A DNA stretch of 42,515 bases, taken from positions 1-42,515 of the forward strand of contig JACRBM010000073.1 of the NCBI GenBank assembly GCA_016219275.1, given 5' to 3'. Within the stretch, counting starts at the first letter, position 1, and the number at the start of each line of letters is the position of its first letter. This DNA comes from Chloroflexota bacterium (GTDB lineage: Bacteria > Chloroflexota > Anaerolineae > UBA4142). The translations under genes and the position numbers were made by a program. This document shows, piece by piece, positions 1-42,515 of this stretch. The notes below the pieces were generated by a model, which worked only from the letters and a program-made list of their open reading frames with translations, had not been told where the DNA came from and searched no databases.

Positions 1-6
1 ACTCAC

Positions 7-122
7 TTTTTGTCATTCTGAGGAGCGGCTCTTGAAAACACGCAACCAAGTGAATTCAAACAAGCGACGAAGAATCTCGCCAGTTGCTTGAGCGATCCTT
101 CGCTTCGCTCAGGATGACAAAG
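7..122. repeat. MITE-like element with imperfect terminal inverted repeats
   Basis: The left end (TTTTGTCATTCTGAG) and the right end (CTCAGGATGACAAAG) are near-perfect inverted copies. They bound about 115 bp with no gene. Near the right end, GATCCTTCGCTTCGCTCAGG follows the pattern of a non-autonomous repeat often seen in intergenic DNA of unrelated bacteria; that recognition is from memory. The element abuts the 5' end of the ABC binding-protein gene and supplies its only start codons. No target-site duplication is visible. Confidence 0.7.
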
Positions 123-1361
123 CGAGTTTTGCGCTTTTGCCTTTTTTGGCACGCGATGAGCGGTAGTCGCGGCGATGTGATCAAAGCGTTTGCAGAAGAT
201 TTCAACAAGACCAACAAGCATGGGATTACCGTCAAGCCCGAATTCACCGGCTCGTATGCCGAGACGGTCACTAAAGCGCTCGCGGCATACAAGACCGGTA
301 AGCCGCCGCACATTGTGCAAGTGTACGAAGTCGGCACGCAAACGATGCGCGATTCCAAAGCGATTATCCCGATCCACACGCTCAATCGCGGCGATGTAGA
401 TTTCGGCGATGTCGTTCAACCGATCGTCAAGTACTATAGCGTCGGCGGTCAAGTCGTCTGCATGCCGTTCAACAGTTCGACGGCGATGTTGTACTACAAC
501 AAAGACATCTTTAAGAAAGCCGGACTGGATCCGAACAAACCACCCACGACCTTTGATGAAGTGTACGACTACGGAAAGAAAATCGTGACGAGCGGCTCGG
601 CAAAGGGCGGTATTTCGTTCGGTTGGCCCGCGTGGATTTTTGAACAGATGTACGGCACGCACAATCAGTTGTTTGCGAACCAAGACAATGGACGAAGCGG
701 TCTCGCGAACGAGGTTTATATCAACAACGCGTTCGGCGTCAAGGTGCTGACGGAATGGCAAAAGTGGTCGAAGGACAAGGTGCTCGTGTACGGCGGTCGC
801 GAGTACGATGCGAACGCGCCGTTCCTCGCCGGCGAGTTTGCGATGCTCGTCCAATCCACGTCGAGTCTCGGCGGCATTCAAAACAGCGCCAAGGGCAAGT
901 TTGAAATCGGCACGACATTCTTGCCGCGAATGCCCGGTTATCCAACTGGCAACACTGTCGTCGGCGGTGGTTGTCTGTGGGTGATGAAAGGTCGTTCCGA
1001 TGCCGAAAACCTCGCGGCGTGGGAATTTCTCAAGCATGTCAACAAACTGGACAACCAGATCACCTGGCACAAAAAGACCGGCTATTTCCCGGCTACGAAC
1101 GTGGCGGTGCAATCGCTGATGAATGAGGGTTGGTTCGCCAAAGAACCAAACTATCTGACCGCGTTCATGGAAATTCTGGTCGGCGTGGACACACCCGCCG
1201 GGCGCGGTGTTCTGCTCGGTAACTTTGTCGAGATTCGCGATGTCGTCGGCGCGGCAATCGAAGAAGCGGTTGTGAATATGAAAGACCCCAAGACCGTTCT
1301 CGACGCGGCGCAAAGCAAGACGAATCAAGTTCTCAAAGATTACGCCGAAGTCAACAAGTAG
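114..1361 (+). CDS. ABC transporter substrate-binding protein, family 1 (UgpB-like), N-terminus truncated by a repeat
   Basis: This is the solute-binding subunit of an ABC importer for a sugar or glycerol-3-phosphate-like compound; it should sit outside the membrane and deliver ligand to the two permeases encoded next. Family-like sequence begins at FWHAMSGSRG and runs through the GSYAETVTKALAAYKTGKPP and MPFNSSTAMLYYNKD blocks to the C-terminus, matching a UgpB-type mature protein. What is missing is the signal peptide or lipobox: upstream of FWHAMSG the frame runs into the MITE-like repeat. The ATG at 114 and the TTG at 84 both lie inside that repeat and neither has a Shine-Dalgarno sequence, so the start is unreliable. 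Without a leader the protein would stay in the cytoplasm. The gene is either broken by the repeat or misjoined in assembly. The substrate is not determined by sequence. Confidence 0.85.
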   Translation: MTKRVLRFCLFWHAMSGSRGDVIKAFAEDFNKTNKHGITVKPEFTGSYAETVTKALAAYKTGKPPHIVQVYEVGTQTMRDSKAIIPIHTLNRGDVDFGDVVQPIVKYYSVGGQVVCMPFNSSTAMLYYNKDIFKKAGLDPNKPPTTFDEVYDYGKKIVTSGSAKGGISFGWPAWIFEQMYGTHNQLFANQDNGRSGLANEVYINNAFGVKVLTEWQKWSKDKVLVYGGREYDANAPFLAGEFAMLVQSTSSLGGIQNSAKGKFEIGTTFLPRMPGYPTGNTVVGGGCLWVMKGRSDAENLAAWEFLKHVNKLDNQITWHKKTGYFPATNVAVQSLMNEGWFAKEPNYLTAFMEILVGVDTPAGRGVLLGNFVEIRDVVGAAIEEAVVNMKDPKTVLDAAQSKTNQVLKDYAEVNK

Positions 1362-1367
1362 TCCAAT

Positions 1368-1430
1368 AGTGCGATAGTTATCTAGTGCGATAGTTGGGTG
1401 ACAACTATCGCACTAGCCCACTATCGCACC
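1368..1430. repeat. Cluster of AGTGCGATAGTT direct and inverted copies forming a hairpin
   Basis: AGTGCGATAGTT occurs at 1368-1379 and 1384-1395, and its inverse AACTATCGCACT at 1403-1414, with a partial inverse at 1418-1429. CTAGTGCGATAGTT (1382-1395) and AACTATCGCACTAG (1403-1416) make a perfect 14-bp stem with a 7-nt loop. It lies between the binding-protein and permease genes and has no T-run, so it could set relative mRNA levels (stabiliser or processing site) rather than terminate. Confidence 0.7.
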
Positions 1431-1443
1431 ATCGAACTAAACT

Positions 1444-2325
1444 ATGCAAACGCGTTTCCCCAACAAAATTCTCCCCTATCTATTGCTCTCGCCGAGCGTG
1501 ATTGTCGTGCTCATCTTTTTCGTCGTGCCGAGCGCGCAGAGCATTTACGCCAGTTTCTTTCGCAGTAACATTTCCGGCACGCGCCAGATTTTTGTCGGCT
1601 TGCGGAACTTTGAGCAGTTGTTCACGACGAGCGAGTACCTGAATTCCTTGCAGGTCACGTTGCTCTTTGCGCTTTTTGTCGTCGTCGTGGGCTTGTCGCT
1701 CAGTCTGTTCATCGCGATGGTCGCGAATCAACGCCTGCGCGGGTTTACGATTTATCGCACGCTGTTGATTTGGCCCTATGCGCTTTCGCCGAATATCGCC
1801 GGCACGATCTGGGCGTTGATGCTCGAGCCGACGATTGGGATGGCGACGAACGCGATCAACACGCTCGGTCTTCATTTCGATTGGCGCGGTAACGCCACGC
1901 ACGCGTTGTTGTTTATCGCGCTGGCGGCGACCTGGAAGATGCTGGGTTACAACATCATCTTTTTCCTCGCCGGGATTCAGGGCTTGCCGACTGAAATTCT
2001 CGAAGCCGGTTCGGTAGACGGCGCGAATGCCTGGACGAAATTCTGGAAGATTACGTTTCCGTTACTCTCGCCCACCACATTTTTCCTGTTGATCATGAAC
2101 ACGCTCTATGCGTTCTTTGAAGGGTTCGGCTTGATTCACGTCACGACGAACGGCGGACCGGGGTACGCAACCGACTTGCTGGTCTACAAACTGTATCGCG
2201 ACGGATTCATCGCGATGAACACGGGGTTTGCGTCGGCGCAATCGGTGGTGTTGCTCTTTATCGTCGCGTCGTTGACGCTGTTGCAATTCCGCTACGCCGG
2301 ACGGCGCGTATTCTACGGAGCATAA
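1444..2325 (+). CDS. ABC transporter permease, MalF/UgpA type
   Basis: First of two inner-membrane subunits of the importer whose binding protein is encoded just upstream. The 293-residue protein has about six hydrophobic segments, starting with ILPYLLLSPSVIVVLIFFVVP near residue 9. The cytoplasmic EAA loop that docks on the ATPase is visible as EAGSVDGANAWTKFWKITFP. Length and order match UgpA/MalF-type permeases. The next permease starts 4 bp after its stop, so the two are co-translated. No ATP-binding subunit is encoded nearby; many such importers share an ATPase encoded elsewhere. Confidence 0.93.
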   Translation: MQTRFPNKILPYLLLSPSVIVVLIFFVVPSAQSIYASFFRSNISGTRQIFVGLRNFEQLFTTSEYLNSLQVTLLFALFVVVVGLSLSLFIAMVANQRLRGFTIYRTLLIWPYALSPNIAGTIWALMLEPTIGMATNAINTLGLHFDWRGNATHALLFIALAATWKMLGYNIIFFLAGIQGLPTEILEAGSVDGANAWTKFWKITFPLLSPTTFFLLIMNTLYAFFEGFGLIHVTTNGGPGYATDLLVYKLYRDGFIAMNTGFASAQSVVLLFIVASLTLLQFRYAGRRVFYGA

Positions 2326-2329
2326 CGTT

Positions 2330-3157
2330 ATGAGCATCATCCGATTGACTCGCGCCACGCTCGCCCATGCCGTTATGTTAGCGGCGGTCCTGCTGACGCT
2401 GTTCCCGATGCTGTATGCGATTTTGGTAAGCACGCAGACGGCGCAAGAGTACTATCGCTTTCCGCCGAATCTCCTGCCCGGCACGGGCACGCTCCAAAAT
2501 TATCAGATCGCGTTCGACCGTGCGGCGCTGTTGCGGCTCGTGTTCAACACGACCTTTATCTCGCTAGCGGTCGCGGCGGGCAAAATGATCTTGAGCGTAA
2601 CGGCGGGGTTTGCGTTCGTGTATTTCGATTTTCGCGGCAAGATGTTTTTCTTTGGCTTGATCTTTCTCACCCACATGTTGCCGGTGCCCGTCCGCATCGT
2701 GCCGACGTTTCAATTGATGGATCAATTCGGCTGGGTCAACACCTACTGGGCGCTGACGATTCCGTTTTTTGCCAGCGCGACCGGCACGTTGCTCTTTCGC
2801 CAACTGTATATGACGATTCCCCCATCGCTCGCGGACGCCGCGCGCATAGATGGCGCGGGACCGCTACATTTCTTGTGGAGCATCATCATCCCGATTTCGC
2901 GAACGAATTTGATGGCGCTGTTTCTGATCGAGTTCATTTACATGTGGAATCAGTACCTGTGGCCCCTCGTGATTGCGAATGCAGAAACGACGCGCGTGAT
3001 TCAGGTCGGTTTGAAGCAATTGATCGCGACGGATGCGGCAGTGGATTGGAACATTGTGATGGCAGGCACTGTGGTCGCGATGGTTCCGCCGCTCATCGTC
3101 TTGCTGCTGACGCAAAAGAGTCTCGTGACCGGTCTGTCACTCTTTGAAGAAAAGTAA
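2330..3157 (+). CDS. ABC transporter permease, MalG/UgpE type
   Basis: Second membrane subunit of the importer, pairing with the UgpA/MalF-type protein. The 275-residue sequence has an N-terminal membrane helix (AVMLAAVLLTLFPMLYAILV), a YRFPPNLLPGTGTLQNYQ segment typical of MalG/UgpE proteins, and the EAA-type loop DAARIDGAGPLHFLWSIIIP that contacts the ATPase. It ends in a short polar tail. Sugar specificity cannot be read from the permeases. The operon seems to end here: after the stop there is about 180 bp without a convincing gene, then a palindrome and the promoter of the next unit. Confidence 0.93.
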   Translation: MSIIRLTRATLAHAVMLAAVLLTLFPMLYAILVSTQTAQEYYRFPPNLLPGTGTLQNYQIAFDRAALLRLVFNTTFISLAVAAGKMILSVTAGFAFVYFDFRGKMFFFGLIFLTHMLPVPVRIVPTFQLMDQFGWVNTYWALTIPFFASATGTLLFRQLYMTIPPSLADAARIDGAGPLHFLWSIIIPISRTNLMALFLIEFIYMWNQYLWPLVIANAETTRVIQVGLKQLIATDAAVDWNIVMAGTVVAMVPPLIVLLLTQKSLVTGLSLFEEK

Positions 3158-3291
3158 AGGCGCGGCGCGCACACCGTCGTCGTCCTCCCCGGCGTCACGC
3201 GGCGCGAGCATCCGGCGAGCGCGCCGGTCAAGCCGGATTTCGGGTTGGAGCGTGCGCGCGGGGTTTTGGAATTATTGTAGCCGTAGGGAGA

Positions 3292-3325
3292 AACCTTGCA
3301 CAGGTTTGCAAACCTGCGCAAGGTT
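3292..3325. repeat. Palindromic repeat, AACCTTGC...GCAAGGTT family
   Basis: A 34-nt palindrome with arms AACCTTGC/GCAAGGTT around the core AGGTTTGCAAACCT; only one base pair is broken. Relatives are at 4081-4111, 6063-6095 and 20391-20405. It lies just upstream of the -35 of the tandem-HTH gene. Confidence 0.75.
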
Positions 3326-3340
3326 GCCTTGTACCTTGCC

Positions 3341-3369
3341 TTGTTTGCGCGCGACGTTTGTGCTATAAT
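3341..3369 (+). promoter_or_regulatory. Promoter of the tandem-HTH regulator gene
   Basis: TTGTTT (3341-3346), a 17-bp spacer and a perfect TATAAT (3364-3369) preceded by TGC (extended -10). The start codon of the HTH gene lies 30 bp downstream. The palindrome at 3292-3325 ends 15 bp upstream. Confidence 0.7.
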
Positions 3370-3398
3370 CATCCCAGACGACATCCTTGGAGGTCGCG

Positions 3399-4058
3399 GT
3401 GGATTCCGAAGCTCTGCTCGTTCGACGCAAAATCATCGGCGTGTTAATCCGCGCCGCGCGCGAAAAATCGCATCGCACGGTGCAACAGGTCGCGCAACGA
3501 CTCGGCGTCACTGCCGCGCGCGTGCGGCAGTACGAAAACGGCGCGCGCGATGTAACGCTCCCCGAATTGGAATTACTCGCGCTCTTTTTCGAAATGCCCC
3601 TCAGTTATTTTTTGGATGCGTCCTCGCTAGTGCAAGAGGAATCGCCTTTTCCGCCCACGCAAGAAGAAATTCGCAAACGCAAAATCGCGCTCGGCGCGAA
3701 ACTGAAACAGGCGCGGGTTGCCGCCGGCAAATCGAAGGAAGAGTGCGCCGAACTGCTGGGATGCAAACCGGGCACCATCGCGCGCTATGAACGCGGGCTG
3801 GGCGACGTATCGGTGACGTTGCTGGAACTGCTCGCGGAATTTTTGGGCGTCAAGCTGTTTTATTTTGTCGAAGATACTAAAACTGTCGAACGCGGCGGTG
3901 TGCTCGATCTCGAAAAACTGGCGCGCTTGCCGAAAGACGTGCGCGGTTTTGTGCTCGATCCGTCGAACCTCGCATACCTCCGGATGGCGATCAAGTTTGG
4001 CGATTTGCCGACGAACAAACTGAAAGAACTGGGCGAAATTTTGCTCGTGGTGCACTAG
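3399..4058 (+). CDS. Transcriptional regulator with two tandem XRE-type HTH domains
   Basis: A probable DNA-binding regulator of 219 residues. Two helix-turn-helix domains of the Cro/CI (XRE) type are seen in series: roughly residues 9-64 (VQQVAQRLGVTAARVRQYENG) and 90-145 (KEECAELLGCKPGTIARYERG), each followed by a similar LELLA-LF-F-YFL/V segment, which suggests internal duplication. A C-terminal stretch of about 65 residues has no motif I recognise. GTG at 3399 is chosen because GGAGG lies 5 bp upstream; TTG at 3387 would overlap that Shine-Dalgarno. A TPR gene follows across a repeat hairpin, so the two may form one unit. Target genes and ligand are unknown. Confidence 0.85.
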   Translation: MDSEALLVRRKIIGVLIRAAREKSHRTVQQVAQRLGVTAARVRQYENGARDVTLPELELLALFFEMPLSYFLDASSLVQEESPFPPTQEEIRKRKIALGAKLKQARVAAGKSKEECAELLGCKPGTIARYERGLGDVSVTLLELLAEFLGVKLFYFVEDTKTVERGGVLDLEKLARLPKDVRGFVLDPSNLAYLRMAIKFGDLPTNKLKELGEILLVVH

Positions 4059-4083
4059 CGGTTGTTTTAGGAAAATAGTTAAC

Positions 4084-4117
4084 CTTGCGAAGGTGTATTA
4101 ACCTTCGCAAGATTTTT
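4084..4117 (+). terminator. Repeat-derived hairpin with T-run between HTH and TPR genes
   Basis: CTTGCGAAGGT (4084-4094) pairs perfectly with ACCTTCGCAAG (4101-4111), followed by ATTTTT, the form of an intrinsic terminator. The T-run merges directly into the GGAG Shine-Dalgarno of the TPR gene, so the hairpin could also gate read-through or translation. It belongs to the AACCTTGCGAAGGTT repeat family. Confidence 0.6.
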
Positions 4118-4127
4118 GGAGTATGCT

Positions 4128-4649
4128 GTGTCCGCGCAGGCGCTGTACGAACAAGGCAAACAATTGTACGATGCCGGCTCGTTGCACGAGGCGATGGCAG
4201 CGTTTCAACGCGCGCGCGCCGAATTTTTGACAGCGGGCGAATTGGCGCAAGCCGCCACCGTCGGCAACGACCTGGGCGTCGTGTACTACCTCTCCGGTCG
4301 CGGCGCGGAAGCATCGCAAGTCCTCGAAGATACGCTCGCCCAGTTCGAACGTCTGGGCGATGCGCGCGGGCAAGCCAAAGCCGCCGGTAATCTCGCGCAG
4401 GTGTTGAATCACGCGCACGCAACCGAGCAGGCGGAGCGGTATTACAAACGCGCCGCCGACTTGTTTCACCAACTCGATGATCGAATGCTCGAGTACGACA
4501 CGCATCGCGCGTTGAGTCACATGCTGTTGATGACCGGACGTTTTCTCGAATCGCTCGCCGCGTACGATCGCGCGCTAGCGGCAAAGGGTGGCGCGGGTTT
4601 CCTGCGCGCGATCATCCAGATTCCGTTGCGAATCATGGGCGTGCGGTAA
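4128..4649 (+). CDS. Tetratricopeptide-repeat protein
   Basis: A soluble protein of 173 residues made of TPR-type helical hairpins, which usually act as protein-binding scaffolds. Repeats can be traced from about residue 4 (ALYEQGKQLYDAGSLHEAMA), through AATVGNDLGVVYYLSGRGAE and ARGQAKAAGNLAQVLNHAH, to LEYDTHRALSHMLLMTGRFL near residue 125, with the alanine, glycine and tyrosine spacing of the motif. A short basic tail follows. GTG at 4128 is preferred because GGAG is 6 bp upstream; TTG at 4116 lies before that site. It sits behind the tandem-HTH gene and may serve the same pathway. No enzymatic domain is seen. Confidence 0.8.
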   Translation: MSAQALYEQGKQLYDAGSLHEAMAAFQRARAEFLTAGELAQAATVGNDLGVVYYLSGRGAEASQVLEDTLAQFERLGDARGQAKAAGNLAQVLNHAHATEQAERYYKRAADLFHQLDDRMLEYDTHRALSHMLLMTGRFLESLAAYDRALAAKGGAGFLRAIIQIPLRIMGVR

Positions 4650-4659
4650 TCGTGAAATC

Positions 4660-4701
4660 AAGACCCGAAGGGTCGCTTGCGAGCAACCCTTCGGGTCTTT
4701 T
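4660..4701. terminator. Bidirectional terminator between convergent genes
   Basis: AAGACCCGAAGGGT (4660-4673) pairs perfectly over 14 bp with ACCCTTCGGGTCTT (4686-4699), followed by T-rich sequence on the plus strand and flanked by A-rich sequence for the minus strand. It lies between the TPR gene and the oppositely oriented secreted-protein gene. Confidence 0.85.
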
Positions 4702-5970
4702 CTATTTCACCGTGAATTCTACTTTGCGGTCGAGTGTGCCGTTCACGAAAATCTCGACGCGGAATTTGCCGGGGGGCCAACTCCCGGAGGGCTGGAGCGT
4801 GAAATCAATGTTGCGCGTGCCATCGGCGGTCAGTTCGGTTTGATCAATCAGCGTGTTCGGCGGCGCAACGGTTCCAACATCCGTCGCGTACCACATCGCT
4901 TTGACTTTTGTGTTTGCCGACGCGTTTTGAATCGCGACGATCGCGTGGAAGGTGGCGGTTGGATTGAACTCGGTTGTTGGGTTGATCGGATCGCGTGTGT
5001 CCGATCTTGCATCGGTCGCCAGGGTTACACTTTTGACGATGCTAGACGACTTGGGCGCAGGAGTCGGCGCGAGCGGTGCAACCGTGAAATTCACGACGCG
5101 ATCTAGCGCGCCGTTCACAAACACTTCGACGCGATATTTGCCGATGGGCCAAACGGTCGTGGGTTTGAGCGTGAAATCAATATTACGCGTGCCATCCGCC
5201 GTGACATCGGTTTGATCAATCACGGTGTTGGGCGGGGCGGCAGTGCCGACATCGGTCGCGTACCAGACGGTTTTGAACCGGGTATTTGCCGGCGCGTTCT
5301 GGGTCGCGACAATCGCGTGGAAGGTCGCGCTCGGTTGAAATTCGGTCGTCGGGTTGATGGGGTCTTTGGTGTCCGCTTTAGCATCCGTCGCCAGCGTCAC
5401 ACTGCGAACCAACGTGGACGGTTTTGCCGCCGGCGTTGCGGTGACCGCACGTGGTGTTGCTGTTGCGGGTACAGGCGTCGTGGTTGGCGGACGCGGCGTT
5501 GCCGTTGGTGGTACTGGCGTCGGTGTGGGCGCGGTCACGGAAAATTGGAGGGTGCGCTCAGTTTTGCCGTTGAGTTGCACATCCACTTTGTAGCTGCCCG
5601 GCGGCAAACGTCCCGCGTCCGGCTTGAACGTAAAATCAAGATTGCGCGTGCCGTCCGCTTTCAGTTCGAACTCGCCGATCTTGCTATTCGGCGCGCCGGC
5701 GTTCCCAATGTCAATCGCCGTCCACACTACTTTGACCGACGTGTCTTTTGGCGCATCCTTGATCGAAATGACCGCGTGAAAAACGGCTTGGTCGGGCGGA
5801 AACGCGTCGGTGATGCCGACCGGGTCAACGTTGTCGCCCTTGACTTCGCGCGCCATCACGCCGTTCGTGATGCTCGCGGTCGAGAACGAAAATTCGCACG
5901 CGAGCGCGGGCAGCGCGAGAATCGCGAGTAAGATCGCGAACGCGCGAAACGCATACAAACGACGAAACAT
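4702..5970 (-). CDS. Secreted protein with Pro/Thr linker and three Ig-like repeat domains
   Basis: An exported protein of 422 residues. The N-terminus has a basic-hydrophobic signal (MFRRLYAFRAFAILLAILAL) ending in PALAC, which may be a weak lipobox. Three copies of a domain of about 85-100 residues follow; each has a FHAIV/S motif, a WYATDVG or WTAIDIG motif and a TADGTRNIDFTL motif, and ends in a beta strand. This suggests tandem Ig-like beta-sandwich modules. Domains 1 and 2 are separated by a linker of about 45 residues dominated by PT, PTATP and PVPA, like stalks of Chloroflexota surface proteins. The start is fixed by AGGAGG 7 bp upstream of the ATG at 5970. Function is unknown; surface binding or adhesion is a guess from architecture. 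Confidence 0.8.
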   Translation of the reverse strand: MFRRLYAFRAFAILLAILALPALACEFSFSTASITNGVMAREVKGDNVDPVGITDAFPPDQAVFHAVISIKDAPKDTSVKVVWTAIDIGNAGAPNSKIGEFELKADGTRNLDFTFKPDAGRLPPGSYKVDVQLNGKTERTLQFSVTAPTPTPVPPTATPRPPTTTPVPATATPRAVTATPAAKPSTLVRSVTLATDAKADTKDPINPTTEFQPSATFHAIVATQNAPANTRFKTVWYATDVGTAAPPNTVIDQTDVTADGTRNIDFTLKPTTVWPIGKYRVEVFVNGALDRVVNFTVAPLAPTPAPKSSSIVKSVTLATDARSDTRDPINPTTEFNPTATFHAIVAIQNASANTKVKAMWYATDVGTVAPPNTLIDQTELTADGTRNIDFTLQPSGSWPPGKFRVEIFVNGTLDRKVEFTVK

Positions 5971-6055
5971 AGCTTGTCCTCCTGGCAAGTTGGAAACTTG
6001 CGTTTCAATTTTGCGCGCGATTGTAGCGAAAGAGACGCGCGCTGTCAATGGGTGA

Positions 6056-6095
6056 AATAAAAAAACCTTGCGAAGGTTCTCAACCTTCGCAAGGT
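6056..6095 (-). terminator. Terminator of the EF-G2 gene, built from the AACCTTGCGAAGGTT repeat
   Basis: Perfect 15-bp arms (6063-6077 and 6081-6095) around a 3-nt loop. On the minus strand the stem is followed by a run of seven T, the classical intrinsic terminator form, 10 bp after the EF-G2 stop. The arms are the same palindrome family found at 3292, 4081 and 20391. Confidence 0.88.
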
Positions 6096-6105
6096 TGATC
6101 GTGTT

Positions 6106-8193
6106 CTATTCTTCGTCTTCTGCTTCCTCTTCGCCCGCGCGTTCCTTCTTTGCCTTTTCAATAATCTGGGAGGCGATATGACTGGGCACGGGATCGAGGT
6201 GGCTGAATTCCATCGTAAAGTACCCGCGACCCTGGGTCATCGAACGGAGGTCGGTCGCATAGCGTTGCATTTCGGCGAGCGGCGCTTGCGCGGTGACGAC
6301 GCTCCACGCGCCTTTCTGATCCATGCCTTGCACACGCGCGCGTTTCGTATTCAAGTCGCCGAGCACGTCGCCCATAAAGTTTTCCGGCACGGTGATGACG
6401 AAATTCATCACGGGTTCGAGCAACACGGGACCGGCAAGCGGCATCCCGCTCTTGAACGCCTTGTGCGCCGCCAACTTGAACGCGATTTCGGACGAGTCTA
6501 CCGGATGGTACGAACCGTCGTACAACACCGCGCGAAAATCAATCGTCGGAAAGCCGGCAAGCACACCCTTGTTGAGAATTTCGCGCATCCCTTTTTCGAC
6601 TGCGGGGATGAACGAGTGGGGCACTGCGCCGCCAAACACTTCTTCGGTAAATTCAAACCCTGTGCCGCGCGGCAACGGCTCGAACCGAATCCAGGCATCG
6701 CCGAACTGACCGCGCCCGCCAGTCTGTTTCTTGTGACGACCTTGCACTTTGGCGGTCTTGGTGATGGATTCTTTGTACGGAATTTTCGGCACGCCGGTCA
6801 ACAACTCGACGCCAAATTTTTGTTTCAAGCGACGCACCGCGACATCCACGTGCGAATCGCCCATGCCCGACATGATCGTTTCGTTCGTGTCGTGCTCGCG
6901 ATACACGCGCAACGTCGGGTCTTCTTCGACGAGGCGTTGCAACGCCGTGCCCATCTTGTCGAGGTCGGTCTTGGTTTTTGGCGTGAGCGAAACCGAGTAG
7001 ACTGGATTGGGGTACGCCACCGGCGACAACGCGAGCGCGTGCGCCTTGTCGCAGAAGGTATCGCCCGTCGCAGTCTCTTGCAGTTTTGCGACCGCGCCAA
7101 TGTCGCCCGCGTTAATTTTCGCGACCGAAATTTGTTCCTTGCCGCGTAACACGTAGAGTTGACCGATGCGTTCGGTCGCGCTCGTGCGGGCGTTGAAGGT
7201 ACTCGAGTTCGATTCCAGCGCGCCCGAGTAGACGCGGAAATAGGTGAGCTTGCCAACGTACGGGTCCGCCATCGTCTTGAACACGAACGCGGCGAGATTA
7301 CCGGTTTCACTCACGGTGAGTTTCTCGTCTTTTTGCGTCGCGAGGTTCTTGGCGGTGACGGGCGCGCCTTCGAGCGGCGCGGGGAGATAATCGGCAAAGA
7401 ATTTGAAAAGGTACTGCACGCCGATGTTCTGGGTCGCCGACGCGCACAAGACCGGCACGAGCGTGCCCGCGCGGAGACCCAGTTTCAAGCCCAGGCGAAT
7501 TTCGTCCTCGGTCAGTTCTTCGCCGTTCAAAAATTTCTCGATCAACTTGTCGTCCGCTTCCGCGGCGACTTCGGTCAGTTTGACGCGTTCATCTTCGAGG
7601 CGCGCGGACAAATCGCCGGGCACCGCGCCTTCTTTTTCGCCGATGAATGCTTTGCGATTGACGACGTTGACTTCGCCTTTGAAATTCGCTTCCTTGCCGA
7701 CCGGAATTTGCAATGAGACGACGCTCTTGCCGAAGCGTTCGCGCAATTGCGCGAGCACGCGATCATAATCCGCATTCTCGCGGTCGAGTTTGTTGATGAT
7801 GATGATGCGCGGTAGTTTCATTTCGTCGGCGTACTGCCACACTAACTCGGTGCCTACTTCGACACCGCTCACCGCGTCCACCATCACGACGACGCATTCG
7901 GCGACGCGCAACGCGCTTTTGACTTCGCCGGCAAAGTCCATATAGCCGGGCGTGTCTAGCACATTGATCTTGTAGCCGTTCCATTCGCAGGGGACGAGCG
8001 AGGTGTTGATCGAAATCTTGCGGCGTTGTTCTTCGGGGTCAAAATCCGAGACGCTGGTGTTGTCGTCTACCTTACCGAGCCGCGTCACGGCGCCAGTGTT
8101 AAAGAGGAGCGCTTCGGCGAGCGAGGTCTTGCCAGAACTCGAGTGTCCTACCAAAACGATGTTGCGGATCTTGTCCGCCTTGTACTCATTCAT
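6106..8193 (-). CDS. Elongation factor G-like GTPase, EF-G2 type
   Basis: A five-domain translational GTPase of 695 residues related to EF-G. GTP-binding motifs are seen: P-loop GHSSSGKT (16-23), DTPGY (80-84) and NKLD (134-137). The P-loop lacks the Asp-Ala of canonical EF-G (AHVDAGKT), and the switch region reads DDNTSVSDFDPEEQRRKIS; both agree with the second EF-G class typified by Thermus EF-G-2, from memory. Domain IV (GRGQFGDAWIRFEPLPRGTG) and domain V follow, with a C-terminal acidic tail (EEEAEDEE). These proteins bind ribosomes, but their role beside the main FusA is unclear. Start: ATG at 8193 with GGAGG about 12 bp upstream. Single-gene unit with its own terminator; divergent from the next gene. 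Not near rpsL, rpsG or tuf, as expected for a second copy. Confidence 0.9.
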   Translation of the reverse strand: MNEYKADKIRNIVLVGHSSSGKTSLAEALLFNTGAVTRLGKVDDNTSVSDFDPEEQRRKISINTSLVPCEWNGYKINVLDTPGYMDFAGEVKSALRVAECVVVMVDAVSGVEVGTELVWQYADEMKLPRIIIINKLDRENADYDRVLAQLRERFGKSVVSLQIPVGKEANFKGEVNVVNRKAFIGEKEGAVPGDLSARLEDERVKLTEVAAEADDKLIEKFLNGEELTEDEIRLGLKLGLRAGTLVPVLCASATQNIGVQYLFKFFADYLPAPLEGAPVTAKNLATQKDEKLTVSETGNLAAFVFKTMADPYVGKLTYFRVYSGALESNSSTFNARTSATERIGQLYVLRGKEQISVAKINAGDIGAVAKLQETATGDTFCDKAHALALSPVAYPNPVYSVSLTPKTKTDLDKMGTALQRLVEEDPTLRVYREHDTNETIMSGMGDSHVDVAVRRLKQKFGVELLTGVPKIPYKESITKTAKVQGRHKKQTGGRGQFGDAWIRFEPLPRGTGFEFTEEVFGGAVPHSFIPAVEKGMREILNKGVLAGFPTIDFRAVLYDGSYHPVDSSEIAFKLAAHKAFKSGMPLAGPVLLEPVMNFVITVPENFMGDVLGDLNTKRARVQGMDQKGAWSVVTAQAPLAEMQRYATDLRSMTQGRGYFTMEFSHLDPVPSHIASQIIEKAKKERAGEEEAEDEE

Positions 8194-8230
8194 AGGGCTT
8201 CACTGCCTCCATAAAAAGGTTACAAACAAA

Positions 8231-8300
8231 GGCAGAAGGATAAAGGATGAAGGATGAAACACTATTGTTTTTCATCCTTCATCCTTCTGCCTTCATCCTT
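8231..8300. repeat. Long imperfect inverted repeat rich in AAGGATGAAGGATGAA
   Basis: GGCAGAAGGATAAAGGATGA and what follows (8231-8259) are complementary to the TTTCATCCTTCATCC block ending in TTCTGCC (8268-8291), with a further CTTCATCCTT after it. The arms are themselves made of 7-nt direct repeats. It lies between divergent genes and upstream of the promoter of the YdeI-like gene. Confidence 0.75.
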
Positions 8301-8341
8301 TGATGAACATTATACCACAACATCAAAACCGCGCCAAAATG

Positions 8342-8370
8342 TTGCTTTCACTGGGCGAACGTGATAAACT
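8342..8370 (+). promoter_or_regulatory. Candidate promoter of the YdeI-like/MutS-like operon
   Basis: TTGCTT (8342-8347), a 17-bp spacer and TAAACT (8365-8370) with TG just upstream (extended -10). The same TAAACT -10 occurs at the tRNA-Arg promoter. The start codon is 49 bp downstream. Confidence 0.5.
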
Positions 8371-8418
8371 GCGGGCGGTTGTTCGCGATCAGCGCGTACA
8401 TCGTTAGGAGTTCGAGAT

Positions 8419-9033
8419 ATGGTCGAAATCGTTAAACGCAAGAGTTTCAAAAATCGTGATGCTTGGCACGCGTGGCTGGCAAAGAATTACGCGCGCGAAA
8501 CTGAACTGTGGGTCGTGCTCTACAAAAAGAATAGCGGCAAGGCGAGTGTCTCGTACGATGAAGCCGTCGAAGAAGCGTTGTGCTTTGGCTGGATTGATGG
8601 TATCGCCAAAGGCATTGACGGCGAGAAATACGCGCAGCGATTTTCGCCGCGCCGCAAAGGAAGTATTTGGTCAGAGTCGAACAAAAAACGCGTCGCGAAA
8701 ATGATCGCGCAGGGACGAATGACGGATGCGGGACTTGCCAAGATTCACGAGGCGAAACAAAATGGCGAATGGGACAAGGCGACGATCCGCGAGGACACGA
8801 CGAACATTCCGCTCGAACTGAAACGCGCGCTCGCGGCAGACAAACAAGCGCAACAGAATTTTGACAAACTCGCGCCATCGCACAAGCGGCAATTCATCTA
8901 TTGGATTACCGAAGCCAAGCGCGAAGAAACGCGTGCGCGGCGCATCGCGATGACAATTCAAATGGTGAAACAGAATCAAAGACTGGGGATTGATACGCGG
9001 ATGAATCCGAAACAAAAGACGAGTGATGCGTGA
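8419..9033 (+). CDS. YdeI/OmpD-associated family protein
   Basis: A soluble protein of 204 residues. The order of conserved blocks matches the YdeI/OmpD-associated family: WLAKNYARETELWVVLYKKN, SYDEAVEEALCFGWIDG with the invariant CFGWIDG core, KYAQRFSPRRKGSIWSESNK, and the C-terminal APSHKRQFIYWITEAKREET block. In some members this family has been tied to bacteriocin or antimicrobial tolerance, but no biochemical activity is established. The ATG at 8419 has AGGAG 8 bp upstream. The last codon overlaps the start of the MutS-like gene, so they are co-translated; I see no functional link. Its 3' end lies in a GTGATGC tandem repeat. Confidence 0.88.
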   Translation: MVEIVKRKSFKNRDAWHAWLAKNYARETELWVVLYKKNSGKASVSYDEAVEEALCFGWIDGIAKGIDGEKYAQRFSPRRKGSIWSESNKKRVAKMIAQGRMTDAGLAKIHEAKQNGEWDKATIREDTTNIPLELKRALAADKQAQQNFDKLAPSHKRQFIYWITEAKREETRARRIAMTIQMVKQNQRLGIDTRMNPKQKTSDA

Positions 9034-10871
9034 TGCGTGATCAGATAGCAGTACGCTCAGCGCGCCAGCGCGCGATTGAACGCGAAATCAAACGATTGGA
9101 ACGGCGACTTGTTCCCTTGCGAATCTTGAGCAACCAAGTGTCGTGGTTGCGCGTCGGCACCTTTTTTGCCGGGCTGGGCGCGGCGGTAAGCATCGGCGCG
9201 CAAGTAAACGCGCTCGCCGGGTGGAGCGTGTTTGCCGTCGCCGCGATGATTTTTCTCGCGGTCGTGTTGTATCACCAACGATTGGAACGCTGGGTGGACA
9301 CGTTCACTACATCGCGCGCGATTCGTTCCGACCAACTCGCGCGGATGACGCACGACTGGGAGCACATGGCGAACTTGACGTTTGCCCACGCGCGCGCGAA
9401 AACACTCGCGCTTGACCTCGATCTCACCGGACCGCGTTCGTTGCACCATTTACTTGACACGACACTGTCGCGCCAAGCGAGTCAACTCCTTGCCGATTGG
9501 CTGACCCAGGATCATCCGGCGCTCGAGCAAGTTCACGCGCGCCAGAGTATCGTGCGCGAGTTGGTTTCGTTCGCGCGCTTGCGCGAACGATTTGGGCTTA
9601 CGTTTCGCCTGGTCTTGCGCGAGCCGTTGGAGGGCGAGAAACTGGTGCAGTGGTTATCGGTGGCGTTTGACGCGCATCGTTTGAAATGGGCTTTGCCTGC
9701 CGCGACCGGACTGGTCGCGCTCAATTTTATTCTCGTCGCCTTGAACCTTTGGGCTGGTTTCCCGGCATACTGGATTTTCTCTCTTTTGTTCTATCTGGCG
9801 TTTTACATTTTCAATCAAGCGTGGCTCACCACGATCTTTGGCGCGTTATCGCGGATGTCCGCGGAACTCGACCGGTTTAGCGTGATTCTCAATTTTCTGG
9901 AGAATGTTCCACTTGGCTCGCGCGAGCATCTCGCGCGCTTGTGCGCGCCGTTGTGCGATGCCGCGCATCCGCCATCCGCGTACACGCGCAAACTCAGACT
10001 CGTCGCGGTCGGCGTGGGTCTGCGCATGAATCCCGTGTTCGGGCTGGCGCTCAATCTCATCGCGCCCTGGGATTTCTTCTTTGCGTATCTCACGGTTCGC
10101 TCCCGCGCTCAGGTCGTCGAGTTGTTCCCGACGTGGATGCGCGTGTGCTACGAGTTGGACGCGTACATGGCGCTCGCGAATTTTGCATACCTGAATCCCG
10201 CGTACACGTTTCCCGACATCACGCGCGACGCCCAGCCGATTCTCGCCGTCCAAAACCTGGGTCATCCTTTAATTCCGCACGCGCAGAGCGTCCGCAATGA
10301 TTTTCTGTTCGACGCGCTGGGCGAGTTGGCGATTATTACCGGCTCGAACATGGCGGGGAAAAGTACGTTTCTCAAATCAGTCGGTATCAACCTGTGTCTC
10401 GCGTATGCCGGCGCGCCGGTCGTCGCCACGCATTTTCGCGCGTTCCCATTTCGATTAGCGACCTGCATCCACATCACCGACTCGATCACCGATGGGTTCT
10501 CGTACTTTTACGCGGAGGTCAAATGCCTCAAGCGTTTGCTCGAAGAACTGAAAACGCGCGATGATTCGCCGTTGCTGTACCTGATTGACGAGATTTTTCG
10601 CGGCACGAATAATCGCGAACGATTCCTGGGTAGTCGTGCCTACATTCAAGCGTTACTCGGCGAGAATGGCGTTGGGCTGTTGGCGACGCACGATCTCGAA
10701 CTGGCTGGGCTTGCCGAGCAACGTCCGCAGGTACGCAACTATCATTTCCGCGATGAGGTTGCCGACGGCAAATTGGTGTTCGACTACAAGATTCGCCGCG
10801 GTCCCTGTCCGACGACAAACGCCCTCAAGATCATGCGGATGGAGGGCTTGCCGATTCCAACCGGTTCGTGA
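9033..10871 (+). CDS. Membrane-anchored MutS-like ATPase
   Basis: An ATPase with the C-terminal MutS core but not a standard mismatch-repair protein. Residues 1-30 are basic and probably coiled; hydrophobic segments follow near 45-80 and again near 215-265, suggesting membrane insertion. The MutS clamp/lever region follows. The ATPase domain begins at GSNMAGKST (about 434-442), with Walker B LLYLIDEIFRGTN (about 514) and ATHDLEL after it, all as in MutS family ABC-type ATPases. The mismatch-binding domain with its Phe-x-Glu motif is absent. Proteins of this kind are usually annotated 'MutS-related'; their role is unknown. ATG at 9033 overlaps the upstream stop by one base; GTG at 9030 is the alternative. 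The start lies in a GTGATGC repeat. Confidence 0.85.
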   Translation: MRDQIAVRSARQRAIEREIKRLERRLVPLRILSNQVSWLRVGTFFAGLGAAVSIGAQVNALAGWSVFAVAAMIFLAVVLYHQRLERWVDTFTTSRAIRSDQLARMTHDWEHMANLTFAHARAKTLALDLDLTGPRSLHHLLDTTLSRQASQLLADWLTQDHPALEQVHARQSIVRELVSFARLRERFGLTFRLVLREPLEGEKLVQWLSVAFDAHRLKWALPAATGLVALNFILVALNLWAGFPAYWIFSLLFYLAFYIFNQAWLTTIFGALSRMSAELDRFSVILNFLENVPLGSREHLARLCAPLCDAAHPPSAYTRKLRLVAVGVGLRMNPVFGLALNLIAPWDFFFAYLTVRSRAQVVELFPTWMRVCYELDAYMALANFAYLNPAYTFPDITRDAQPILAVQNLGHPLIPHAQSVRNDFLFDALGELAIITGSNMAGKSTFLKSVGINLCLAYAGAPVVATHFRAFPFRLATCIHITDSITDGFSYFYAEVKCLKRLLEELKTRDDSPLLYLIDEIFRGTNNRERFLGSRAYIQALLGENGVGLLATHDLELAGLAEQRPQVRNYHFRDEVADGKLVFDYKIRRGPCPTTNALKIMRMEGLPIPTGS

Positions 10872-10895
10872 ATAAAAAATATACGACGCGGACCG

Positions 10896-11062
10896 ATACC
10901 TTCGCCAATTAATTTTTTCATCCGCGAATCTCGCGAATCTTCGCGAATTTTTTGTTTCATTCGCGTTATTTGCGGATCAATTTGTGATTTTGACGAAGGT
11001 ATTGGCGGACGAGTGCAGATAAAAAACTGATCCGCGTTCATCCGCGTTCATCCGCGTCCCAT
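10896..11062. repeat. Composite intergenic repeat: inverted ATACCTTCG ends plus ATCCGCG tandem units
   Basis: ATACCTTCG (10896-10904) and CGAAGGTAT (10994-11002) are perfect inverse copies about 90 bp apart. They bound AT-rich sequence containing repeated CGCGAAT units (10923-10950). Directly after come three tandem units of ATCCGCGTTC (11031-11062), the same family as at 19212-19281. No gene is seen in the 223-bp gap. Confidence 0.6.
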
Positions 11063-11094
11063 ATTGCTTTTTTCGATAGGTGAACCAAGTTCCT

Positions 11095-11505
11095 ATGCCA
11101 AACCGATCCTCTCGCGCGCACAGAACGCGCGGCACGTACACGCTCGTCATCCATCTTTCGCGCGCCCAAACGATTCGCGTCGGCGCGCTCAGCGAGTTCA
11201 AGTTTCCGCGCGGCTATTATCTCTACGTCGGCAGTGCGATGAACGGTTTGGCGCAACGCCTCGCGCGCCACGTTCGCCCCGACAAGAAAATGCACTGGCA
11301 CATTGACTATTTGCTCGCGCACGGGCGTATCAAGGAAGTGTGGGCGCATCGAAGCGAAGATCGCTTGGAGTGTTTGTGGGCGCAAGCCGCGCTCGCCATG
11401 CCGGGCGCGCGCGTCATCGCGCCGCGTTTCGGCGCGAGCGATTGCAGTTGCGCGACGCACTTGATCTATTTCGCGAAACGTCCCATGAATTTGTCCGACG
11501 ACTGA
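11095..11505 (+). CDS. DUF123 / Uri-superfamily GIY-YIG-like nuclease-fold protein
   Basis: A small protein of 136 residues matching the DUF123 family, related to the GIY-YIG nuclease fold and found elsewhere fused to endonuclease III. The visible signature is GTYTLVIHL near residue 13, PRGYYLYVGSAMNGLAQRLARH, KKMHWHIDYLL, and the Cys-containing end ECLWAQAAL...FGASDCSCATHLIY. The Tyr, Arg and His residues in these blocks are likely to be active-site residues by analogy; nuclease activity has not been shown by sequence alone. ATG at 11095 is used; GTG at 11080 is in frame and also lacks a good Shine-Dalgarno. It stands alone after a repeat-filled gap. Confidence 0.85.
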   Translation: MPNRSSRAHRTRGTYTLVIHLSRAQTIRVGALSEFKFPRGYYLYVGSAMNGLAQRLARHVRPDKKMHWHIDYLLAHGRIKEVWAHRSEDRLECLWAQAALAMPGARVIAPRFGASDCSCATHLIYFAKRPMNLSDD

Positions 11506-11521
11506 TGCTGGTTTCAGGTCT

Positions 11522-11550
11522 TTGATTCGCTCGCAAGCGCGTGATATAAT
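11522..11550 (+). promoter_or_regulatory. Promoter of the decayed DUF4160/DUF2442 pair
   Basis: TTGATT (11522-11527), a 17-bp spacer and TATAAT (11545-11550) with TG upstream: near-consensus sigma-70. It starts 23 bp before the lost start codon of the DUF4160 pseudogene, so it may still transcribe the remnants. Confidence 0.7.
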
Positions 11551-11572
11551 ATCAACAGTCAACGAGGTCACC

Positions 11573-11793
11573 AAGTCTGAAATAAGCCGCTTTCTTGGTA
11601 TCGTCATGTGCAGTATGGCGAATTCAATGCAGAGATCGCAATCGAAACCCTGGATATTCTGAAAGGTGATTTGCCGCGTCGTGTTCTAGGACTCGTGATT
11701 GAGTGGGCTGTTTTGCATCGTGCGGAATTGCGGCAAGACTGGGAACGCGCACAGGCAAAACGCGAGTTGAATTCGATTGAACCGTTGACATAG
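11573..11793 (+). pseudogene. DUF4160-family gene, start codon lost and internal deletion
   Basis: Two pieces of a DUF4160 protein lie in different frames. Frame one, from 11573, reads (K)SEISRFLGIVM; frame two, from 11608, reads QYGEFNAEIAIETLDILKGD and on to a stop at 11793. The middle of the family, a Tyr/His-rich YY..H.PPHFHA block, is missing, so a deletion with a frameshift lies near 11608. The codon expected as start is AAG at 11573-11575; GAGG lies 5 bp upstream, so a single A-for-T change probably destroyed an ATG. The remaining 61-codon frame (GTG at 11608) is intact but lacks the conserved His motif. Next to a DUF2442 remnant, as is common for this family; the pair has been suggested to be toxin-antitoxin-like. 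Confidence 0.75.
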
Positions 11794-11803
11794 GGAGATA
11801 AAA

Positions 11804-12048
11804 ATGCACCGAGTAATTAAAGTTCTGCCACAACCAGCATGACTGTGCGAATTCGTTTTGCCGATGGGTTAACCAGGCATCTCGATCTGCGTCCGTTCAT
11901 CGGCGAAGGAATCTCCGCGCCATTGGCAAGCTGGGATTATTTCAAGCAAGTCACTGTCGAAGAAGGAGGCGGGATCACCTAGCCCAATGGCTATGATTTC
12001 TGCCCGGAGTTTTTGCATGATTATGTTCCAGAGTTGAATCCGGCATAG
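11804..12048 (+). pseudogene. DUF2442-family gene with frameshift and nonsense mutation
   Basis: Starts with a good ribosome site (AGGGAGAT) and ATG at 11804, reading MHRVIKVLPQPA then TGA. The family sequence resumes in another frame from about 11836: TVRIRFADGLTRHLDLRPFI, then GISAPLASWDYFKQVTVEE, GGGIT, a TAG at 11980-11982, and PNGYDFCPEFLHDYVPELNP to a stop at 12046. Tryptophan is usual at the TAG position (GG.ITWPNG.D), so TGG to TAG is the likely change. One frameshift plus one nonsense codon means it is dead unless sequencing errors explain both. It is 10 bp after the DUF4160 remnant and was once in one operon with it. Confidence 0.8.
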
Positions 12049-12108
12049 TATCTCATTCGTTCGCTCTGGGATTATCTGGCGACTGACGACGGTGGGCTGA
12101 CGACTACT

Positions 12109-12138
12109 TTTGCCAAATCGCGCCGAGTGTGCTAAACT
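12109..12138 (+). promoter_or_regulatory. Promoter of tRNA-Arg
   Basis: TTGCCA (12109-12114), an 18-bp spacer and TAAACT (12133-12138) preceded by TGC. The tRNA begins 13 bp after the -10. The tRNA-Pro promoter uses the same TTGCCA and TGC elements. Confidence 0.7.
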
Positions 12139-12151
12139 ATCAACCGTAATC

Positions 12152-12224
12152 GCCCCTGTAGCTCAGTGGATTAGAGCAGTGGCCTCCGGAGCCATGTGCG
12201 GGAGTCCGAGTCTCCCCAGGGGTA
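12152..12224 (+). tRNA. tRNA-Arg (anticodon CCG)
   Basis: A 73-nt cloverleaf: acceptor GCCCCTG with CAGGGGT (one G-U pair at position 1) and discriminator A; D-arm AGCTC...GAGC; anticodon stem GTGGC/GCCAT with loop CTCCGGA, giving anticodon CCG; T-arm GGGAG/CTCCC with loop TCCGAGT. CCA is not encoded. It reads CGG codons. It has its own promoter and terminator. Confidence 0.92.
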
Positions 12225-12230
12225 CACGCA

Positions 12231-12275
12231 AAACCCGCTTTCCTTTTTTCAGGGGAAGCGGGTTTGTCAATTTTT
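12231..12275 (+). terminator. Terminator of tRNA-Arg
   Basis: AAACCCGCTT (12231-12240) pairs with AAGCGGGTTT, closed by CC/GG and a T-rich loop, then a T-run at 12271-12275. It starts 6 bp after the tRNA. Confidence 0.85.
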
Positions 12276-12304
12276 ATCGGCGGTCAGTGGTCGGCGGTCA
12301 GTCA

Positions 12305-13345
12305 TCAGATGTGCCCCTGCCGAATCAGATTCCACAACGCGGCATAACCAATTGGCAGTGGAAGCCAGAACGCGAGTGCACGCGAAATCAACAGCGCAGT
12401 CATCGCGATGGCTTGCGGCATTCCGGCGGTTGCCGCGAGCAGAACGATGCCCGACCCCATGATCGCAACTTCACCCGGCGCGGCGCTCAACGTCGTCAAG
12501 AAACTCGCCGAAGTGTAAACCAGGATCAGCACGTCCCAACCGATTGTCGCATCCACCGCGCGAAACGCGGAATAGAGCGCGAGCAAGCCGGCAAAATTCC
12601 GCACCACATTCATCGCGAGCGAAATCGTCGCGGGGAGCGGATAGCGCACCGCGAGCGTCATCCCATCGTAAAAATCGCCGATCCATTTGAGCACGCGTTC
12701 CGGGTGAAATACCGCGCGATGCAGCACGCGTCGCGCGAGATGATCCAATCCGCGCGCACACCACAACGCGACGCGCTCGACCCAGGTTCGTCGCGTGTAA
12801 AGATACAGTAGTACGACGACGAGCAAGATGCCGCCAATCGGCAACGCGCCGATATAGCGTTCCAGCGGCAACGCGGCGCGCGTAGACGCGAACAGCGCGA
12901 TACCAACGAGCAGGGTCGGCACGCCGACGATCAACCCATTGATATTCTCGATGAGGAAAATCGCGGCGACCGAGCCGGTCGTCACTCCATGCCGCCGCAG
13001 ACAGAGCAATCGCACGAGCATTCCCGGCGCGCCGCCGGTGGACACCATGCGATTCGCCGCCGCGCCGGCAAAGAACGCTTGCACCAGCGGCGACAGCGGC
13101 ACGTGGCGCTCGAACATGCGCGCGAGCGCGCGCGTCGAGTTCGCACTCGCAACATAGCGCAGGACCTCCGCGCCGATGGCTAACGCGATAAATCCTGGGT
13201 TCGCGTGACGCAACGCGGCGAGCACACGATCCACCCCGACCAAGTGTGGCACCAGCAGAAACACGATCACGGCGACGATGCCGAGTTGAATCCAATGGCG
13301 GCGTTCGACCCAGTGTCGTCGTACGGTAATGCTCGGATTATCCAT
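12305..13345 (-). CDS. Lysylphosphatidylglycerol-synthase-like flippase (UPF0104 type) membrane protein
   Basis: An integral membrane protein of 346 residues with about eight hydrophobic segments, matching the transmembrane part of lysylphosphatidylglycerol synthases (also AglD/UPF0104 flippase-like). Family signs are NPGFIALAIGAEVLRYVASA near residue 50, FFAGAAANRMVSTGGAPGMLVRLLCLRRHG (90-120) and TTLSAAPGEVAIMGSGIVLLA near residue 290. The C-terminal aminoacyl-transferase domain is absent, so it cannot make lysyl-lipid; movement of lipids or lipid-linked sugars across the membrane is the usual guess. Its start overlaps the end of the PEP-binding gene by 8 bp, so translational coupling is likely; the functional link is not obvious. 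Confidence 0.85.
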   Translation of the reverse strand: MDNPSITVRRHWVERRHWIQLGIVAVIVFLLVPHLVGVDRVLAALRHANPGFIALAIGAEVLRYVASANSTRALARMFERHVPLSPLVQAFFAGAAANRMVSTGGAPGMLVRLLCLRRHGVTTGSVAAIFLIENINGLIVGVPTLLVGIALFASTRAALPLERYIGALPIGGILLVVVLLYLYTRRTWVERVALWCARGLDHLARRVLHRAVFHPERVLKWIGDFYDGMTLAVRYPLPATISLAMNVVRNFAGLLALYSAFRAVDATIGWDVLILVYTSASFLTTLSAAPGEVAIMGSGIVLLAATAGMPQAIAMTALLISRALAFWLPLPIGYAALWNLIRQGHI

Positions 13346-15677
13346 GACCCTCGTATCGCCTCAAGTACGCCACCGCTTCGCCGCGTTCTTCGTCCATCAC
13401 AATTTCCAGGTGACGACCATTCGCGACCGTGGGAACTTCAATCACTTTGATGTATTCGGCATACGCCGCATCGCCGGGCAACAACGGCGCTAACACATTG
13501 GGCGCTTGCGTAAAGAACGCGCGATTGAACGACGTGCCTGGCTCGTGCGGGAATAACGGCAGTGGATAGATGTGCGCCTCCACCAAATCTTGGAAAAAGT
13601 GCGTGCCGTATGACACATCGGGAATGCCTTCCCCACGCGGCAGCGCGATCTCGACGAGCACGCGCGTGTTGTTGATGTCCGCGTACCCCACTTTGAGACC
13701 CAGGTCCATGTTCGCACTGCCCCAGCGCCCCGGACCCATCAAGATGAACGTTTGTCCTTCGAGCCGTTGATTCAAGCGTCCGATCACGCGCGCAAGTTCG
13801 AGTTTCAATGTGGGGTCGCCGAGCTGGCTGTACTTTTCCGGATGCACGTAGACGATGTACCGAATCCGCTGCACGAGTCCTTGGGGGACGAGCCGATTCG
13901 TCGAAAAGACCTGGTCGGTTTCCGGAATGTTCGCGGGCAGTTCGATGCGGGTTCCCGTTTCGTAACTTGTATGCGGACGGCACTGCAAGATGTGCACTCG
14001 CACGCGCGGCTTGTCCGAGTTTTGCAAAATGTCTGCTGTGAACTCGACATCCACCGGGAACGCGTACTCGCGTTCCAAACGCTGGAGTAAGGTTTTCATC
14101 ACCGTCACAAAATCAGTTTTCTGCAAGAGACCATCGAACGTGAGCAACAGATTTTCCGCGCCTTCGAGCAGCGGGTCCGCAAACAGCGATTGAACGTAAT
14201 CGCCCTTGTCTACCGAAACCAGGTACGGCAGGGCTTTGTCGTCGGTTGAAAAGATGGACGCAATCGGACTGGTGGTCAGGATGTTGTTTTCGAGATCAAT
14301 CAAATCAATGAAGCGTTGCGAATGCTTGCGTAATTCATCCGCGCCGACTTCGGGGCGCAAGCGCGGGTGGCTGAGCGCGACCATGCGCGGGAAATCCGCG
14401 CCGACGCGTTCGACCGCGCGCGTGCCCAAGCCCCAGACCAGGCGCACAAAGCCATCCTCGCGGCGGATTTGCGGATTCCACCGGAACGGATTGCGACTGT
14501 ACGCCACGCCCGCGAGCGTGGGAAACAAATACCGGCCGCGGCGCTCGCCTTGCACTTCTTGAATCAAAATCGCCATGCGCTCGTCGTAATCAATCAAGCG
14601 CATACGTTTGCGATACGCCAGCGCGTCTGGGTTGAGCGCGCTCGCGTAGGTGCGTTTGATCGCCGTTGCCAACGCCGCAAAATTTTGTTCGAACGTGCCT
14701 TGATTCGGGCAAAAGAAACTATCGTACTTGCCGGCGAAGGAGGTGCCGAAATTGTCTTCGAGCAAACTCGACGAACGGACGATGAGCGCGCGCTTGCCCA
14801 CCTGCGCGAGCAACTCTCGCAATGGCTCGCTCATTTCTTCCGGCAAACGCGATTCGAGATACGCCTTGACAATGGAAGGATACTCGGCTTCGATTTGTTC
14901 GAGCGGCTTGTACTTTTGATCCACGGAAAAGAGCAAGTTGTTGTGCGAGTTGAACTCGTACAACATACTTGACCCGATGTACCACGAGTTCGGTAAAACG
15001 ATTGCCGGCGCGTGCGCGCCGCTTTGTTCTGCGACGCGTTGGAGAATCTTCCATGCCAGCAACATCCCTGCCGCTTTACCGCCGATTTTGCCGTCGCCGA
15101 TGCGTCGCTGACGAATCTCTTTCAAGTCGTGAATCGTGAACCATTCCTTCGCAATGCGGATGAATCCCAGGTGATCGGTCATCAATGTTTTGAGGACGAC
15201 GACGACCATTTCTTGGATGTGGTGTTGCGCTTGCGCGCGCTCGCTCTGCGGCAGCGCCTCGTAGCGTTCGCCTTGCGCGAGGACCATATCAATCGGCGCG
15301 AGTTCCGGGTTGAAGGTCAGAAACACTTTTTGGCTTGGGTTGCGCTCGGCGACGATGCTCTGGACGATTCCTTCGAACAATTCGTGGGGCAGATTATACG
15401 CAAAGTAGAAATCGGTGAGATAGTCACGTGTCTGTTGCTTGCGCCGTTCCCACACATCCGCCGGTTCTTGGATCAGCGGGTTATCGAGACCTTCGAGGCG
15501 TTGCGTTTGCTCCGCTTTGGTGCGGACTTCAGTTTCGAAATTCGTCCGAGTGATCACGCCGCGTGTGAACAACTCCTCGCGCATGCGCGCGCGAATCTTC
15601 GGCGCGAGAATCGGATACTGGGTAATTTCCAAATACAATTTGAGTACTTTGGGTACTTTGAGTGAATCAGGAGGCAT
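13338..15677 (-). CDS. PEP/pyruvate-binding (PPDK N-terminal) domain protein
   Basis: A large cytoplasmic protein of 779 residues related to the ATP-grasp nucleotide-binding half of pyruvate phosphate dikinase and PEP synthase. Signature segments are IGDGKIGGKAAGMLLAWKIL (about 198-217), ALIVRSSSLLEDNFGTSFAG with its Arg-Ser-Ser-Ser (about 300-320) and GVAYSRNPFRW (about 395). The swivelling phospho-histidine domain and the C-terminal TIM barrel of true PpsA/PpdK are not present, so it cannot complete the PEP synthase reaction alone. The first 190 residues and the last 200 are not domains I recognise. Possible roles are phosphotransfer to a partner or a nucleotide-dependent regulatory function. 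It lies between the CNNM transporter and flippase-like genes on the same strand. ATG at 15677 has GGAG 11 bp upstream. Confidence 0.82.
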   Translation of the reverse strand: MPPDSLKVPKVLKLYLEITQYPILAPKIRARMREELFTRGVITRTNFETEVRTKAEQTQRLEGLDNPLIQEPADVWERRKQQTRDYLTDFYFAYNLPHELFEGIVQSIVAERNPSQKVFLTFNPELAPIDMVLAQGERYEALPQSERAQAQHHIQEMVVVVLKTLMTDHLGFIRIAKEWFTIHDLKEIRQRRIGDGKIGGKAAGMLLAWKILQRVAEQSGAHAPAIVLPNSWYIGSSMLYEFNSHNNLLFSVDQKYKPLEQIEAEYPSIVKAYLESRLPEEMSEPLRELLAQVGKRALIVRSSSLLEDNFGTSFAGKYDSFFCPNQGTFEQNFAALATAIKRTYASALNPDALAYRKRMRLIDYDERMAILIQEVQGERRGRYLFPTLAGVAYSRNPFRWNPQIRREDGFVRLVWGLGTRAVERVGADFPRMVALSHPRLRPEVGADELRKHSQRFIDLIDLENNILTTSPIASIFSTDDKALPYLVSVDKGDYVQSLFADPLLEGAENLLLTFDGLLQKTDFVTVMKTLLQRLEREYAFPVDVEFTADILQNSDKPRVRVHILQCRPHTSYETGTRIELPANIPETDQVFSTNRLVPQGLVQRIRYIVYVHPEKYSQLGDPTLKLELARVIGRLNQRLEGQTFILMGPGRWGSANMDLGLKVGYADINNTRVLVEIALPRGEGIPDVSYGTHFFQDLVEAHIYPLPLFPHEPGTSFNRAFFTQAPNVLAPLLPGDAAYAEYIKVIEVPTVANGRHLEIVMDEERGEAVAYLRRYEGHG

Positions 15678-15705
15678 TGTGTCTTGCTCCGGCTAGAAGA
15701 ATGTA

Positions 15706-15753
15706 ACAAGGATACAGACGCTCACCTATTTCCTTGTCAACCTGTGTCCTTGT
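15706..15753. repeat. Inverted repeat ACAAGGATACAG / CTGTGTCCTTGT
   Basis: ACAAGGATACAG (15706-15717) and CTGTGTCCTTGT (15742-15753) are inverse copies with one mismatch, 24 bp apart, in the gap between the CNNM and PEP-binding genes. Confidence 0.6.
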
Positions 15754-15762
15754 CTACTGCCA

Positions 15763-17061
15763 TTACAATCGCGTAATCAACACCTTTTCGATTTTCGGTC
15801 CGCTCATGCCGGTGATCGTCAATTTGAGATTCTCGAATTTGAACTGCTCGCCTTCTTTCGGAATGTGGCGGAGCGTGTGCAACACAAACCCGGCGACGGT
15901 TTCGTACCCGTCGCTTTCGGGCAGGTGAATGCCGAGTTGTTCGTTCATTTCTTCGACTTGCATCTGCGCGTCCACTTGCATCGTGTGCTCGTCAATCGTC
16001 TCGACGAGCGGGTCTTCTTGTGCGACCTCGTCGCTCAAGCGTCCCACGATGCGTTCGACCAAATCTTCGAGCGTGACCATGCCGGCGGTGCCGCCAAATT
16101 CGTCAATCACAATCGCGATGTGAATTTTCTGCGACTGCATCTCGGCGAATAGGCGTCCGACGCGTTTCGATTCCGGCACGTAGAGCGCGGGTCGCACATG
16201 TGCGCGTACCGCCGCGTCAAGCGCGCGCGCGCCCTGGGACGCAATCGCGCGCAACACATCTTTGATCGCGATAAAGCCGGTGATGTTGTCCGAAGTTTGC
16301 GCGTAAATCGGGTAACGCGCGTGACGCACCTCGCTGAACGTTTGCAGAAATTCGGCGATGGTCGTGTTCTCTTCGACCGCGGTCATTTCGTTGCGCGGGA
16401 TCATCAACTCGCGCACCAACCGATCTTCGAACTCGAACACGTTGTGCAACATTTTTTCTTCGTGTTGCTCCAACTCGCCGGATTCGGTGCTCGCGCTGAC
16501 GAGCATTTTCAATTCTTCGATGGTGTGCCCCATCTGCGCGTCGGTCGGCAATTGCAGATGAAACAAACGCAAGATCGTCGCGGCGCTGTGGTTCAACAGC
16601 CACACGAACGGACGAAAGATGTTTCCAAAAATCAACGTGGGTAAACCGACCGCCAACGCGATGCGTTCAGTGTAGCGCAACGCAATCGCTTTGGGTAGCA
16701 ACTCGCCAAGCAGAATCACCAAATAAGTGATGATGAGAAACGTGACGACGGACGAAAGTCCGGGAATCGCAATGCCAGCAAATATCGGCGCGATCATGCT
16801 TTCCAGCGTCGGCTCTGCGATCCACCCCAATCCCAGCCCCGCACCGGTGATGGCAACCTGTACGGTCGCGATAAAACCGGTCGGATCGCGCAACAAGGTT
16901 TGCACCACGCGCGCGGCGGAATCGCCTTCCGTTGCGAGTTGTTCCACGCGGGTACGCCGCACACTGATCAATCCGATTTCTGCCGCGACAAAAAACGCGT
17001 TCGCGAAAATCAGTGCGCCAACACTGGCGAGTTTGAGCACGATAAAAAGCGGCTCGTCCAT
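15763..17061 (-). CDS. CNNM/CorC (HlyC-type) family transporter
   Basis: A membrane protein of 432 residues of the CNNM/CorC family, proposed to export Mg2+ or other divalent ions. The DUF21 membrane domain covers about residues 1-190 with hydrophobic helices and the ANAFFVAAEIGLISVRRTRV start typical of the family. Two CBS domains follow (about 205-330: ELMIPRNEMTAVEENTTIAE and PALYVPESKRVGRLFAEMQ), with the CBS-end block IHIAIVIDEFGGTAGMVTLEDLVE. A CorC/HlyC domain ends the protein (about 345-432). CBS domains normally bind adenine nucleotides and gate transport. Start ATG at 17061 has GGGGGAGGA immediately upstream. It begins the minus-strand run of three genes; the gap to the PEP-binding gene is 85 bp. 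Confidence 0.92.
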   Translation of the reverse strand: MDEPLFIVLKLASVGALIFANAFFVAAEIGLISVRRTRVEQLATEGDSAARVVQTLLRDPTGFIATVQVAITGAGLGLGWIAEPTLESMIAPIFAGIAIPGLSSVVTFLIITYLVILLGELLPKAIALRYTERIALAVGLPTLIFGNIFRPFVWLLNHSAATILRLFHLQLPTDAQMGHTIEELKMLVSASTESGELEQHEEKMLHNVFEFEDRLVRELMIPRNEMTAVEENTTIAEFLQTFSEVRHARYPIYAQTSDNITGFIAIKDVLRAIASQGARALDAAVRAHVRPALYVPESKRVGRLFAEMQSQKIHIAIVIDEFGGTAGMVTLEDLVERIVGRLSDEVAQEDPLVETIDEHTMQVDAQMQVEEMNEQLGIHLPESDGYETVAGFVLHTLRHIPKEGEQFKFENLKLTITGMSGPKIEKVLITRL

Positions 17062-17121
17062 TCCTCCCCCAGTTACTTGCTTGCTTGCCCAACTTGTGTT
17101 AGTTTAGGTCTTGAATATTTT

Positions 17122-17155
17122 TACCACGGAGTACAAATCTGTGTTCTCCGTAGTA
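17122..17155. repeat. Inverted repeat of the ACCACGGAG type
   Basis: TACCACGGAGTACA (17122-17135) and TGTTCTCCGTAGTA (17142-17155) pair at 12 of 14 positions around a 6-nt loop, in the divergent gap between the CNNM and mevalonate kinase genes. Confidence 0.6.
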
Positions 17156-17203
17156 CGATGATCGAGTGTATCTTCACTTACATTTTACCACAAGGGTTTC
17201 ACT

Positions 17204-18127
17204 TTGAGCAAAGCATCCGCGCCGGGCAAAATCATTCTTTTTGGCGAACATGCGGTCGTTTACGGACGCCCGGCGATTGCTATGCCGGTACTTCAGGTGC
17301 GTGCCGAAGCGACTGTCACCGTAACGCGTGATGACGATGTGACGATTGACGCGCCGGACATTGCGCGCGCGTTCACACTGCGCGGCGCGGCGGACGACGA
17401 TCCGCTTGCCGCGATCATTCGCGCGACGTGCACGCATCTCGGCGTCGCGTCGGGCGGATTCAACGTGCAAGTTCGTTCGACGATTCCGGTCGCGCGCGGG
17501 TTGGGGAGCGGCGCGGCGGTGTCGGTTGCGGTCGCGCGCGCGCTTGCCGTGCATTTCAGGCGCGATGTATCACGCGACGACATTTCCACGCTCGCGTATA
17601 AAGTCGAACAATTGCATCACGGCACGCCGAGCGGCATTGACAATACGGTCATCGCGTTCGAACAACCGGTGTACTTTGTGCGCGGTCAGCCCATCGAATC
17701 GTTTCGCGTCGCGCGACCATTCACGATAATCATCGCGGACACCGGCGTTCCCGCACTGACCAAAGTCGCGGTTGGCGATGTGCGCCGCGCGTGGGAACAA
17801 AATCGCGTCGAGTACGAAACCATCTTCGACCACATCGGCGCGATTGCGCGTGATGCGCGCGCGGCAATCGAGCAGGGGAATGCGGACGCGCTCGGCGAGT
17901 TGATGAACGCGAACCAGGCACTCTTGCGCGCGATTGACGTGTCGTCGCCGGAAATCGAAACGCTCGTGGACGCGGCTCGGCGCGCGGGCGCGCGCGGCGC
18001 GAAACTCTCCGGCGGCGGACGCGGCGGCAACGTCATCGCGCTCGTGGACGGGGTTACCCAAGACGCAGTGGTGCGCGCTTTGCGCTATGCCGGGGCGCGC
18101 GATGTAACGGTGACGCGGGTGGAATGA
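17204..18127 (+). CDS. mvk: Mevalonate kinase
   Basis: Phosphorylates mevalonate with ATP to 5-phosphomevalonate in the mevalonate route to isoprenoids, in the cytoplasm. The GHMP-kinase fold is clear: SAPGKIILFGEHAVVYGRPA (4-24) with motif 1, the ATP loop IPVARGLGSGAAVSVA (94-109), HGTPSGIDN (139-147) with the likely catalytic Asp146, and motif 3 KLSGGGRGGN near residue 265. The length, 307, is right for the family. The usual GLGSSAA is GLGSGAA here, which I believe other bacterial members share. The start is TTG at 17204, directly before the SKASAPGK start of the family; the ribosome site is weak. Its stop overlaps the GT2 gene (ATGA). Phosphomevalonate kinase and diphosphomevalonate decarboxylase are not in this window. 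Confidence 0.92.
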   Translation: MSKASAPGKIILFGEHAVVYGRPAIAMPVLQVRAEATVTVTRDDDVTIDAPDIARAFTLRGAADDDPLAAIIRATCTHLGVASGGFNVQVRSTIPVARGLGSGAAVSVAVARALAVHFRRDVSRDDISTLAYKVEQLHHGTPSGIDNTVIAFEQPVYFVRGQPIESFRVARPFTIIIADTGVPALTKVAVGDVRRAWEQNRVEYETIFDHIGAIARDARAAIEQGNADALGELMNANQALLRAIDVSSPEIETLVDAARRAGARGAKLSGGGRGGNVIALVDGVTQDAVVRALRYAGARDVTVTRVE

Positions 18128-19200
18128 AGATGCCGCGACTTTCCGTGATCATCCCCGCGCTCAACGAAGCGCAAACCTTGCCGCAACTTCTGCGCGCGTT
18201 GAGAATGCAAACGTGCGCGCCGGACGAAATCATCGTCGCGGACGCCGGCTCGACCGATGGCACCATCGAGTTGGCGCGCGAGTACGGCGCGCACGTCGTG
18301 CCCGGTGGCAAGCCCGGCGCGGGACGCAACTCCGGTGCACGCGCCGCGACCGGCGACGTGTTCTTGTTTCTCGACGCGGATGTGCTGCCCGCGCGCGAGT
18401 TCATCGCGACGGCGCTCGACGAATTTACCGAATCGAACTATGTAGTCGCCACGACGTTGATCGCGCCGCTTGAAGACGCATTGCCGGACAAGGTGATGGT
18501 CGAGGTGGCGAATCTCTATCTTCAAGTTGTGCAACCGTTTTCGCCGCACGCGCCCGGCTTTTGTATTATCGTCCGCCGCGCGGTGCACCAAGCGATTGGC
18601 GGTTTTGACGAAGCGATTGTGATGGCGGAAGACCATGATTACGTTCAACGCGCGGCGAAGTACGGCGAGTTTGGCGTACTCACACGCGCGGCGATTCCGG
18701 TTTCCTTGCGGCGTGTTGAAAAAGACGGTTTGTTGCCGCTCGCGTTCAAATACGCGTGGTGTGAAATGTACGCGCTTGCCGGCAAACCGATCTACTCGGT
18801 CCCGTTCGAGTACAACATGGGCGGCTTGCCGCTCGACGTGACGCGTACCGCGCGACGCATCGTTGACATCGCGCAACTGCGCGAGCAACTGGGTCAATTC
18901 GAGAACCCGATTCAACGCATCAGCGCGGTTGGCTTGGCGCATCTCGAAAAACTCGCGCAGTTCGACTGGCGCGAAATCGCGCGCGAACGTTTCCAACTGC
19001 AACTCGATCCGCCCGACGCGGCGATTTTGCATCGCTATTTGTCGCGCCGTCTTGAATTGATACGCGCGTCCGGGCGACCGTTGCGCGAGACGTTGAACAA
19101 ATTGCAGACGCGTCCGATCAAGGAGAGCATTCGTTTGCTCGACCTCAATGCGTGGGTGAATGAACAGCGCGAAATGATTCGGCGTTGGACGCGGCAATGA
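18124..19200 (+). CDS. Glycosyltransferase family 2
   Basis: A GT-A-fold glycosyltransferase of 358 residues. The nucleotide-sugar binding domain starts RLSVIIPALNEAQTLPQLLR (5-24), followed by DEIIVADAGSTDGT (38-51), PGAGRNSGARAATGDVFLF and the metal-binding DADV (DXD-like, near residue 84). EDHDYVQRA near residue 170 fits the downstream acidic catalytic motif. A hydrophobic stretch near residue 215 may touch the membrane; a helical, charged C-terminus of about 110 residues has no known domain. It overlaps the mevalonate kinase gene by 4 bp, so both may belong to one operon, perhaps because isoprenoid lipids carry the sugars; this is only inference. Donor and acceptor are unknown. Confidence 0.88.
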   Translation: MKMPRLSVIIPALNEAQTLPQLLRALRMQTCAPDEIIVADAGSTDGTIELAREYGAHVVPGGKPGAGRNSGARAATGDVFLFLDADVLPAREFIATALDEFTESNYVVATTLIAPLEDALPDKVMVEVANLYLQVVQPFSPHAPGFCIIVRRAVHQAIGGFDEAIVMAEDHDYVQRAAKYGEFGVLTRAAIPVSLRRVEKDGLLPLAFKYAWCEMYALAGKPIYSVPFEYNMGGLPLDVTRTARRIVDIAQLREQLGQFENPIQRISAVGLAHLEKLAQFDWREIARERFQLQLDPPDAAILHRYLSRRLELIRASGRPLRETLNKLQTRPIKESIRLLDLNAWVNEQREMIRRWTRQ

Positions 19201-19211
19201 GATAAATTTTG

Positions 19212-19281
19212 GGACGCGGACAAGCGCGGACAAGCGCGGATGTTTATTTTTATCCGCGTTTGTCCGCGTTAATCCGCGTCC
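19212..19281. repeat. Long hairpin built from GCGGACAA / ATCCGCGTT units
   Basis: The left arm (19212-19241, repeated CGCGGACAAG) is complementary to the right arm (19252-19281, ATCCGCGTTTGTCCGCGTT and a final ATCCGCGTCC), forming a hairpin of about 30 bp with few mismatches around a T-rich loop. The right arm matches the tandem units at 11031-11062. Confidence 0.75.
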
Positions 19282-19342
19282 TATTTTCAGAGAAGTTGTT
19301 CATTCGCCGTTGGCGCACCAGCGGTCGAATGAAAATCCAGAC

Positions 19343-19388
19343 ACCCCACCCTTCCCTCCCCTTTGCAAGGGGAGGGTTAGGGAGGGGT
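19343..19388. repeat. Palindromic C/G-rich repeat CCCTCCCC...GGGGAGGG
   Basis: CCCTCCCCTT (19354-19363) and AAGGGGAGGG (19367-19376) are perfect arms around TGC, extended outward by ACCCC and GGGGT blocks. A similar, longer palindrome closes the window (42437-42515). It ends 17 bp before the start of the methyltransferase gene. Confidence 0.7.
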
Positions 19389-19405
19389 ATTTTCAAGGGA
19401 ACGAA

Positions 19406-20368
19406 ATGAATTTTGAAACGTTCTTTGCCAACACCGATTTGATTCTGACCGAGGGTTCGGTCTACGAACGATTGCGCCGGCATCCGGCGATCCAGTTCGA
19501 TCCGTTTCTCGCGCACGCGACGCTCGTCTACGATCCTGGGTCGGCGCAGATTTTGGAGCAGGTGCATCGCGAGTATCTCGACGTTGGACAACATTATCAT
19601 CTGCCGATGCTCGCGCTCGCGGACACTTGGCGCGCGAGTCGCGAGCGCATTGAGCATTCCGCGTTTCATGATCGCGCGGTGAATCAGGACAACATACGCT
19701 TTTTGCGCGCGATTTGCGCGAGCTACGCGAGTACGGACGCGCCCATCTTTGTCGGCGCGGATATCGGACCGCGCGGCGATGCGTACAAACCGGCGGAGGC
19801 GCTGGATAAGGAGCGCGCCGCATTGTTTCACGCATACCAAATCGAAGCGATTGCCGAAACGAATCCTGATTACATTCTCGCGGCGACCTTGCCCGCGTTT
19901 TCCGAAGCATTCGGCATTGCGATCGCGATGGCGCGCGTGGCATCGCCGTACATCCTGAGTTTCGTCGTGCGCTCCAACGGACAAATTTTGGACGGTACGC
20001 CGTTACATCGCGCGATTCAGGAAATTGATTCAAGTGTCGCGCGACCGCCGTTCGGATACCAAGTGAACTGCGTGCATCCGGCGGTTTTCAGTCAGGCGCT
20101 CGTGAACGACGAGATCGCCAAACATGCGCTCGCATCGCGCGTGATTGGTTTGCAGGCGAACACGTCGTCCAAGAGTCCCGAAGAATTGGATGGATTGGCG
20201 GAATTGGATTCGGAAGAGCCAGAACCCTTCGGCGCGCTGATGGCGGGCATTCATCGCGAGTTTGGCGCGCGCATTCTCGGCGGATGTTGCGGCACAGATA
20301 CGCGCCACATCGAAAGCATCGCGCGAAATGCGCGTGCGACTAAAGTCATAGACGCGTCCGCCGTTTGA
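19406..20368 (+). CDS. Homocysteine S-methyltransferase family protein
   Basis: A zinc-dependent methyltransferase of 320 residues that transfers a methyl group to homocysteine, giving methionine, by family. The three zinc-ligand cysteines are in place: NCVHP (Cys222) and GGCCGTD (Cys294, Cys295). The barrel fold is seen in DLILTEGSVYERLRR (11-25), LPMLALADTW (66-75) and GADIGPRGDAY (117-126). ATG at 19406 is chosen with AAGGGA 7 bp upstream; longer frames to the left would cover the repeat. No cobalamin or folate domain is present, so the methyl donor may be S-methylmethionine, betaine or another small compound. It stands alone, without methionine-pathway genes close by. Confidence 0.88.
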   Translation: MNFETFFANTDLILTEGSVYERLRRHPAIQFDPFLAHATLVYDPGSAQILEQVHREYLDVGQHYHLPMLALADTWRASRERIEHSAFHDRAVNQDNIRFLRAICASYASTDAPIFVGADIGPRGDAYKPAEALDKERAALFHAYQIEAIAETNPDYILAATLPAFSEAFGIAIAMARVASPYILSFVVRSNGQILDGTPLHRAIQEIDSSVARPPFGYQVNCVHPAVFSQALVNDEIAKHALASRVIGLQANTSSKSPEELDGLAELDSEEPEPFGALMAGIHREFGARILGGCCGTDTRHIESIARNARATKVIDASAV

Positions 20369-20390
20369 CGCGATAATCGGGCGAACGAAA

Positions 20391-20405
20391 AACCTTCGCA
20401 AGGTT
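20391..20405. repeat. Single copy of the AACCTTCGCAAGGTT palindrome
   Basis: A 15-nt perfect palindrome with a CGC centre, the half-unit of the family at 3292, 4081 and 6063. It is flanked on both sides by CGATAATCG (20371-20379 and 20411-20419). Confidence 0.65.
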
Positions 20406-20449
20406 GAATGCGATAATCGCGCAAGTCAACTTTACCGAAAAGGAGAACC

Positions 20450-20650
20450 ATGAGTCAAGATAGTGTACGCTGTTTGCACTGCGGACGAACGAGCGGCGAG
20501 GTGCCTTTGCTCAGTTTGCATTATGCCGACAAGCAATTCTGGATTTGTCCGCAAGGATTGCCTTTGCTGATTCACAAACCTCAGCAATTGCCGCTGCTCG
20601 CCGGCGCGTGGACGGAGCAAGACGCGCCCGCGCCGCATCACGATCACTAG
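20450..20650 (+). CDS. Small Cys-containing (zinc-ribbon-like) protein
   Basis: A protein of 66 residues. It has CLHC near the start (Cys8, Cys11), a third Cys in FWICPQGLP (Cys33) and a His-rich end, a pattern suggestive of a metal-binding ribbon; a fourth strong ligand is not obvious, though His38 or a terminal His might serve. The LLSLHYADKQFWICP segment has alternating strand-like character. ATG at 20450 has GGAG 5 bp upstream, a strong translation signal. A second small ORF begins 9 bp after the stop. No function is proposed. Confidence 0.75.
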   Translation: MSQDSVRCLHCGRTSGEVPLLSLHYADKQFWICPQGLPLLIHKPQQLPLLAGAWTEQDAPAPHHDH

Positions 20651-20658
20651 GCGCGGCA

Positions 20659-20865
20659 ATGATCACATTCAAGTGCGCGGCGAGTTGTTATGGCGCGCCG
20701 CTCACGTTGTGCCTCGTCGCTTGTCCCAACCAGCCACACCTGGGCGAGCCGGGCGAGATCGAATGTGATGACTCGGCATCGCGCCTGGACGATTCCGGGG
20801 ACGAATTGATGCGCGTGGTTTTTCTCGACGCATCGTCCAAACCCGGCGATCCGCGCGACGACTGA
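20659..20865 (+). CDS. Hypothetical small protein
   Basis: A possible protein of 68 residues, directly after the zinc-ribbon-like gene and before a strong terminator. Its first half has five Cys (KCAASCYGAPLTLCLVACP... then ECDD) and its second half is acidic (DDSASRLDDSGDEL), ending near VVFLDASSKPGDPRDD. No domain is recognised. The start ATG at 20659 has only a weak GGCGCGG upstream; translation may be coupled to the gene before it. The clean position between a gene and a terminator argues for it, composition alone does not. Confidence 0.4.
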   Translation: MITFKCAASCYGAPLTLCLVACPNQPHLGEPGEIECDDSASRLDDSGDELMRVVFLDASSKPGDPRDD

Positions 20866-20880
20866 ACGCGCGCGAATTCA

Positions 20881-20920
20881 AAAGGCAGACACGCGTATCA
20901 TACGCCGTGTCTGCCTTTTT
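20881..20920 (+). terminator. Terminator after the small-protein genes
   Basis: AAAGGCAGACACG (20881-20893) pairs perfectly with CGTGTCTGCCTTT (20906-20918), with an inner CGTA/TACG pair, then a T-run. Confidence 0.88.
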
Positions 20921-20931
20921 GTTTTCAGATG

Positions 20932-20940
20932 TGCTATAAT
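20932..20940 (+). promoter_or_regulatory. Extended -10 element upstream of the metalloprotease gene
   Basis: TGC followed by a perfect TATAAT (20935-20940), 27 bp before the start codon and just after the terminator. No good -35 is seen at 17 bp; the extended -10 may suffice. Confidence 0.5.
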
Positions 20941-20966
20941 TGGCGCGCTCCGAGGGAGATGAATGG

Positions 20967-23024
20967 ATGAATCGAAAACTTGTTTGGGCAATCGTTGTCC
21001 TGTTATGTGTGTGCGTGGTCGTTGCCGGCATCGGCGTGTGGGGTTTTTCGTTCGCGTCTCAAGCAACGCCGACGAATATCGCGCGCGCGACGGCGACGCG
21101 ATTGATTCTGGATGAACGTCGGACGCCGGTGATCGTGCCGACGATCCCGCCGCCCAATCAGCCGACGCTTGTTGCGCCAACGGCGACGCGCGTCCCGCCG
21201 GTGACACCGCTCGTGGCGGTGTCCATTGACACGGCGACCGCGCTCGACCGCACGCTGATTCCATCGCGCAATTTGTACGAGATCACGCCGCGCCTGCGCA
21301 AGAATCTCACGTTGCTCACGCCCGTACCGACGCCGGTCGCGCGCTTGCGTCAGGTCGGTCAGCGCGAAAACTTTTTTGTGAGCGAAGATATGGCGACCGG
21401 CAAATATCGCACGGTGCCGGCGACGTTGCAGATCGTTTCGCAACGCGCCTACGTCTGGGTCGAAGATGGCATCACGACCGATCTTGTCGCGCTGAAACGC
21501 GCCGCCGACGTCTTCGACACAAAAATCTATCCGACGAATGAAAAATATTTTGGCTCGCCAAAAGCTGGGTTGGACGGCGATTCGCGGATTCACATTTTGA
21601 ACGCGCGCTTTCAAGATGCCGCCGGTTACTTTAGCAGTGTGGACATGCACCCAATTGGGATTTCTCAATACAGCAATCAGCGCAACATCATTTTCATGAA
21701 CTCGGACGCGGTCAAGCCGGGTGATTCGGAATACCAAGCCGACCTCGCGCACGAATTTCAACATTTGATTCATCACTATCAAGCGCGTTACGCGACGGGC
21801 TGGATTGACGAAGGCATGGCGCAACTCGCGACCAAAGTGAACGGTTATCCGGTTGGCGGTGTGATCAATAATTTTGGGCGCACCCCGAATACTCAGTTGA
21901 ATACCTGGGCAACCGGGCAGGACGCGCTGGCGCATTACGGTGCGGCGTACATCTTTTTCGGATACATTGCCGATCGGTTTGGAGCGGACGCGATTCGCGA
22001 TGTGATGCTCGCGCCGCGGGAAGGGATCGGCGCGGTGCAAACGATGCTGGATCGCCGCGCGAATGGAATGCGCGTGGACGAGTTGTTCGCCGACTGGGCG
22101 ATTGCCAACTATGTCAACGATCTCGGCGTCGCCGGCAACAAGTACGCGCATCCCTCCGAAGGCGCGTTTCGCATCACGCGCGAGCCGGTGTTGAATGCGT
22201 ACCCGGATGTGCGGACGAATCAACAACGCGAGTACGCGGCAAATTACTTTACACTGCAACCCGCGGTCGGCGATGTGACGGTCTATTTCACCGGCACGAC
22301 GACGGCGAAATTGATCGCGGCGGACGCGCACAGCGGCAGGTGGGTGTGGTACTCGAATCGCGCCGACCTGGCGAACATGACGCTGACGCGCGAGGTGGAC
22401 TTGACGCGCGTATCCGGCAGGGCGACGCTGCGCTTTTGGACCTGGTTCGATATCGAGAAGGATTACGATTACGGTTACGTCGAGGTGTCGAGCGACGGCG
22501 GCAAAACCTGGGACATTTTGCCGGGCAAGAACACGGTGACGACCAATCTGAATGGCGCGAATTTTGGCGCGGGATTGACCGGTAAGTCCGGCGTCAAGGA
22601 TGACGCGTTGCCCGCGCAGTGGACGCAAGAAGAAATGGATTTGTCGGCGTATGCCGGCAAGCGCGTGTTATTGCGATTCGAGTACATCACCGACGACGCG
22701 TACAACACACCGGGCTGGGCGATTGACGACATCACGATTCCGGAAGCCGCGTTCACCGATACGATCGAGAGCGGCGCGAGCGGCTGGGATGCCAAGGGAT
22801 TTCTGCGGAGCGACAATGTGTTGCCGCAAAAGTACATCGTGCAAGTGATCGAGCAAGGCGCGACGACGCGCGTCAAACGCGTGACGCTCGACGCGCAGAA
22901 TCGCGGCAATTATACGATTGCCGGTTTCGGCAAGGATGTTACCAAGGCGACGCTCGTGATTGCGGCGTTCGCGCCGACGACGACCGAGCCAACCGAGTAC
23001 CAATTCGGCGTCGCGCCGAAATAA
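20967..23024 (+). CDS. Secreted HExxH zinc metalloprotease with C-terminal beta-sandwich domain
   Basis: An exported or membrane-anchored peptidase of 685 residues. The N-terminal helix (LVWAIVVLLCVCVVVAGIGV) is a signal or anchor; a Pro/Thr-rich stalk (PTIPPPNQPTLVAPTATRVP) follows. The catalytic domain has HEFQHLIHH (His261, Glu262, His265) and, about 16 residues later, WIDEGMA, whose Glu can be the third zinc ligand as in gluzincins. The layout resembles M30 (hyicolysin) or immune-inhibitor-A-like proteases. The C-terminal half holds a jelly-roll-like module (RFWTWFDIEKDYDYGYVEVS, SGWDAKGF) as seen after M6-type peptidases. ATG at 20967 is chosen with GGGAG 9 bp upstream. The substrate is unknown; degradation of environmental protein is likely. 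Confidence 0.85.
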   Translation: MNRKLVWAIVVLLCVCVVVAGIGVWGFSFASQATPTNIARATATRLILDERRTPVIVPTIPPPNQPTLVAPTATRVPPVTPLVAVSIDTATALDRTLIPSRNLYEITPRLRKNLTLLTPVPTPVARLRQVGQRENFFVSEDMATGKYRTVPATLQIVSQRAYVWVEDGITTDLVALKRAADVFDTKIYPTNEKYFGSPKAGLDGDSRIHILNARFQDAAGYFSSVDMHPIGISQYSNQRNIIFMNSDAVKPGDSEYQADLAHEFQHLIHHYQARYATGWIDEGMAQLATKVNGYPVGGVINNFGRTPNTQLNTWATGQDALAHYGAAYIFFGYIADRFGADAIRDVMLAPREGIGAVQTMLDRRANGMRVDELFADWAIANYVNDLGVAGNKYAHPSEGAFRITREPVLNAYPDVRTNQQREYAANYFTLQPAVGDVTVYFTGTTTAKLIAADAHSGRWVWYSNRADLANMTLTREVDLTRVSGRATLRFWTWFDIEKDYDYGYVEVSSDGGKTWDILPGKNTVTTNLNGANFGAGLTGKSGVKDDALPAQWTQEEMDLSAYAGKRVLLRFEYITDDAYNTPGWAIDDITIPEAAFTDTIESGASGWDAKGFLRSDNVLPQKYIVQVIEQGATTRVKRVTLDAQNRGNYTIAGFGKDVTKATLVIAAFAPTTTEPTEYQFGVAPK

Positions 23025-23053
23025 TTGACCGCATCGTGAGAGTGTGTTATGAT
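23025..23053 (+). promoter_or_regulatory. Strong sigma-70-type promoter
   Basis: TTGACC (23025-23030), a 17-bp spacer and TATGAT (23048-23053) with TG upstream. It starts right after the protease stop and precedes a 170-bp leader with hairpins before the CPBP gene. Confidence 0.72.
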
Positions 23054-23113
23054 TCCGGCGCGCGAACGTGATAACGGCAGTTCCCGCGCGCGACCGGCAA
23101 GCTGTTGAGTCAC

Positions 23114-23150
23114 AAGCAGGGGTGCATGTGTGCCCCTGCTTTCTACTTTG
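23114..23150 (+). terminator. Hairpin with T-rich tail in the CPBP leader (attenuator or end of a small RNA)
   Basis: AAGCAGGGG (23114-23122) pairs perfectly with CCCCTGCTT (23133-23141), extended inward by wobble pairs, then TTCTACTTT. It lies about 60 bp after the promoter at 23025-23053. A GC-rich stem (23058-23064 with 23085-23091) sits between. It could stop transcription before the CPBP gene. No named riboswitch or RNA family is recognised. Confidence 0.5.
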
Positions 23151-23170
23151 GCAATGTCAGCAGCGCGGGC

Positions 23171-23203
23171 AGACCTTCCAGGTTTCCAAAACCTGGAAGG
23201 TCT
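23171..23203. repeat. Palindrome AGACCTTCCAGGTTT...AAACCTGGAAGGTCT
   Basis: Perfect 15-bp arms (23171-23185 and 23189-23203) around CCA. It shares the AGGTTT...AAACCT core with repeats at 29803-29835 and 39121-39147. It lies 26 bp before the CPBP start codon. Confidence 0.75.
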
Positions 23204-23229
23204 TGCCAAACTACGTACTGGATTTCACC

Positions 23230-23934
23230 ATGATCATTTTTAGCATTGGCACGCTCTTGCTCCTTGCTTTTCTCGCGTGGGCGACGTACCGCACCGCGCA
23301 AGTTTTGCGCGCCGTAAAATTCGAACAGAACCTCTTGCTGATGCCGGCGGAAAATATGTTGCGCGTCGTCCTCATCGTGATTTGTTTCGGCTTGGCATTG
23401 ATCAGCGAACAACCGTCCGCGGTGTTCGGCTGGCAAACGCACGATTTCGCGCGCGATGTCGTCCTCGGTTTGGCGGCGGGTTTGATCGGCGCGTTCAGTT
23501 TACCCATCATCACGCGCGGCGCGATCGCACGCTTTGGACGCCGCATCTATTCGCCGGTCGTCGTGTTGAGCGTGCTCCCGCGTCAGCGCGATGAGTGGTT
23601 TGCGATTCCGTTCGCGCTCGCGACGGCGGTTCTGCTCGAAGAGTTCTTGTTTCGCGCGCTCTTGCTCGGCGGATTCGCGGCGTTCGCGCCGCCGCTCGCG
23701 CTCGCGCTTGCGTGGTCGGTGTTGTTCGGCGCGATGCACGTGTCGCAAGGCGCGCTCGGCATGATCGTCGCCGCCGCGCTCGGGTTTCTATTTTCGATTT
23801 TGTTTCTGCTCACGTCGAGTTTGCTCGCGCCGTTTCTCGCGCACTACGCGATCAACCTCTGGCAAATCGCGTGGGCGGCGCGCGATAAAACTTGGTTGGA
23901 GAATTATGACACAGACCCAGGCAGTCATTCTTGA
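23230..23934 (+). CDS. CPBP-family intramembrane metalloprotease
   Basis: A membrane protein of 234 residues with about six to seven hydrophobic segments. The three CPBP (Abi/Rce1-type) motifs are visible: EEFLFRALLLGG (Glu-Glu-x-x-x-Arg), WSVLFGAMHVSQG (F-x-x-x-H) and APFLAHYAINLWQ (H-x-x-x-N). These residues form the intramembrane metal site in Rce1-like proteases. Bacterial members are tied to peptide maturation, bacteriocin self-immunity or signalling; which applies here is unknown. ATG at 23230 is the first Met before the first membrane helix, but no Shine-Dalgarno is evident; a leader with hairpins precedes it. Its last 29 bp overlap the HAD gene. Confidence 0.85.
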   Translation: MIIFSIGTLLLLAFLAWATYRTAQVLRAVKFEQNLLLMPAENMLRVVLIVICFGLALISEQPSAVFGWQTHDFARDVVLGLAAGLIGAFSLPIITRGAIARFGRRIYSPVVVLSVLPRQRDEWFAIPFALATAVLLEEFLFRALLLGGFAAFAPPLALALAWSVLFGAMHVSQGALGMIVAAALGFLFSILFLLTSSLLAPFLAHYAINLWQIAWAARDKTWLENYDTDPGSHS

Positions 23935-24562
23935 TCTCGATGGTTTAATGGTGGACAGCGAACCGTTGCATTCACGCGCGTTCTCCTTGTTTCTCGCGCA
24001 TCACGGCATTCAGCACGAGTTCACCGTCGAAGAGTACGGCAAATATTTTGTGGGCATCCCGGTCGCCGACAACACGCGTTGGTTGATCGAACGATTCAAC
24101 TTGCCGATGTTGCCGGACGCGGTGCTCGCGCAACGCGAAGCGATCTACGAAGACCTGATCGCCGACCCGGCGAATCTGATCGCGATGCCCGGCGTGTTCG
24201 ATGTGCTTGACGAGTTGTGCGCGAGAGAGGTTCCACTTGCCGTCGCGTCCGGCTCGCCGCGTCAACAAGTCGAAACGATTTTGCGCGGGCTGGGCATCGC
24301 GCCGCGTTTCCGCGCGGTGGTGGCGGGAACGGATGTGCCGCGTTCCAAGCCCGCGCCGGATGTGTACTTGCGCGCGGCGGAACGTCTTGGCGTTGCGCCC
24401 GCGCAATGTGTCGCGCTCGAAGATAGCGCGACCGGCGTGACCGCCGCCAAAGCCGCCGGGATGCGCGCCATTGCAGTGCCGAACCAGTACACCGCGCATC
24501 AAGATTTATCACACGCGGACGCGCGGGTAGACAGTCTGTATCGCGTGATGGATTGGATTTGA
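23906..24562 (+). CDS. HAD-superfamily hydrolase, beta-phosphoglucomutase-like
   Basis: A soluble phosphatase or phosphomutase of 218 residues. The catalytic DLDGLMVDSEP near the start holds the nucleophile Asp10 and acid/base Asp12. The cap helices follow (EYGKYFVGIPVADNTRWLIE). Motif II is seen in PLAVASGSPRQQVETIL, motif III Lys in VPRSKPAPDVYLRAAERLG, and motif IV in CVALEDSATGVTAAKAAGM. This is the arrangement of the beta-phosphoglucomutase subgroup, which includes many sugar-phosphate phosphatases; the substrate cannot be read. ATG at 23906 has GGAG 5 bp upstream, inside the 3' end of the CPBP gene, so both are translated from one message. Confidence 0.9.
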   Translation: MTQTQAVILDLDGLMVDSEPLHSRAFSLFLAHHGIQHEFTVEEYGKYFVGIPVADNTRWLIERFNLPMLPDAVLAQREAIYEDLIADPANLIAMPGVFDVLDELCAREVPLAVASGSPRQQVETILRGLGIAPRFRAVVAGTDVPRSKPAPDVYLRAAERLGVAPAQCVALEDSATGVTAAKAAGMRAIAVPNQYTAHQDLSHADARVDSLYRVMDWI

Positions 24563-24595
24563 CGGCGGTCGTCGGTTATTCGTCGTCTGTCCTCT

Positions 24596-24621
24596 TGTAA
24601 CCTTTTTCCTCCTTGTGCGTA
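24596..24621 (+). promoter_or_regulatory. Candidate ECF-type autoregulatory promoter
   Basis: TGTAAC (24596-24601), a 16-bp spacer and CGTA (24618-24621) match the general form of promoters read by ECF sigma factors (for example TGAAAC-N16-CGTA of sigma-W). It lies 20 bp upstream of the ECF sigma gene, where such an autoregulatory promoter would be expected. Confidence 0.5.
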
Positions 24622-24640
24622 AGTAGGGGTGAGGTAAACG

Positions 24641-25231
24641 TTGGAAGACACAGTGCTCGTCCAGCGCGCTCAACGGGGCGATCAACACGCGTTCGCGCAG
24701 TTGGTCGAACAGTACCAGACGCCGGTGTACAATTTAGCGCACCGGATGCTGGGCAACCCAAACGACGCGGAAGATGCCGCGCAAGAAACCTTCTTGCGCG
24801 CGTACACGCAATTGAAAAGTTTTCGTCTCGAAGACAAGTTCGCGACGTGGCTGCTTTCGATTGACGCGCACTATTGCATTGACCGCTTGCGTCGCCGGCG
24901 CAAACTCCAGTGGCTTTCGCTCGACGAGGATGCGCTAGGCGATGTGTTGCCGAGCGATGCGCCGACGCCCGACGACGAATTGTTTCGTCACGAGGACGAA
25001 CGCGCGGTCGTGGAACTGCTCGATCAACTCGCGCCGCCGAGCCGACTCGCAGTCGTCTTGCGCTACTGGCACGACCAGTCCATCGAAGATATTGCGCGCA
25101 CGACCGGCGATTCGGCGAGTGCGGTCAAAGTGAAACTGCACCGCGCGCGCCATGTGCTCGCCCGCGCCTGGATGAACACGACGGATTCCGTCAACGCACC
25201 CTTGCTCCGCGTCCCAGGAGGTCAACGATGA
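24641..25231 (+). CDS. ECF-family RNA polymerase sigma factor
   Basis: A group 4 sigma factor of 196 residues that directs RNA polymerase to stress- or envelope-response promoters. Region 2 is seen in AFAQLVEQYQTPVYNLAHRM, then LGNPNDAEDAAQETFLRAY and FATWLLSIDAHYCIDRLRRR; region 4 is seen in LAPPSRLAVVLRYWHDQSIE and DIARTTGDSASAVKVKLHRA, the HTH that reads the -35. A linker of about 45 acidic residues separates them. Regions 1 and 3 are absent, as expected. Start TTG at 24641 has GAGG 7 bp upstream. The stop overlaps the next gene (ATGA), and a third gene overlaps the second, so all three form one operon; the second protein is a candidate anti-sigma. Confidence 0.92.
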   Translation: MEDTVLVQRAQRGDQHAFAQLVEQYQTPVYNLAHRMLGNPNDAEDAAQETFLRAYTQLKSFRLEDKFATWLLSIDAHYCIDRLRRRRKLQWLSLDEDALGDVLPSDAPTPDDELFRHEDERAVVELLDQLAPPSRLAVVLRYWHDQSIEDIARTTGDSASAVKVKLHRARHVLARAWMNTTDSVNAPLLRVPGGQR

Positions 25232-25656
25232 TGACTCCCCGCAAAACCATGTTGTCACCTACGCCCGGTTTTACCGCGCGGGTGATGACGCGCATCGAAG
25301 CGTACGAACGCGCGCGCGCGCGCCGCCGTGCGGTGATCGGCGTAATTGTGCTCGTCGTCGCGGCGCTCGTTGTGTTCGCACTCATCGCGGTTTCAGTCGC
25401 GGCATGGGTGTTCGCGCTGGCTGACCAAGCCGGTACGGTTGCGTCAGGCATCACGGCGCTCGTGGCGGTGTTCGAGAACGCGCGCGGTGTACTCGACGCG
25501 TTCCGGATTGCCGGGACGACCATCACGCGCAACGTCAACGAGATGGTCTGGGTCGCGTACGCGTTGATCGCGTTGACGATGACGATGGTGTGGACGCGCG
25601 TGGCAATCGGTTTTCCAAGGTTCGCCTCCATTTCATTGCAGGAGGAAAAACGATGA
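25228..25656 (+). CDS. Membrane protein, possible anti-sigma factor
   Basis: A protein of 142 residues whose position (ATGA overlap with the ECF sigma gene; AGGAGG 6 bp before the ATG) suggests control of that sigma. The first 40 residues are soluble (SPTPGFTARVMTRIEAYERA, with an RARARRR end). A membrane helix follows (VIGVIVLVVAALVVFALIAV, about 37-70), then a loop with helices and a second membrane segment (VWVAYALIALTMTMVW, about 112-130). The zinc-binding anti-sigma motif (HxxxCxxC) is absent, so the anti-sigma role is inference from context only. Confidence 0.7.
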   Translation: MMTPRKTMLSPTPGFTARVMTRIEAYERARARRRAVIGVIVLVVAALVVFALIAVSVAAWVFALADQAGTVASGITALVAVFENARGVLDAFRIAGTTITRNVNEMVWVAYALIALTMTMVWTRVAIGFPRFASISLQEEKR

Positions 25657-26768
25657 AACGCATTTTGGTGGTTTTGGTAATGTTGGTGTTCGTGGCATTC
25701 GCGGCGACGCCGGCGTTCGCGCAGGGATCGCGCGCAGGCGACCGTGTGTGTACGAGCGGCTCGACCGTGATTCGCGCAGACGAGACAGTGAACAGCGTGT
25801 TATTGTTTGGATGTGGCGCGCGGATCCAGAGTGGCGCGCAAGTTCGCCGCGATATTGTTTCGTCCGGCGGCGATGTGGTGATTGAAGACAAAGCCGTTGT
25901 GCAGAACGATATCGTTGTGTTCGGCGGCAATCTCGACATCGCTGGCGAGGTGCTCGGTGATGTCGCGGTGTTCGGCGGCAACATCACGCTCGAATCTACC
26001 GCGGTGATCGGCGGCAACGTCGCGCCGATTGGCGGCAACTTGGATCGCAAAGAGGGTGCGGTCGTGCGCGGCACTGTTTCGCGCGGGACATCGGGCATCA
26101 CCCCACCGCGCGCCCCGACGCCGCCGACGCCGTTTAGCTACAATTGGTTTGCTAACCCGATCAACGTGTTCTTTGGGTTTGTCCGTGTTGTCCTGGGTGT
26201 GATTGCGCTCGCGGCGGTTGGTGCGTTGACGGTCGCGTTCTGGCCCTCGCAAACGAAGCAAGTTGCCCAGGTCGCGCAAGGTTCGGCTCTGCCGAGTCTG
26301 GGTGTGGGATGCTTGACCTGGATCGCTGTGATCGTACTGTCGTTGTTGCTGGTGATTACGATTTGCGGTATACCCTTTGCGGTGTTCGTCTGGCTCGCGA
26401 TCATCATCGCGACGCTCGTGGGCTGGGTCGCGCTCGGCTGGCTGGTCGGCGAACGCGTGATGAATGCGTTGCATGTGCGCCAGGCGGACAATGTTGTAAT
26501 CGCGGCGGTAGTCGGAGTATTCTTGCTCGCATTGCTGAGCGCCGCACCGATCATTGGCTGGCTCGCCGGTTTGATCGTCGCGATAATGGGACTGGGTGCG
26601 GTCGTCCTGACGCGATTCGGCACGCGCGCGTATCCATCGCTCGCGCCGGCAACCGTGACGCCAACGCTGCCGACTCCACCCGCGCCGCCGGTTGCGCCCA
26701 CACCGCCGGCTCCGCCGCCGCCCGCGCCGGCGACAGAGTCATCGGAAACGGGCAAGGTGGAATCGTAG
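25653..26768 (+). CDS. Polymer-forming (bactofilin-like) exported membrane protein
   Basis: A protein of 371 residues. A signal peptide ends near ATPAFAQ (residues 1-24). Residues 35-150 are a chain of short strands with repeated GG and valine (SSGGDVVIEDKAVVQNDIVV, VFGGNLDIAGEVLGDVAVFG, VIGGNVAPIGGNL), a right-handed beta-helix of bactofilin type that usually self-assembles into filaments. Then come a Pro-rich linker and about four to five membrane segments (165-320), and a Pro/Thr tail ending ETGKVES. The beta-helix would lie outside the membrane, unlike cytoplasmic bactofilins. The ATG at 25653 has GGAGG about 7 bp upstream and overlaps the previous stop. It is probably controlled with the ECF system; perhaps an envelope-stress scaffold. 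Confidence 0.8.
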   Translation: MKRILVVLVMLVFVAFAATPAFAQGSRAGDRVCTSGSTVIRADETVNSVLLFGCGARIQSGAQVRRDIVSSGGDVVIEDKAVVQNDIVVFGGNLDIAGEVLGDVAVFGGNITLESTAVIGGNVAPIGGNLDRKEGAVVRGTVSRGTSGITPPRAPTPPTPFSYNWFANPINVFFGFVRVVLGVIALAAVGALTVAFWPSQTKQVAQVAQGSALPSLGVGCLTWIAVIVLSLLLVITICGIPFAVFVWLAIIIATLVGWVALGWLVGERVMNALHVRQADNVVIAAVVGVFLLALLSAAPIIGWLAGLIVAIMGLGAVVLTRFGTRAYPSLAPATVTPTLPTPPAPPVAPTPPAPPPPAPATESSETGKVES

Positions 26769-26770
26769 AA

Positions 26771-26810
26771 TGTCGGGGCGATGCAGGCATCGCCCCGACA
26801 ATTTATTTTT
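26771..26810 (+). terminator. Terminator of the ECF operon
   Basis: TGTCGGGGCGATGC (26771-26784) pairs perfectly over 14 bp with GCATCGCCCCGACA (26787-26800), followed by ATTTATTTTT. It starts 3 bp after the bactofilin-like stop. Confidence 0.9.
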
Positions 26811-26827
26811 GTGGTAAAATGTTTAGC

Positions 26828-27877
26828 ATGATGGAAACACTGAACGAACGATTTGCAAAACTCGGCGCGCGATTTTTCGAACGCGACGGCGCGACACTCG
26901 TGCGCGATTTCGGCGATGTGGCGAACGACTATGCCGCACTGCGCGAAGCCGGCGTCGCGTACTTGCCGCCTTTCGGCGTGCTACGCGTCGAAGGCGCGGA
27001 TCGCATCGCGTGGCTGCACAAACTCGTCACGCCGAATGTTCAAGCGATTGCGCCAGGAAATGGCGCGTACGGCTTGCTTCTCAACGCGAAAGGTCACATT
27101 GCCGCGGACTTTGTCGTGCTTGTCCTGAACGACGCGTTGTTGTTGTACACGAGCGCGTCTGCAAAAACGAAACTCGCACGTGATTTACAGCGTGCGATCT
27201 TTCGGGAAAAGGTCACGCTGACCGATGTGAGCGACGCGTACGCGGTGTTCACACTGCAAGGCGCGAACGCGCCCGGCGCGTTGCACCAAACACTCGGCGG
27301 CATGTTCCAACTTGCGCCGTACCAATTCTTCGCGATGAAATTCTTCGACCAGGAACTGATCGTCGTCCAAAATCCGCGCGCGGGCTTCGGCGGGTACGAT
27401 CTGCTCGTGCCGCGCGAGCACGCCGAAATCTTTTACGATTTGGTGACCGCGCGGACTGCCGCGCCCATCGGCTTTGACGCGCTGAACGTCGCGCGCATCG
27501 AAGCCGGGGTTGCGTGGTTCGGCGACGATTTTGACGAGACGATGCTCGCACCCGAAGCGCGACTCGACGCGTTCATCGCCGAGAACAAGGGGTGTTATAC
27601 CGGGCAAGAAGTCATCGCGCGCATCAAGAATCGCGGACACGTCAATCGCTTGCTCGTGCGGATGCAAATCGAAGGTGAAACCGTGCCCGAACGCGGCGAC
27701 TTGATTTTCGCAGAAGACAAAGAAATCGGCTGGGTCACGAGCGCCGTCTGGTCGTTCGAGCGCGAAGCGCCGCTCGCGTTTGGTTACACAAGACGAGAAA
27801 TCGCGCAAGATGGCGCGCGCGTCCAAGTCGCGCGCGGTGAGGGGCGACTGAACGCGACGGTGGTGATGTCGGAATGA
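26828..27877 (+). CDS. YgfZ/GcvT-like folate-binding protein
   Basis: A soluble protein of 349 residues of the YgfZ (GcvT-related, COG0354) group, which uses tetrahydrofolate to help assemble or repair iron-sulfur proteins. The diagnostic motif KGCYTGQEVIARI is at about 254-266. The N-terminal barrel shows VLRVEGADRIAWLHKLVTPN and GAYGLLLNAKGHIAADFVV; NVARIEAGVAWFGDDFDETM precedes the signature. Of three ATGs (26819, 26828, 26831) none has a Shine-Dalgarno; 26828 lies 8 bp after a TAAAAT that could be a -10, so the mRNA may be leaderless. No iron-sulfur genes are adjacent. The stop codon overlaps a short truncated frame. Confidence 0.88.
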   Translation: MMETLNERFAKLGARFFERDGATLVRDFGDVANDYAALREAGVAYLPPFGVLRVEGADRIAWLHKLVTPNVQAIAPGNGAYGLLLNAKGHIAADFVVLVLNDALLLYTSASAKTKLARDLQRAIFREKVTLTDVSDAYAVFTLQGANAPGALHQTLGGMFQLAPYQFFAMKFFDQELIVVQNPRAGFGGYDLLVPREHAEIFYDLVTARTAAPIGFDALNVARIEAGVAWFGDDFDETMLAPEARLDAFIAENKGCYTGQEVIARIKNRGHVNRLLVRMQIEGETVPERGDLIFAEDKEIGWVTSAVWSFEREAPLAFGYTRREIAQDGARVQVARGEGRLNATVVMSE

Positions 27878-28026
27878 ACGACCCAAAGACCGATGTAACT
27901 ACTCAGCAAGCCGCGTGCGCGTGTTTGCTGCCGCGCATCTGGCTCGCGCTCTACATTTCGCTGACATGCACCTTGAGAAAATCTACAGTTCTATTCCACG
28001 CCAGTTTCGCGGATTCGGCATGGTAA
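27874..28026 (+). pseudogene. Truncated reading frame after the YgfZ-like gene
   Basis: ATG at 27874 overlaps the YgfZ stop (ATGA), the local style of translational coupling. The frame reads MNDPKTDVTTQQAACACLLP, then RIWLALYISLT, which looks like a soluble N-terminus entering a membrane helix; it then runs into the dienelactone hydrolase gene (opposite strand) from about 27950 and stops at 28024. I read it as the start of a gene cut off by the incoming AT-richer segment. It could equally be chance; 50 codons is short. Confidence 0.35.
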
Positions 28027-28628
28027 GCATCTGCTCGGTCACGCTCAAAAAACCAATGCGTAGTGCCCGCGTAAGAATAGAATTCGGCTGGCTTGTCTGC
28101 TACACGGAGACTCTTCTCAAGTTTCTTGACTTTTGAAGTTGGTTCGTAATCGTCAGTCTCTGCAAGATGAAACTGAAAGGCAGAATGGCTTTGAGCATAG
28201 TCGTCGTTTCGGGTGGCATAAAACACAACTGTCGCGACAACCGGATTGGGCTTCTGGTCGGCTAACCAGAGTGCCCAATACCCGCCAAGCGAAAATCCAA
28301 TAACCCCAATCTCGCGCGTGTTTGTTCCGCTGATGGCTTGCAGCTGCCTCGCGGCTTGGGTGATTTCTTTCGCGACGACATCTTGTTTGAGATTGGAGCT
28401 GAGGTTCTCTGCTTGTTCGATTGTTGAAGCCACCGCGCCGTGATATAAATCGGGCGCAAGCACAACAAAACCTTCTTTCGCCAGACGGTTACAGAAATCC
28501 TTGATAAACTCATTCAAGCCCCACCACGCGTGCAAAACCAATACCTGCCTGCCTTTTCCAGACTTTGGCTTGACAAGGTAGTAGTTCGCACTGTTCCGTA
28601 TAGGTGGTTGCGATTTCTTTTGACTCAT
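27951..28628 (-). CDS. Dienelactone hydrolase family protein
   Basis: An alpha/beta-hydrolase of 225 residues resembling dienelactone hydrolases, which open cyclic ester bonds; the true substrate is unknown. The nucleophile elbow is GFSLGGYWAL (Ser in G-x-S-x-G, near residue 115), the acid may be in HLAETDDYEP and the His in YAGTTHWFFE. The start of the fold is QVLVLHAWWGLNEFIKDFCN. ATG at 28628 is preferred: AGGAG lies 8 bp upstream, and the GTG at 28637 overlaps that site. Base composition is more AT-rich than the flanks, as is the next gene, so recent transfer is possible. The usual dienelactone Cys nucleophile is replaced by Ser. Confidence 0.85.
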   Translation of the reverse strand: MSQKKSQPPIRNSANYYLVKPKSGKGRQVLVLHAWWGLNEFIKDFCNRLAKEGFVVLAPDLYHGAVASTIEQAENLSSNLKQDVVAKEITQAARQLQAISGTNTREIGVIGFSLGGYWALWLADQKPNPVVATVVFYATRNDDYAQSHSAFQFHLAETDDYEPTSKVKKLEKSLRVADKPAEFYSYAGTTHWFFERDRADAYHAESAKLAWNRTVDFLKVHVSEM

Positions 28629-28660
28629 TCGTGTCACTCCTATCTCTTTGGAAAGGCGTG

Positions 28661-28780
28661 TCGTACGTTACCACCCGCCGATCCCGCCGCAATGTGTCTT
28701 GCGAAATGCAAGCACGTTTGCCAGCGCAAACCACACACGCCAAAAGGCGCGTACGTGGCGGAATCGGCGGGCAGGTGTTT
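28661..28780. repeat. Palindromic element with 15-bp outer stem and three inner hairpins
   Basis: CCCGCCGATCCCGCC (28674-28688) and GGCGGAATCGGCGGG (28757-28771) pair at 14 of 15 positions. The enclosed 68 bp hold three small perfect hairpins: CTTGC/GCAAG, GTTTGC/GCAAAC and CGCC/GGCG. Copies of CGTACGT sit at 28662 and 28750. The multi-branched form could be a structured RNA or a small mobile element; no coding frame is convincing. Confidence 0.5.
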
Positions 28781-28808
28781 CCAGATGTTCAGTCTTATCG
28801 TCACGGAA

Positions 28809-29435
28809 TCATGGTTCTGGTAGCGACAACATTTCGGTTTCAGGTATTGTCTTGGAATAGGTTTGTCCACGATAAACGTAGGTCACTTCTAGTTTCTTTA
28901 CTACGCCTGGCGTAGGATCACCCCCAAGCTCTTCGTTAGTTACACTTATTTGAAGCTTGCCATCTTTTATCTTTGCTCGCAGCACGGGGGCAACATCCAT
29001 CCAGCCGTTGTTCGCTCCATATTTTGCCGAAAGAATGGCGAGGTCACTTTTCGCTGAAGGAGCCGTCGGGGTTTCGAGGAATTTGGCTTCTGCTTCCTCT
29101 AATTGAGTTATGGGAGCAAGCTTCGTCATGAAATCAGGATTGAACACAACTTTCCATATGCTGATTATCAGCCCAAGTGTGTCGGCAAATAGAGCAGCCC
29201 CTGCAAGGGAAACAACCGTAATTGAAAAGGATGCAAAGTTGAAAAGTATGTATGATGAGACTATCATGATTCCTGTCAGGAGAATAACCGATGAGTATCC
29301 CATGACTAGCCGCAGAAGAAACCAGCGGTTCTCATGTGCTTTATGCTGGTCAAAGGTCTCCCGCTCTTCCCGCAGTCTTTCCTTGATGCGTTCGATCACA
29401 GGTTGAAACGATGCTTCTGGAGAAATCTCTGTCAT
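28809..29435 (-). CDS. Membrane protein with C-terminal DUF3395-like domain
   Basis: A protein of 208 residues. A charged helical N-terminus (VIERIKERLREERETFDQHK) leads to two membrane helices (about 43-90: VMGYSSVILLTGIMIVSSYI and SFSITVVSLAGAALFADTLG). The C-terminal part (about 125-208) reads AKYGANNGWMDVAPVLRAKI, ISVTNEELGGDPTPGVVKKL, EVTYVYRGQTYS, resembling DUF3395, a domain known from DnaJC11-type proteins and bacterial membrane proteins; recognition is from memory. Function is unknown. ATG at 29435 has GAGG 9 bp upstream. Base use is clearly AT-richer than the neighbours (21 G/C of 60 in 29221-29280), suggesting acquired DNA together with the hydrolase gene. Confidence 0.7.
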   Translation of the reverse strand: MTEISPEASFQPVIERIKERLREERETFDQHKAHENRWFLLRLVMGYSSVILLTGIMIVSSYILFNFASFSITVVSLAGAALFADTLGLIISIWKVVFNPDFMTKLAPITQLEEAEAKFLETPTAPSAKSDLAILSAKYGANNGWMDVAPVLRAKIKDGKLQISVTNEELGGDPTPGVVKKLEVTYVYRGQTYSKTIPETEMLSLPEP

Positions 29436-29561
29436 GGTAGTTGCCTCGTAATGAATAGGTATTTGCAAATCACGGCTGTGGAGTCACGCGACTCTTGAAC
29501 AAGCGGAATGTCTGGAAACGTTAGAGCCGCACGACGGCGCGCGCGCTTCGACGTCCTGGTG

Positions 29562-29840
29562 TCACGCGCTTTCCCGCGCGCGCTGTTGGGCGGCGTATGT
29601 TTCGCGATGGGCGTCCACTCTATCGGCTATCTGAATACCCACCTTTGCCATCCCAGGACATTCAAACGGAAATCGCCCATCGCGAAACTTATATTTCACG
29701 ACATTCTGGTTGACGTGAAGCAATTTTTTCACGCTCGAATTGCCTTGCTTCCCGCACTCGAAGGTGCGGGAAACCAGATTCGGTTTTCGTCTCAAACGAT
29801 AAAGACCCATCAGGTTTTCAAAACCTGATGGGTCTCTCAT
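29562..29840 (-). CDS. Possible remnant gene, uncharacterised
   Basis: A frame of 92 codons in the gap between the DUF3395-like gene and the ANTAR regulator. The part after the terminator hairpin reads KPNLVSRTFECGKQGNSSVK, KLLHVNQNVVKYKFRDGRFP and ECPGMAKVGIQIADRVDAHR; its mixed composition is more protein-like than the Arg/Ala-rich shadows common here. Its only ATGs lie in the terminator palindrome of the gene before it and have no Shine-Dalgarno, so the real start may be lost. No family is recognised. The rest of the gap (29436-29561) shows no gene. Confidence 0.3.
   Translation of the reverse strand: MRDPSGFENLMGLYRLRRKPNLVSRTFECGKQGNSSVKKLLHVNQNVVKYKFRDGRFPFECPGMAKVGIQIADRVDAHRETYAAQQRARESA
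29803..29835 (-). terminator. Terminator of the ANTAR regulator gene (palindromic repeat)
   Basis: Perfect 16-bp arms, AGACCCATCAGGTTTT (29803-29818) and AAAACCTGATGGGTCT (29820-29835), around one base. On the minus strand it is followed by TTTATCG, 7 bp after the ANTAR stop. Same AGGTTT/AAACCT core as 23171-23203. Confidence 0.8.
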
Positions 29841-29842
29841 TG

Positions 29843-30424
29843 TTACGTCTTCGCTTCCTGCGCCAGGATGATCGCCTCGGCGATGTCCTTCATTGGCTTG
29901 CGCGTGTTCATGCTCATCTTTTGAATCTTGCGGAACGCCTCTTGCTCGGTCAATCCTTGTTGATCCATCAAGATGCCCTTGGCGCGATCCACCAACTTGC
30001 GCGTTTCGAGCGTTTCCTTCAGCCCGCCCATTTCTTTTTCGAGTTCGCGGAACTCTTGAAAGCGCGCGAGCGCAATGTCAATCGCCGGCGCGATCTCTTG
30101 TTCGCGGAACGGCTTGACGAGATAGCCGACCACGCCGGCTTCCTTTGCCCGCTCGACCAAATCGCGATGACTGTACGCGGTGAGCAGTAACACCGGCGCG
30201 ATCTTTTCCTGGGTCATCAGCTTCGCCGCCTCGATGCCGTCCATGTCCGGCATCTTGATGTCCATGATCACGACATCTGGTTTCAATTCACGCGCGGCAT
30301 TCACCGCGCTCAAGCCATCGCCGGCTTCGCCTACGACCAAATAGCCGAGATTGGTGAGCATCTCGCGCAAGTCGGTGCGAATGACCGATTCGTCGTCGGC
30401 AATGATTACTCGGGTTCGTTCCAT
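29843..30424 (-). CDS. ANTAR-domain response regulator
   Basis: A regulator of 193 residues that probably acts on RNA. Receiver domain: RVIIADDESVIRTDLREML with acidic pocket Asp10/Asp11, phospho-acceptor Asp55 in VVIMDIKMPDMDG, Thr82 and Lys104 (YLVKPF). After a helical linker, the ANTAR domain (about 130-190) reads LETRKLVDRAKGILMDQQGL and EAFRKIQKMSMNTRKPMKDI. ANTAR proteins, once phosphorylated, bind paired hairpins in leader RNAs and prevent termination. Its start overlaps the histidine kinase gene by 19 bp, and the pair corresponds to the PdtaS/PdtaR arrangement. No paired-hexaloop target is found in this window by eye. Confidence 0.93.
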   Translation of the reverse strand: MERTRVIIADDESVIRTDLREMLTNLGYLVVGEAGDGLSAVNAARELKPDVVIMDIKMPDMDGIEAAKLMTQEKIAPVLLLTAYSHRDLVERAKEAGVVGYLVKPFREQEIAPAIDIALARFQEFRELEKEMGGLKETLETRKLVDRAKGILMDQQGLTEQEAFRKIQKMSMNTRKPMKDIAEAIILAQEAKT

Positions 30425-31923
30425 TCTTCGCCTCCAAGCGGAATCTTGGGAAAGCGCACGATGGCGGAAACGCCATGGTCGCTTGTCATATCGAATTGAC
30501 CTTTGAGGTCCTGGGTCACTAACATTTGAACGATTCGCAGACCGAGCGAATCGAGTCGTTCTAGATCAAAACCGGGCGGCAGTTCTTGCCCGTCGTCGTG
30601 CACGACGATCCGCACCGCATCGCCGTCGTCGTGAAAGGTCAGCGAGATCGTGCCGCCTTCCGCGCGCGCATCATAGCCGTGCTCCAACGCGTTCTGCAAC
30701 AACTCGTTGATGACGAGCGCGCAACTCGTCGCTTGGCGCGCCGGCAAGTACATATTCGGTCCGGCAAGTTGCAGCGCGAAATGGCGCGCCGGATCGAGAA
30801 CGCCGGCTTGCATCTGCGTCAAGATGCGTTGCGCGACCTCGCGAATATTGATCACGCGCGAATCTTGCGCCGACAAGAATTCGTGAATCACCGCGATGCT
30901 GAGAATGCGATTGACCGCTTCGCCGAGCGCGCCCTTGGCTTCGGTCGTCTGCATGCGGCGCGATTGCATCCGCAATAGCGACGCGACGGTTTGCAAGTCG
31001 TTCTTGACGCGATGATGCATCTCTTTGATCATCGTCGTCTTGACGAGCAGTTCGCGCTGGCGACGCCGCGCGTCGGTCGCGTCGTGAATCAGCAGAAACG
31101 CGCCGGCGGGTTGCGCGCGCGTGCCGCTGAACAGCGCGCCGCGTTCGTACCGCACAAGCGGAATTGCCTTTTTAATCCAGGTGCGCCCGCGCTCTTCGAT
31201 TTCGAGTTGCGCGCACGTGCGTTCTTTGATCGCGCGGCTCACCAACTCGTCGTCGTGCATTTCGAGATAACTGAGCAGTTTGCCGGCGAGCGGTTCGCCG
31301 TAGCCGATGTTGCGATACAAATTCACTGCGATGCCGCTCATGTAACGAATCACGCCCTCGGCGTCCATCAACAAAATGCCGTCGTGTTCGCCGAACGGCG
31401 CGAGCGTTTCGATGCCCAGCGGCTCGCCGCGCAGAGTCATCTGTTGAAACAACCTGAGTCCGCGCTGAAAAAACTCGCTGCGCCGTTTGAGCCGTTCGCT
31501 TTCGAGCAGGTTCGTTTCGATCAACAAACCGCCGATCACTTTGCCGGTCGAATTCTCGATCGGGTACGCTTCCTGGACGACCGGCGCGAGCGCGCCTTCG
31601 GACGATGTGTGATCGGAAATCGCGTAATCGCGCTGTGTGCGGATGTACTGTCGTTCGGTCAGGGCGCGAAAGAGCGCGTTCGCGTTCGCGCGATTCAAGT
31701 CGCCGCCGGCGAGCGTCTCGCGATGAATCGGCACGACCGAATGCGGTCGCGCCTGCGCGAGGATTTCGACGCGCGCGTTGCCGCGCAACGCGCCGAGAAA
31801 AATATCCGCGCGACTCAGGTCGGCGAGCAGAGGAATCACACGCGCGCTGTTCGCCAAAATCGTGTCATCGCGGGTGAGCGGTTTGGATTCCTGGACTTGG
31901 ACTACGCTGTCTATTTGTCCCAT
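30406..31923 (-). CDS. Sensor histidine kinase, PdtaS-like (HisKA_2 type)
   Basis: Soluble sensor kinase of 505 residues, partner of the ANTAR regulator. Order of domains: an N-terminal GAF-like sensor (about 10-145; LSRADIFLGALRG, ALFRALTERQYIRTQRDYAI), a PAS domain (about 175-290; FGEHDGILLMDAEGVIRYMS), then HisKA_2 with EMHHRVKNDLQTVASLLRMQ (phospho-His near 304), and the ATPase with N-box INELLQNALEHG (near 406) and G-box GLRIVQMLV. The HHRVKN box is the hallmark of the family that pairs with ANTAR proteins. ATG at 31923 is the best start, as frames further upstream enter the terminator; the Shine-Dalgarno is weak. No membrane segment, so the signal is cytoplasmic. Confidence 0.92.
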   Translation of the reverse strand: MGQIDSVVQVQESKPLTRDDTILANSARVIPLLADLSRADIFLGALRGNARVEILAQARPHSVVPIHRETLAGGDLNRANANALFRALTERQYIRTQRDYAISDHTSSEGALAPVVQEAYPIENSTGKVIGGLLIETNLLESERLKRRSEFFQRGLRLFQQMTLRGEPLGIETLAPFGEHDGILLMDAEGVIRYMSGIAVNLYRNIGYGEPLAGKLLSYLEMHDDELVSRAIKERTCAQLEIEERGRTWIKKAIPLVRYERGALFSGTRAQPAGAFLLIHDATDARRRQRELLVKTTMIKEMHHRVKNDLQTVASLLRMQSRRMQTTEAKGALGEAVNRILSIAVIHEFLSAQDSRVINIREVAQRILTQMQAGVLDPARHFALQLAGPNMYLPARQATSCALVINELLQNALEHGYDARAEGGTISLTFHDDGDAVRIVVHDDGQELPPGFDLERLDSLGLRIVQMLVTQDLKGQFDMTSDHGVSAIVRFPKIPLGGEEWNEPE

Positions 31924-31951
31924 TTCATCTACAAACGGTTTGGAATAAAAT

Positions 31952-31977
31952 AAAGCCGAGGTGATGCGCCTCGACTT
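31952..31977 (-). terminator. Terminator of tRNA-Pro
   Basis: On the minus strand AAAGTCGAGG pairs with CCTCGGCTTT (10 bp, one G-T pair) and is followed by ATTTTATT. It lies about 65 bp downstream of the tRNA 3' end. Confidence 0.7.
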
Positions 31978-32040
31978 TTCATTTACGAGTCCAAGATGCG
32001 ACCTCTCGGCGCTGAGGGGAGGCATCCAAGACTAGGAGTG

Positions 32041-32114
32041 TCGGGGCGAGAGGATTTGAACCTCCGACCACTTGTACCCCATACAAGTGCGCTACCGGGC
32101 TGCGCTACGCCCCG
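32041..32114 (-). tRNA. tRNA-Pro (anticodon GGG)
   Basis: A 74-nt cloverleaf on the minus strand: acceptor CGGGGCG/CGCCCCG with discriminator A; D-arm GCGCAGCCCGGTAGCGC; anticodon stem CTTGT/ACAAG with loop ATGGGGT (anticodon GGG); T-arm GGAGG/CCTCT with loop TTCAAAT. CCA is not encoded. It reads CCC and CCU. Confidence 0.93.
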
Positions 32115-32127
32115 ATTTCCGCCGACG

Positions 32128-32156
32128 ATTATAGCAAAGAGTGGTTGATTTGGCAA
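32128..32156 (-). promoter_or_regulatory. Promoter of tRNA-Pro
   Basis: On the minus strand TTGCCA, a 17-bp spacer and TATAAT preceded by TGC. The tRNA begins 13 bp after the -10. Closely similar to the tRNA-Arg promoter. Confidence 0.8.
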
Positions 32157-32261
32157 ATAAACGACACGGAATTTTACACGGTGTTTGCAAATGATTCATC
32201 TGTCTTTCATTGTGTAGAGATAGAGTGACGCGTAAAGACTCGTACTCATCGGGAGAAAAAA

Positions 32262-33932
32262 ATGAAGAACCCACTATTCGCTGTTTCGGTTTTGATCGTG
32301 ATCACAGCTCTTGCCGCGTGTAGCGCGCCTACGCAACCACTCGCGCCAACCGCCCTACCGACGAGCCAACCGGCAAGCCCAACGGTTGCGCCGCCAACCA
32401 TCGTCCGCGCCAACGATCCAACTACCCAACCACCCAGCACCCCAACTACCCAACCAACCAACCAACCAACTAAACAACCCAACATCATTTTCATTCTCAC
32501 CGACGATTTGGACGCGGCGTCCATTCCCTTCATGCCCAAACTCAAATCGTTGATGACCGACCAGGGTACGACATTCACCAACTTTTTCATCAACATGCCG
32601 CTCTGCTGTCCCTCGCGCACCGAAATTTTGCGCGGACAGTACGCGCACAACACCCAGATTCTCGGCAACACGCCGCCGTCCGGCGGATTTCAAAAATTTT
32701 TCCAACTCGGCGAAGAGCAATCCACGATTGCGACGTGGTTGCAGAGCGCGGGTTATCGCACGATGCTCGCCGGCAAATATCTGAACGGATATCCGGATCG
32801 TTCCAACTTGATGTATATTCCGCCGGGCTGGACGGAATGGTACAGCGCGATGAAAGGGAACGCGTACGGCGAATACAACTATACCTTGAACGAAACCGGC
32901 AAACAGGTTGCATACGGCAACAAGCCGGAAGATTACGGCACCGATGTGTACGCGCGCAAGACCGCGGATTTCATTACGCGAACAGCCAAAGACGGGAAAC
33001 CATTTTTCGCGTACGTGTCGGTGTACGCACCGCACGGTCCGGCGACGCCCGCGCCGCGCCACGAAAAAATGTTTCTCGATGTCACCGTGCCGCGCTCGGC
33101 GAATTTTAACGAAGACGATGTGAGCGACAAACCGGCGTACATCCGCAATCGTTCCAAACTGACCGCGCGTGAAATCACGCGCTTGACCGAGGACTATCGT
33201 AAGCGTTTGCAATCGTTGCAAGCGGTGGACGACATGATCGAAACACTCGTCAACACGCTCAAGACGACCGGGCAACTCGACAACACGTACATCTTTTTCA
33301 CATCGGACAATGGTTTTCACCTGGGCAATCATCGCCAGCTGACCGGCAAGGTCGCGCCGTACGAAGAAGAAATTCGCGTGACGATGATCGTGCGCGGACC
33401 CGGCGTACCCGCCGGCAAATCGCTCGACTACTTGACCGGCAACATTGACCTCGCGCCGACTTGGGCAGACCTTGCGGGCGCGACTGCCCCAGGTTTTGTG
33501 GATGGTCGTTCGCTCGCGGCATTGTGGAGGAGCAATCCGCCGCGCGAATGGCGACAATGCTTCCTCGTCGAGAATGGTTTGATCACTTCGCAGATTCAAA
33601 CGCGCGCCGCGCGCCAAGTGGTCAACACACCGCCCGAGTTGCTCGAACCGCCGGACGCGGATGACGAGGAGGCGGCGACGCCGACTGCCGCCAACCGCGC
33701 GCCGCTCGGCGTGCCATCGTATCGCGGTCTGCGCACAAACGATTATCTCTATGTCGAATATGTCACCGGCGAAAAAGAGTTGTATAATATCAAAAGCGAT
33801 CCGTACGAATTGCAGAACCTCGCGGCAAAAGCGGACGCTGCCTTGTTGACTCAACTCGCTGCGCGGCTCAAGCAGATGACGACGTGCGCGGGCGCGAATT
33901 GTCGCACGACCGAAAACGTCTTGTTCAAGTAA
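32262..33932 (+). CDS. Sulfatase, lipoprotein
   Basis: A lipid-anchored sulfatase of 556 residues that removes sulfate esters, probably from polysaccharide outside the cell. The signal peptide ends in a clear lipobox ALAAC (Cys20). A Pro/Thr/Gln stalk (about 22-72) follows. The catalytic domain starts NIIFILTDDLDAA with metal-binding Asp81/Asp82 and holds the formylglycine motif C-C-P-S-R at 115-119 (CxPSR type), so Cys115 needs a maturation enzyme not encoded here. FTSDNGFHLGNHRQLTGK near 350 gives further metal and His ligands; the C-terminus shows the usual ELYNIKSDPYELQNLA. ATG at 32262 has GGGAG 8 bp upstream. The stalk is encoded partly by a CCAA tetranucleotide tract. Confidence 0.93.
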   Translation: MKNPLFAVSVLIVITALAACSAPTQPLAPTALPTSQPASPTVAPPTIVRANDPTTQPPSTPTTQPTNQPTKQPNIIFILTDDLDAASIPFMPKLKSLMTDQGTTFTNFFINMPLCCPSRTEILRGQYAHNTQILGNTPPSGGFQKFFQLGEEQSTIATWLQSAGYRTMLAGKYLNGYPDRSNLMYIPPGWTEWYSAMKGNAYGEYNYTLNETGKQVAYGNKPEDYGTDVYARKTADFITRTAKDGKPFFAYVSVYAPHGPATPAPRHEKMFLDVTVPRSANFNEDDVSDKPAYIRNRSKLTAREITRLTEDYRKRLQSLQAVDDMIETLVNTLKTTGQLDNTYIFFTSDNGFHLGNHRQLTGKVAPYEEEIRVTMIVRGPGVPAGKSLDYLTGNIDLAPTWADLAGATAPGFVDGRSLAALWRSNPPREWRQCFLVENGLITSQIQTRAARQVVNTPPELLEPPDADDEEAATPTAANRAPLGVPSYRGLRTNDYLYVEYVTGEKELYNIKSDPYELQNLAAKADAALLTQLAARLKQMTTCAGANCRTTENVLFK

Positions 33933-33968
33933 CGGATCGTAGGGCAATAGACATTATCGGGAATAAGA

Positions 33969-34043
33969 CCTTTCTCGCCAAGCCGCCAAGAACGCCAAGT
34001 TTTTTTAAGATGATTCTTTGCGTGCTTTGCGTCTTGGCGAGAG
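33969..34043. repeat. Inverted repeat CTCGCCAAG / CTTGGCGAG
   Basis: CTCGCCAAG (33974-33982) is followed by related GCCGCCAAG and GAACGCCAAG units, a T-run, and the inverse CTTGGCGAG (34033-34041). The 199-bp gap between the sulfatase and hydrolase genes holds no gene. Confidence 0.65.
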
Positions 34044-34131
34044 GTAAAAGTTGTTTCCGATAAAGTCTAATTTTCCAGAATTGCCAAACAAAATCCGCGT
34101 GTGGCGAAGATAGGGTGAAAAGAGATCGCGT

Positions 34132-35331
34132 ATGAAACAGTTTGCTCTCCTAGTCCTGGTTTTGATCGCGACGGCGTGCGCGACCTCCACCCGCGCGCCG
34201 ACCACCTTACCTCCACTCACACCGGTTCCACCCACGTTGACGGAACTCGCCCCGACCCAAGCCGCGCCCGGCGAGGTGGTGCGCGTGATCGGCAAAGGCG
34301 GATATCTTTTCACGCCGCCCAGTGGTTACAACGAATCCGCGCGCGACTGGCAACTGGTGTTCGATGGCAAGCCGGTCGCGCGGCTCAATTGCATGAGCAA
34401 TCATTGCGAAACGCAAATGACGGTGCCGACAGACGCGACCGCGGGCGCGCACGAAATATCCGTCGAAGGTGGTTCGAAACTCGCGTTGCAAGTAGTCGTG
34501 AAAACCGCGCGCGCGACACCCAAACCGGTTCCCTCGCCGCAATCCGCTGACGCGCCGAATTCGTACTGGGTGACGAATCCGATGAGCAACGCGCACTTGT
34601 TCGTCCAACTGATCGTGCCGAAAAACACGGGCGGCAAGTTGCCGACGCTCGTTCTCGTTCCGGGTGGAATCGGGGCGAGCAACAATTTTACTGATTTGCC
34701 GTATCGCGCGCAAACGTTTGCCAATGCCGGATTCGCGGTCGTCGTGTTCGACCCCGATGGACGCGGCAAGAGTAGCGGCGTCGAAAACTATGACGGGCGC
34801 GCGCACCAGGACGGTCTCGCCGCGATTCTCCGATTTGTCGCGACCCTGGATCAGGTGGATGCGAAAAAAATCGGACTCGTCACGTACTCGTACGGCATTA
34901 CGATGGGAACCGGCGCGCTCGCGCGCCATCCCGATGTGCCGGTGAAATTTTTGATAGACTGGGAAGGTCCGGCGAATCGCAATAACACGACCGGGGGTTG
35001 TCGCGCCAATACGCCGGGCGGCATTCAATGGCAGTCGTGCGCCGACGAAGGATTCTGGCGCGAGCGCGAAGCCGTGAATTTTATTGCCAGGGTGCGCGTA
35101 CCGTACCAGCGCATCCAATCCGAAATAGATCACGTTCAGCCGGACAATTCGCACGCGCTCGCGATGGTCAACGCGGCGGCGCAAGCTAAACTGCCATTCG
35201 TGCGCTTGAACGACGATTCGCCAAATCAAATCTATGATCCTGCCGCGCCGCCCGCGATGTTGCCCGAACTTCAAGACCGCAAACTCGAATCGCGCATCAT
35301 CAAGTACGCGCAAGAGTTGTTCGCCCGATAA
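34132..35331 (+). CDS. Lipoprotein alpha/beta-hydrolase with TYSYG nucleophile elbow (paralogue A)
   Basis: A secreted hydrolase of 399 residues. The signal peptide ends LIATAC (Cys16, an acceptable lipobox). A Pro/Thr stalk leads to a small beta domain (about 40-125; PGEVVRVIGKGGYLFTPPSG with Cys87/Cys92). The alpha/beta-hydrolase domain starts TLVLVPGGIG, then FDPDGRGKSSG, the nucleophile elbow VTYSYGITMG (Ser253; the usual first Gly of GxSxG is Thr), DWEGP (Asp276) and SEIDHVQPDNSHAL (His334). It is clearly paralogous to the gene at 37047, which lacks the beta domain. Substrate unknown; an ester or acyl group of a polysaccharide fits the neighbourhood (sulfatase upstream, GH39-like gene downstream). 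The start is the first Met of the signal; ribosome site weak. Confidence 0.78.
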   Translation: MKQFALLVLVLIATACATSTRAPTTLPPLTPVPPTLTELAPTQAAPGEVVRVIGKGGYLFTPPSGYNESARDWQLVFDGKPVARLNCMSNHCETQMTVPTDATAGAHEISVEGGSKLALQVVVKTARATPKPVPSPQSADAPNSYWVTNPMSNAHLFVQLIVPKNTGGKLPTLVLVPGGIGASNNFTDLPYRAQTFANAGFAVVVFDPDGRGKSSGVENYDGRAHQDGLAAILRFVATLDQVDAKKIGLVTYSYGITMGTGALARHPDVPVKFLIDWEGPANRNNTTGGCRANTPGGIQWQSCADEGFWREREAVNFIARVRVPYQRIQSEIDHVQPDNSHALAMVNAAAQAKLPFVRLNDDSPNQIYDPAAPPAMLPELQDRKLESRIIKYAQELFAR

Positions 35332-35364
35332 CGCCGGGCTGACAAATCTTGCGGATCGTTTCGT

Positions 35365-35388
35365 AGGGGCGTTCAATTGAACGCCCCT
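35365..35388. repeat. Perfect 24-nt palindrome
   Basis: AGGGGCGTTCAATTGAACGC followed by CCCT reads the same on both strands. It lies in a 257-bp gap without a gene, which also carries degenerate ATGCGAA/TTGCGAG repeats near 35505-35535 but no clear promoter. It could work as a weak bidirectional terminator. Confidence 0.65.
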
Positions 35389-35588
35389 TCTGCATAGTAT
35401 GTGAATTGACGAAGCGGCAACAAGAAATTTACGCGCCGATTACACGCGACTCAGGTCGCTCTCATTTGCGGATGAGACAATCCGCGCAAGAGTTGTCGTG
35501 GGAAATGCGAAATGCGAATTGCGAGTTGCGTGAACCATAAACGCGTTCGTCACACATCGCGCCTCACACATCACTCGACGGAGACACA

Positions 35589-37037
35589 ATGACCAGGACA
35601 TTCCTTGCTCTCAGCGGACTTGTTCTCATCGCGACCGCGTGCGTCCCCACACCAACGCCGACCGCGCAGCCAACGCCGACAGCGACCGCATCATCTAATT
35701 TACGCGCGCAATCCAATACACCAACGGCAACTCGCATCGCCGCGCGCGCGCAGGTTACGATCACGCTAGGCGCGGCGATGGACGCGCCGATCAATCGCTT
35801 GCTTGGCGTGAACATCGGACCTGTGCCCGCCGGGTCGGATCCGAAAAACGCTGACCTGGCGAACGCGTACAAACAAATCGGCGTCAACCTGGTTCGCACG
35901 CACGATTTTTACGGACCGCTTGACATGGCGGTGATGTATCCCGATCGCGCGCGCGATCCCGCCGATCAAAAATCGTACGATTTCACCAAGAGCGATGCGA
36001 TATGGCGCGCCATCGTGAACGGTGGATTCGAACCGTACTTGCGCCTCGGCGATTCGTACAATAACGCCAAGCCGCCGGCGAACGCGCAGGAACGCGCGAA
36101 CTGGGTCAAGGCGGCAGTCGCGGTGATTCGGCATTATCGCGAAGGCAAGTGGAATGGATTCACGACCCAGTTTCGCTACGTCGAAATCTGGAACGAGCCG
36201 GACAATCAGCAATTTTGGAGCAAGCCGCGCACGGCGCAAGAGTATTTCCAATTGTACGACGAGACCGCGCGCGCGCTCAAGCAAACCTTCCCCGATCTGA
36301 TCGTCGGCGCGCCGGGATTGACGCCGGCGGGCGCGCTCGCGCCGCAGGGCAAAAAGTGGACCCAGGATTTTCTCGATTACGTGAGACAGAAGAACGCGCC
36401 GCTCGATTTCTTTTCCTGGCACATGTACTCGAACGATCCGAACGATTGGGCGAACGCCGCGCAATTTTATCGCCGCGAACTCGACGCGCGCGGATTTACC
36501 AAGACGGCGCAACACGTCACCGAGTGGAACACCCAGACCAAATCCGACGCGATGAAAGGCGCGGAGGCAACCGCGCTGCGCACCAGCGGACAAGGCGCGG
36601 CGATTCTCACCGCGGCGTGGATCGCGATGCAACAAAACGGCGTCGCGGTCGCGACGTTTTATCGCGGTCCCGATCCGGCGCTGGACGCGCCGACGTTCTA
36701 TGGTATGTTTTACGCGGACGGCAAACCGAAACGAATCGCGCTCGCGTTTTCGCTATGGACCAAACTCGCCGATCATCCGCAACGCGTGAATGTGTCCGCC
36801 GCGCCGAACACCTCGCTGTGGATGCTCGCCGGAAAAAACGATGCGGGCGAAAGTGCGTTGCTGATCGCGAATCCAACTGCCGCGGCGACCACGTACTCGA
36901 TAGCGGGCGCGGAAAATCGCGCGACCACGATCTGGCAGGTGAACGACGCGAGCGCGCAAGTTCAATCGCTCGCGTCGCCGGGAGCCGTGATCGAAATCGG
37001 CGGCAACACGATGCAACTCGTGATCCTCAAAAAATAA
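35589..37037 (+). CDS. Glycoside hydrolase (GH39-like), lipoprotein
   Basis: A lipid-anchored glycosidase of 482 residues. Signal peptide MTRTFLALSGLVLIATAC (Cys18), then a Pro/Thr stalk to about residue 55. The TIM-barrel domain reads LLGVNIGPVP, GVNLVRTHDFYGPLDMAVMY, EIWNEPDNQQFW with acid/base Glu203, and HVTEWNT with nucleophile Glu312; the WNEPD and TEW motifs fit clan GH-A, and the layout is closest to GH39-like xylosidases and iduronidases. A C-terminal beta domain follows (about 390-482). The ATG has GGAG about 8 bp upstream. The first 18 codons are nearly the same as in the gene at 38134. It sits between the two hydrolase paralogues; exo-type attack on a heteropolysaccharide is the likely role, with the linkage unknown. 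Confidence 0.85.
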   Translation: MTRTFLALSGLVLIATACVPTPTPTAQPTPTATASSNLRAQSNTPTATRIAARAQVTITLGAAMDAPINRLLGVNIGPVPAGSDPKNADLANAYKQIGVNLVRTHDFYGPLDMAVMYPDRARDPADQKSYDFTKSDAIWRAIVNGGFEPYLRLGDSYNNAKPPANAQERANWVKAAVAVIRHYREGKWNGFTTQFRYVEIWNEPDNQQFWSKPRTAQEYFQLYDETARALKQTFPDLIVGAPGLTPAGALAPQGKKWTQDFLDYVRQKNAPLDFFSWHMYSNDPNDWANAAQFYRRELDARGFTKTAQHVTEWNTQTKSDAMKGAEATALRTSGQGAAILTAAWIAMQQNGVAVATFYRGPDPALDAPTFYGMFYADGKPKRIALAFSLWTKLADHPQRVNVSAAPNTSLWMLAGKNDAGESALLIANPTAAATTYSIAGAENRATTIWQVNDASAQVQSLASPGAVIEIGGNTMQLVILKK

Positions 37038-37046
37038 GGAGCATCC

Positions 37047-38078
37047 ATGAAACGCACACTTGTTTGCGCAATGCTCGTCCTGGTTTTCGTTGTCGCGTGC
37101 AATTCCAGCGCGCCACAATCCACGCCGGTTCCCGCCGAAATCAAACCGGCGGCGACGGATAACCTGGGACAACCAGCGCAGAAAGTTCCGCCCCAGTCGC
37201 CCGCGCAAAAACCGGGTGGGACGCCGCTGCCCAAACCCGGCGCGAATTTTACCCCGCCGGCGAAACCTGGGGCGAACATCACGCCGCCGCCGCTTGCCGA
37301 TAGCGTCGCAAAAACGTACTCGGTGACGAATCCGACGACGAACGTGAAATTGTACGTACAAGTGTTCGCGCCCAAAGATGCCGCCGGCAAAAAATCTCCC
37401 ACGCTTGTCCTCGTCCCCGGCGGCACTGCCGATACCAACGCATTGATCGGCGACGCACTGCGTTTCTCAAGCGCGGGCATCCTCGCGGTGATTTTCGATC
37501 CGGATGGTCGCGGCAAAAGTACGGGACAAGAAGATTTCAACGGGCACAAGCAACAAGACGGTCTCGCCGCGGTCGTTCGCTTTGCCGCGACGTTGCCCGA
37601 AGTGGACGCACAACAAATCGGCATTGCGACGTACTCGTACGGCATCACGATGGGTAGCGGCGCGCTCGCGCGTTACAGCGATCTCCCGGTAAAATTCTTG
37701 ATGGACTGGGAAGGTCCGGCGGATCGCAACTATACGACGACGGGTTGTCGCGGGACTGGCGCGAATCGAATTCAGTGGCAACCGTGCACGGACAATGTTT
37801 GGTGGGCGGAACGCGAGGCGGTGAATTTCATCGGCAAAATTCGCGTGCCGTACCAACGCGTCCAATCGGAAAAGGATCACGTTCAGCCAAACAACAATCA
37901 CGCGCTTGACATGATCAACGCGGCGATCAAAGGCGGTGTTTCCTTCGTGCGGCTCAACAATCTCGCGCCGAATCAAACGTACGATGTAAAAAATCCACCC
38001 CCGATGTTGCCCGAAATGACCAACCCGCAATGGGAGCAAACGCTGATTCAATTCGCGCAAGAGTTGTTCAAACGATGA
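37047..38078 (+). CDS. Lipoprotein alpha/beta-hydrolase with TYSYG nucleophile elbow (paralogue B)
   Basis: A secreted hydrolase of 343 residues, paralogue of the gene at 34132. The lipobox is VVAC (Cys18). The stalk (about 20-88) contains a direct repeat, KPGANFTPPA then KPGANITPPP. The hydrolase domain reads TLVLVPGGTADTN, FDPDGRGKSTGQEDF, ATYSYGITMG (Ser197), FLMDWEGPADRN and SEKDHVQPNNNHALDM. TYSYG, DWEGPA and DHVQP are kept from paralogue A, so they probably form the catalytic set. The extra beta domain of A is missing. It starts 9 bp after the GH39-like stop with AAGGAGC before the ATG, so the two are co-transcribed. Ends in a hairpin of the GTGATGCG type. Confidence 0.78.
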   Translation: MKRTLVCAMLVLVFVVACNSSAPQSTPVPAEIKPAATDNLGQPAQKVPPQSPAQKPGGTPLPKPGANFTPPAKPGANITPPPLADSVAKTYSVTNPTTNVKLYVQVFAPKDAAGKKSPTLVLVPGGTADTNALIGDALRFSSAGILAVIFDPDGRGKSTGQEDFNGHKQQDGLAAVVRFAATLPEVDAQQIGIATYSYGITMGSGALARYSDLPVKFLMDWEGPADRNYTTTGCRGTGANRIQWQPCTDNVWWAEREAVNFIGKIRVPYQRVQSEKDHVQPNNNHALDMINAAIKGGVSFVRLNNLAPNQTYDVKNPPPMLPEMTNPQWEQTLIQFAQELFKR

Positions 38079-38123
38079 AAAGTGATGCGTGACGAACGCG
38101 CTCACGCACCACGCATCACTTTT
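38078..38123 (+). repeat. Hairpin AAAAGTGATGCGTG / CACGCATCACTTTT, terminator-like
   Basis: Perfect 14-bp arms (38078-38091 and 38110-38123) around 18 nt, ending in TTTT, between the hydrolase and esterase genes. The GTGATGCG unit is also found at 9022-9042 and, in inverse form, inside the glycosyltransferase gene at 40509-40530. Confidence 0.7.
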
Positions 38124-38133
38124 CGGAGGCATA

Positions 38134-39096
38134 ATGACCAGGACATTCATTACTCTCTTCGGACTTGTTCTCATCGCGACCGCGTGTAATGCCGCGCCGA
38201 CTACGCGACCACCTGACCAAGCGACAACACGACCATCCGACCACGCGTTACTCAAACCGGGTGATTACGACCGCGCGCTCACCCATGCCGGACGCGAACG
38301 CACGTACACGGTGCACTTGCCGCGCGGCATCGGCGACGAACATTCGTATTCGCTCGTGATCGTTTTGCACGGCGGCGGCGGCAACGACGATAACGCCGCG
38401 CGTATGACCGGGTTTAGCGCGCTCGCGGACAAGGAAGAATTCATCGTCGTCTATCCGAATGGAACCGGACGATTGCAAGATCGTATTCTCACCTGGAATG
38501 CCGGCAACTGTTGCGGTTACGCGCTCGACAACACGGTGGACGATGTGGGATTTATTCGCGCGCTGATCGAACAATTGCAACGCGAGTACCCGATCAATCC
38601 GCAACGCATTTACGCGACCGGGATTTCAAACGGCGGAATGATGTCCTACCGACTCGCGTGCGAACTGTCCGACCAACTCGCGGCAATCGCGCCGGTCGCG
38701 GGCGCGCTCAACGTCGAATGCAAACCCGCACAGCCCGTCGCGGTGATCGCATTCCATGGCACAGCAGACCAACACGTTTTGTACAACGGAGGCGTTCCAA
38801 AAATCCAAGCCGACTCGCATCCGCGCGAGGACAAGTCGGTCGCGTACGCGATGTCGTTCTGGGTCAAGCAGAATCAATGCAACACGCTCGCGCAAAAATC
38901 GGAACGCGGTAAGGTGAGCACTGAATCGTACACGAGCTGTCGCAATAACGCGGATGTGACGTTGTTCACGCTGAAAGATTTCGGACACGCTTGGCCCCGC
39001 GGCGCGCGTGGAACGGTGTGGGCGGACGATCCGAAGGCGGATATTTCCGCGACCGATGTGATGTGGGAGTTTTTCAAGCAACATCCGAAACCGTAA
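38134..39096 (+). CDS. PHB-depolymerase/feruloyl-esterase-like lipoprotein esterase
   Basis: A lipid-anchored esterase of 320 residues of the PhbA/LpqC group (CE1-like). Signal MTRTFITLFGLVLIATAC (Cys18). The core shows LVIVLHGGGGNDDNAARMTG (oxyanion region), TWNAGNCCGYALDNTVDDVG, the nucleophile elbow YATGISNGGMMSYRLACELS (Ser165), VIAFHGTAD with the acid, and LKDFGHAWPRG with the His. Cysteines at 126-127 and later may form disulfides. ATG at 38134 has GGAGG 6 bp upstream. Such enzymes release feruloyl or acetyl groups from hemicellulose or cut polyesters; beside a GH39-like glycosidase and a sulfatase, deacylation of polysaccharide is more likely. Confidence 0.88.
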   Translation: MTRTFITLFGLVLIATACNAAPTTRPPDQATTRPSDHALLKPGDYDRALTHAGRERTYTVHLPRGIGDEHSYSLVIVLHGGGGNDDNAARMTGFSALADKEEFIVVYPNGTGRLQDRILTWNAGNCCGYALDNTVDDVGFIRALIEQLQREYPINPQRIYATGISNGGMMSYRLACELSDQLAAIAPVAGALNVECKPAQPVAVIAFHGTADQHVLYNGGVPKIQADSHPREDKSVAYAMSFWVKQNQCNTLAQKSERGKVSTESYTSCRNNADVTLFTLKDFGHAWPRGARGTVWADDPKADISATDVMWEFFKQHPKP

Positions 39097-39120
39097 CGCA
39101 AATTTCCAATCGGAGATAGG

Positions 39121-39147
39121 ATCCAGGTTTCTTCGAGAAACCTGGAT
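39121..39147. repeat. Palindrome ATCCAGGTTTCT...AGAAACCTGGAT
   Basis: Perfect 12-bp arms around TCG, 27 nt. It shares the CCAGGTTT/AAACCTGG core with 23171-23203. It lies between the esterase stop and the small membrane-protein gene. Confidence 0.7.
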
Positions 39148-39174
39148 TCTGATGAAGGTATTGAAGGAGCAGCC

Positions 39175-39342
39175 ATGTTTCGACCACGCCGCTTTTGGCG
39201 ACCGCGCCCGATGTTGTGGCGCGGCAGACCGCTGGGACGACGCATCTATGGAATGGGGTGTTCGCTGATCGCCTTCCTGGTCCTCGCGTGTATCGTCGGA
39301 ATGTTCTTGTTGAATGTTTTCGTGCGCGGTATTCTGCGATAA
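39175..39342 (+). CDS. Small single-span membrane protein
   Basis: A protein of 55 residues: an Arg/Trp-rich head (MFRRPRRFWR-like; actual start MFRPRRFWRPRPMLWRG) followed by one hydrophobic helix (CSLIAFLVLACIVGMFLLNV) and a short tail FVRGILR. By the positive-inside rule the head stays in the cytoplasm. ATG at 39175 has AAGGAG 6 bp upstream, a strong signal. It starts 78 bp after the esterase and ends 25 bp before the PMT-type glycosyltransferase, on the same strand, so it may belong to that unit. No family is recognised. Confidence 0.65.
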   Translation: MFRPRRFWRPRPMLWRGRPLGRRIYGMGCSLIAFLVLACIVGMFLLNVFVRGILR

Positions 39343-39367
39343 GCAAGACACCCATCCCGGAGCGACT

Positions 39368-41395
39368 ATGGAAATCACTGCCAATGATGTAACGATTACG
39401 CCGATCACGCGATCAACCGTGACCGCGCGCGTGTTTCAATATTTTTCTCTCAGCGCGATTCTTTGCCTCGCGCTCTTTTTGCATTTCTTCCGGCTCGACC
39501 AAGAAGGATTCGCAAATCTATACTATGCCGCGACGGTAAAGAGTATGCTGATGAAGTGGCACAACTTTTTCTTCGCGTCGTTCGATCCCGGCGGGTTCGT
39601 GACCGTAGACAAACCGCCGCTCGGTTTGTGGATTCAGGCGTCGAGCGCGACGATATTTGGATTCAGCGGTTGGAGTTTGCTTTTGCCGCAAGCGATTGCC
39701 GGCGTATTGTCGGTCGCGCTGTTGTATCATCTCGTCGCGCGCGTGTTTGGCGTGTGGGCAGGCGTGATCGCCGCGCTCGCGCTCACCGTGACGCCGATCA
39801 GCATCGCCGCGAATCGCAACAATACGATGGACAGCCAACTCGTGTTCGTGTTGCTGCTCGCCGCGTGGATGGTGATGCTGGCAATCGATCGCGGGCAATT
39901 GCGTTGGTTGCTCGCGAGCGCGATTCTGGTCGGCATCGGCTTCAACATCAAGATGCTCCAGGCATTTATGGTGCTACCCGCGTTCTGGCTCGCGTATCTG
40001 ATCGCGGCGCGCACGAAATGGTATTGGCGCGTCGCACATCTTGCCGTCGCGACCATCGTGCTTGCGTTTGTTTCGTTCGCGTGGGTGGTCGTCGTTGACC
40101 TCACGCCGGCGGATCAACGCCCGTTCGTCGGCAGCAGCAAAGATAACACCGAGATGGAATTGATCGTCGGGCACAACGGCTTGGCGCGACTTGGCGCGAT
40201 GGCAAGTTGGCTCGGTTTGCGAAACGCGCCCATGCCAGGGCAACGACCACAAGCCGCGCAACCGGCGATCAAACCACAATTCAATCCACCGCCGGGTCAA
40301 CTCGCCCAACCCCCGCGATTCCAACCGCAACCCGGACAACCCGCGCCCAACGCGCCCGCGCCCGGCGGCGGTCCGACGAGCAACGAAACCGGCGACCCAG
40401 GAATTTTCCGGCTATTTAACAAGCAACTCGCTGGACAATCCAGCTGGCTTTTGCCGCTCGCGTTGCTGGGAATGCTTGTGCTCGCCATCGAATTATTTTT
40501 GGCGCGTCACGATTCACGCATCACGCATCGCGCGTCAAGCAACACGTTCCAATCCTGGTTGCTCTGGTCCGGGTGGCTCGTTCCGCAAATCATCTTTTTC
40601 AGTTTCGCCGGCTTGTTTCATCGCTACTATCTCGAAATGCTCGCGCCCGCGCTCGCCGCGCTCGTCGGCGCAGGCATTGCCGCGATGTGGCACGCGTACG
40701 CGCGACGCGAGTGGCGCGGCATCTTTTTGCCCATCGCGATTCTTGCGACGGCGGCAGTCCAGGCGATCATTCTTTTGCAATTTGCGCAATGGAATGGTTG
40801 GTTGATGCCGGTGGTGATGGGACTGGGCGCGCTCACCTCCAGCGCGTTAATGATTTTGTTTCTGTTGCCGCGCCATCCTGCCATTCAAATCGCGCAATGC
40901 GCGTTTGCCGTTGCCGGCGTGCTGGCTCTGCTGATCGCGCCGACGGTGTGGTCGTTCACGCCGTTGATGAGCGCGGATTCCGGTTTGCCGTTCGCCGGAC
41001 CCGAACTCGCGACGCGTCCCTCGCGACCGGCGAATCTGCCGAACGAAAATCGGCTGATCGAGTACTTGCGCGCGAATCGCGGCGGCGCGAAATTTCTCGT
41101 TGCGACGATGAACGCGAATACTGCCGCGCCGCTCATTCTCGCGACCGGCGAGCCGGTGATGACGCTCGGCGGTTTTGGCGGGAACGATCAAATTCTGACG
41201 CCGGAGCAACTGTCCGCGCGCGTCGCGCAGAACGAGGTGCGTTTCTTTTGGCTCGCGTCGCAAGCAAATCAGAACGCCGATCTGACGCGCTGGGTGAGCG
41301 AGCATTGCGCGCGCATCGTTCAGCCCAACCAACCCCAACCCGCGCCGAATCCGGGCAGCGCACAAACGTTGTACGATTGCGCGCGCCCGCGATAA
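39368..41395 (+). CDS. PMT-family (GT39-like) membrane glycosyltransferase
   Basis: A polytopic membrane protein of 675 residues. The N-terminal half has eight or more helices and the family pattern: RLDQEGFANLYYAATVKSML with the acidic catalytic Asp-Glu region, FVTVDKPPLGLWIQA, ITPISIAANRNNTMDSQLVF. A Pro/Gln-rich loop (about 280-345) interrupts two membrane blocks; further helices follow (about 360-535) and an extracellular C-terminal domain (about 550-675) with FLVATMNANTAAPLILATGE. This matches PMT_2/ArnT-like enzymes of the YkcA/YkcB type, which move a sugar from a polyprenyl-phosphate carrier to surface acceptors. A repeat-derived stretch lies at residues about 379-392. ATG at 39368 has GGAG 6 bp upstream. 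It may glycosylate the Pro/Thr stalks of the neighbouring lipoproteins, which is inference. Confidence 0.9.
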   Translation: MEITANDVTITPITRSTVTARVFQYFSLSAILCLALFLHFFRLDQEGFANLYYAATVKSMLMKWHNFFFASFDPGGFVTVDKPPLGLWIQASSATIFGFSGWSLLLPQAIAGVLSVALLYHLVARVFGVWAGVIAALALTVTPISIAANRNNTMDSQLVFVLLLAAWMVMLAIDRGQLRWLLASAILVGIGFNIKMLQAFMVLPAFWLAYLIAARTKWYWRVAHLAVATIVLAFVSFAWVVVVDLTPADQRPFVGSSKDNTEMELIVGHNGLARLGAMASWLGLRNAPMPGQRPQAAQPAIKPQFNPPPGQLAQPPRFQPQPGQPAPNAPAPGGGPTSNETGDPGIFRLFNKQLAGQSSWLLPLALLGMLVLAIELFLARHDSRITHRASSNTFQSWLLWSGWLVPQIIFFSFAGLFHRYYLEMLAPALAALVGAGIAAMWHAYARREWRGIFLPIAILATAAVQAIILLQFAQWNGWLMPVVMGLGALTSSALMILFLLPRHPAIQIAQCAFAVAGVLALLIAPTVWSFTPLMSADSGLPFAGPELATRPSRPANLPNENRLIEYLRANRGGAKFLVATMNANTAAPLILATGEPVMTLGGFGGNDQILTPEQLSARVAQNEVRFFWLASQANQNADLTRWVSEHCARIVQPNQPQPAPNPGSAQTLYDCARPR

Positions 41396-41415
41396 CCAAT
41401 TGATGGAGCACTGAA

Positions 41416-42426
41416 ATGAAACGCCTTTGGATTCTCCTTTTCCTTTTTGCATCAAGTTTGATGTTCGCTGGTTGTCAGCGCAACCGGAATGATTCTGCCG
41501 CGCCATTGCCTACGGCTGAGATGCGCGCGAGTGGTGTTGCGCCAACCGTCGCACCACGCGCGATTGAAACGCCCGTCGCCTCACCAAGCGCGCCGGTGAC
41601 CCAGGAAATAGACACGCGACCGGGCGCGATGAATCGCGATGTGACGTACTGCGCGCCGGACGGCATCGCGCTAAAGATGGACCTCGCGTACCCCAAATCG
41701 TTTGCGAACAAGCCCACGCCGATTGCCGTGTTCATTCACGGCGGCGGCTGGACGAGCGGCGACAAGAGCGGCGGCGGCGGAGTGGACGCGCGCGAGTTGC
41801 TCGCGCGCGGGTACATTGTCGCGTCGCTCGATTATCGGCTTGCGCCGCAGTACAAATTCCCGGCGCAGATCACCGATGTGAAATGCGCGATTCGCCATCT
41901 GCGCGCGCACGCGGCGAAATATCAACTCGACCCGAACCGGATTGGTGTGTGGGGTTCAAGCGCGGGCGGGCATCTCGTCGCGCTGCTCGGCACGAGCGAT
42001 GCGAGCGTGGGATTCGACGTGGGCGAGTACCTCGATCAATCGTCGCGCGTGCAACTTGTTGTGGACTTGTTCGGTCCCGCCGATTTGCCGGCGATGTTCA
42101 CGTCGAACGCGCAAGTGGTTGGCAATCGCGTGTTCGGCTCGACCTCGCGCGACGATCTAGTTTTGGTCAAGGCAAGTCCGGTGACGTACGTTTCCAAAGA
42201 TGATCCACCGTTTTTGATCTTGCAAGGCGATCAAGACAAGACTGTGCCGCTGGCGCAATCGCAAATTTTGCACGACAAGTTGCTCGCGGGTGGCGTGCCG
42301 TCCACGCTCGTCATCGTTAAAAATGGCGGTCACGGTTTCGCACCAACCGGCGGTGCGATCAACCCGACGCGCGCCGAGTTGACCAAGACGCTCGCGGATT
42401 TTTTCGACAAGCATTTGAAAAGGTAG
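41416..42426 (+). CDS. Alpha/beta-hydrolase (BD-FAE / esterase-lipase type) lipoprotein
   Basis: A secreted esterase of 336 residues. Signal peptide ends in MFAGC (Cys20), then a Pro/Ala/Thr stalk to about residue 70. The domain is of the hormone-sensitive-lipase-like or bifunctional feruloyl/acetyl-xylan esterase type: VFIHGGGWTSGDKSGGGG (HGGG at 108-111), YIVASLDYRLAPQYKFPAQI, nucleophile elbow VWGSSAGGHLVALLG (Ser182), LILQGDQDKTVP with the acid and IVKNGGHGF with the His. ATG at 41416 has GGAG 8 bp upstream. It follows the glycosyltransferase by 20 bp and likely shares its message. Likely substrates are acetyl or feruloyl esters. Confidence 0.9.
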   Translation: MKRLWILLFLFASSLMFAGCQRNRNDSAAPLPTAEMRASGVAPTVAPRAIETPVASPSAPVTQEIDTRPGAMNRDVTYCAPDGIALKMDLAYPKSFANKPTPIAVFIHGGGWTSGDKSGGGGVDARELLARGYIVASLDYRLAPQYKFPAQITDVKCAIRHLRAHAAKYQLDPNRIGVWGSSAGGHLVALLGTSDASVGFDVGEYLDQSSRVQLVVDLFGPADLPAMFTSNAQVVGNRVFGSTSRDDLVLVKASPVTYVSKDDPPFLILQGDQDKTVPLAQSQILHDKLLAGGVPSTLVIVKNGGHGFAPTGGAINPTRAELTKTLADFFDKHLKR

Positions 42427-42436
42427 TGGATCCCCA

Positions 42437-42515
42437 CCCCAGCCCTCCCCGTTCGGCTCTCCCCCTGCGAAAGCGGGGGGAGTTGGAGAGGGTGCCGAAC
42501 GGGGGAGGGCTGGGG
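42437..42515. repeat. Large nested palindrome at the window end
   Basis: CCCCAGCCCTCCCCGTTCGG and one more base (42437-42457) pair with the inverse at 42494-42515 (one extra G). Inside it, CTCCCCCTGC and GCGGGGGGAG form a second stem around GAAA. It may run on past the end of the window. Same C/G-rich class as 19343-19388. Confidence 0.75.

Follow-up and report, generated by a model that had tools for sequence, protein, structure and literature searches.

The window analyzed here, 42,515 nucleotides in length, is the entire contig C73 of a 6.16-Mb Chloroflexota genome that is 98% complete, and the host is an Anaerolineae-type Chloroflexota. Inspection of positions 32,262 to 42,426 reveals seven large open reading frames (ORFs) on the plus strand, each matching curated families. 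In order, they encode a sulfatase (SULF), an alpha/beta hydrolase (ABHa), a GH39-type glycosidase, a second alpha/beta hydrolase (ABHb), a PHB/LpqC-type esterase, a GT-C glycosyltransferase with PMT_2 and YkcB_C domains, and a BD-FAE-type esterase (Table 1). The initial annotation had named seven large genes of these families, and both the positions and the profile matches bear it out.

Table 1. Genes of the cluster and its divergent neighbors, in window coordinates.
Feature	Coordinates	Strand	Evidence
ANTAR response regulator	29843..30424	-	PF00072 + PF03861
PdtaS-like histidine kinase	30406..32025	-	PF12282, PF07568, PF02518; divergent neighbor of the cluster
Sulfatase lipoprotein (SULF)	32262..33932	+	PF00884, 186.6 bits, 8.6e-55; lipobox LAAC
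Alpha/beta hydrolase lipoprotein (ABHa)	34132..35331	+	PF02129/PF00561; lipobox
GH39-type glycosidase lipoprotein	35589..37037	+	PF01229, 80.5 bits, 1.5e-22
Alpha/beta hydrolase lipoprotein (ABHb)	37047..38078	+	paralogue of ABHa; lipobox
PHB-depolymerase/LpqC-type esterase lipoprotein	38134..39096	+	NF050058, 184.9 bits (cut-off 150); lipobox
Small basic one-helix membrane protein, 55 aa	39175..39342	+	
GT-C glycosyltransferase, ~12 transmembrane helices	39368..41395	+	PF13231 (PMT_2), 116.5 bits; PF24878 (YkcB_C), 93.2 bits
BD-FAE-type esterase lipoprotein	41416..42426	+	PF20434, 210.5 bits, 2.7e-62; lipobox

To identify lipoprotein signals, a lipobox scan resembling Prosite PS51257 was applied across the window. 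A lipobox is found in six of the seven cluster genes versus none of the 24 other window genes (Fisher p = 1e-5), confirming the earlier view that six of the seven products are surface lipoproteins. The Pro/Thr stalks that had been ascribed to all six are well represented in four: in the 60 residues that follow the Cys, proline and threonine account for 47% of positions in the sulfatase and 32% each in ABHa, GH39 and ABHb. The description fits the two esterases, PHB-type and BD-FAE, weakly, with only 22-23%. The GH39 (window 35589-35690) and PHB-type (38134-38230) proteins have nearly identical signal peptides and lipoboxes, MTRTF...GLVLIATAC, with 56% identity over residues 5-47, which suggests local duplication or recombination of the 5' ends.

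Two ORFs open upstream of their assigned starts. The PHB-type ORF opens at 38089, where the lipobox makes 38134 the most likely start, and the PMT_2 ORF opens at 39314, where the start was moved to 39368 with orthologues beginning near codon 19. The orthologue comparison behind this start excludes loci L048 and L049. The 55-aa membrane protein, overlooked in the initial annotation, has counterparts immediately downstream of the PHB-type gene in two relatives, G001 (71% over 41 aa) and G002 (a related ORF), and a Pfam search with it returned no match. Intergenic gaps of 9, 10 (55 with the later PHB-type start) and 20 bases suggest two likely transcription units, GH39-ABHb-PHB and small gene-PMT_2-BD-FAE, while larger gaps measure 199, 257 and 217 bases. 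These units are drawn from gap lengths, since a promoter and terminator scan gave counts near the shuffled expectation.

The sulfatase combines a PF00884 domain with the modification motif C115-C-P-S-R119 (general form C/S-x-P-x-R) and metal residues D81, D82, D349 and N350, which identifies it as a type I (S1) sulfatase. Across ten orthologues that are 57-75% identical, C115-x-P-S-R119, D81, D82, K172, H258, D349, N350 and K363 are invariant. The best-matching solved structure is a GlcNAc-6-sulfatase (PDB 5g2v), which shares with this protein and other S1 sulfatases the Sulfatase domain, the C/S-x-P-S-R motif and the metal ligands. Unlike 5g2v, the cluster protein is a stalked lipoprotein, and the alignment is broken into separate stretches that reach only 144 bits. 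A search of this genome with the sulfatase gives just two matches, as opposed to 26 or more in likely specialists. Maturation would be provided by an anaerobic sulfatase maturase encoded on contig C91 of the same genome (TIGR03942, 506 bits; cut-off 349). A canonical FGE was considered for this role and rejected: of the 18 PF03781 matches, 15 of which span nearly the whole domain, none was found with the Cys pair, and the canonical FGE motif had no match in the 20 genomes searched. Judged by these motifs, the FGE-sulfatase domain in this genome would serve another purpose. Six family genomes (G001 and G007-G011), some of them incomplete, keep the sulfatase with an intact Cys motif, and the same six gave no maturase above the cut-off and no canonical FGE motif. 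A stalked lipoprotein of ~1000 aa lies upstream of the sulfatase in G001, G006, G007 and G010 (locus L113, 2656-5676; also L040, L108 and L110); it has no known Pfam family and is absent from the corresponding place in the window.

The glycosidase is assigned to GH39 by its PF01229 match and by motif, with a predicted acid/base Glu in WNEPD and a predicted nucleophile Glu in TEWN. It matches PDB 5z3k (7.7e-29) and GH39 xylosidases, and both Glu residues are conserved in G002 and G007. The BD-FAE-type esterase matches PF20434 over its full length and carries Ser, Asp and His in GSSAGG, GDQDKTVP and GGHGF, respectively. Membership of the PHB-type esterase in NF050058 does not imply PHB as its substrate. 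Active-site motifs are intact in the sulfatase, GH39, and the PHB-type and BD-FAE esterases.

The two alpha/beta hydrolases, ABHa and ABHb, share 58% identity as paralogues, and both have the nucleophile motif TYSYG. The match to peptidase S15 (PF02129) exceeds the cut-off and is partial, covering profile positions 5-173 or 3-114 of 262. An N-terminal domain of ~100 aa (window 34216-34527) is private to ABHa: Pfam gave no match to it, and none of the other fetched loci has a homologue. An AlphaFold2 model of ABHb (pLDDT 89.5) adopts the alpha/beta hydrolase fold. The nearest structure is the Chloroflexus esterase 7qjm (Z 25.7, rmsd 2.7, 232 residues, 18%), with which the DcsB thioesterase and feruloyl esterases tie. 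Since many alpha/beta hydrolases score at similar Z, the substrate cannot be read from the fold.

In alpha/beta hydrolases, the loop carrying the catalytic His comes after strand 8. Inspection of ABHb places S124 at the nucleophile elbow after strand 5 and D204 after strand 7. The loop after strand 8 (231-252) opens with an invariant Asn231 and contains no His at all in 31 of 34 sequences. The only near-invariant histidines, H205 and H212, both follow strand 7. The motif D204-H205-x-Q207 (D-H-x-Q) after strand 7 is invariant, which is partly built in because the motif was one of two search patterns; a nine-sequence alignment from an unbiased search also shows this invariance. E149, after strand 6, is invariant as well. 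When ABHb is aligned by profile with ordinary hydrolases, D204 coincides with their usual acid, and no His falls at the position of their base. The comparison with 7qjm and the feruloyl esterase 7z2x (Z 25-26, 228-232 residues aligned) is thus one of shared fold, nucleophile Ser after strand 5 and Asp after strand 7. In contrast to these two structures, at 16-18% identity, ABHb lacks a His after strand 8 and has an invariant D-H-x-Q and a nearly invariant H212 after strand 7. Enzymes of this fold are described as carrying the catalytic acid either behind strand 7 or where strand 6 ends, and a flexible loop of its own bears the His (PMC7034887). Either the base has been relocated or the proteins are inactive; putative activity is favored because Ser, Asp and His are invariant, and the pair are probably esterases whose catalytic His is displaced. 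We put forward tentatively that they represent an undescribed alpha/beta hydrolase clade, found mostly in Anaerolineae, in which the His has moved from the strand-8 to the strand-7 loop, perhaps with E149 as the acid. For the two TYSYG hydrolases of the initial annotation, the fold, nucleophile Ser and Asp therefore stand, whereas their status as ordinary hydrolases is uncertain with the canonical His missing. A limited literature search returned no paper on a relocated histidine in alpha/beta hydrolases. A mobile origin was also considered, and a plasmid search with ABHb gave no match.

The glycosyltransferase has the composition of YkcB-type GT-C enzymes, namely a PMT_2 domain, a YkcB_C domain and about 12 helices, within the 8-13 of that type. 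Unlike YkcB-type systems, it has no adjoining GT-A (YkcC) or GtrA-type flippase gene and is surrounded by hydrolase genes. The initial annotation had suggested that this enzyme glycosylates the stalks, and O-glycosylation of the lipoproteins' Pro/Thr stalks would agree with gene proximity and with the Thr/Pro-rich composition of the stalks themselves. Against this, the protein O-mannosyltransferase domains PF02366 and PF16192 found no match in the protein, which by Pfam falls outside that family. Studied PMT_2 GT-C enzymes use undecaprenyl-phosphate donors to glycosylate teichoic acids and wall polysaccharides, and the role and acceptor of YkcB itself are unknown (PMC8035078, PMC5836110). Orthologues of the enzyme also occur where the neighboring stalk proteins differ. 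Stalk glycosylation is accordingly quite unlikely.

To learn whether the cluster is conserved, sixty relatives were searched with six cluster proteins and the neighborhoods were mapped, with linkage counted within 15 kb among 13 same-family genomes, out of those holding both genes. The PHB-type and BD-FAE genes are linked in 4/4 genomes, PMT_2 and BD-FAE in 5/7, PHB-type and PMT_2 in 3/4, and ABH and PMT_2 in 3/5. Assuming independent genomes, which is not fully the case, the chance of such linkage is 1.6e-10 for PMT-BD-FAE and 1.3e-9 for PHB-BD-FAE. The sulfatase stands mostly apart from the PMT/BD-FAE half (linked in 2/7), and GH39 orthologues (>60% identical) are confined to two other family genomes, one of which has the gene linked to the rest. 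G012 holds most of the set in ~17 kb, without GH39, in the order sulfatase-BNR-propeller-PrsW-ABH-PHB-BD-FAE-PMT. The order is ABH-PHB-PMT-BD-FAE in G002 and PHB-esterase-PMT-BD-FAE in G001, and G007 presents sulfatase-GH39-ABH with the same divergent kinase. Conserved clustering, on which the initial annotation had staked its reading, is therefore present as pair linkage that is kept while order is rearranged within the family. The cluster is genuine and conserved, and belongs to a generally known kind.

Gene content differs from relative to relative. Glycosidases in the relatives' clusters include a GH5 before the sulfatase (G010), a GH3 beside BD-FAE (G002), a GH10-like gene near ABH (G001) and BNR/GH32-like lipoproteins (G012, G007, G008). 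Further genes comprise ECF sigma/VWA (G001), a beta-propeller lipoprotein (G012), an extra PF00756 esterase (G001, G006) and PrsW-like proteins (G001, G006, G012). What is conserved is therefore the hydrolysis of glycans at the surface, by a gene set that is itself fluid, and the other glycosidases favor a polysaccharide as substrate. This fluidity, the frequent location of SULF and GH39 elsewhere, and the larger gaps that divide the run into several likely transcription units would also be expected of general-purpose surface hydrolases that share no substrate and adjoin by chance in a lipoprotein-rich genome. Such a chance neighborhood is nevertheless improbable given pair linkage far above expectation and the concentration of the window's lipoproteins in the cluster. 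The PdtaS-like kinase adjoins or stands near the sulfatase in G001, G007 and G011 too, and regulation of the cluster by this divergent kinase and the ANTAR regulator is possible, judging from proximity in four genomes.

Taken together, we consider it reasonably probable that the locus is a chromosomal group of lipoprotein enzymes that process a substituted polysaccharide at the cell surface, loose in organization and rearranged within one Anaerolineae family. Counting against this reading are the patchy occurrence of GH39, the frequent separation of the sulfatase from the PMT/BD-FAE half, the low number of sulfatase matches in this genome, the lack of an adjoining uptake system, and the six family genomes with a sulfatase and neither a maturase above the cut-off nor the canonical FGE motif. 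The enzymes are most likely exposed on the external side of the membrane, with stalks reaching into the wall. The anaerobic maturase would form formylglycine in the sulfatase, the sulfatase and esterases would take off sulfate and acyl esters, and GH39 would then cut the bared chain, with products entering via sugar ABC transporters. The PMT_2/YkcB_C enzyme would move sugar from an undecaprenyl-phosphate donor onto an envelope polymer and may be a functional neighbor rather than a stalk glycosylator. The surface stripping and cutting of a decorated polysaccharide envisaged in the initial annotation is upheld by the lipoproteins, by the clustering and by motifs that are intact in four of the enzymes (sulfatase, GH39 and two esterases); stalk glycosylation is not supported, and the part of the TYSYG pair is uncertain.

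Transport bears on whose polymer this is. The initial annotation had remarked on the lack of a Sus-type transporter, and no SusC/SusD domain is present in the seven cluster genes or in the exporter gene on contig C77. This absence is expected and uninformative, Chloroflexota being considered monoderm and devoid of BAM/LPS genes (PMC13319060). No uptake system adjoins the cluster; an ABC sugar-type transporter is found 29 kb away. The contig ends 89 bases past the BD-FAE-type gene, and the final 203 bases of the window overlap C77 at 99%, where the sequence continues into an ABC exporter gene; an ABC exporter also lies near BD-FAE or PMT in G008 and G009. These neighbors are consistent with remodeling of the cell's own envelope, in which a secondary wall polymer or exopolysaccharide glycosylated by PMT_2 would also be de-esterified, desulfated and trimmed at the cell surface by the lipoprotein hydrolases. 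PMT_2 and BD-FAE form the tightest conserved pair, with the PHB-type esterase close by, and enzymes of the PMT_2 GT-C class modify wall polymers (PMC8035078). The cluster lacks a GT-A partner, flippase or polymerase, however, and the variety of GH5, GH3, GH10-like and GH39 enzymes better suits breakdown of varied foreign polymers, so we regard envelope remodeling as possible and somewhat doubtful. In short, the exporter and PMT_2 neighbors favor the cell's own polymer, whereas the changing glycosidase set favors a foreign one. The linkage of PMT_2 offers a way to test whether YkcB-type enzymes serve the same polymer as the adjoining esterases.

Polysaccharide processing at the surface would align the cluster with Gram-positive polysaccharide utilization loci and CAZyme gene clusters, where glycosidase, sulfatase and carbohydrate-esterase-like genes are likewise clustered and their products surface-anchored. 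In contrast to those loci, neither a sugar transporter nor a dedicated glycan sensor adjoins this cluster, its members include a GT-C glycosyltransferase and two hydrolases without assignment, and its content is fluid. What is known of glycan processing at the surface of uncultured Anaerolineae comes mostly from gene counts, and the cluster provides a defined enzyme set with family-level conservation. New here are the 55-aa membrane-protein gene and the hydrolase clade without a strand-8 His but with D-H-x-Q after strand 7; the clade is most worth a bench test.

Repeats were also noted. Contig C77 overlaps both window ends (203 + 125 bases), and a circular element of 45.5 kb was considered on that basis. 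It was rejected because the 125-base stretch is repetitive and turns up at, or close to, the ends of several further contigs. Window positions 1-125 are common to contigs C11, C33, C46, C72, C74 and C77, mostly at contig ends. A solute-binding protein ORF (84-1361) starts inside this repeat and shows no evident signal peptide, so that the repeat at this end of the contig seems to have truncated the gene or become fused to it. Positions 219-338 of C77 form a ~120-base imperfect palindrome, MITE/REP-like, with some 30 genome copies at 92-98% identity.
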